DNA from: Flavipsychrobacter stenotrophus
GTDB taxonomy: Bacteria; Bacteroidota; Bacteroidia; Chitinophagales; Chitinophagaceae
Direction: 5' to 3'
Length of the DNA: 32,518 nt
Assembly: GCA_945902755.1 (NCBI GenBank)
Contig: CAMDNC010000016.1
Span: 1-32,518, forward strand
Positions 1-32,518 of this stretch are shown in pieces. Made by a program: the position numbers and the translations under genes. The notes under the pieces are model-generated. The model was not told the origin of the DNA and did no database searches. It saw only the letters and a program-made list of their open reading frames with translations. How positions within the stretch are numbered: the first letter of the stretch is position 1; the number at the start of each line of letters is the position of its first letter.

Positions 1-872
1 TATGCCTGATGAGCCTCATCTATAAATGGATCAGCTGCTACAGGTGTGGCGGCAAGTGCTATGTAGCTGCTATCATTGCTATAAGACGGAGATGTATCTG
101 CAGACACAGACATCGTTGAAGCATCTTCATTAAAAATAGCAGGTTTGTATACGCCTTTTTTGGTGCGTACTACAGCTGTTTTTAAAGCTTCTTGTTTTCG
201 GCTAATGTAGGTTTGCCAATCTTGTACACCTAATATATCTTCTTGTTTTACAAAGTCGGCAACGTTGGTGTCGGTGCTGTAGTAAAGAGTGGTAGTATCA
301 GTGTGATATTTTTGAGCCTCTTCAAAAAACTGTAGTACTTGCTCTTCTAAACTAGTATTAGTAGTAGCATCTGGGAGCACCAGATAGTTTTTTTGTGGGT
401 CTACATAAGGCGTAAAGAAGGGGGTTTTGCTGATAGGGATAGCATTGGCACGAGCAGCAATAAAATCAGAAGGTTCGGTTACTGCTATGTCTTTAACGGT
501 AGCAACATTTATGGTGTTACCTTTCAGATAATTGGGGTTACTAAGTATGCTTTTGTGTAGTTCTTTTAAGGATTGGTAAACGTAGTCTGCATCCGTATAG
601 CTATCTTGTAGCACTATACAAGCACCAATAAATGTTCCAAAACGCTCGGTATTGAGCTCACGGGCGTAGGTATAGACGCAAAAACATACGGTGTATACAC
701 CATCAATGATTTCTCTCTTTACAGAATAGAGGTCGGAACCTGGATAGAACTCTATTGCAAATTCGTTGAGGTCTAAGCTGTTTACAAAACGGACATTGGA
801 ATAGAACTCCTGCTGGTATCCGTGAGGATCACCAAAAGTGCCAAATACTCCCAATCCGATCCGGTTATTCAT
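1..872 (-). CDS. Unidentified cytoplasmic protein, N-terminal 290 residues (cut by left edge)
   Basis: The frame is open from an ATG at 870-872 (reverse strand) to the left edge, giving 290 codons without a stop. I do not recognise the family with certainty. The N-terminus has no signal peptide or membrane segment and carries a glycine/aromatic motif, GVFGTFGDPHGYQ (about residues 8-20). Around residues 70-92 a segment contains ERFGTFIGACIVLQD. I recall similar motifs at the start of long uncharacterised Bacteroidota proteins, but this is memory only. Residues beyond about 235 become rich in Ser, Thr, Ala and Asp and look like a linker, so another domain probably lies outside the window. A clear AAGGAG sits 10 bases before the ATG, which is unusual here and supports the start. 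Coding is well supported; function is unknown. Confidence 0.7.
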   Translation of the reverse strand, partial: MNNRIGLGVFGTFGDPHGYQQEFYSNVRFVNSLDLNEFAIEFYPGSDLYSVKREIIDGVYTVCFCVYTYARELNTERFGTFIGACIVLQDSYTDADYVYQSLKELHKSILSNPNYLKGNTINVATVKDIAVTEPSDFIAARANAIPISKTPFFTPYVDPQKNYLVLPDATTNTSLEEQVLQFFEEAQKYHTDTTTLYYSTDTNVADFVKQEDILGVQDWQTYISRKQEALKTAVVRTKKGVYKPAIFNEDASTMSVSADTSPSYSNDSSYIALAATPVAADPFIDEAHQA

Positions 873-882
873 TTATTGCCTT

Positions 883-888
883 CTCCTT
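883..888 (-). promoter_or_regulatory. Shine-Dalgarno site of the left-edge gene
   Basis: The reverse strand reads AAGGAG, 10 bases before the ATG at 872. Most genes in this window have only an A/T-rich leader, as is usual for Bacteroidota, so this is an exception. It fixes the start of the partial gene. Confidence 0.55.
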
Positions 889-1015
889 AAAAACCGCTAA
901 AATAGTTTACTATTATTATAGTTTTTTGAATTAATCGTTTTTTTTGGTTATGCTTTTGCTAATGGTGGTTGCAGTTAGAGTTAATTCCATTATAAAAGAC
1001 AATTAAGGCACAAAT

Positions 1016-2305
1016 TTAGGTTTTTCTAGGTTTCTTTTTGGCTGCGGGGAATAATACATTGTTGAGTATCAATCGATAACCTGGTGATGAGGGGTGTAAA
1101 CTCAGCTCCGTAACTGGGTCGTGTATCATGTGCTGATAGTCCTCTGGGTCGTGACCACCATAGAATGTCCATGTGCCTTTGCCGTATTCGCCATGTATGT
1201 ATTTAGCTTCGTTGGCAGGTTTAAAGTCGCCCATGACCAATACACCCGATTTCAGAACATCTTTTCTGAAAGAGGTGGTTTGTCCCATGAATCCTTTGAT
1301 AGTTGTGGTGTGATTTTGGCACAGCATGGCAGGTACTGGGTCGAACTTGGCTGAGAAAGTGAATAAAGTGAAATAGTCAATATTCATAGGTATGGCAGTA
1401 CGGTATTCTGTGTTATCTATGGTAGAATACTCGTAGTGCATAGGACTCTTAATTAATGTAAAGTCTTTGAAGGCAAAGGTTTTGGAGAAATCCAACTTTT
1501 CTTGTGATTGTGGATCCATCGCATCACCGTCAAACATAAACTCACATATATCGGTGCTTTCTGCTGCCAAAGCAATATCGTAACTATCGGTTGCTGAGCA
1601 CATAGCAAACAGGTAACCACCACCAGCAGTGAAATCTCTGATTTTTTTGGCTATTGCTAGCTTTAGCTGAGAAACTTTTTTGAATCCATGTTTTGCAGCC
1701 ATTTCCTCGGCTGTTTTTTGTTCTTTCTGGTACCACTGTTCGTGCTTAAAGCTAGCCCAAAACTTACCGTATTGCCCCGTGAAATCTTCGTGATGCAAGT
1801 GCAACCAGTCATACTTTGCAAGGTCGTCTTTTAGTAGTTCGTCATCATACACCTTATCAAATGGGATTTCGGCATAGGTCAGTACCAGTGTTACGGCATC
1901 ATCCCAAGGTAGTTTGTTGGGTGGGGTGTATACTGCTATTTTGGGTGCTTTTTCTAGTTTTATTACGTCTCCATTAAAGTCAGGGTCTAGTACCTTGTTG
2001 ACTACTCCGCTATATTCTGCATCGCTCATTACCTCATAGCTCACACCACGCAGCTTGCACATACGTTCTATGCCATCAAGCTGTTCCATCGCAAAGCTGC
2101 CTCCTTTATAATTGAGCAGCCAGTCGATAGTGATACCGCCCTTGAGTGCTGCATAGGCTACACCATATGCTTTAAGGTGGGCTGCCTGCCCATCGGAGTC
2201 CATAGGTATGAAGATTTTTGCTGCATAAACCTGTGTGTGTAAGAGCACAGAGAGAAATGCAGTACAAAATCCAATATTCAATTTTGTGAAAATACTATGT
2301 TTCAT
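1016..2305 (-). CDS. Exported protein of the Bacteroidota 'asparagine synthetase B' group (function unknown)
   Basis: The 429-residue product starts with a signal peptide of about 28 residues ending VYAA, so it is exported. Mature sequence motifs such as KIFIPMDSDGQAAHLKAYG, the DWLLNYKGGSF segment and HLHHEDFTGQYGKFW match, from memory, a Bacteroidota family usually labelled 'asparagine synthetase B'. That label looks wrong. There is no N-terminal catalytic Cys2 of a class II glutamine amidotransferase, no SGGxDS PP-loop motif, and true AsnB is cytoplasmic. A segment with FTAGGGYLFAMCSATDSYDIAL resembles the nucleophile-elbow region of class I amidotransferase-like or ThuA-like folds (GGG then MCSA), which would suit a Rossmann-like fold; this is inference. 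The gene stands alone, with 143 bases to the next gene on the same strand. Confidence 0.85.
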   Translation of the reverse strand: MKHSIFTKLNIGFCTAFLSVLLHTQVYAAKIFIPMDSDGQAAHLKAYGVAYAALKGGITIDWLLNYKGGSFAMEQLDGIERMCKLRGVSYEVMSDAEYSGVVNKVLDPDFNGDVIKLEKAPKIAVYTPPNKLPWDDAVTLVLTYAEIPFDKVYDDELLKDDLAKYDWLHLHHEDFTGQYGKFWASFKHEQWYQKEQKTAEEMAAKHGFKKVSQLKLAIAKKIRDFTAGGGYLFAMCSATDSYDIALAAESTDICEFMFDGDAMDPQSQEKLDFSKTFAFKDFTLIKSPMHYEYSTIDNTEYRTAIPMNIDYFTLFTFSAKFDPVPAMLCQNHTTTIKGFMGQTTSFRKDVLKSGVLVMGDFKPANEAKYIHGEYGKGTWTFYGGHDPEDYQHMIHDPVTELSLHPSSPGYRLILNNVLFPAAKKKPRKT

Positions 2306-2552
2306 AACCGCTGTAAATTACCGAATATAGCCATACTTATACTGAAGTAATTACATTTTTAACAAGAGGCTAAGAACATACCTGATATAGTAGTCAGCCC
2401 ATGGTTATTTATGGCTTTTTCAGTGCTGCAGGTCTGTTGTAGCTTCTATTGGTTTGTTTTTATTCATAGGCAGAGAGTTAGAAAGTATCTTTTTGTTTTC
2501 CATGTACTTGGTTTGTCTCATAAATATATATATCTGCTTCGTTTAGGGAATG

Positions 2553-2579
2553 TTGACATTTATAAAAGCCCTACTTTTG
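2553..2579 (+). promoter_or_regulatory. Bacteroidota-type promoter of the ccmC operon
   Basis: TTG at 2553-2555, a 16-base spacer and a perfect TAnnTTTG box at 2572-2579 (TACTTTTG). Transcription would begin near 2586, leaving about 15 bases before the ccmC ATG. The spacer is a little short compared with the usual 17-23. Confidence 0.6.
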
Positions 2580-2600
2580 CAAAAATTTCAAAGTAGCTGA

Positions 2601-3266
2601 ATGCGTAGTTGGTGGTGGAAAATAGCATGTGTTGTGCTGGTGCTGTATACTATAATAGGTGGTATGCTGATGCCTGTGCCCCGCTTAGATATACTGAATG
2701 AGACCATTCGTAATCTTTATTACCATGTACCGATGTGGTTTGGCATGATAGTATTGTTTGCTACTGCATTTGTGTATTCTGTGCTATATCTGCGAAGTGG
2801 GGATATGCGTCATGACCTATATGCGGTATCATTTACCAATACAGGTATCTTCTTCAGTGTGCTGGGAATGCTTACAGGAATGGAGTGGGCACAATATACG
2901 TGGGGTGCCGCGTGGAGCAACGACCCCAAACAGCTATGCACTGCAATTTTGATGCTCATATATTTCGCCTATAGCATATTGCGGAGTGGCTTGCGCGACG
3001 AAGAAAAGCGCGCTAAAATAGGCGCTGTATACAATGTGTTTGCGTTTGCAATGGTGGTGCCATTGATATTTGTAATACCCCGAATGGTAGATTCTTTGCA
3101 TCCGGGTAATGGTGGAAATCCTGCTTTTGCCAAGTATGACCTTGATAGTAATATGCGTATGGTATTCTGGCCAGCTAATGTAGGATGGATATTGCTAGGC
3201 GTATGGATAGCTACATTACAAACCAGAATAGCGTTGGTGAGGTATAAACGTGAGAGTATTTTGTAA
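2601..3266 (+). CDS. ccmC: CcmC/CcsA-type haem handling protein of cytochrome c biogenesis
   Basis: This 221-residue inner-membrane protein has six hydrophobic segments and the hallmarks of CcmC, which presents haem to CcmE on the periplasmic face. The tryptophan-rich WWD-type motif appears as WGAAWSNDPK (residues 101-110). Two conserved periplasmic histidines, H42 in YYHVP and H167 in SLHPG, fit the axial haem ligands known in CcmC. Length is close to that of CcmC (about 220-245) and far shorter than CcmF or fused CcsBA. The next gene encodes a CcmD-like peptide, which strongly supports the assignment. No ccmA, ccmB or ccmE lies in the window. The start at 2601 sits about 15 bases after the predicted transcription start, which is normal here. 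Confidence 0.93.
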   Translation: MRSWWWKIACVVLVLYTIIGGMLMPVPRLDILNETIRNLYYHVPMWFGMIVLFATAFVYSVLYLRSGDMRHDLYAVSFTNTGIFFSVLGMLTGMEWAQYTWGAAWSNDPKQLCTAILMLIYFAYSILRSGLRDEEKRAKIGAVYNVFAFAMVVPLIFVIPRMVDSLHPGNGGNPAFAKYDLDSNMRMVFWPANVGWILLGVWIATLQTRIALVRYKRESIL

Positions 3267-3288
3267 ACGAATAATAATATACTACAGA

Positions 3289-3501
3289 ATGACAAAGGTA
3301 TTATTGACTACAGTTTTATTGCTTCTAATGTCTGCTACTGGGGTGATGGCACAGACGGAAATGGCAGATGTAATGCGTGCTGATGGTAAAATATACGTTG
3401 TTGTTGTTGTATTAGCAACTATATTTGCGGGAATTTTTGCGTACTTGATACATTTAGACCGCAAAATATCTAACATAGAAAAGGAAAATAACATTAATTA
3501 A
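3289..3501 (+). CDS. ccmD: CcmD-family small membrane protein
   Basis: A 70-residue protein with an N-terminal hydrophobic segment ending VMAQ (a likely signal peptide) and one transmembrane helix at about residues 36-52 (VVVVVLATIFAGIFAYL). A charged tail beginning HLDRKISNIEKE follows. Bacteroidota CcmD-like proteins have this layout, including the ADGKIYVVV lead-in to the helix. CcmD helps release CcmE from the CcmC complex. I chose the ATG at 3289 rather than upstream codons reaching 3250, because those would overlap the end of ccmC and delay the signal peptide. The gene lies 22 bases after ccmC and 21 bases before the dehydrogenase gene, so it is in the same operon. Confidence 0.85.
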   Translation: MTKVLLTTVLLLLMSATGVMAQTEMADVMRADGKIYVVVVVLATIFAGIFAYLIHLDRKISNIEKENNIN

Positions 3502-3522
3502 CTCACTCAAAAAAACAAAAAA

Positions 3523-4953
3523 GTGGAAAACACAAATGCGCAGGGCGCTCATTACAGCTTTTTCCAGGGTGTAGAACGCAACTTTGATAAAGCTGCAAAA
3601 TTCACCCGTTTCGAGCCAGGTATCCTACAACAAATTAAAGTATGTAACTCTGTTTACAGCATGAAGTTTCCGGTACGTATCGGCGACACTGTAGAGGTAA
3701 TAGAAGCATACCGCGTTCAGCACTCGCATCACAAACTGCCCTGTAAAGGTGGTATCCGCTACAGCATGGATGTGAATCAGGACGAAGTAATGGCCCTTGC
3801 TGCACTTATGACCTACAAATGTGCTATCGTTAACGTACCATTTGGTGGTGCTAAAGGCGGTATCAAAATCAATCCTAAAAATTATTCCGTTTTCGAACTG
3901 GAAAAAATAACGCGTCGCTATGCTAGTGAGCTGGTGAAGAAAAACTTCATAGGCCCTGGTATAGATGTACCTGCACCAGACTACGGTACAGGTGGCCGCG
4001 AGATGAGCTGGATAGTGGATACTTATGCCTCGCTGAAGCCAGGTGAAGTAGATGCATTGGCTTGTATCACTGGTAAGCCTGTAACTCAGGGCGGTGTACG
4101 CGGACGTACAGAAGCTACTGGTTTGGGTGTATACTATGGTATCCGCGAGGTATGTAATACTGCCGAGGACATGAAAAAACTAGGTTTGCCAGTAGGTATA
4201 GAAGGCAAACGTGTGATAGTGCAAGGATTGGGTAATGTGGGTTATCACGCTGCTAAATTCTTCTACGACAATGGCGCTATAATAGTAGGTTTGGCAGAAT
4301 ATGAAGGTGGTATCTATGACGAAAAAGGTCTGGATATATACAAAGTAGTAGAGTTCCGCAAGTCTACAGGGTCTATACTCAACTACCCAGGTGCTACTAG
4401 CATGAAAAACAGCAGCGACACACTGGAGCAACCCTGCGACATACTGATACCAGCAGCACTAGAAAACGTGATAAATGGTAGCAATGCAGCACGCATACAG
4501 GCTAAAATAATAGGCGAAGGTGCAAATGGTCCTTTGACTCCTGATGCTGATGAAATACTGAACAAAAAAGGCGTGATAGTAGTACCAGACATGTACCTGA
4601 ATGCAGGTGGCGTAACGGTTTCTTACTTCGAGTGGTTGAAAAACCTAAGCCACGTACGTTTTGGTCGTATGGACAAACGCTTCAGCGAAAACCAAAATTC
4701 ATCTATACTGAGCACAGTAGAAGGTCTTACTGGCAAGCGTGTATCTGATGTGGAGCGCAAGCAGTTGTTGCACGGTCCTGACGAGGTAGATCTGGTTTAT
4801 TCTGGTTTGGAAGATACTATGATAGGTTCTTATCACGAAATCCGCGAAGCACTGCTAAGCCTTGACAACTCAGTAGATATGCGTACTGCTGCCTTCACTG
4901 TAGCTATCAACAAAGTAGGTGTATCTTACGAAGAACTGGGTATATTCCCATAG
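3523..4953 (+). CDS. Glutamate/leucine-type amino acid dehydrogenase
   Basis: A 476-residue member of the Glu/Leu/Phe/Val dehydrogenase family, which deaminates an amino acid to its 2-oxo acid with NAD(P). Visible features are the substrate-binding region with KGGIRY (residues 75-80), the active-site signature [10 protein letters not shown] with catalytic Lys111, [12 protein letters not shown], and the dinucleotide-binding GLGNVG in the second half. The C-terminus is longer than in typical 420-residue GDH proteins. Substrate (glutamate or branched-chain) cannot be settled from sequence; glutamate is the likelier guess. The only sensible start is GTG at 3523, since no in-frame ATG precedes the conserved region. 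It is transcribed with ccmC and ccmD and ends just before a strong hairpin. Confidence 0.93.
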
Positions 4954-4979
4954 TATTCAGTAGTATCAATATTTGATTA

Positions 4980-5021
4980 TTAAGGGGATGGGCTGCAAGA
5001 TTTTGCAGCCCATCCCCTTAA
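4980..5021. terminator. Perfect 19-bp hairpin between convergent genes
   Basis: A perfect inverted repeat: arms 4980-4998 and 5003-5021, with a four-base loop at 4999-5002. It lies between the dehydrogenase and the converging T9SS gene and probably ends transcription from both sides. Neither flank has a long T-run, so it is not a textbook intrinsic terminator. Confidence 0.7.
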
Positions 5022-5045
5022 TGTCACTATACGATATGCAAACTC

Positions 5046-6512
5046 CTATTTTATCACTTCTATTTTGCGAGTAAGAGTGTTGTTTATTTTCAAAATATAA
5101 ATACCCGATGACAACATTGCTATAGGGAGTGTTACATCCTTACTGTTGTATGATGAATGACTAACTACACGACCCATAATATCATAAAGAGATAGCGTTT
5201 GAATGACCTCAGAACTGCTGATGTTGATAATGTCTGATGCGGGGTTTGGGGAAATGGTGATGGTGGGAATAGTGTAATTTATGTTTTCAACAGTAGTTGG
5301 CCAGTACCTTATACCACATGGAGTTGCAGATTTAACAGCATAAGGAGTATTAAAAGTAGTAGTAGATCCACAACTTATGCCTCCAATAGTAAATGTTTCA
5401 TAAGACAACGTCCCAAATCCTTTTTTGTAAGTGTAGCTGTAGTCACACATTTCAAAGCCCCAGGTTCTTTGTACATTATAATATGGACTAGTTGTGCACA
5501 AAGAGGTGTCAAAAGGTCGGTAATAGTAAACAGTGTCTGAATTGTGCAACTCTTCGGGCACCCCCTTAATATTCATAACCATTGATGTGTCGGCGTACAC
5601 ATCATATTCTGAAAATGACCCCAATGGCCCAGTAGCGAAGCCTCCAAGGTTATGTCCATAACTTATCGATCTGTACGATATTCTATACTTAATTCGGTAT
5701 GGACCATCTGGAGTTACTGCAATTACGCTGTCTATAGTGTAATCACTATTGGATTCTGGCGTAGTATTTGAGAAGTAACGTTTATTTCTCAAAAATATAT
5801 CACCTACTTGATAGTTAGTAATGTCCATTTCAGTTGGGCTACGAAAATCACTAATATTGAACATTAATTGATTTTCTGGATAGACGAAGCCAAAAATTAA
5901 GTGATATAAATATTTATCACTCCAAGTTCCAGTAATAACAGGATTAACTGCTTTGTCGTAGGGGAAAAAATACAAATCAAAAACTGAAACAAATCCATGG
6001 TTTTTGCTAATTCTAATTTTATAAAAATTCCGGGGATCAGATGGGTTTAGCGAGGTAGGTCCGTTATAGGAGGTGATTTTTATGGTTTTTACTGTATCGA
6101 ATGTACCGAGAAACGACATAGTGTCTATACTTTCTACGGTTGCAACATATCTGTCAGGTGTATGGTCGTTGTGTAAAATCCAGGATTCTCCTAAAATTGC
6201 TTGGGTTTTGATAACGACTGTATCTTTGAAAAAAGTATTGAAAAGGAAAGTGCCATCGGATTGCTGAATGATTTTACTGCCTACCCAACTGCCATTACTG
6301 CTGTCTGTTGTAGCTACAGGATATCTTTTTGTTTTGTAGGGGTAATATATAGTATCGGTGCCTGAAACAACTACTGAATCGAATCTGATACCTCTCAGAT
6401 ATCCTGCCTCATTTGTAAAGAATGTTTTTTGCCCCCTATGCACACATTCATAATTCTGAGCAGAAGCAAACGAGTAGAAAAACAATAGCAATATTGGTAG
6501 CAACTTTTTCAT
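5046..6512 (-). CDS. T9SS-secreted protein with C-terminal sorting domain
   Basis: The 488-residue product starts with a clear Sec signal peptide (about residues 1-18, ending FASAQ). It ends in a type A sorting domain of the type IX secretion system: TISPNPASDIINIS, then LYDIMGRVV, SGIYILKI and a final KIEVIK (about residues 414-488). These are the standard blocks of the Por-secretion tail, removed during transport across the outer membrane. The 390 residues between are rich in Tyr, Thr, Ser and Asp and probably beta-structured; I recognise no enzyme motif. Paired cysteines in the last third (CTTSPYY, EMCDYSY, ISCGS, ATPCG) may form disulfides. The gene is a single unit converging on the dehydrogenase. 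Function is unknown; an adhesin or matrix protein is one possibility. Confidence 0.88.
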   Translation of the reverse strand: MKKLLPILLLFFYSFASAQNYECVHRGQKTFFTNEAGYLRGIRFDSVVVSGTDTIYYPYKTKRYPVATTDSSNGSWVGSKIIQQSDGTFLFNTFFKDTVVIKTQAILGESWILHNDHTPDRYVATVESIDTMSFLGTFDTVKTIKITSYNGPTSLNPSDPRNFYKIRISKNHGFVSVFDLYFFPYDKAVNPVITGTWSDKYLYHLIFGFVYPENQLMFNISDFRSPTEMDITNYQVGDIFLRNKRYFSNTTPESNSDYTIDSVIAVTPDGPYRIKYRISYRSISYGHNLGGFATGPLGSFSEYDVYADTSMVMNIKGVPEELHNSDTVYYYRPFDTSLCTTSPYYNVQRTWGFEMCDYSYTYKKGFGTLSYETFTIGGISCGSTTTFNTPYAVKSATPCGIRYWPTTVENINYTIPTITISPNPASDIINISSSEVIQTLSLYDIMGRVVSHSSYNSKDVTLPIAMLSSGIYILKINNTLTRKIEVIK

Positions 6513-6612
6513 AGGGCTTAGTTTTCGTAAAGATAAGTTTTTTATATTGGTTTTTACACAGCAATCTTGCGGCTTTGTATGAAATTCTGATAAAGCAATA
6601 GCTCATCTTCCT

Positions 6613-6620
6613 TAATTTTG
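6613..6620 (+). promoter_or_regulatory. -7 promoter box of the acetyltransferase gene
   Basis: TAATTTTG is a perfect TAnnTTTG box. It ends seven bases before the ATG at 6628, so the transcript would have almost no leader. No convincing TTG -33 element lies at the usual distance. Confidence 0.5.
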
Positions 6621-6627
6621 ATACACT

Positions 6628-7182
6628 ATGCTATCTGTAAATTTCTCTCCCTTCCCAGTTCTTAAAACTGAGCGACTCATTCTTCGCAAAACCGAAATAA
6701 CCGATGCGCCGGCTATGTTTGTTCAACGCAGCGACCCTAGGCTGATGCAATATGTAGACAGAAAACCATGCGAGTCGGAGGAGGAAGCGGCGGCTTTTAT
6801 AAGGATGATAACCGATAATCTGGACAATAACAGTGGTATATCGTGGGCAATTACTACCCACGATAGTGATGAGATGATAGGCTCTATAGCCATTTGGCGA
6901 ATCATGAAAGAACACTACAGGGGAGAATTAGGTTATGTGCTATTGCCGGAGTATCAGGGTAGGGGTATTATGCATGAGGCATTGGGTGCTGTGATAACAT
7001 ATGGGTTTGATGTGATGAAATTGCATAGCCTGGAAGCCAATACCAATCCCGATAATGCTGCTTCTCAAAAACTGCTGGTGCGGCACGGATTTGTAAGAGA
7101 GGCTTATTTCAAAGAAAATTACTACTTCGATGGCAAGTTTCTCGATTCTGCTATTTATTCATTGATTACCCCATACAAATAG
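6628..7182 (+). CDS. RimJ/RimL-like GNAT N-acetyltransferase
   Basis: A 184-residue cytosolic GNAT protein, which transfers acetyl from acetyl-CoA to an amine, in this subfamily often a protein N-terminus or small molecule. The N-terminus LKTERLILRKTEITDAPAMF is the typical RimJ/RimL opening. The acetyl-CoA-binding motif A is LLPEYQGRGIMHEAL (about residues 109-123). The end of the fold shows NPDNAASQKLLVRHGFVREA, where the Asn/Ser-rich helix and the GF turn are typical. Length matches the family. The ATG at 6628 follows directly after a -7 box. The gene is alone, so the target cannot be inferred. Confidence 0.92.
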   Translation: MLSVNFSPFPVLKTERLILRKTEITDAPAMFVQRSDPRLMQYVDRKPCESEEEAAAFIRMITDNLDNNSGISWAITTHDSDEMIGSIAIWRIMKEHYRGELGYVLLPEYQGRGIMHEALGAVITYGFDVMKLHSLEANTNPDNAASQKLLVRHGFVREAYFKENYYFDGKFLDSAIYSLITPYK

Positions 7183-7327
7183 CGATAAAAATAGCTGGTT
7201 AGGGTAGTAGTTTTTTGAAATTAAAATCTGCCTGCCAAATTGTTGTAGATACTGAAATATCCCGGTTTCAAATCCCGAATATATTTCCTATTTTGCAGTC
7301 TGTATATTTTAACTAAAATACTTCAAT

Positions 7328-10300
7328 ATGTATTTGAATGGTACAAAGTGCGCAGCCCTTGCATTGAGTTGCCTTTTGTCTTTTTCGGTGATGGCAAAAA
7401 ACACTATACCCACAGTGGGGCAGGGTGTGCAAAAACCGTTGACGTTTATAGAAAATAATGGTCAGATTACAGACAATAATGGTACTATACTGAATGATAT
7501 AGCCTTCAAAATGTCGACCCCAGGTATGAATCTGTATGTGGGCAAGGGTGAGTTGCACTATCAGTTCAGGAAACTGGAAGATGCTACTGGTACTCATCCT
7601 ACAATGAAGACGTACCGCATGGATGTGAAACTGCTGGGTGCTAACACGAACGCACAAGTAGTAACCAGTAATAAACAAGCTTACTACGAAAAATACTATA
7701 ATGAGTATACAAGTGCAGCAGGTATAACAGCCGCTGCCTACAATAAGATAACCTATAAGGAAGTATATCCGGGTATAGACTGGGTGTTGTATGTAAAGGG
7801 TGACAATGTAGAGTATGACTTTGTGGTGCGCCCAGGAGCAGATGCCAGCGTAATAAAACTGCAATATGGTGGTGCTACTAATCTGAGCTTGACAGCAGAT
7901 GGTGGCATAGCTGCAACAACCCCAATGGGTAAGGTGCAGGAGAAAAAGCCATTTGCTTATGAAAATGCTACAGGTAAAGAAGTGGCTGCCAACTTTAAAC
8001 TGCAAGGAAACATAGTAAGTTTTGAAACTGCAAAAAGTAATGGTACATTGACTATTGACCCGTTTATATTGTGGAGTACCTACTTTGGTGGTGCAAATGA
8101 AGATGTGGCAACAGCTGTGAAAATAACTGGTGGTGGCAATGCCTACATCGGTGGCTATACCTCTAGCGCTGGTTTGGGTTTTGGTGGTGCATTTGATGTA
8201 ACGTTCAATGCTGTTTTTGATGCTTTCATTACTAAATATGATGCTGCTGGTGTGTTGCAGTTTACTGCATATTTTGGTGGTACGGGTAATGATAGAGGTA
8301 CTTGTTTGGCAGTAAACGCAGCTGGAAGTGGTATATTCTTGGGTGGTGTGACCAACTCAACAGGTTTGTCTACAGCAGGTGCTTATCGTACTGCCTTAAG
8401 TGGACCTACCGATGGTTTCCTGCTTCGTGTTGACAATAACGGTAATCGTATTTGGTCGACCTATTATGGTGGCCCAGCTGGTGGTGGCGGAACAGGTAAT
8501 GATGCAGTAAATGGAGTAGCTGTAGATGCGGCCAACAACATATATATCACAGGACGCACTGAGAGTGCTTCACTTATAGCCTCTGCAGGTGTTTATCAGA
8601 CAACGCTTAGCGGCACTGCTGATGCATTTATTGCTAAGTTTAACGGAGCGTCTGCTACTGGCGCAAACATTTTTTCTACATACTATGGTGGTACTGGTAT
8701 AGACGAAGGTGCGGGTATAACTGTAGATGGTGGTAACAATCCTGTTATAACGGGTCAGACTAATAGTATAGTGAGCATTGCTTCAACTGGTGCATATCAA
8801 ACTGCTTTGAGTGGTGCTAATGATGCATTTGTAGCCAAACTGAATAACAATGCTACAACCAGACTATGGGGTACTTATTTTGGTGGTACAGGATCTGAAC
8901 AAGGTACAGAAGCTATTTGCAACACTACCAATGGTGCAGTAGGGGTGATAGGATACACGAGCAGCACCAGTGGTATAGCGACTGCCAATGCTCACCAGAC
9001 ATCATACGGAGGTGGCGTGCAGGACGCATTTGTCGCCTATTTTACTACGGCTGGTGCTGTGGTTTGGAGTACGTATTATGGTGGTTCTGGCTTGGACTAC
9101 GGAGAAAGTATATGTCTGGACCCATCACGCAATCTGGTAATAGCTGGTGGTACATTTAGTACCAATGGCATAGCAACAGCAGGCAGTTTGCAACCTGCTA
9201 TAGGTGGCAACTATGATGCTTATGTGGCCAAGTTTACACAATTGGGTCAGCGTATGTGGGGTACTTACTTTGGTAATGCGTTGTACGATTATGGTTTTGG
9301 TGTGGCGTGTGATAATGGTGGACAAATACTACTGGCAGGGCACACAACTAGCACTGCTGGTATCTCAACCGTTGGTGCCGCACAGGCTGCCTATGGTGGT
9401 GGTACTTATGATGGTTTCCTTACTAAATTCCGCACAGATACTTTTGCACTGATTGTACAACCATTCACAGACACGCTGGTATGCGCTGGCGGTCAGTTGA
9501 GGGTAAACTATCAAGTCAATTTCAACTATCAGCCAGGTAACATATTTTCTGTTCAGATGTCTGATATCACTGGTAGTTTTGCAGCACCAGTTGTAATAGG
9601 AACACTGACGTCGTCGACCACTGGTAATATACTATGTACTATTCCGGCAGGAACTACTTTAGGTACAGGATACAGAATACGTTTAGTAGCCAGCAATCCT
9701 GCGTATACATCAGTAGATAATTTCTTGAACATAACGGTAGTGAGCGGTTTACCGGCAGTAACTGTGGGTGCCAATACTCCATTATGTGTGGGTAATACTT
9801 TGTTTCTGACTGCCAATGCAACTTGGTCTATTTCTTCGTATGCTTGGGCTGGTCCTGCGTCTTACGCATCTGTATTACAGAATCCTACCAGAGCGACTGT
9901 AACACTGGCACATGCAGGTACCTACTCAGTAACAACAACTCATAATGGTTGCCCAACTGCGACAGCTACTATTGATGTTGTAGTCAATGACTTTACTCCT
10001 CCTGCGCCAGTAGCCTTTGCTAGTGCACTGAATTGTAATGGTGGCGCATTGTATCTGTATGCTGACACTGCTTCTTCATTACCTGGTAACTACTCTTGGA
10101 GTGGGCCTGCTGGTTTCACCTCAAATCTTCAGTCACCTGTTATATCGCCTGTTTCATCGGTCAATGCAGGTAACTACTTTGTAGTGGATACAGTAGACGG
10201 ATGTCCCTCGGCTGCAACAATGGTGACGGTAACCATTACACCTAATACACCCGTATCGCTCAGTATCGATGTGAGTCCAAATGATACAATATGTGGTGGA

Positions 10301-11077
10301 ACGATGGTAACTTTCAGCACAGTAGCGACTAACCCAGGTGTAACTCCAGCGTATCAATGGATGATAGGCAGTATGCCTGTTGTAGGTGCTTTTTCACCTA
10401 CTTGGTCGTCATCTACCCTTACAGACGGAGCAGAAGTAAGCTGCGTACTGAATAGTAATGCGCTCTGCCCATTCCCTGCCAGCGCTACCAGCAACACTAT
10501 AAAAATGAATGTTATCACTAATGAACTGATGGTTTACATTTTTGCAAATCCGGGTGTGTCGGTAAATCCGGGTGATAGTATCACCTTTACATCAACCGTA
10601 TATAATGCTGGTGTAGGAGCTACTTACCAATGGCAGCTGAATGGTGGTGATATATTTGGTGCGACAAATAGTACCTATACCAAGCTGAATGTAACTCGTT
10701 ATGACACGGTTTCGTTGGTAGTGACATCAGTAATGGCATGTACGACACCGTCCATCAAACAGAGTAACAAACTGACTATTCGTCCAAACACATCTGTTGC
10801 AGACATATCCTCTTTGATGTATGACATCTCTTTATTCCCTAATCCTAATGACGGTAACTTTACTATAAGTGGCGATTTGCAAGGATTAGGTAGCGAGGTG
10901 TTGTCGGTGGCTGTTATTAATCCGTTGGGGCAGGTAGTTTATGCCAAAGATGCAACGTTAACGGCGGGTGTGCTTAATGAAAAAATTACTATTGGAAATC
11001 TTCCTTCTGGAATATATATGCTTCAAGTGTCGGCTGAAGGTAGGAGTAAAACACTCCGCTTCTCTGTGCAGCATTAA
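7328..11077 (+). CDS. Large T9SS-secreted protein with seven SBBP repeats and Ig-like modules
   Basis: A 1249-residue exported protein. Residues 1-23 are a signal peptide ending VMAK. Residues 39-240 match the domain that usually precedes SBBP repeats (FIENNGQI opening). Seven repeats follow, each containing a WSTYFGG/WGTYFGG-like strand, beginning near residues 249, 312, 376, 449, 514, 580 and 644; most also carry a TAGAYQ-like loop and a DAFVAKF-like strand. The spacing of 63-73 residues suits one beta-propeller with seven blades. Residues 720-1150 hold several Ig/PKD-like modules with paired Cys and aromatic-rich strands. The last 80 residues are a type A T9SS sorting domain (LFPNPNDGNFTISG, then LPSGIYMLQV). 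It is probably a cell-surface or secreted adhesion or matrix protein; the ligand is unknown. A strong terminator follows. Confidence 0.93.
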   Translation: MYLNGTKCAALALSCLLSFSVMAKNTIPTVGQGVQKPLTFIENNGQITDNNGTILNDIAFKMSTPGMNLYVGKGELHYQFRKLEDATGTHPTMKTYRMDVKLLGANTNAQVVTSNKQAYYEKYYNEYTSAAGITAAAYNKITYKEVYPGIDWVLYVKGDNVEYDFVVRPGADASVIKLQYGGATNLSLTADGGIAATTPMGKVQEKKPFAYENATGKEVAANFKLQGNIVSFETAKSNGTLTIDPFILWSTYFGGANEDVATAVKITGGGNAYIGGYTSSAGLGFGGAFDVTFNAVFDAFITKYDAAGVLQFTAYFGGTGNDRGTCLAVNAAGSGIFLGGVTNSTGLSTAGAYRTALSGPTDGFLLRVDNNGNRIWSTYYGGPAGGGGTGNDAVNGVAVDAANNIYITGRTESASLIASAGVYQTTLSGTADAFIAKFNGASATGANIFSTYYGGTGIDEGAGITVDGGNNPVITGQTNSIVSIASTGAYQTALSGANDAFVAKLNNNATTRLWGTYFGGTGSEQGTEAICNTTNGAVGVIGYTSSTSGIATANAHQTSYGGGVQDAFVAYFTTAGAVVWSTYYGGSGLDYGESICLDPSRNLVIAGGTFSTNGIATAGSLQPAIGGNYDAYVAKFTQLGQRMWGTYFGNALYDYGFGVACDNGGQILLAGHTTSTAGISTVGAAQAAYGGGTYDGFLTKFRTDTFALIVQPFTDTLVCAGGQLRVNYQVNFNYQPGNIFSVQMSDITGSFAAPVVIGTLTSSTTGNILCTIPAGTTLGTGYRIRLVASNPAYTSVDNFLNITVVSGLPAVTVGANTPLCVGNTLFLTANATWSISSYAWAGPASYASVLQNPTRATVTLAHAGTYSVTTTHNGCPTATATIDVVVNDFTPPAPVAFASALNCNGGALYLYADTASSLPGNYSWSGPAGFTSNLQSPVISPVSSVNAGNYFVVDTVDGCPSAATMVTVTITPNTPVSLSIDVSPNDTICGGTMVTFSTVATNPGVTPAYQWMIGSMPVVGAFSPTWSSSTLTDGAEVSCVLNSNALCPFPASATSNTIKMNVITNELMVYIFANPGVSVNPGDSITFTSTVYNAGVGATYQWQLNGGDIFGATNSTYTKLNVTRYDTVSLVVTSVMACTTPSIKQSNKLTIRPNTSVADISSLMYDISLFPNPNDGNFTISGDLQGLGSEVLSVAVINPLGQVVYAKDATLTAGVLNEKITIGNLPSGIYMLQVSAEGRSKTLRFSVQH
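8070..9440 (+). repeat. Seven in-gene SBBP repeat units of about 195-220 bp
   Basis: The coding sequence repeats imperfectly with units starting near 8072, 8261, 8453, 8672, 8867, 9065 and 9257. The best-conserved piece encodes W(S/G)TY(F/Y)GG followed by a variable G/D/E-rich loop. The DNA has diverged enough that these are protein-level repeats, although runs of ACTTATTTTGGTGG-like sequence recur. Confidence 0.8.
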
Positions 11078-11102
11078 TACAGCACTAGTTCTCACATGCA
11101 TT

Positions 11103-11135
11103 TAGTCCTCTGCAATAGCAGGGGACTATTTTTTT
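11103..11135 (+). terminator. Intrinsic terminator of the SBBP-repeat gene
   Basis: An 11-base stem (11103-11113 with 11118-11128, one G-U pair), an AATA loop and a run of seven T at 11129-11135. It lies 25 bases after the stop codon. Confidence 0.88.
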
Positions 11136-11207
11136 AAGGTAGGTGCGTGTGATGATTTAGGTATCAATTGTTGGATTTGGTTTACATTTATAATCTTAAT
11201 TATCAGC

Positions 11208-11936
11208 ATGAGAAAAATTAGCGTTGCACTGTGGGTATTGATAGCAACATTGGCAGCTACCTCTTGTGCAAAAAAAGAAACGAATACACAAATCCCTTGC
11301 TGCACGACAGCATACCTTTCGTCGTTGATAATACCGTATGATACCACCGGAATTACAGATGTGTTTTCGGCCAACATTGTCATAGACTCATCGCTGAATG
11401 CGAATAGAGGCAGTGTTGTGTACCATGCTGCAGTGAGGACGCTAGGAGATAGTGGGCAAGTGATAGCAAATGGAAGACAACTAGCGGGTAGCGATGGACT
11501 GCTAAATGGCAGAGATAGTTATGAGCAAGATACTACTGGTATGAAGTTTAAAGTGTCGTGGATACTGAAGGGTAGGGCAGATATAGCCTATGCCAACTTT
11601 GAACCTTTTCCTTACAGTACGATATTGATACCAGATACTGTGTCAGATTCGTTCAATAGCATTTACTATTTTTACGATACCAATACACCGCACTCAGACA
11701 CTTCAATGCTGGAAATAGCATTGCCTGTGAGCGACGATAGCCTTACCACATTTAGGTACTATGCAGCCAGTAATGGCGGCAACATAGCCATACCCAAGGA
11801 GGTGATACAGTCTTTCTCTAAAAAACATGTACGTCTATCGCTAAGCGCATTTAGCAGTAATACACTAACAGGAACCACTGGTAAATACTTGTTCATAAAA
11901 AGGTACACACAGACTAAGTATGTGTGGGTGAAGTGA
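11208..11936 (+). CDS. Unknown lipoprotein, 242 residues
   Basis: The N-terminus is a lipoprotein signal: a basic start, a hydrophobic stretch and the lipobox AATSC, with Cys20 as the lipidated residue. The mature part begins with charged residues (AKKE), which suits surface or outer-membrane retention in Bacteroidota. A Cys-Cys pair occurs at residues 31-32. The rest is rich in Ser, Thr, Asp and aromatic residues and probably beta-structured, with no family that I recognise. It sits between the terminator of the SBBP gene and the convergent uvrA, with only seven bases between its stop codon and the end of uvrA. It is not obviously in an operon. Function is unknown. Confidence 0.8.
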   Translation: MRKISVALWVLIATLAATSCAKKETNTQIPCCTTAYLSSLIIPYDTTGITDVFSANIVIDSSLNANRGSVVYHAAVRTLGDSGQVIANGRQLAGSDGLLNGRDSYEQDTTGMKFKVSWILKGRADIAYANFEPFPYSTILIPDTVSDSFNSIYYFYDTNTPHSDTSMLEIALPVSDDSLTTFRYYAASNGGNIAIPKEVIQSFSKKHVRLSLSAFSSNTLTGTTGKYLFIKRYTQTKYVWVK

Positions 11937-11943
11937 GCCTTCT

Positions 11944-14823
11944 TCACAAATACCTGCCTGTATAACTTTCCTTAACCAGTTTTAGCCCGTCGGGAGGGCC
12001 TTCGTATAGCAGATTGCCGCCAGCGCTACCACCTTCGGGTCCCAAATCTATGACATGGTCGGCGCACTTTATGACATCAGTGTTGTGCTCTACAACAAGA
12101 ATAGAATGACCCTGGTCGATGAGTGCATCGAAAGACTGTAACAACTTGCGTATGTCGTGTATGTGTAGCCCTGTAGTAGGCTCATCAAATATGAAAAGTA
12201 CTTTGTCTTTCATACGACCTCTGCCCAGAAAAGATGCCAGCTTGACCCGCTGTGCCTCGCCACCACTCAAGGTGTCGCTACTCTGTCCTAGCTTCACATA
12301 TCCCAGCCCTACATCGCTTAGGGGCTTGAGCGCATTGGCTAGTTTCTTTTCTTCCTCAAAGAAAGCAATGGCCTCATCTACACTCATTTCTAGCACATCA
12401 TACACGCTTTTGGTGCGGTAGGTTACTTCCAGCACTTCGTCTTTAAAGCGTTTGCCTTTGCAAGACTCGCATAATAGGTGAACATCAGCCAAAAACTGCA
12501 TTTCTACCACTACTTCCCCTTCGCCTTTGCAGGTATCGCACCTGCCACCATCTGTATTGAAAGAAAAGTGTTTTTCTTCAAATCCTCTGATTTTTGATAG
12601 TTGTTGTTTGGCATAGAGTTTACGTATCTCGTCGTAAGCCTTTACGTAAGTAACAGGATTGCTACGCGATGACTTGCCGATGGGGTTTTGGTCTACCTGC
12701 TCTACAAGGGTTATATTATCTAGGTCGCCAGTTAGGCTTTTAAATATACCAGGTCTGTCTGCGCTTTCGCCATAGTGTTTTTGTAGGGCGGGATAAAGGG
12801 TTTGTTTTATGAGCGTGGTCTTACCACTACCACTTACACCAGTCACTACACACAACACATTAAGAGGTATGCTAACGTCTATGTTTTTGAGGTTATTCTG
12901 TCGGCAGCCTTCTATGCGTATCCAGCCAGTAGGCTTGCGCCTGATGGCTGGTAAAGGGATACTCATAACGCCACTCAGGTACTTGCCGGTTAGACTTTTT
13001 TCGTTCTTTATGAGCTCGTCATACGGACCTACAGCTACTACCTCGCCACCGAGGTGGCTAGCCAGTGGGCCCATGTCAATAATGTAGTCAGCCTGACGCA
13101 TCATCATATCGTCGTGCTCCACCACTACTACAGTATTGCCGAGGTCGCGGAGTGTTTTTAGTACACCTATCAGTCGCTCGGTATCGCGGCTATGTAGCCC
13201 TATGCTGGGTTCGTCTAGTATGTATAATGAGTCGGTTAGATTGCTGCCCAGGAACTTGGTAAGCTGAATACGCTGACTTTCGCCACCAGACAAAGTATTG
13301 GCTAGACGACTAAGTGTGAGGTAGCCCAAGCCTACATCGAGTAGGGTTTTCATACGTTGGTTTACCTCTGTAAGTATGCGTTTGGCTACAGTAGCATCGT
13401 GAGGGGAAAGCGTGATGTTTTTAATCCATTCGTACAGCTTATCGGTAGGCATAAACATGAGGTCTGCAATGGTGGCGCCATTTACTTTTACATATAGGGC
13501 TTCCTTACGCAGACGAGTACCTTTGCATACCATGCACGAAGTACGGCCCCTGTAGCGAGCTTGCATGACCCTGTATTGCACTTTATAGAGATTTTGCTCT
13601 ACCATGCTAAAGAAGTCATTGATGCCGCTTACATTATTGTTGCCTTCCCAAAGTAGGGTGTATTCTGCTTCTGTTAGGTCTGCAATGGGTTTGTGAATAG
13701 GGAAGTTATATTTGGCAGTAGAGCGAATGAAATCGTGCTGCCATTCTATCATTTTTTCTCCTCGCCAGCATGCTACTGCGCCTTCATACAGGCTCAGGTG
13801 CTTGTTGGGTATCACTAGTCCTTCGTCAATACCCAACACCTGACCAAAACCTTCACATTTGGGGCAGGCGCCATAAGGATTGTTGAACGAGAACATATTT
13901 GGGGTAGGCTCGTCGAACAACATATTGTCTGCCTCAAACCTATTGTTGAAAGTGTGTATCTTACTGCCATTCGTTTCTACCAAACATTCGCCCTCACTTT
14001 CATAAAATGCGGTTTGTATGCTGTCTGCCAACCGATGTAGGTCATCTTCGTCAAATGATTCTTTGACTGCGATTCGATCTATAAGCAGATTAGCATTGCA
14101 GGTGCCAATATCAACTGTGCCATCCAGCACATCTTCTATGCGGATGGGTTTTTCATCGGCATCTGGAACGTATATTCTGCTGAAACCTTTCTGCATCAAA
14201 ATGTTCAACTCCTCTTGTACGGTGCGCTGATAGCGAGGCACGAGCGGAACAATGAACTGTACTTTAGTGCCCTTGGGTAGGGTTTGTACAAACTCCACAA
14301 CATCGGTGACGGTATCTTTTTTTACTTCTCTGCCACTAATGGGTGAATATGTTTTGCCAATGCGTGCAAAAAGCAGCCTGAGATAATCGTATATCTCCGT
14401 CATGCTGCCTACGGTGCTGCGTGGAGTGCGTGTAGTTACTTTTTGCTCTATGGCTATGGCAGGGCATATACCCCTAATGTAATCTACATCGGGCTTATCC
14501 ATACGCATGAGAAACTGACGTGCGTATGCACTAAGACTTTCGGCATATCTACGTTGACCTTCGGCAAAAAGGGTATCCATGGTGAGCGAAGACTTGCCGC
14601 TACCACTTACGCCGGTAACTACTACCAATTTGTTGCGAGGAATGGCTACATCTACATTCTTGAGGTTGTGCATACGTGCACCCTTAATAAAAATAGCGTC
14701 GTCGCCTACATCATATATTTCAGTAACAGCAGCATCTTGTGTTACTACTTCGTTTTTTTTTGATTTGGTAGTTTTTGCCTTACTCACTGTACCTGCCGCA
14801 CTTTTTGTTTTCTTCTCTGCCAT
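11944..14823 (-). CDS. uvrA: UvrA, DNA damage-recognition ATPase of nucleotide excision repair
   Basis: A 959-residue UvrA with two ABC ATPase halves. It binds damaged DNA as a dimer and loads UvrB. The first Walker A is GVSGSGKSS (71-79), with signature LSGGESQR and Walker B ILDEPSIGLH; the second half has GVSGSGKTT, LSGGEAQR and IFDEPTTGLH. The C-terminal zinc finger that contacts DNA is complete: CDTCKGEGE, then CESCKGKRF. In the N-terminal half the CxxC pair before the FSFNNPYGACPKCEGFG block, present in E. coli, is replaced by FNNRFEADNM. I recall this as common in Bacteroidota. Residues 1-40 form a Lys/Thr-rich tail absent from E. coli UvrA. No uvrB or uvrC is nearby. The upstream region holds a -7 box and a dyad. 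Confidence 0.97.
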   Translation of the reverse strand: MAEKKTKSAAGTVSKAKTTKSKKNEVVTQDAAVTEIYDVGDDAIFIKGARMHNLKNVDVAIPRNKLVVVTGVSGSGKSSLTMDTLFAEGQRRYAESLSAYARQFLMRMDKPDVDYIRGICPAIAIEQKVTTRTPRSTVGSMTEIYDYLRLLFARIGKTYSPISGREVKKDTVTDVVEFVQTLPKGTKVQFIVPLVPRYQRTVQEELNILMQKGFSRIYVPDADEKPIRIEDVLDGTVDIGTCNANLLIDRIAVKESFDEDDLHRLADSIQTAFYESEGECLVETNGSKIHTFNNRFEADNMLFDEPTPNMFSFNNPYGACPKCEGFGQVLGIDEGLVIPNKHLSLYEGAVACWRGEKMIEWQHDFIRSTAKYNFPIHKPIADLTEAEYTLLWEGNNNVSGINDFFSMVEQNLYKVQYRVMQARYRGRTSCMVCKGTRLRKEALYVKVNGATIADLMFMPTDKLYEWIKNITLSPHDATVAKRILTEVNQRMKTLLDVGLGYLTLSRLANTLSGGESQRIQLTKFLGSNLTDSLYILDEPSIGLHSRDTERLIGVLKTLRDLGNTVVVVEHDDMMMRQADYIIDMGPLASHLGGEVVAVGPYDELIKNEKSLTGKYLSGVMSIPLPAIRRKPTGWIRIEGCRQNNLKNIDVSIPLNVLCVVTGVSGSGKTTLIKQTLYPALQKHYGESADRPGIFKSLTGDLDNITLVEQVDQNPIGKSSRSNPVTYVKAYDEIRKLYAKQQLSKIRGFEEKHFSFNTDGGRCDTCKGEGEVVVEMQFLADVHLLCESCKGKRFKDEVLEVTYRTKSVYDVLEMSVDEAIAFFEEEKKLANALKPLSDVGLGYVKLGQSSDTLSGGEAQRVKLASFLGRGRMKDKVLFIFDEPTTGLHIHDIRKLLQSFDALIDQGHSILVVEHNTDVIKCADHVIDLGPEGGSAGGNLLYEGPPDGLKLVKESYTGRYL

Positions 14824-14828
14824 AAGTC

Positions 14829-14858
14829 AACTGTAATTCGTCGAATAGACGAACAGTT
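14829..14858. promoter_or_regulatory. Dyad in the uvrA leader (hairpin or operator candidate)
   Basis: Outer arms 14829-14833 and 14054-style symmetry are replaced here by exact positions: AACTG at 14829-14833 pairs with CAGTT at 14854-14858, and TTCGTC at 14837-14842 pairs with GACGAA at 14848-14853. This gives 11 base pairs, a 3-base bulge and a 5-base loop. The dyad lies between the uvrA -7 box and its ATG and covers nearly the whole predicted leader and the transcription start. Confidence 0.4.
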
Positions 14859-14859
14859 A

Positions 14860-14867
14860 CAAATTTA
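14860..14867 (-). promoter_or_regulatory. -7 promoter box of uvrA
   Basis: On the reverse strand this reads TAAATTTG, a perfect TAnnTTTG box. The transcription start would lie near 14853, about 30 bases before the ATG. No clear TTG -33 element is seen upstream. Confidence 0.5.
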
Positions 14868-14963
14868 GGTGGATTATTGGTATGGTTGAATGAATTGTAT
14901 GTCTTGCAGGTCGTATATGGCTCCTAATATTCTGGGTACAGTCCCCATCTCATAGATAAAGGC

Positions 14964-14971
14964 TATTTTTG
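14964..14971 (+). promoter_or_regulatory. -7 promoter box of the 283-residue lipoprotein gene
   Basis: TATTTTTG, a perfect TAnnTTTG box, ends 17 bases before the ATG at 14989. It supports the ATG at 14989 over the TTG at 14983. No good -33 element is visible. Confidence 0.5.
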
Positions 14972-14988
14972 CAGAAATTGATTTGGTT

Positions 14989-15840
14989 ATGAAATATACA
15001 TCTGGAATACTGTACGCTGTATGCTGCGCAACAGTGTTGTCATCTTGTGGCGGCGAACAACCCAAAACTGAACAAGCCACTGAAGCTGTGTCTCCGGCCG
15101 CTGTGCGTCAATCGCCTAGTTTGTCGGCAGTTACTACGTCGCCAGAGTTTCCGGGGGCTACATTGTCTATCGCCAACGTAAAAGCGGAAAAAGTGGGTAA
15201 TGATTCGGCAAAAGTGAGTTTCAGTTTTGATGTGAAAAATTATGAGCTGAAAATGCAAACTTCTGATAATGCTAATAAACTCTGTAACAATTCAGCTCAG
15301 GGGCAGCACATTCATTTTATAATGGATAATGCACCCTACAAAGCGCTATACGAACCGGCCAATACCATTACCTTGCCTAACGGTACTGAACATTACTTGA
15401 TGGCATTTTTGTCAAGGTCTTATCATGAGTCGATAAAAAGCAAGGGTGCTGCATTGGTTTATCACTTCAAGATAGATGAAAAAGGTAAACTGGTGAAGCT
15501 AGATGAACCTAAAACTCCAATGTTGTTTTACAGCAGACCCAAGGGCGACTACATAGGTACAGATACTGCTAATCTATTGCTTGATTATTATGTGTGGAAT
15601 TGTGACTTGGCAGCAGATGGATATAAGGTAAAAGCTTCCCTGCAACCTGCAGGCGGAGTGCCAGTGCCATCAGTATCGTTTACTTTTGACAAGTGGGAGC
15701 CAAAGTTTATAAATAACCTATCTACCGGTAAAAGTAAATTGGAGCTGGTTTTGACAGATAAGGACGGTAAACAGGTAGAAGGACCAAGCACTAGTGTAAC
15801 AAGGGAATTTAACCTAGCTGCAGGTGAACCCATGAAGTAG
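14989..15840 (+). CDS. Unknown lipoprotein, 283 residues
   Basis: The signal peptide ends in the lipobox VLSSC, with Cys20 as the lipid attachment residue and GGEQPK following. After a Ser/Pro/Thr-rich linker (about 25-55), a beta-rich region runs through SVSFSFDVKNYELK-type strands to the end. Distinct motifs are GQHIHFIMDNAPYKALYE (about 102-119) and LPNGTEHYLMAFLSRSYHES (about 126-145). I recall related sequences in Bacteroidota genomes without an assigned function. GQHIHFIMDN and HYLMAFLSRSYHES have several histidines that could bind a metal, which is speculation. The gene is divergent from uvrA and ends in a strong terminator, so it is a single-gene unit. The start is the ATG at 14989; a TTG two codons earlier is less likely. 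Confidence 0.85.
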   Translation: MKYTSGILYAVCCATVLSSCGGEQPKTEQATEAVSPAAVRQSPSLSAVTTSPEFPGATLSIANVKAEKVGNDSAKVSFSFDVKNYELKMQTSDNANKLCNNSAQGQHIHFIMDNAPYKALYEPANTITLPNGTEHYLMAFLSRSYHESIKSKGAALVYHFKIDEKGKLVKLDEPKTPMLFYSRPKGDYIGTDTANLLLDYYVWNCDLAADGYKVKASLQPAGGVPVPSVSFTFDKWEPKFINNLSTGKSKLELVLTDKDGKQVEGPSTSVTREFNLAAGEPMK

Positions 15841-15861
15841 TATAGGATAAGAACTGATATA

Positions 15862-15900
15862 AAAAACGGGTTGCTTTAATGAAAGAAGCAGCCCGTTTTT
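15862..15900. terminator. Bidirectional intrinsic terminator
   Basis: A 15-base stem (15862-15876 with 15886-15900, one G-U pair) with a 9-base loop. The stem is flanked by A-runs on the left and T-runs on the right, so it can serve the lipoprotein gene ending at 15840 and the leftward gene ending at 15925. Confidence 0.85.
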
Positions 15901-15924
15901 AATTAATATTAGAGTTGAAAACGA

Positions 15925-16170
15925 TTAGTATTCTACCTTACACTGTATAGTTTGTCCAGTGCCTTTCATTTCTTCTGTTCTAGATAGCTGATGGTCATTA
16001 CAGAGTTTTTGTGCTTTGTTGTTTGATACCCTACCCAGATCTTTGTTTTCGTACAATGGAGTGACGCCACCATAGCCTATTTTGCAAGCACATATATAAT
16101 CGTTCTTACCACATGAGCTGAAAATGGTCATTACTATCAAGGCAAACAATGTAATTTTCGTTAATTTCAT
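15925..16170 (-). CDS. Small lipoprotein with four cysteines, 81 residues
   Basis: The N-terminus is a lipoprotein signal with lipobox IFSSC (Cys20). The mature 61 residues contain four further cysteines, Cys27, Cys29, Cys57 and Cys77, which could form two disulfides. The central region (NNKAQKLCNDHQ) looks helical. I recall similar short Bacteroidota lipoproteins with a YxCxC start and no known role. It has its own promoter signal upstream and shares a terminator with the convergent gene. Coding is supported by the signal peptide and the promoter; the function is unknown. Confidence 0.75.
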   Translation of the reverse strand: MKLTKITLFALIVMTIFSSCGKNDYICACKIGYGGVTPLYENKDLGRVSNNKAQKLCNDHQLSRTEEMKGTGQTIQCKVEY

Positions 16171-16195
16171 AGATATAATATTATAAAACGCCTTC

Positions 16196-16228
16196 CAAAA
16201 ATACGTGCATTTATTTGAATATAGCCAA
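16196..16228 (-). promoter_or_regulatory. Promoter of the four-cysteine lipoprotein
   Basis: On the reverse strand: TTG at 16228-16226, a 22-base spacer, and TATTTTTG (perfect TAnnTTTG) at 16203-16196. Transcription would begin near 16190, some 20 bases before the ATG. Confidence 0.6.
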
Positions 16229-16240
16229 AAATCGTGCCGA

Positions 16241-17224
16241 TTAGTGAGTGGAATTTGTGTCGAGGTTGGATGCTTGTATCCATTTTTCGATTTCTGGTTG
16301 ATTTAGAGTGTTGTAGTTCGATTTTGCTACTACCCATCCATTATTTATCCATAAAATTTGTGGAAACATACCGCCCGTATAATCTAGGAAAGGGTCTCTG
16401 TGTAAGCGCATGTAGAGAATATTCCCCGAATTGGTGTATTTCCAAAAGTCGGTAAGGTCGCTGGCTATACCCCCTATGATCATAAAAAAGGGTAGTGATG
16501 GGTTGTTTTTTTTCATGATACTCATTTTGCGGGCAGCTATACGGCAATGCTCGCAAGACGGGCTTAAGAAAGCAACTATGTACTTTCCTTTACTGAGGTC
16601 AAAAGCTGGCTTGTCTGGATATGGGACTCTGAGAGCTGCAGTATCGTCCTTTATTGGGTTGTATAAAGGTGTAAGTTCTAATCGGAACTTATCTTTTTTG
16701 ACCCAAGACGGCTTGCCAGAACTGATGGGAAATAGTATTAGCGGTAACACCGTGCCCACAAAGAGGAGGAGCAAAGAGAGGTGATTTGTCCATTTAAAGG
16801 TAAGCTGTGCATGCCACTTAATGAGGATTGCAACAAATGCCAACAACACAGCATTTTTTATTAGTGACGCGGACGGGGTCATCCAAATATAATCGCCAAA
16901 GCAGCCACAGTTGACTTCATTTCCAGCAGTAGCCCACAACCATATAAGATATATACTAAACAGCACTAGCAGTGCAAGGGCGAGCTTGAGTATAAGTTTA
17001 TTTTTACCAAAAAGATGAAGCACTACAAGTGCGCCCAGTGCAGTTTCAAGGCCTATCATCAATCGAGCAAAGATTGAAGCGATAAACCATGGTAAATGTA
17101 GGTGCTCTACAATGGTGTATTCAAACGGCTGTATAGGTCGAACTTTTGTGTAGGCAGAATATAAAAACATGCCACCTGTAGCGAACGAAATAATAATAAG
17201 TAAAACCTTGCGGAGGAAGCGCAT
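16241..17224 (-). CDS. MauE/DoxX-like membrane protein fused to a thioredoxin-like domain
   Basis: A 327-residue protein in two parts. Residues 1-165 contain four to five transmembrane helices with the MauE-type opening (SAYTKVRPIQPFEY) and the CGCFGD motif at 106-111; related proteins move reducing power or support redox maturation in the membrane. Residues 205-320 form a periplasmic thioredoxin-like domain: IVAFLSPSCEHCRIAARKM with CxxC at 224-227, and a later FPQILWINNG with the cis-Pro position of the fold. The combination suggests a membrane reductase delivering electrons to or from a periplasmic disulfide protein. The four-cysteine lipoprotein encoded just downstream on the same strand is a possible client (inference). 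A -7 box lies 12 bases before the start. Confidence 0.87.
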   Translation of the reverse strand: MRFLRKVLLIIISFATGGMFLYSAYTKVRPIQPFEYTIVEHLHLPWFIASIFARLMIGLETALGALVVLHLFGKNKLILKLALALLVLFSIYLIWLWATAGNEVNCGCFGDYIWMTPSASLIKNAVLLAFVAILIKWHAQLTFKWTNHLSLLLLFVGTVLPLILFPISSGKPSWVKKDKFRLELTPLYNPIKDDTAALRVPYPDKPAFDLSKGKYIVAFLSPSCEHCRIAARKMSIMKKNNPSLPFFMIIGGIASDLTDFWKYTNSGNILYMRLHRDPFLDYTGGMFPQILWINNGWVVAKSNYNTLNQPEIEKWIQASNLDTNSTH

Positions 17225-17235
17225 AATAAATGCTG

Positions 17236-17243
17236 CAAATGTA
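17236..17243 (-). promoter_or_regulatory. -7 promoter box of the MauE-thioredoxin gene
   Basis: The reverse strand reads TACATTTG, a perfect TAnnTTTG box, ending 11 bases before the ATG. It suggests that the gene can be transcribed apart from the glycosyltransferase gene upstream. Confidence 0.5.
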
Positions 17244-17281
17244 ACGAATGAAAGGATGGTATATCTATAGAGTAAGGAAGG

Positions 17282-18328
17282 TTATAGTTTTTTGGAGGTC
17301 CAACCCAGTTTGCTGAATAGTTTGCGACGAAGTAAAAAGTAGTCCCACACTATACTGCGAGGGTAAATTCCTTCTTCGTTGCGGGTGGTGATCATTTTTT
17401 TGTATTCTTTTCGGCGGGCAAGCCATTTACCCATTTCCTTGTAGCAGTGTAGGTGAGCCTTTATTATAACTATCGTCTGCTTTAGATTGCCGGTTAGCAA
17501 CAGCCTAAGCCCAGCAATGCCATCAAGGACTAACCTAAGCGGGAAAAGCCAAATTAGTTTGCTGCCCTTTTCGTTTTTTATGAGCAGTATCAGATTGTTG
17601 CGAAAGTTGTAATACAGTTTTTGGGAGCTTCCGTAGCTGATTACACTTCCACCTACGTGGTATACGAGTGACGAGCCAACATAACCTATTTTATAGCCCG
17701 CATTTTTCAGTCGCCAGCATAGGTCTACTTCTTCCATGTGCGCATAAAGGTCGCTATCTAGTCCGCCAGCTTTGTGATAAAGTTCTGAGCGAACCATGAA
17801 ACAACCGCCCGATGCCCAGAATACTTCTACATCGTCATTATACTGACCGTTGTCTTTTTCTATATCGAAGAAAATGCGACCACGGCAAAATAAGTACCCG
17901 TACTTGTCTATATATCCGCCACCTGCTCCTGCATACTCAAACATCTCTCGCTCTCGCCAATAGCGTATTTTGGGTTGGCAGGCAGCTAACATTGGATTTC
18001 GCTCCATTGCTGAATGTAGGGGAGGGAACCAACCTTGAGTAACCTCAAAATCGGCACTGAGTAGCACAAAGTATTTGGCTTTAATTTGCTTGAGTGCTTC
18101 ATAGTAGCCATTGGCAAAGCCATGGTTTTCGGCTATATGGAGTGTTTTTACCGAAGGGAAGTTGGTGGTTATGTATGGCAACAACTCATCGGTAGATGCA
18201 TTATCTACCAGCACCACATCGTAACCGGTGTGTGCTTCAGCAACTATCAGGGGCAAAAAAAGTTCATGCCACTTAGCGCCGTTGTAGCTGAGAATCACAA
18301 CGGCTGTATCCTGTTGGCATAATATCAT
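17282..18328 (-). CDS. Family 2 glycosyltransferase
   Basis: A 348-residue GT-A fold protein of GT family 2, of the WbbL/rhamnosyltransferase-like type that adds a sugar to cell-surface glycans on the cytosolic side. Visible motifs: VVILSYNGAKW (about 9-19), VLVDNASTDE (39-48), ENHGFANGY (67-75), and LLSADFEV (about 88-95) at the place of the metal-binding LLNxDxEV motif, where Asn is replaced by Ala-neighbouring residues but the Asp remains. GGCFMVRSELYHKAGGLD and MEEVDLCWRLKNAGYKIGYV are the acceptor-binding and catalytic-base blocks. The C-terminal 100 residues are basic and partly hydrophobic, suiting membrane association. Substrate is unknown. It starts 26 bases after a small membrane-protein gene and is probably co-transcribed with it. 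Confidence 0.92.
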   Translation of the reverse strand: MILCQQDTAVVILSYNGAKWHELFLPLIVAEAHTGYDVVLVDNASTDELLPYITTNFPSVKTLHIAENHGFANGYYEALKQIKAKYFVLLSADFEVTQGWFPPLHSAMERNPMLAACQPKIRYWREREMFEYAGAGGGYIDKYGYLFCRGRIFFDIEKDNGQYNDDVEVFWASGGCFMVRSELYHKAGGLDSDLYAHMEEVDLCWRLKNAGYKIGYVGSSLVYHVGGSVISYGSSQKLYYNFRNNLILLIKNEKGSKLIWLFPLRLVLDGIAGLRLLLTGNLKQTIVIIKAHLHCYKEMGKWLARRKEYKKMITTRNEEGIYPRSIVWDYFLLRRKLFSKLGWTSKKL

Positions 18329-18354
18329 GATAAGCTAAGGGTCTCCGTCAGGGG

Positions 18355-18573
18355 TTATTTATACTTTGGGTCGTATAAAGTATTGTCAGGTACCTTAATG
18401 TCGTTGTTTTTCTGATATTTATGTTCCCAAAGGTTGTAGCAACCAGACCATGCAAATATAAATATGCCGAAGAAAGACAACAGGAATAAAAAACGCGACT
18501 TGTTGGGCTTGTTGAGCTCAATGTCATTGGGGTTGTCTATTTCTGTACCGTAATTATTATGTTGCGTATCCAT
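18355..18573 (-). CDS. Small single-pass membrane protein, 72 residues
   Basis: A short protein with a hydrophilic Asn/Asp-rich N-terminus (1-26), one transmembrane helix (about 28-46, FLFLLSFFGIFIFAWSG) and a Lys/Asp-rich tail. I do not recognise it. A perfect -7 box lies 22 bases upstream of the ATG and the glycosyltransferase gene follows at 26 bases, so the two probably form an operon. That neighbourhood and the topology support a real gene, perhaps an accessory to envelope glycan synthesis, which is inference. Confidence 0.65.
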   Translation of the reverse strand: MDTQHNNYGTEIDNPNDIELNKPNKSRFLFLLSFFGIFIFAWSGCYNLWEHKYQKNNDIKVPDNTLYDPKYK

Positions 18574-18595
18574 GAATTGTTAAAAGTTTCCTTCG

Positions 18596-18603
18596 CAAAA
18601 ATA
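18596..18603 (-). promoter_or_regulatory. -7 promoter box of the small protein-glycosyltransferase operon
   Basis: The reverse strand reads TATTTTTG, a perfect TAnnTTTG box. A TTTTG lies 13 bases upstream, closer than a normal -33 element. Confidence 0.45.
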
Positions 18604-18666
18604 ATAGTAATTCCTTCAAAATCATAATATTTTTACGTTCCATTCGTTATCAATGGGCAATATATT

Positions 18667-19809
18667 ATGCGTCAGTATCTCAATTGGAAAACTTACCTGG
18701 CAATCATTGCCCTAATTATAGTTAGTGCTTCACTGTTTTATACCAGTAGGCTTGCTGGTGAACTGGCTATAGAAGAGAAAAAAAAGGTAGAAGATATTGC
18801 AGATGCACTGAAAATATTGTCAGACCCAAACAATACAAAGGACCTTGAAACCGCTGTGGCCATAAACACATTGGCTCAAAACAAAAATATTCCGCTTATT
18901 ATAGCAGATGAAAAGGATAATATCAAAGACAAAATAAACATAGATAGTAGTAGTGCGCTAGGAGTGCCCAACTTTGCGGTGCAGCAATTGAAAAAGTACA
19001 AGTCGTTGCATGAACCTATCGAAGTGGACTATGGTACAGGTAAAGACTATGTATATTATGGGGAGTCCTACCTACTTACACAACTCAGATACTTTCCGTA
19101 TGTGCAGCTGGCAATTATTGTGCTTTTTCTAACTGTAGTGCTGCTGGCTTTAAATGCAGCACATCGCAGCTTGCAAAATCAGGTTTGGGTGGGATTGTCC
19201 AAAGAAACTGCCCATCAGTTGGGTACGCCTCTTAGCTCGATTGAGGCATGGCTGGAGCTGCTACGTGATGACGAAGCTAACTTAGAGGCAGTAACAGAGA
19301 TGCAAAAAGATCTGGACAGGCTAAAGCTGGTAGCAGATAGGTTTGGGAAGGTGGGGAGTACACCTAAACTAGAAGAAGAGAATTTGATAGACAGGCTAAA
19401 TAACATAGTTGATTACATGCAAAAGCGAAGTCCTATGAAAGTGCAAATTTCACTACATACGACTACAGAAGAAGTACCTGTGAACATAAGTGGGCCACTT
19501 TTTGACTGGGTGATGGAAAACCTGATTAGGAATGCGCTAGATGCAATGGGTGGGCATGGCAGCATACACATTAATGTGATTAATCAACCTCAGCAAGTGT
19601 TAATAGACGTGCAAGATACTGGCAAAGGCATACCAGCTCATCAGGTGAAGGATGTATTCAGACCGGGATTTACCACCAAAAAAAGAGGTTGGGGGTTGGG
19701 ATTATCCTTAGCAAGAAGAATTATAGCAAAATATCACCATGGGTCAATTTTTGTGAAGAATAGTGAGGTAGGTAAGGGTACCACTTTCAGGATTATACTG
19801 CGTAGGTAG
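18667..19809 (+). CDS. Orphan membrane sensor histidine kinase
   Basis: A 380-residue kinase with a transmembrane helix at about 9-25, a periplasmic sensor region of about 120 residues, a second helix at 147-163 and a cytosolic kinase core. The H-box is KETAHQLGTPLSSIEAW with the phosphorylated His183. The ATP-binding part has the N-box MENLIRNALDAM (283-294), DTGKGI (317-322) and GWGLGLSL (341-348). The AHQLGTPLS form is frequent in Bacteroidota. There is no HAMP domain clearly visible between helix two and the H-box; only about 20 residues separate them. No response regulator gene is adjacent, so the partner must be encoded elsewhere. It may be co-oriented with fabH by chance. Confidence 0.92.
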   Translation: MRQYLNWKTYLAIIALIIVSASLFYTSRLAGELAIEEKKKVEDIADALKILSDPNNTKDLETAVAINTLAQNKNIPLIIADEKDNIKDKINIDSSSALGVPNFAVQQLKKYKSLHEPIEVDYGTGKDYVYYGESYLLTQLRYFPYVQLAIIVLFLTVVLLALNAAHRSLQNQVWVGLSKETAHQLGTPLSSIEAWLELLRDDEANLEAVTEMQKDLDRLKLVADRFGKVGSTPKLEEENLIDRLNNIVDYMQKRSPMKVQISLHTTTEEVPVNISGPLFDWVMENLIRNALDAMGGHGSIHINVINQPQQVLIDVQDTGKGIPAHQVKDVFRPGFTTKKRGWGLGLSLARRIIAKYHHGSIFVKNSEVGKGTTFRIILRR

Positions 19810-19918
19810 TGTGACTGTGGTAATTCAATGAGTTCGAATAGATATTATCAACGCTTACTCATAGAATATCTTCACAATAGTTTCTGTATTAAGCACAACT
19901 ACCTACTGAAAATTCGAT

Positions 19919-19926
19919 TAATTTTG
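19919..19926 (+). promoter_or_regulatory. -7 promoter box of fabH
   Basis: TAATTTTG, a perfect TAnnTTTG box, 18 bases before the ATG at 19945. It lies inside the longest open frame for fabH, which argues that the upstream extension is not translated. Confidence 0.55.
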
Positions 19927-19944
19927 TGGGAAATTAAATTTTCA

Positions 19945-20943
19945 ATGCAGAAAACTAATGCTGCTATTACCGCTGTAGGCGGATACGTACCTGACTACAT
20001 TCTTACCAATGCAGAGTTGGAAACAATGATGGAAACTACTGATGAATGGATACAGTCGAGAACAGGTATACGTGAGCGCAGAATACTAAAAGGCGAGGGT
20101 AAAGGCAGTAGTGATATGGCTGTAGCGGCAGTAAATAATCTGCTACAGAAAAAGGGTATTGACCCTAAAGAGATAGAAATGGTAATTTGTGCTACCACTA
20201 CTCCTGATATGCAGTTCCCGGCAACGGCAAATGTAATATGTGACAAAGTGGGTATGACCAATGCTTGGGGGTATGATCTTAATGCTGCATGTAGTGGGTT
20301 TATATTTGCACTTACAGTAGGAGCGCAGTTTATAGAAACAGGTAGACATAAAAAAGTGCTGGTAATAGGGGTAGATAAAATGAGCTCTATTATGAACTAC
20401 GAAGACCGTAAAACCTCTATTATATTTGGTGATGGCGCAGGTGCGGTGTTGCTAGAGCCTAATAATGAAGGTTATGGTTTAGTAGACTCCATACTGCGCA
20501 CCGACGGTAGTGGTAGAGTATTTCTGCATCAGAAAGCAGGTGGTTCAGTAAAGCCAGCTACTATAGAGACCGTGATGAACAAAGAACATTATGTGTATCA
20601 GGAAGGACAAGCGGTGTTTAAGTTTGCTGTAAAAAATATGGCTGATGTAGCTGCGGAGATAATGGAGCGCAATAACTTGACAGCAGAAACTGTGAATTGG
20701 TTAGTACCACATCAGGCTAATAAAAGAATTATTACTGCTACTGCCGACCGTATGAACCTAGCTCCTGAGAAGGTAATGGTGAACATCGAGCGTTTTGGGA
20801 ATACTACAAATGGCACACTACCGCTATGCCTGTGGGAATGGGAGAGCAAGCTGCGCAAAGGTGACAATATAGTATTGGCAGCTTTTGGTGGTGGTTTTAC
20901 TTGGGGATCTACCTACATTCGTTGGGCATATGATGGAAACTAA
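19945..20943 (+). CDS. fabH: 3-oxoacyl-[ACP] synthase III (KAS III)
   Basis: A 332-residue KAS III, which condenses an acyl-CoA with malonyl-ACP to start fatty acid synthesis. The catalytic triad is visible: Cys116 in DLNAACSGF, His256 in PHQANKR and Asn286 in GNTTNGTLP. The region TTDEWIQSRTGIRERRI near residues 31-47 and the glycine-rich end FGGGFTWGS are family hallmarks. The frame is open to 19828, but I start it at the ATG at 19945: this gives the usual length and begins at the conserved N-terminus, while the upstream 39 codons hold a perfect -7 box. The GNTTNGT block differs from the GNTSAAT of E. coli. No plsX or rpmF lies next to it, unlike in many bacteria. Confidence 0.95.
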   Translation: MQKTNAAITAVGGYVPDYILTNAELETMMETTDEWIQSRTGIRERRILKGEGKGSSDMAVAAVNNLLQKKGIDPKEIEMVICATTTPDMQFPATANVICDKVGMTNAWGYDLNAACSGFIFALTVGAQFIETGRHKKVLVIGVDKMSSIMNYEDRKTSIIFGDGAGAVLLEPNNEGYGLVDSILRTDGSGRVFLHQKAGGSVKPATIETVMNKEHYVYQEGQAVFKFAVKNMADVAAEIMERNNLTAETVNWLVPHQANKRIITATADRMNLAPEKVMVNIERFGNTTNGTLPLCLWEWESKLRKGDNIVLAAFGGGFTWGSTYIRWAYDGN

Positions 20944-20968
20944 TTTTTGAAACCATCTTTGAATACTG

Positions 20969-20998
20969 TTGTGAGGTAACGATTTTTTACTAAATTTG
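20969..20998 (+). promoter_or_regulatory. Full Bacteroidota promoter of tRNA-Cys
   Basis: TTG at 20969-20971, a 19-base spacer and TAAATTTG at 20991-20998: the ideal TTG-N19-TAnnTTTG arrangement. The tRNA begins nine bases after the -7 box. Confidence 0.85.
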
Positions 20999-21007
20999 CA
21001 ACTTCAA

Positions 21008-21078
21008 GGTCGGATGGCCGAGTGGCTAGGCTCAGCTCTGCAAAAGCTGCTACAGCGGTTCGAATCCGCTTTCGACCT
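21008..21078 (+). tRNA. tRNA-Cys (GCA)
   Basis: A full cloverleaf can be drawn. The acceptor arm pairs 21008-21014 with 21071-21077 with one G-U pair. The D arm is GCC/GGC. The anticodon stem CAGCT/AGCTG (21033-21037 and 21045-21049) carries the loop CTGCAAA with anticodon GCA at 21040-21042. The T arm AGCGG/CCGCT (21054-21058 and 21066-21070) has loop TTCGAAT. The discriminator base is U at 21078, the identity element of tRNA-Cys. The CCA end is not encoded. It is transcribed alone. Confidence 0.97.
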
Positions 21079-21079
21079 C

Positions 21080-21134
21080 AAACAACAATCCCCTGTTTCA
21101 TATGATTCAGGGGATTGTTGTTTCAGCTTTTTTT
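21080..21134 (+). terminator. Intrinsic terminator of tRNA-Cys
   Basis: A perfect 16-base stem, 21080-21095 with 21108-21123, a 12-base loop, and a run of seven T at 21128-21134. It starts two bases after the tRNA. Confidence 0.92.
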
Positions 21135-21251
21135 ATTCTTTTGTTTTCGCTATTCTTCTTGTCTATTAAGAAATGACATAAATCATTTTGCAAGGTGTTT
21201 TTTGCTATAATCCAAAAACGCTTTGTGTACGATTTTTGGGAAAAGTTTGCT

Positions 21252-21830
21252 TTGAAAATTCTAATCCTTAACGGTAACAATAAGCAGGAGAGCCTTAGTG
21301 CTGCAATATGTAAGGCATATAGTGACGGGGCTACAGAGGGAGGTAATGAAGTAATATTAGTTCATATTGCTGAGTTGAAATTTGACCCAATTTTGCATGA
21401 AGGATATCTTATGGTTCAGGAAATGGAGCCTGATCTAAAAGATTTTCAGCAAAAGCTATTGTGGGCAGATCATTTTGTGGTTGTTTACCCTACATGGTGG
21501 GGCGGCTTGCCAGCTTTGTTAAAAGGACTATTCGACCGCAGTTTTTATTCCGGGTTTGCCTATAAGTATCACGAAAAAGGACCTATGTGGGATAAATTAT
21601 TGAGTGGTAGAAGTGCACATGTTATTACTACTATGGATGCTCCGTTTTTGTGGTATTTCTTATTTTACAGGTCAGCAGGTACCAATCTGATAAGAAATGC
21701 CATCTTGAAATTTTGTGGTTTTAGTCCGGTTAAGACAAGTTATATAACCAGAGTGCGATTTAAAAACGAACAGCAGTTATCTGTGGAGATTAATAAAATA
21801 AAAGTTCGTGCGAAAAACATGAATAGATAG
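21252..21830 (+). CDS. Flavodoxin-fold NAD(P)H:quinone oxidoreductase-like protein
   Basis: A 192-residue protein of the flavodoxin_2/NQO family, which uses FMN or FAD to reduce quinones or similar acceptors in two-electron steps. It begins with the phosphate-binding strand-loop KILILNGNNKQES, and has YPTWWGGLPALLKGLFDRSF (about residues 76-95), the flavin-binding block, and GRSAHVITTMDAP. I start it at a TTG (21252-21254) directly before KILILN, where the family begins. An in-frame GTG at 21195 would add 19 residues unlike the family. A weak promoter (TTG at 21159, TCATTTTG at 21183-21190) would start transcription close to that GTG and so disfavours it. It follows the tRNA terminator and is a single gene. 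Confidence 0.85.
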   Translation: MKILILNGNNKQESLSAAICKAYSDGATEGGNEVILVHIAELKFDPILHEGYLMVQEMEPDLKDFQQKLLWADHFVVVYPTWWGGLPALLKGLFDRSFYSGFAYKYHEKGPMWDKLLSGRSAHVITTMDAPFLWYFLFYRSAGTNLIRNAILKFCGFSPVKTSYITRVRFKNEQQLSVEINKIKVRAKNMNR

Positions 21831-22154
21831 AGTAATCTGGTGGGCTAATTAATGCGGTTAGTATTTTTCTTCCTATTGCAAGGCTAAATAAACAAGATGC
21901 TTGTGCCGGTGATAGGTATAAGAAAGTCAGCGATAAGAAATGAACAAAAAAATGCAAACAACGTTGCAATAGACTATTCGGAGTATTAACGTTTGTAAAA
22001 GGGCTGGTAACGAACCACTTTATGCAGACAACTGCTATCGATTTTCGGTGGTGGTTGTGATGCGAAAAACCTCTTTCATTTATCGCTAAATGATAAAGAT
22101 CAACAGTTCTCGCTTACAGATACTGTATCTTACGTGAATAAAGCACGAATGTAG
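21831..22154 (+). other. 324-base gap before the exporter operon, with a chain of mini-ORFs
   Basis: No full gene is seen. The left half is rich in stops in all forward frames. From 22022 three short frames follow head to tail: 22022-22060 (12 residues, with Trp-Trp near its end), 22060-22089 (9 residues, overlapping the previous stop as TGATG) and 22090-22137 (15 residues, starting directly after the previous stop). Another frame, without ATG, is open from 22011 to the TAG at 22152-22154, which touches the ATG of the ATPase gene. There is no perfect TAnnTTTG box. A CAACGTTG palindrome lies in the left half. It may be a leader or only chance. Confidence 0.3.
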
Positions 22155-22868
22155 ATGCTGACCCAAAATAAAATTGTAGCTAAAGTAATAGGTGCAGGAA
22201 AAGAATACAAAGCCGGCGACACAGTAATAACTGCATTAAAGGCAAGCTCTGTAGATCTGCGCTCTGGCGAACTAACACTAATTATTGGTCCCTCCGGCTC
22301 GGGCAAAACGACTTTGTTGTCGCTTTTGGGTTGTGTTATATATCCTAGTTTCGGAGAGGTGTGGATAGATGGTATCAAGGTAAATGAGCTCAGCGAAAAA
22401 AGTTTGGCTGAAATACGGCTTAAGAAAATTGGTTTTGTATTTCAGAAATTCAACCTCATAGCTCCACTTACTGCTCTTGAAAATGTGATGATGCCACTGG
22501 TATTGCAGGGTGTAGGCGAAAAGCAAGCGAAAACAAAAGCTACTGCTGCACTAGAAAAAGTGGGCATGGGCGACCGCATGAAAAACCTTAGCAACGATCT
22601 GAGTGGTGGTCAGCAACAAAGGGTGGCTATAGCCAGAGCATTAGTGACAGACCCCGAAATGATGCTCTGTGATGAACCTACAGCATCGCTAGATATAAAA
22701 AGTGTAGCTATAGTAATGAAAGAATTGAAACTACTGGCTACTCAAGGTAAGGCTGTAGCAGTAGTGACACACGATACACGGCTTACGCCTTTTGCAGATC
22801 GTATCATATATGTAATAGATGGTGGCATATCTGATAAGCCCATGGAAGAAGAGAATGCTCAAAAATAA
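22155..22868 (+). CDS. ABC transporter ATPase of a DevA/MacB-like exporter
   Basis: A 237-residue ATP-binding subunit. Walker A is GPSGSGKTT (45-53), the Q-loop is VFQKFN (95-100), the signature is LSGGQQQR (149-156) and Walker B is MMLCDEPTASLD with catalytic Glu174. Length and motifs match the LolD/MacB/DevA class that powers FtsX-type permeases by mechanotransmission instead of moving substrate through the membrane. It is the first gene of a tight four-gene operon: adaptor at 10 bases, permease at 4 and TolC at 20. The start is ATG at 22155, immediately after a TAG. Confidence 0.95.
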   Translation: MLTQNKIVAKVIGAGKEYKAGDTVITALKASSVDLRSGELTLIIGPSGSGKTTLLSLLGCVIYPSFGEVWIDGIKVNELSEKSLAEIRLKKIGFVFQKFNLIAPLTALENVMMPLVLQGVGEKQAKTKATAALEKVGMGDRMKNLSNDLSGGQQQRVAIARALVTDPEMMLCDEPTASLDIKSVAIVMKELKLLATQGKAVAVVTHDTRLTPFADRIIYVIDGGISDKPMEEENAQK

Positions 22869-22878
22869 AAATTGAATT

Positions 22879-23832
22879 ATGAAACCAATTATCAACATGT
22901 TAGTGCTGTTGTCAATAACTAGTTCTTGTACCAGTAGTGACAGTAAAAACAGTGCTGCTACCGATAATGAGAAGATTCAGATTGCCGCAACTCAGGTAGT
23001 GGGTATTGGCAAAATAGAACCAGAAATGGAGATCACACAATTGTCGTCTCCGGTGAGCGGCATAGTGCAGGTAATACTAAAAACGGAAAATGATACCGTG
23101 ACAGTGGGCACACCCATACTGGAACTGGATTATAGGCTTGAAGATGTGAAACTGCAACAATTAGCATCAGAAATAAACACTCAAACCCAACAAATAAAGG
23201 TTGATGAAGCTACCGTAACTGAATATGAAGCTAAATATAGTAACGCACTTTTGGCAGTACAGCGCCAAGAACGATTGCTGACAAAGGGCGCAGAAACACA
23301 ACAGGCAGTAGATGATGCTACGGCAAATCTCAAGTCGCTTCAGTCAAATCTCCATCGCGCAAAAGCTACTGTAGCTGTGTCGAACAGCAGACTGTACGAA
23401 ACAAAAACACGCTTACGGCTGGCCGAGGTGGAGCGAAACCAGAAAATACTAAAATCGCCGGTATCAGGTAAGATACTAGAGATTAATACACTTGTAGGTA
23501 GCTCTGTAGATACGCGCGATGCGATTGTGCAAATAAGCCCGCTGGGTAAAACTATAGCAGTGTGCGAAATAGATGAAATGTATGCCGATAAAGTAGCCAT
23601 TGGGCAAACTGCTTGGATACGATATGTGGGTTCGCAAGACACACTGTCTTTGGGTACTGTATATCAAGCCTTATCATTTCTTAAAAAGAAATCTTTATTC
23701 ACTGATCAGTCGGGCGAAAAAGAAGATCGTAGGGTTAGAACTATTAAAGTAATGTTGCATCAACCTGATGGGTTATTGCTAAATGCAAGAGTAGAATGTG
23801 TAGTAGATATATCTGGCAATCTTAAAAAATGA
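22879..23832 (+). CDS. Lipoprotein membrane-fusion (adaptor) subunit, HlyD/DevB-like
   Basis: A 317-residue periplasmic adaptor. The N-terminal signal ends in the lipobox ITSSC (Cys17), so it is a lipoprotein rather than a transmembrane protein. The first lipoyl half-motif is VVGIGKIEPEMEITQLSSP, close to the DevB pattern, followed by VSGIVQVI. A long helical hairpin with heptads occupies about residues 85-190, with the tip near RLLTKGAETQQAVDDA, and the second lipoyl half is LKSPVSGKILEINTLVGSSV. A beta-barrel domain follows. It would link the ABC permease with TolC. The hairpin is shorter than in HlyD itself. Confidence 0.9.
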   Translation: MKPIINMLVLLSITSSCTSSDSKNSAATDNEKIQIAATQVVGIGKIEPEMEITQLSSPVSGIVQVILKTENDTVTVGTPILELDYRLEDVKLQQLASEINTQTQQIKVDEATVTEYEAKYSNALLAVQRQERLLTKGAETQQAVDDATANLKSLQSNLHRAKATVAVSNSRLYETKTRLRLAEVERNQKILKSPVSGKILEINTLVGSSVDTRDAIVQISPLGKTIAVCEIDEMYADKVAIGQTAWIRYVGSQDTLSLGTVYQALSFLKKKSLFTDQSGEKEDRRVRTIKVMLHQPDGLLLNARVECVVDISGNLKK

Positions 23833-23836
23833 TACG

Positions 23837-24964
23837 ATGTTAAAAGTAGCATGGAAGTTTATCAGGTTCGACAAAGCAAAGAGTATAGGGGTGATAGTAG
23901 GGATATTGATAAGCACTTTTCTGATAGGACAGCAATTGGGTGTTTTTTTCTTTCTCTCTGGTCTTATGGGGGCATTAGCAACAGATGTGAAAGCCGATAT
24001 ATGGGTAGTTGATAGCAAAACAAATGATGTAAATCAACTGGGAAGAATTGATGTAAGAAATCTCAGAGCAGTGCAGGGTATAAGTGGTATAAAGGAAGCA
24101 TTCCCAATACTTATATCTGGGGCATCGTGCAACTATGAAAACGGCACAAGCGGGGCTATTACACTAATAGGTGTGGATGCAAATCAGTTGAATTCAGTAT
24201 TGCTGCCCAGCAAAATAAATGAAGGTAAAACAGCAGATCTACAAACAGATGGAGCAGTAAGTGGAGAGTACTATGAAAAGAAAAATCTGGGTGGGAAAAT
24301 AGACGTTGGTACAGACTTTGAGATCAATGGTAAACGAGCTTTTTTCGCAGTGCAGACGAAGGGCTTTCGTGGTTTTGGTAGTAGCTTTTGTGTCACTACT
24401 ATAGAGCGGGCAAGATATTATTCTAATCAGCCAGTAAGTACTATCAGTGCAGTATTAGTCAATCTACAGCCGGGCGCAAACATAGATGAAGTAGTGGCTA
24501 ACATTAACGCTACAGTCAATGGTGTAAAAGCTTGGCCAGCACCACAACTTGCAGCGTCGTCTGTAAAGAAAATACTATCGAGTAGCGGGATAGCACTGAG
24601 CACAGGTACACTTATAATATTTGCACTCATAGCAGGTTTCTTTATCATTGGGCTAACGATGTATTCATCTGCATTAGATAGGCTCAAAGACTATGGTACA
24701 CTAAAAGCAATAGGTGCAGGTAATGCATACATCACTCGTCTCATACTTACACAGGCCTTACTGTTTTCGGTAGTAGGTTTTCTTATAGGGCTTGCATTGT
24801 TAGAGGGTTTTCGACAAGGAGTAGCCAATTCAGGTTTGATATTCTCGTTTTCCCCTTTGATGTTGCTTGGCATGTTTACTACTATAGGACTTATATCGCT
24901 GAGTGGGGCATCATTTGCTCTGAGTAGAATAAGGAGTGTAGAGCCAGCAGCGGTTTTTAGGTGA
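23837..24964 (+). CDS. FtsX-type ABC permease of a DevC/MacB-like exporter
   Basis: A 375-residue permease with one N-terminal transmembrane helix (about 16-37), a large periplasmic domain (about 40-255) and three C-terminal helices (about 260-280, 305-328, 340-360): the four-helix FtsX/MacB layout. The start MLKVAWKFIRFDKAKSIGVI and the coupling region RLKDYGTLKAIGAGNAYI are typical. Length is near that of DevC (about 385) and shorter than MacB (about 640), which carries its ATPase fused; here the ATPase is separate. It lies four bases downstream of the adaptor gene. The substrate is not evident; DevBCA exports a glycolipid in cyanobacteria, MacAB exports macrolides and toxins. Confidence 0.92.
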   Translation: MLKVAWKFIRFDKAKSIGVIVGILISTFLIGQQLGVFFFLSGLMGALATDVKADIWVVDSKTNDVNQLGRIDVRNLRAVQGISGIKEAFPILISGASCNYENGTSGAITLIGVDANQLNSVLLPSKINEGKTADLQTDGAVSGEYYEKKNLGGKIDVGTDFEINGKRAFFAVQTKGFRGFGSSFCVTTIERARYYSNQPVSTISAVLVNLQPGANIDEVVANINATVNGVKAWPAPQLAASSVKKILSSSGIALSTGTLIIFALIAGFFIIGLTMYSSALDRLKDYGTLKAIGAGNAYITRLILTQALLFSVVGFLIGLALLEGFRQGVANSGLIFSFSPLMLLGMFTTIGLISLSGASFALSRIRSVEPAAVFR

Positions 24965-24984
24965 TTTTTCTAAATGATTATTTT

Positions 24985-26367
24985 ATGAATAAAGTACCTT
25001 CTTTTATGTTTACCGTCAGGCTTCATTTCTGTTGGGCTATTGCTATTATGCTGCTATTGGCTGCTTCTGGTGCAGCAAGTGGGCAAGGTGTAGTAACGCT
25101 GTCGCAGGCTATAAACAATGCTTTCTCAAACAGGAAAAATATACAAGCAGGCAAATCTAATCAAACAATTCGCCAGCTACAAACTGCTGCTTTGTATCGG
25201 AAATATTGGCCGCAAGTAAATGCAGAATATACTTACCTCTATAATCCTATTTTGCAAACGTCTATTTTGCCAATAGGGGTTTTTAATCCAGCTTATCCAG
25301 CCGATGCCACCAAGAGTGTTCAGTTCGGGACAACATGGTCGCAGGCAGCAGGTGTTACCGTTAGTCAGCCAATATTAGACTTGTCTATCAACAGACAAAT
25401 CAACGAATCGAAATTACAAGAGCGAATAGCTGCCGCTACACAAGCACAAACAGAATATGAACTAGCGTATACGGTTGCTCAGGTTTATTTTGACATCTAC
25501 TTGCAGCAATCTAAGATTCAATCGGCCATTGCAGATACTAACCGTACATGGCTCAGTTATCAATTATTGCAAAATGAGTTTGAACAGAAACGGTTGCTGA
25601 AGTCAGCACTCAATAAAGGAAAAATCAATCATAACAATGCAGTAGAAATCTTCAGAAATGCAGTAGCACAACTGATAGAAGATAAGGTGTATCTGCTTTT
25701 TTTAATAGGACAAAACGATATCGAACATGCTGATGTTATAGTGGATACAAGCTTTATGAGGAGTGGTAAAATTGTGATTAATACTGTTCAGCCAGTTGTA
25801 GCTAATATCCCCGAGTTGCGAGAGCTGGAGCTGAAAGGCGAAATGGCTAGGGTGCAAACTGCCACAGAGAAGGCTAAGTATATGCCCACCGTAAGTATGA
25901 AAGGGTATCTAGGTGCCAATCAGTTCACTAACAACTTCGACCCTATAGCTGCTAATTCGTGGTTTGGGCTTAGTTATGTGGGTCTTAATGTAAAGTATCC
26001 GTTACTCTTTGGGGAGGATAAACACAGAAAAATACAACAATACAAAGTACAAGCTACACAGTATGGACAGCAAAAAGAGGATAAAGCTGCACAGTACTAC
26101 AAAGATGCCCTTACCGCAAAAATAAAAGTAGAGTTGGCAATGACTGCGCTAAAAACGCAGCAAGATAATCTTGCACTTAGTGTCGAGACTATTGCTATTC
26201 TACAGTTGCGTGTAGCTGAGGGGCAAGAATCTGCTTCAACTCTGAATATAGAAGAGGCAGATTTACAAAAACTAAATGCTGAATACGAAAGTAGTAAAAT
26301 GCAATACTGGCTCTCTTTTCTCAATTATCTAAAAGCATCAGGAACGCTGGAGATATTGTGGAAATAG
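24985..26367 (+). CDS. TolC-family outer membrane efflux protein
   Basis: A 460-residue TolC-like protein that forms the outer-membrane duct of the exporter. The signal peptide ends near GAASGQG. Two repeated halves show the typical long helices with alternating Gln/Ala-rich turns: VTLSQAINNAFSNRKNIQAG at the start, and YFDIYLQQSKIQSA in the first coiled coil; QQKEDKAAQYYKDALTAKIK and LRVAEGQESASTLNIEEADL in the second. The open frame extends to a GTG at 24961, which overlaps the permease stop. I prefer the ATG at 24985 because it gives a better signal peptide and 20-base spacing, but the GTG remains possible. It is the last gene of the operon; no clear terminator follows. Confidence 0.93.
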   Translation: MNKVPSFMFTVRLHFCWAIAIMLLLAASGAASGQGVVTLSQAINNAFSNRKNIQAGKSNQTIRQLQTAALYRKYWPQVNAEYTYLYNPILQTSILPIGVFNPAYPADATKSVQFGTTWSQAAGVTVSQPILDLSINRQINESKLQERIAAATQAQTEYELAYTVAQVYFDIYLQQSKIQSAIADTNRTWLSYQLLQNEFEQKRLLKSALNKGKINHNNAVEIFRNAVAQLIEDKVYLLFLIGQNDIEHADVIVDTSFMRSGKIVINTVQPVVANIPELRELELKGEMARVQTATEKAKYMPTVSMKGYLGANQFTNNFDPIAANSWFGLSYVGLNVKYPLLFGEDKHRKIQQYKVQATQYGQQKEDKAAQYYKDALTAKIKVELAMTALKTQQDNLALSVETIAILQLRVAEGQESASTLNIEEADLQKLNAEYESSKMQYWLSFLNYLKASGTLEILWK

Positions 26368-26431
26368 TACAACACATAATGAATAGCTGCTGACATTTTA
26401 TTTTGCTCCTATCAATAGCTTGCAAGTATGT

Positions 26432-26439
26432 TATATTTG
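26432..26439 (+). promoter_or_regulatory. -7 promoter box of the YdeI-family gene
   Basis: TATATTTG, a perfect TAnnTTTG box, ends 12 bases before the ATG at 26452. TTG candidates lie at 9 and 26 bases, neither at the normal distance. Confidence 0.5.
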
Positions 26440-26451
26440 TGAGCTATAAGT

Positions 26452-27027
26452 ATGGCAGCAGGTATCGAAATATTTTACCCAACTGGTAGAGCGGAGTGGC
26501 GTGGGTGGTTACATCAGCATCACAATACTTATCAATCTATCTGGCTGCTGTATTACAAGAAAAACGCCAACAAACCAACCATTTCTTACACCCATGCCGT
26601 GGATGAGGCATTGTGTTATGGCTGGATAGACAGTAAAGTAAAATCAGTAGATGAATATTCCTACCTACAGTTTTTCTGTCGCCGAAAACCAGATAGTGTG
26701 TGGTCGAAGGTAAACAAAGAAAAAGTACAACATCTCATAGATGCAGGCTTGATGGCTGATGCAGGAAGGGCTGTAATAGAAGTAGCCAAGGCTAATGGCA
26801 CATGGACCATACTAGATGATGTTGAGGCATTAATAACCCCGCCCGACCTTGAAGTTGCTCTTGCATCTTATCCGCTAGCAGCAACGTTTTTTCACAACCT
26901 TAGCCGTACCGATAAGCGAAACATATTGCAATGGATAGTCCTTGCTAAAAAAGCAGAAACCCGAACACGGCGCATAGCCGAGGTAGCAGCACTGGCGCAG
27001 CAGTTACGTAAGCCAGCTCAGTTTTAA
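26452..27027 (+). CDS. YdeI/OmpD-associated family protein
   Basis: A 191-residue soluble protein of the YdeI family, whose members in enterobacteria are tied to antimicrobial peptide resistance; the biochemical activity is not established. Family motifs seen: the start EIFYPTGRAEWRGWL, then SIWLLYYKKNANKPTISYTHAVDEALCYGWIDS split over about residues 29-61, with the CYGWID block the most typical, followed by FFCRRKPDSVWSKVNKEKV. The C-terminus is helical and basic (KRNILQWIVLAKKAETRTRRI), the pattern often labelled OmdA. No signal peptide is present. It is transcribed alone, rightward, and converges with the porin gene. Confidence 0.9.
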   Translation: MAAGIEIFYPTGRAEWRGWLHQHHNTYQSIWLLYYKKNANKPTISYTHAVDEALCYGWIDSKVKSVDEYSYLQFFCRRKPDSVWSKVNKEKVQHLIDAGLMADAGRAVIEVAKANGTWTILDDVEALITPPDLEVALASYPLAATFFHNLSRTDKRNILQWIVLAKKAETRTRRIAEVAALAQQLRKPAQF

Positions 27028-27078
27028 TAAGGATATTTGATCTAAATTTAGCTAGTGGGCTTCACTATACTTATTCCA

Positions 27079-28299
27079 CTAAAAATAGCTAGAGAACCCT
27101 GCCTGAAACCCTGCTGTGCGCTGGGCAGGATTGCCAAGTAGGTCGGTTTGTAGGTTGTAGCGATAGTTGACTCTTATTACTGTTTGTCCGCTAGGTCGCC
27201 AGCTTATGGCTGGTACTACACTTACAAAGTGATCGGCAATATTGCTACCTGTTTGTGCAAATGTGCCTACATTCCAGTCTACATACTCTAGGCGGCAGGC
27301 TATGTTTATTACAGACTCATCAAAGCCCAGTAAAGGTTTGCGATACACAGGCTGCACTATGTCTGCAAAACCTCCATGCTGGCGACGGCCATACTGCTCG
27401 CTGTAGGTAGGTGGCACATCGGTGCTCACCCATGCCCATTCTCCTGTTATAAAAGTGTTACTTCTTGGTATCGTAGTGTTGGCATCTACTGCTACAACAT
27501 TTATGCTGCGTCGCTTGTCAAGCACAAAGCCATCTTGCTCAAATTTGTTGTATACCCCACCCATGTATGATACACCTAGCTCTGCTATATTGCGATGACG
27601 CACAGCACCCTTGGCTGTTATCATGGGAACGCCATTATAGCTCTCTTCAAATCTATCTCTGTTCAGTTTAGTAGCTGGCAAGAAGGTACGTCCGTTAGTA
27701 TTGTCTATTATCCGGTTGTCAAATCCGTTGGTAGCATATACCTCATATGCCAGCACCCAGTCCTTTTTATACTGCTTACCATATACCCCAAAGCCTACAT
27801 TGCTCCATGTAGCAGGCAGCATAGCTACTGCCGATGTAGGACGATCTACAAACTCCCACTTAGGGCCATCGTGGTTTTGATTGAAGGCGCCTATGGGATT
27901 CATGATGATACCTCCTCTGAGGTTCAGCATGGGGTGAAATTCCATGTCTACCGCCGCAAACTCTATGTTTATCTCTTTTGTTCCATCTTCAAATTCCAGT
28001 TCCGACAAAAACTTCAGTCTTTTTCCTATACTTGACGATACAAACAAAGTCATTCGCTGCATCTGGAACTGGTGCCCGTCTGTTATGCCTTCTGTGCCCA
28101 GGTGTTGCCAGTTGGCCTCGGCATAGCCTCCTAGGGCCACAGGTAGTTTGCCCATGCTCAGAAAAGGTCTGTTGTACACAGCATCCATGTTCAGTTGCAT
28201 ATCGTTTTTGGTAGCAGGTTTGCGTCGCAGCAGAGTGCTATCAATCTGGGCATAAGCAGTGCCAGTAAGGCACAGTAGTAAGCATAGTATTCTTCGCAT
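27079..28299 (-). CDS. Outer-membrane porin of the OprO/OprP-like type
   Basis: A 406-residue beta-barrel protein. The signal peptide is about residues 1-17 (ending TAYAQ), and the mature chain alternates hydrophobic and polar residues to a final phenylalanine (SSYF), the C-terminal signal recognised by the BAM complex. The segment FLSELEFEDGTKEINIEF and later RGGIIMNPIGAFNQNHDGPKWEF resemble porins of the phosphate-selective OprO/P family. An Asp-rich region lies in the N-terminal third. It is the third gene of an operon with a diheme lipoprotein and a Rieske lipoprotein: its ATG overlaps the Rieske stop by one base (TGATG), suggesting translational coupling. Substrate is not known; phosphate is not implied by sequence alone. 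Confidence 0.85.
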   Translation of the reverse strand: MRRILCLLLCLTGTAYAQIDSTLLRRKPATKNDMQLNMDAVYNRPFLSMGKLPVALGGYAEANWQHLGTEGITDGHQFQMQRMTLFVSSSIGKRLKFLSELEFEDGTKEINIEFAAVDMEFHPMLNLRGGIIMNPIGAFNQNHDGPKWEFVDRPTSAVAMLPATWSNVGFGVYGKQYKKDWVLAYEVYATNGFDNRIIDNTNGRTFLPATKLNRDRFEESYNGVPMITAKGAVRHRNIAELGVSYMGGVYNKFEQDGFVLDKRRSINVVAVDANTTIPRSNTFITGEWAWVSTDVPPTYSEQYGRRQHGGFADIVQPVYRKPLLGFDESVINIACRLEYVDWNVGTFAQTGSNIADHFVSVVPAISWRPSGQTVIRVNYRYNLQTDLLGNPAQRTAGFQAGFSSYF

Positions 28300-28739
28300 C
28301 AGGTTTGTTTTCTCAGGTCTATCAATAATTGTCTGTTGGTCATCGTTACCGGAAAAGTGCGCAGTGGCTCCTTTGCTGGCGATTGGGTTACCTTACCCCA
28401 TTTGTCAAATTCGCTGCCATGTGCCGCACAGGTCAGTTGGTCGCCCGATGCTTGCAGTTCTACACCTTGATGCGTACACCGCATCAGCAATGCGCTATAT
28501 TGGCCATTGCCTAGGTTATACACACATACGGGGTATTGCAGGTCATCATGTCGCACTATGATGTAGGGGCGTTGGGTGTTTTTATCTGTCACAAACTCTT
28601 TAGGGTCTATGAGTATGCCATTTTCATTGCGGGTGCCCTTGGTATACTTGGTGCTTACACAGCTTTGTAGCACCGATGCGCCAATAGCTATACCCATGCA
28701 GGCTATACATCCGTTTCTAATAAATTCTTTCCGATTCAT
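28299..28739 (-). CDS. Rieske [2Fe-2S] lipoprotein
   Basis: A 146-residue exported protein with a Rieske cluster. The ligand motifs are CTHQG (Cys88, His90) and CAAHGSEF (Cys104, His107). The N-terminus has RKEFIRNG followed by a hydrophobic segment and the lipobox LQSC (Cys27), so it looks like a lipoprotein; the Arg-Lys pair could be a weak Tat signal, as in other Rieske proteins, but this is not certain. The small size and absence of a catalytic domain suggest electron transfer rather than dioxygenase activity. It lies five bases after the diheme gene and overlaps the porin gene by one base. The rest of a bc1 complex is not encoded here. Confidence 0.92.
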   Translation of the reverse strand: MNRKEFIRNGCIACMGIAIGASVLQSCVSTKYTKGTRNENGILIDPKEFVTDKNTQRPYIIVRHDDLQYPVCVYNLGNGQYSALLMRCTHQGVELQASGDQLTCAAHGSEFDKWGKVTQSPAKEPLRTFPVTMTNRQLLIDLRKQT

Positions 28740-28744
28740 AATCT

Positions 28745-29944
28745 TTAGAGGCTTTCCAGAAAAGTAAGCATTTTTTTCTTGTCACTCTCAGGCAGTGCAT
28801 TGTATTTATTACGGCTATTGGTAGCCTCACCTCCATGGAGCATTATGGCATCTTGTATGCTGTGTGCTCTGCCGTCATGCAACAAAAAGTAGCTACCCCC
28901 TTGCGAGTTTTTAGATAGCCCCAGTCCCCACAGGGCAGGTGTGCGCCACTCGGCTGTTGTTGCCATGCCTTCAGTATAGCCATCGTCTAGGCCAGGTCCC
29001 ATGTCATGCATCAGCATATCTGTATAGGGGTAAAAGGACTGGTAGCTTAGTGGGGCAATGGGTGAATATCCGGTTTTTAATTCTGGTTTGTGGCATTTGG
29101 CACAGTCTGCTTGTACAAAGAGTTGTTTGCCAGCTACTACATCTGGGTGAGTAGGGTTGCGCTGTATGGGCGCTTTTAGTGTTTGTAGATAAAACACTAC
29201 ATCGTTTAGGGTTTGGGTACTTACTTCAGGGTCTATTTCCAGGCCAGTGTAGGTGTCTATAGGTTCATACAGCGACGATATGCCCATGTCTTGGTTATAG
29301 GCACTGGCAGTTTGTTGCATGAGGTTATAAGCACCCGCTTTTTTGCCAAATCTGCCTATGCACTTGCCATTTTTAGTTACTGCGCCATCTTGAAGGTTGA
29401 TGTAGTTTTTGATAGGTATCCAGTTTACAGTGCCGCTTATGCCATCACCATCAGCATCGGTCGGGTCGGACATTGCCAGCAGGTCTTGGTCGGTTACTGC
29501 CTCTAGGTAGCCCACTCCGGTGTTAGCAGGAGGCATTAGTCGGGTAAAGGTAGCGCCTTCAGGTAGTTTTTCTGGTTCGAAGCCGGGTAGCGCTCTGTGT
29601 TGTAGTTGGGGTGCTCCCTTCGTCAAGTATTTATTGCCAGTGCTGTCTGTTTGCCCAAAGCGGGTTAGTGTAGAGAAGGGATGCCCCTTGCCATCGCCTG
29701 CATGGCAACTACCACACGATGTGGCAACAAATATTGGTCCCAGGCCAGTTTCACTGGTAAATATTTCGTCATTAAATGCTACATCACCTCGAAGAAATAT
29801 AATATTCTGTGCAGGCGTTAACCCCTCCACTGGGCCATCTAGTATGGCTTCATTGGCAGGGGCAGATGGTTGTACTTTTTTGCAGGAGCTAACTATGGTA
29901 TAGCCAGCCAGCCCCAACAGCAAAAAAACAGTGATACGCTTCAT
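28745..29944 (-). CDS. Diheme oxidoreductase-like lipoprotein (DUF1111/DHOR family)
   Basis: A 399-residue protein with two c-type haem sites, CGSCH (77-81) and CAKCH (281-285). It belongs to the DHOR family, often labelled 'thiol oxidoreductase' and related to diheme peroxidases. The N-terminus is a lipoprotein signal with lipobox VSSC (Cys21). A Ca-binding-like loop DPTDADGDGISG lies at 160-171, and HDMGPGLDDGYTEG and EWRTPALWGLG are family blocks. I start it at the ATG at 29944, not the upstream frame to 29983: the first gives a proper lipobox spacing. In other bacteria DHOR genes lie beside imelysin and iron-uptake genes; here the neighbours are Rieske and porin genes. Electron donor and acceptor are unknown. 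Confidence 0.92.
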   Translation of the reverse strand: MKRITVFLLLGLAGYTIVSSCKKVQPSAPANEAILDGPVEGLTPAQNIIFLRGDVAFNDEIFTSETGLGPIFVATSCGSCHAGDGKGHPFSTLTRFGQTDSTGNKYLTKGAPQLQHRALPGFEPEKLPEGATFTRLMPPANTGVGYLEAVTDQDLLAMSDPTDADGDGISGTVNWIPIKNYINLQDGAVTKNGKCIGRFGKKAGAYNLMQQTASAYNQDMGISSLYEPIDTYTGLEIDPEVSTQTLNDVVFYLQTLKAPIQRNPTHPDVVAGKQLFVQADCAKCHKPELKTGYSPIAPLSYQSFYPYTDMLMHDMGPGLDDGYTEGMATTAEWRTPALWGLGLSKNSQGGSYFLLHDGRAHSIQDAIMLHGGEATNSRNKYNALPESDKKKMLTFLESL

Positions 29945-29962
29945 TATTAAAGTATTGCACAG

Positions 29963-29970
29963 CAAAGATA
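29963..29970 (-). promoter_or_regulatory. -7 promoter box of the diheme-Rieske-porin operon
   Basis: The reverse strand reads TATCTTTG, a perfect TAnnTTTG box, 18 bases before the ATG at 29944. It supports that start over 29983, which would place the promoter inside the coding region. No good -33 element is visible. Confidence 0.55.
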
Positions 29971-29994
29971 TAAAATTAGGCAAGACTAAAAATA

Positions 29995-30002
29995 TAATTT
30001 TG
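29995..30002 (+). promoter_or_regulatory. Possible -7 box of the TonB-domain gene
   Basis: TAATTTTG fits TAnnTTTG, but it lies 77 bases before the ATG at 30080 and has no clear -33 element. Less sure than the other boxes. Confidence 0.3.
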
Positions 30003-30079
30003 TGATTGCTTATTCTTGCGTTTAGTTGATTTATGAACGTTATGATGGCGGGTGTGCATGAAATGGACTAAATTGCATT

Positions 30080-30469
30080 ATGAAAACTTTGAAGACACTA
30101 CTGATATTTATAATCACTGCAGGTAGTATTTCGGTATCTGCCCAAACTGCAACTAAGCCCACTCAGCCCGAGTATCCGGGTGGGTTGCCAGCTATCGAGG
30201 CATTTCTTACACAGCAGCTCATGTACCCTGAGCAGGCACACAAACAAGGTATAGAGGGCAGAGTAGTGGTAGGGTTTATGATCAATGAACAAGGCAGGGT
30301 GGTGAGTCCTAAAATAGTGAAAAGCATACATCCAGCACTAGACAGTGAGGCAGTACGTGTGGTGCAACTTATGCCTCGCTGGAAACCCGGTATGAAGGAT
30401 AAAAAACCAATTGTAGCACCCGTGGTTCTGCCTATAGTTTTTGAGCTTACGGGTAAGGCTGCTAAGTGA
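30080..30469 (+). CDS. Small exported TonB C-terminal domain protein
   Basis: A 129-residue protein with a signal peptide (about 1-21, ending VSAQ) followed almost directly by a TonB C-terminal domain: FLTQQLMYPEQAHKQGIEGRVVVGFMI (in parts), RVVSPKIVKSIHPALDSEAVRVV and MPRWKPG. In energy transducer TonB proteins this domain contacts the TonB box of outer-membrane receptors; normally a cytoplasmic-membrane anchor and a Pro-rich spacer precede it. Here both are missing, unless the signal peptide stays uncleaved and acts as the anchor, leaving a spacer of only about 20 residues. No exbB or exbD is adjacent. Similar short proteins are common in Bacteroidota; their role is unclear. Confidence 0.87.
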   Translation: MKTLKTLLIFIITAGSISVSAQTATKPTQPEYPGGLPAIEAFLTQQLMYPEQAHKQGIEGRVVVGFMINEQGRVVSPKIVKSIHPALDSEAVRVVQLMPRWKPGMKDKKPIVAPVVLPIVFELTGKAAK

Positions 30470-30543
30470 TACTGTTATAATATTGTCAATATTGCTGGTC
30501 TGTCATTCTGTTTTCGTTATTTTGCACCTATTATAGCACACTT

Positions 30544-31491
30544 ATGACTATTTCTAAAGAAGTAAGAATCGGTCTCCTGGTAGCAATAGCGGGGGTGATT
30601 TTCTTTGCTGGTTTTTCTTTTTTAAAAGGATCAGATGTTTTCTCCAGTGAAAGTGAGTTTTACTGTTATTACCCTTCAGTAGATGGATTGCAAAAATCAT
30701 CTATAGTTCAAGTCAAAGGTATCAATATAGGTCAGGTGGCTGATATGGAGCTAGCTGGAGAGAAAGGCGTTAAAGTCATATTGTCTATACACAACAGTGT
30801 TAAGATACCCGAAGGAACTATAGCTAACCTAGCCTCGTCAGACTTGCTGGGAACAAAAGTAATAAGACTGGATATGGGCAAAGGGCCAGCTACAATGCCT
30901 GCCAAATCTGTACTGGAATCTAAAAAAGATGGCAGTATGGTAGATAAACTATCGGGCGAGCTTACCCCTAGGCTTGAAGAACTGAAGGGTACAATAATAG
31001 CATTCAACCAAGCACTCAACAATGTAAATGCGCTGGTGGGCGATGAAAACCAAAAAGCCATTACAGGTGCTATACAGTCGCTCAAGGCCACTTCTGATAA
31101 TCTGGCTCATCTATCTGCCGCTATAGATAAAGAAAGCGGGCAAATAAGCAGCATTCTGCGCAACGCCAATAGCGTAACAGCCAACCTTGCTAAAAGCAAC
31201 GACACAGTGCAGCGCATACTGTCAAATACCAGCCGCATAACAGGCCAACTAGCTAACGCACCTATACAAAAAACCCTTGCAGACCTGCAAAAAACGACGG
31301 CTCAGCTACAGAGCATAATGGATAAGATAAATAATAATCAGGGGTCGCTAGGTATGTTCATCAATAATAAAGATGCCTACAACAATCTGAATAATTCACT
31401 GAAATCAATTACCAATCTTACCGACGACCTCAAGGCTAGGCCTAGCAGGTACATCAATGTCAGTGTTTTCGGAGGTAAGAAGAAAGACTAA
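30544..31491 (+). CDS. MCE/MlaD-family lipid-transport protein
   Basis: A 315-residue protein with a short cytosolic start, one transmembrane helix (about 8-26) and an MCE domain (about 36-114): FYCYYPSVDGLQKSSIVQVKGINIGQV (in parts), then SSDLLGTKVIRL. MlaD-type proteins form hexameric rings in the periplasm and carry phospholipids between membranes with an ABC transporter. The remaining 190 residues are helical with heptad-like repeats (KATSDNLAHLSAAIDKES; LQKTTAQLQSIMDKI), suggesting a long periplasmic coiled coil, more like Mce/PqiB-type needles than E. coli MlaD (183 residues). No mlaE or mlaF lies in the window. The stop overlaps the next ATG by one base. Confidence 0.92.
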   Translation: MTISKEVRIGLLVAIAGVIFFAGFSFLKGSDVFSSESEFYCYYPSVDGLQKSSIVQVKGINIGQVADMELAGEKGVKVILSIHNSVKIPEGTIANLASSDLLGTKVIRLDMGKGPATMPAKSVLESKKDGSMVDKLSGELTPRLEELKGTIIAFNQALNNVNALVGDENQKAITGAIQSLKATSDNLAHLSAAIDKESGQISSILRNANSVTANLAKSNDTVQRILSNTSRITGQLANAPIQKTLADLQKTTAQLQSIMDKINNNQGSLGMFINNKDAYNNLNNSLKSITNLTDDLKARPSRYINVSVFGGKKKD

Positions 31492-32518
31492 TGCCTGTGT
31501 TAGATACTTCATTCCGGCTGCTAATGCGCTATTGTGTAGCCACATTAGTTTTTCTCGCATTGCACCACCAGGCAAAAGCTCAGCAACCGCAAGCCGATAC
31601 TGCCAACAAAATACGAGTAGTCATTGCTAACTCTGGTGTGTTTGAGTATTTCAAAACAGATAGTGGATCTTACAACAAGTTTGTGACAGATGTGGTGCTG
31701 TATCAGGGCACAGATACACTGTATTGCGATAGCCTTTACCAATTTATAGAAAGTAAAAAGCTAGAGGCTTTTGGTGCTGTTCGGGTGGCACAAATGGGTG
31801 GTACAGAGGCTACCTGTAGCTATCTACGCTACACATCCGACAAGAGAGTAGCCTACATGACTGGCGATGTAACGCTCACCGATGGGAAAAATAGACTATG
31901 GTGCGAGGAGCTAACCTACGACCTGGCTTCTAAAACCGGTAATTACAACCGTCATGGCACCTTACAGAGCGACAGCACAACTGTAACCAGCACATCGGGC
32001 GTGTATAATGTGAATACACACGAGTCTAGATTTATAGGCAATGTAGTAGTAACAGATCCTCAGTACAAAATAACATCGAAGGAGCTGGGTTACAACACCG
32101 AGACCAAAATGCAGACCTTCTACGACTACTCAGTAGTGACCAGCGATAGCGGTAGGTCAGTACTGTCTACCTGGAAGGGGACCTACGATACCAAAAACGT
32201 GATAGCTAGGTTTACCGGGCATTCTTCCATCTGGAATGACGGACAGTACATAGAGGCCGACTCTATGCACTACGACAAAACAAGTGGATATGGGTTTGCT
32301 ATAGGTAATGTAATATCTGTAGATACTGCCCAGCATGCTACCATCTATTGTGGTCGTGCCGACTACTTTAGAAAAAAGAGAGTACTATGGGCTATACTAA
32401 AGCCTGTAGTGGAGCTGGCTACTGGCAAGGATACCTTTTATATGCGAGCCGATACCTTCTACTCAGCACCCATGATACGGGTGCCGGGCACAGCCTTTGT
32501 GATGCCGGTAGATACTGC
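31491..32518 (+). CDS. OstA/LptA-like organic solvent tolerance protein, N-terminal part (cut by right edge)
   Basis: Open from an ATG at 31491 to the right edge, 342 codons, without a stop. A hydrophobic N-terminal segment (CVATLVFLALHHQAKAQ) is a signal peptide. The mature part repeats the beta-strand pattern of OstA/LptA: VVLYQGTDTLYCDSLYQF, EAFGAVRVAQMGG, LRYTSDKRVAYMTGDVTLTD, LTYDLASKTGNY, and FIGNVVVTDPQYKITSKELGYN. These strands form the LPS-carrying jelly roll seen in LptA and the N-terminal part of LptD. Bacteroidota encode such OstA-like proteins of about 500 residues or more. The start overlaps the MCE gene stop as TAATG, so both are probably co-translated. Confidence 0.88.
   Translation, partial: MPVLDTSFRLLMRYCVATLVFLALHHQAKAQQPQADTANKIRVVIANSGVFEYFKTDSGSYNKFVTDVVLYQGTDTLYCDSLYQFIESKKLEAFGAVRVAQMGGTEATCSYLRYTSDKRVAYMTGDVTLTDGKNRLWCEELTYDLASKTGNYNRHGTLQSDSTTVTSTSGVYNVNTHESRFIGNVVVTDPQYKITSKELGYNTETKMQTFYDYSVVTSDSGRSVLSTWKGTYDTKNVIARFTGHSSIWNDGQYIEADSMHYDKTSGYGFAIGNVISVDTAQHATIYCGRADYFRKKRVLWAILKPVVELATGKDTFYMRADTFYSAPMIRVPGTAFVMPVDT

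Follow-up and report, generated by a model that had tools for sequence, protein, structure and literature searches.

The window analysed here, a stretch of 32,518 nucleotides from Flavipsychrobacter stenotrophus (Bacteroidota), contains three genes that run leftward on the minus strand in the order DHOR, Rieske protein and porin, with the porin gene as the last (Table 1). An earlier note on this DNA had described them as one tight operon of a diheme lipoprotein, a Rieske lipoprotein and a porin, and our coordinates agree with this description: the DHOR and Rieske genes are separated by 5 bases (28740-28744), the Rieske stop and the porin start overlap in the sequence TGATG, and a single -7 box precedes the operon. 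The two CxxCH motifs of DHOR, the Rieske motif, the C-terminal Phe of the porin and the lipoboxes of both redox proteins (Cys21 in DHOR) were all found as claimed. The interval originally given, 28297-29970, covers no more than the beginning of the porin gene, which extends to 27079.

Table 1. Features of the DHOR-Rieske-porin operon and its promoter (positions in the window).
Feature	Coordinates	Strand	Remarks
Di-haem oxidoreductase DHOR (PF06537), first gene of the operon, predicted lipoprotein	28745..29944	-	399 aa; ATG at 29944
DHOR first haem-binding site CGSCH, residues 77-81	29702..29716	-	C77, C80, H81 invariant (43-sequence alignment)
DHOR second haem-binding site CAKCH, residues 281-285	29090..29104	-	C281, C284, H285 invariant (43-sequence alignment)
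Rieske [2Fe-2S] lipoprotein	28299..28739	-	146 aa; Cys27 lipobox
Rieske ligand box 1, CTH, residues 88-90	28470..28478	-	C88, H90 invariant (25/25)
Rieske ligand box 2, CAAH, residues 104-107 (in CAAHG)	28419..28430	-	C104, H107 invariant (25/25)
Outer-membrane porin, predicted 16-strand barrel	27079..28299	-	406 aa; ends ...SSYF
Residues 134-165 of the porin, NPIGAFNQNHDGPKWEFVDRP..., from the region between strands 5 and 6 of the model	27805..27900	-	place of a pore-constricting loop
Putative DtxR/MntR-type operator-like palindrome TTAGGCAAGACTAA	29976..29989	.	TTAGN6CTAA pattern
Bacteroidota-type -7 promoter element TATCTTTG	29963..29970	-	5 bases downstream of the palindrome

The Pfam scan of the window covered the eight proteins between 23837 and 31491. 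DHOR matched PF06537 with 210 bits (cut-off 22) and is assigned to this family. All 81 DHORs compared (window plus the best 80 of 266 related loci) contain exactly two CxxCH motifs and a Cys ahead of the domain start LDG, and the lipobox Cys21 is kept in 43 of 43 aligned sequences. The structure model of DHOR is of low confidence (mean pLDDT 68.9, with residues 69-141 below 50), too weak for the axial haem ligands to be read. Its best fold match was MauG in a crystal with its protein substrate (Z 9.9 over 228 residues, 3.9 A), a value close to the Z of 10 that mostly helical models can reach without true kinship. The matches also included 6e1c, a MauG-like protein linked to copper homeostasis, and cytochrome c peroxidases of the di-haem type (Z about 7 to 9.5); the comparison was made by VIA-align and covers the families in its listing. 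With the same model, the best Foldseek hit had an E value of 8.5e-3.

The Rieske protein matched PF00355 with 47.2 bits (cut-off 20.3) and has both ligand boxes, as expected of a member of this family. Its N-terminus, NRKEFIR, is similar to the twin-arginine export motif. The nearest solved structure is a b6f subunit. The disulphide Cys pair of the bc1 and b6f proteins is absent from the window Rieske and from 64 of the 81 sequences (window plus best 80 of 266); both extra Cys are present in the other 17.

The AlphaFold2 model of the porin (mean pLDDT 85.7) contains 16 strands of at least 3 residues, which predicts a 16-strand barrel. Its fold is closest to that of Pseudomonas OprP and OprO (VIA-align Z 26.6-26.9, 314-318 residues, rmsd 3.5-3.8 A), with an identity of 10-11%. 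The protein matched no Pfam family at E 1e-3, the phosphate-selective porins O/P (PF07396) included, and a paralogue from locus L165 reached only E 0.047 against PF07396. Among the 87 related porins, the 75 of at least 380 aa were retained and the 12 shorter ones dropped. N134, F139, N140, N142, H143, D144, G145, P146, W148 and R153 are identical in all 75, as is the motif NHDGP, and the C-terminal Phe is present in 74. OprP is known for its arginine ladder (title of 2o4v), whereas the window porin has the invariant Glu100, Glu102, Glu104 and Glu113, which suggest an acidic pore wall; net charge (mean +1.0) is uninformative on cation versus anion selectivity.

NCBIfam gave no match above cut-off for DHOR, Rieske or porin of the window, and text searches of the literature, which mostly did not extend to subscription papers, found no description of the trio.

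Gene order and promoter box in related loci

Among the best 80 of 266 related loci, the Rieske gene follows DHOR in all 80, and the porin gene comes third on the same strand in 78. The two loci without porin (L051 and L083) stop at contig edges, and of the 78 porins, four are truncated or split. The order of the trio is also kept in the eight short-DHOR loci of an order sample (L025-L032). In the short-DHOR loci retained from a phylum sample (L133-L161, from the window and 28 other genomes), Rieske was found in 29 of 29 loci and porin in 28, the exception, G306, being at a contig edge; the two samples share the window and two genomes. Since the same one-strand order recurs in the best 80 loci, the arrangement is not due to chance, nor is it unique to this genome, a case in which the earlier note would have given up its reading.

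The exact pattern TTAGN6CTAA is present in 63 of the triad promoters of the best 80 loci, as compared to 1 of 384 control promoter regions from the same loci (regions shorter than 370 bases and genes shorter than 150 aa left out) and to about 1.0 in 80 expected from Markov shuffles. The looser TTWGN6CWAA was found in 13 of the 17 promoters without the exact box, a figure without a control. In 33 of the 63 exact-box loci, TANNTTTG follows within 42 bases, most often at a spacing of 5 bases (12 of 33). In the phylum sample, the exact box lies at the triad in 19 of 29 loci and is missing in 10.

The box also precedes importer genes. The Nramp-Usp gene of this genome has TTAGGATAGCCTAA 26 bp upstream, and an exact box is found before this gene in 6 of the 10 genomes with the fusion, this one included. 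Genome-wide matches were not enriched over the reversed control, either with one mismatch (37 vs. 62) or with the tight pattern, whether in the genome of the window (2 vs. 7) or in five others (19 vs. 47); only the location of the sites is informative. Three of these 19 sites, without a locus, were left out. Of the 16 inspected, eight lie in promoters of dtxR, Nramp, TonB receptor or triad, six are inside genes and two are not clear. The second tight match of the own genome, at C120:9465, coincides in part with the beginning of a frame judged by eye to be NuoE/F, and was treated as a chance match. A further site (C144:8215), located upstream of genes for a cyclic-nucleotide-binding regulator and a TonB receptor, was not counted. 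Its palindromic box, which recurs in dtxR and importer promoters, marks the operon as a predicted member of a DtxR/MntR regulon, and a repressor of this type presumably binds the TTAG..CTAA box.

DtxR, metal importers and imelysin

The earlier note had suggested looking for iron regulation nearby, and there are signs of it: besides the box at the promoter, 38 of the best 80 triad loci (37 by clustering) have a divergently oriented gene of the DtxR family next to them. The largest other flanking cluster is present at 23 of these 80. In five of the 29 phylum-sample loci (G329, G340, G306, G436 and G201) the genes are arranged as dtxR-dtxR2-feoB(split)-DHOR-Rieske-porin, the operon of G306 being cut before the porin. 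A box lies 14 bp (G436) and 20 bp (G201) before dtxR of these operons; G329 and G306 have no exact box anywhere in the available stretches, and the sole exact box of G340 falls inside a gene. One further locus of the 29 (G278) has the operon DHOR-Rieske-porin-NrampUsp-dtxR, and in another (G294) the triad lies between dtxR and a ZnuA-type importer. FeoB, Nramp-Usp, ZnuA and ABC-3 were not found in the flanks (up to 6 kb) of the best 80 loci when searched with one sequence each at E 1e-10, the only matches being four generic ABC ATPases; importer operons are therefore known only from the wider phylum sample.

The DtxR gene of the window genome is on another contig than the operon (C29; L130:5002-5658). 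Its product contains the motif HDIAEQLEH, with Glu at what we take to be the position of Cys102 in DtxR, and its closest solved structures are, in this order, a metal-dependent regulator, a putative iron-dependent repressor, SloR and ScaR. DtxR is present in 28 of the 29 triad genomes; given its frequency in the phylum (241 of 345 genomes), this is modest evidence.

According to PMC9478572, expression of a cytochrome c gene and a Rieske gene of Bizionia argentinensis with consecutive locus tags went down in a regulator mutant deficient in Fe, Mn and Zn, as did that of imelysin, a TonB-receptor gene and further metal genes. We count this pair, as a candidate counterpart of the triad, for a role in metal uptake.

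Imelysin had been expected as a companion of DHOR. PMC3143127 describes DUF1111 di-haem proteins adjoining imelysin and implicates imelysin proteins in iron uptake. For the DHOR family the expectation held, as imelysin adjoins the longer DHOR in 22 of 23 loci (with a profile made from four of the same loci), but not for the triad, whose flanks gave one weak edge match (29.6 bits) in the best 80 loci. The window contains no imelysin; the only one of this genome is on contig C40 and the trio on C16, and 16 of the 29 triad genomes have no imelysin gene. Nevertheless, the two kinds of cluster are alike: at longer range, three of four imelysin loci, all from the window's own family, contain a related Rieske protein (93-100 bits) and porin (53-71 bits) in the order porin-Rieske-imelysin-DHOR. 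The triad differs in its shorter DHOR (~400 vs. ~460 aa), in its reversed gene order and in the DtxR-type box, which was not found at the imelysin clusters L163-L166 except for two distant matches.

Possible role in metal uptake

The earlier note, which had no evidence for the substrate, had proposed that the redox pair works with the porin on a solute such as a metal; the box, the DtxR neighbour and the FeoB/Nramp operons speak for this and, more precisely, for Mn(II)/Fe(II) uptake. Because the genes stay together in relatives under an apparent Mn/Fe switch, the trio probably aids Mn/Fe uptake. Our preferred reading, to which we give a probability of about 0.55, is that the operon supplies the components in the outer membrane and periplasm for a DtxR/MntR-controlled Mn2+ and/or Fe2+ uptake system, in which the redox pair reduces the metal. 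The computed support consists of the gene order, the common box, the operons joined with importers and the likeness to the porin-Rieske-imelysin-DHOR clusters. That the operon is a metal-uptake module of some kind appears very probable; for a reductive step by Rieske and DHOR on the incoming metal, the odds seem slightly less than even. The identity of the metal, its conduction by the porin and a flow of electrons toward it are what we infer from this support.

When metal is scarce, the DtxR-family repressor would leave the TTAG..CTAA box, which would switch on the operon together with an importer of the inner membrane, namely Nramp in this genome and, in relatives, FeoB, Nramp or a ZnuA-type ABC system. 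The porin would pass the metal through the outer membrane, either in free form or within a small complex, and the lipid-anchored Rieske protein and the di-haem DHOR behind it would hand electrons to it. Mn(III/IV) or Fe(III) would thereby arrive at the importer as a transportable divalent ion. The cost of making haem and FeS proteins for iron import under iron starvation stands against a role in metal uptake.

The main rival to metal reduction, rather unlikely in our opinion, is that DHOR acts as a di-haem peroxidase with the Rieske protein as electron donor, clearing H2O2 where the metal channel opens into the periplasm. This would shield Fe(II)/Mn(II) on its way in, and also the cell at times when its metal-dependent antioxidant enzymes fail. 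The Pfam name of PF06537 is 'putative peroxidase', MauG and the peroxidases are among the fold matches, and such a role in Mn or Fe starvation would lead one to expect the same metal regulon. However, the DHOR model is of low confidence, and a peroxidase alone leaves the tight coupling to porin and FeoB/Nramp unexplained. The MauG match could also indicate that DHOR modifies a partner protein by oxidising some of its residues, with the Rieske protein as electron relay and the porin merely co-transcribed; this is very improbable, considering that there is no further fixed partner gene (the largest non-dtxR cluster flanks 23 of the best 80 loci) and that the match comes from the same weak model.

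The flanking genes raise another alternative, namely that the trio belongs to a resistance island and changes the oxidation state of Cu, Hg or another toxic metal in the periplasm. CzcA/CusA, P1B-ATPase, CusB, ArsR, MerT/MerC or DUF6660 clusters (each named from one member) flank 36 of the best 80 loci, with at least two such clusters at 29, and are found at 20 of the 38 dtxR-adjacent loci among these 80. Copies on Haliscomenobacter and Hymenobacter plasmids adjoin such genes, and the copper-linked 6e1c is a fold match of DHOR. On the other hand, 44 of the best 80 loci and 18 of the 38 dtxR-adjacent ones are without them, none of eight queried cluster representatives matched any protein frame of the window, and the FeoB/Nramp operons and the common box suit metal nutrition better, so that we consider this explanation improbable. 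Ordinary respiratory electron transfer, with the pair substituting for complex III or cytochrome c as PMC9478572 has it for Bizionia, would agree with the fact that the electron carriers of bc1 and b6f are a Rieske protein and a cytochrome c, and with the nearest solved Rieske match. It is hardly credible all the same: no cytochrome b or c1 was found among the eight window proteins (23837-31491, Pfam) or the ten annotated recurrent flanking clusters of other loci, the window Rieske is a small lipoprotein without the extra Cys pair, and the fit with a porin and a DtxR-type box is poor.

Feo and Nramp carry divalent ions, and iron and manganese are mostly oxidised in oxygenated water. To our knowledge, the source of Fe(II)/Mn(II) for these importers in the Gram-negative envelope is poorly defined. 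Returning to metal uptake with reduction, a more tentative extension is that the porin assembles with the Rieske and di-haem lipoproteins into a complex, a 'reductive gate' which would let Mn(III/IV)/Fe(III) in, reduce it at the outer membrane and pass Mn(II)/Fe(II) to the divalent importer present in the given genome, be it FeoB, Nramp or ABC. If so, it would be a widespread, unnamed assimilatory metal reductase of Bacteroidota, genetically tied to Feo/Nramp uptake. The trio, predicted to be under the same repressor as the importers, offers a concrete, deletable candidate in culturable bacteria; loci with the trio include some recorded as Chitinophaga pinensis, Pedobacter caeni and Flavobacterium palustre. 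If the Bizionia pair is this operon, the data would admit another reading than that in PMC9478572, where the Rieske protein and cytochrome c are assigned to complex III and cytochrome c.

The trio shares features with known systems. A porin and a c-type cytochrome in one operon also occur in MtrCAB and other porin-cytochrome conduits, where a large barrel surrounds a multihaem wire; in the triad, the barrel is predicted to have 16 strands and the two haems are on a lipoprotein of their own. A channel comparable in role is MnoP, whose regulator is of the Fur type. According to PMC9334652, MnoP is the outer-membrane Mn channel of Bradyrhizobium and MnoT a TonB receptor; the window porin, for which co-regulation with an Nramp importer is predicted, would resemble MnoP in this role and, unlike it, comes together with a DtxR-type box and two redox lipoproteins. 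In EfeUOB, described in part in PMC3143127, a haem protein lies beside a periplasmic metal carrier and a permease, and a redox change of iron has been proposed, as for the triad. Neither an EfeU (Ftr1) permease nor EfeO/imelysin was found among the eight window neighbours (Pfam); the importers found with the triad are instead FeoB, Nramp or an ABC system, and Rieske and porin are additional.

The three-gene operon and its proteins

The operon of di-haem lipoprotein, Rieske lipoprotein and porin described in the earlier note holds as observed: three minus-strand genes, with 5 bases between DHOR and Rieske and a TGATG overlap between Rieske and porin. The neighbours scanned around the trio are FtsX/MacB-like, OEP, OmdA-like, TonB-C and MlaD proteins. 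Representative DtxR, heavy-metal, FeoB, Nramp and metal-ABC proteins and an imelysin profile, used as queries against the whole window, picked up generic ABC ATPases only.

Features of the trio operon and of the related importer gene in the window genome (G000)
Feature	Position	Strand	Remark
DHOR family di-haem protein, 399 aa	29944-28745	minus	gene 1 of trio
Rieske protein, 146 aa	28739-28299	minus	gene 2 of trio
Porin, 406 aa	28299-27079	minus	gene 3 of trio
Palindrome TTAGGCAAGACTAA	29976-29989		5 bases upstream of the -7 element
Nramp-Usp fusion gene	G000:C97:11785-13656 (L188, L227)		box TTAGGATAGCCTAA 26 bp upstream

A protein scan with DHOR, taking one genome per species, gave 266 relatives. 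Among the best 80 of these, the Rieske gene follows DHOR in 80/80 and the porin comes next in 78/80, the remaining two loci ending at a contig edge; the order is thus not unique to the window genome. In the sample of the phylum, DHOR matched in 55/345 genomes. Of the 30 loci kept from this search, the window among them, 29 match DHOR over its full length, and they contain the Rieske gene in 29/29 and the porin in 28/29 cases (the genome G306 being at a contig edge). One contig labelled Williamsia sp., an actinobacterium, has the trio at 64% identity (L052) and is probably a mislabelled or contaminated MAG.

The lipobox cysteine of DHOR (Cys21) is kept in all 43 aligned proteins, and that of the Rieske protein (Cys27) in all 25. 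At the N-terminus of 74 of 81 Rieske proteins we found R[RK]xF[ILV], which we take to resemble the twin-arginine (Tat) export motif. Both extra bc1-type cysteines of the cluster loop (window residues 88-107) are present in 17/81 proteins and neither in 64/81, with a constant gene order; the cluster potential may therefore differ among members. The porin model (mean pLDDT 85.7) is a 16-strand barrel, nearest to OprP/OprO (Z 26.6-26.9); Foldseek puts PorB and others first. The stretch between strands 5 and 6, which lies at the place of the pore-narrowing loop in OprP/OprO-like porins, belongs to the best-conserved parts of the protein, with NHDGP in 75/75. A putative acidic pore wall is suggested by Glu100, 102, 104 and 113, which never vary and occupy alternating positions on the strands. 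The DHOR model is poor (mean pLDDT 68.9); it matches MauG and di-haem peroxidases, which fits the Pfam name of the protein, the activity being a prediction.

Relation to imelysin clusters

According to the earlier note, DHOR proteins usually accompany imelysin. This applies to a longer DHOR of about 460 aa, found in the thirtieth locus of the phylum sample (L162) and in 22 loci of the order sample (L003-L024): imelysin adjoins it in 22/23 loci, as detected with a profile for which four of these 23 supplied the sequences. It does not apply to the 80 triad loci, which gave a single weak match at an edge. For four long-DHOR loci a longer stretch of flanking sequence was read. Three (L163-L165), all from the window's own family, show the order porin-Rieske-imelysin-DHOR, and both their Rieske protein and their porin score with triad-built profiles; in the fourth (L166) the porin scores weakly, imelysin and DHOR are present, and there is no Rieske gene. 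Considering these triad-like proteins and the near absence of imelysin at triad loci, the trio looks, from sequence, like an imelysin-free sister of the imelysin clusters. The window genome has one imelysin gene, on a contig other than that of the trio, and 16/29 triad genomes have none. Neighbourhoods of imelysin and DUF1111 (DHOR) are known and tied to iron (PMC3143127). On plasmid pTT27 of Thermus thermophilus HB27 (L285), a DHOR of 37% identity comes after iron ABC transporter and imelysin genes; therefore, the imelysin-type DHOR exists outside Bacteroidota.

The promoter palindrome and divalent-metal importers

Reading the upstream regions of the triad loci, we spotted a DtxR/MntR-type palindrome, TTAGN6CTAA. 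The exact form occurs in 63/80 triad promoters, as compared to about 1.0/80 expected from Markov shuffles, and in only 1/384 control promoters, taken from other genes of these loci. Thirteen of the other 17 promoters carry TTWGN6CWAA, mostly TTTGG..CCAAA, a looser form counted without a control. The position of the window palindrome fits a predicted repressor that blocks the promoter. An opposite-strand gene of the DtxR family is present in 38/80 triad loci (37 by clustering and L052 by BLAST, with Pfam on one member). The exact box is commoner without an adjacent dtxR (39/42) than with it (24/38), and several dtxR-adjacent loci carry the TTTGG variant. In a Hymenobacter plasmid (L284:7046-7570), a ferritin gene divergent from the trio holds the position taken elsewhere by dtxR.

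The window genome has one DtxR-family gene only, on another contig. Its product has Glu at the position of Cys102 of the diphtheria repressor. Among solved structures it matches best a metal-dependent regulator and a putative iron-dependent repressor, together with SloR and ScaR, which are Mn regulators. The Nramp importer of this genome carries a universal-stress-protein domain fused to its C-terminus. Among ten genomes with the fusion, its gene adjoins dtxR in six (by coordinates) and is preceded by an exact box in six, the latter including the window genome. Five further genomes contain 19 tight-pattern sites; of 16 examined, 8 are promoter sites (of dtxR, Nramp, TonB receptors or the triad), 6 are intragenic and 2 unclear. 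A possible further regulon member is marked by TTAGGTGTGCCTAA, a perfect palindrome that precedes genes for a cyclic-nucleotide-binding regulator and a TonB-dependent receptor (G000:C144:8215-8228; L131:3216-3229).

In the 29 phylum-sample loci, the position of the triad near dtxR and importers tells the same story as the boxes. The triad forms the end of a dtxR-dtxR2-feoB operon in five (G306, one of these, is cut before the porin), stands ahead of Nramp-Usp and dtxR in one, and in another has dtxR on one side and a ZnuA-type ABC importer on the other, FeoB being farther upstream (Pfam names from representatives); dtxR is divergent from it in four more. In L169:3968-7973 and L257-L260 (five genomes), separate genes encode the GTPase and transporter parts of FeoB, with two DtxR-type genes ahead; the second of these in L169 carries an N-terminal extension as well as FeoA domains. 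An exact box precedes dtxR, the first gene of the feoB operon, by 14 bp in G436 and 20 bp in G201; in the stretches examined, the operons of G329 and G306 have none and that of G340 a single intragenic one. The triad itself has an exact box in 19/29 loci. G397, the sole triad genome without DtxR, lacks the box both at the triad and at its Nramp gene; four other genomes, with DtxR and outside the feoB group, also lack one at the triad. The presence of DtxR in 28/29 triad genomes is weak evidence, since 241/345 genomes of the phylum have it; the strong part of the case for a metal regulon is the boxes and operons in common with dtxR and importers.

A predicted uptake route and its alternatives

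These findings are accounted for most economically by an uptake route in which the porin would be the outer-membrane entry, Rieske and DHOR would act behind it as lipid-anchored redox partners, and an inner-membrane importer of divalent ions would complete the path; under metal scarcity, porin, redox pair and importer are all predicted to be derepressed. Mn(II) and Fe(II) are plausible as the cargo common to FeoB, Nramp and the ABC system. As these importers take divalent ions, the pair more likely reduces the metal than oxidises it; alternatively, it may reduce peroxide and so protect the incoming metal. A toxic-metal role is kept as a candidate for some members, because heavy-metal genes flank 36/80 triad loci and adjoin plasmid copies of the trio. 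As for the uptake route, the module, the switch predicted for it and its tie to divalent-metal importers are all derived from computation. The metal-related chain proposed in the earlier note is strengthened through the box and the importers; its chemistry and its metal stay predicted.

An outer-membrane Mn channel, MnoP of Bradyrhizobium, is described in a review (PMC9334652). In Bizionia argentinensis without MliR, PMC9478572 reports reduced Rieske (BZARG_RS03005) and cytochrome c (BZARG_RS03000) genes, a fall also in imelysin, TonB receptor and metal transporter genes, and cells with less Fe, Mn and Zn; its authors read the pair as respiratory-chain complex III and cytochrome c. Judged from the tags alone, the consecutive numbering would also fit a trio operon. 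A text search of the literature found no account of the DHOR-Rieske-porin trio, and two annotated plasmid records label its porin 'hypothetical protein'.
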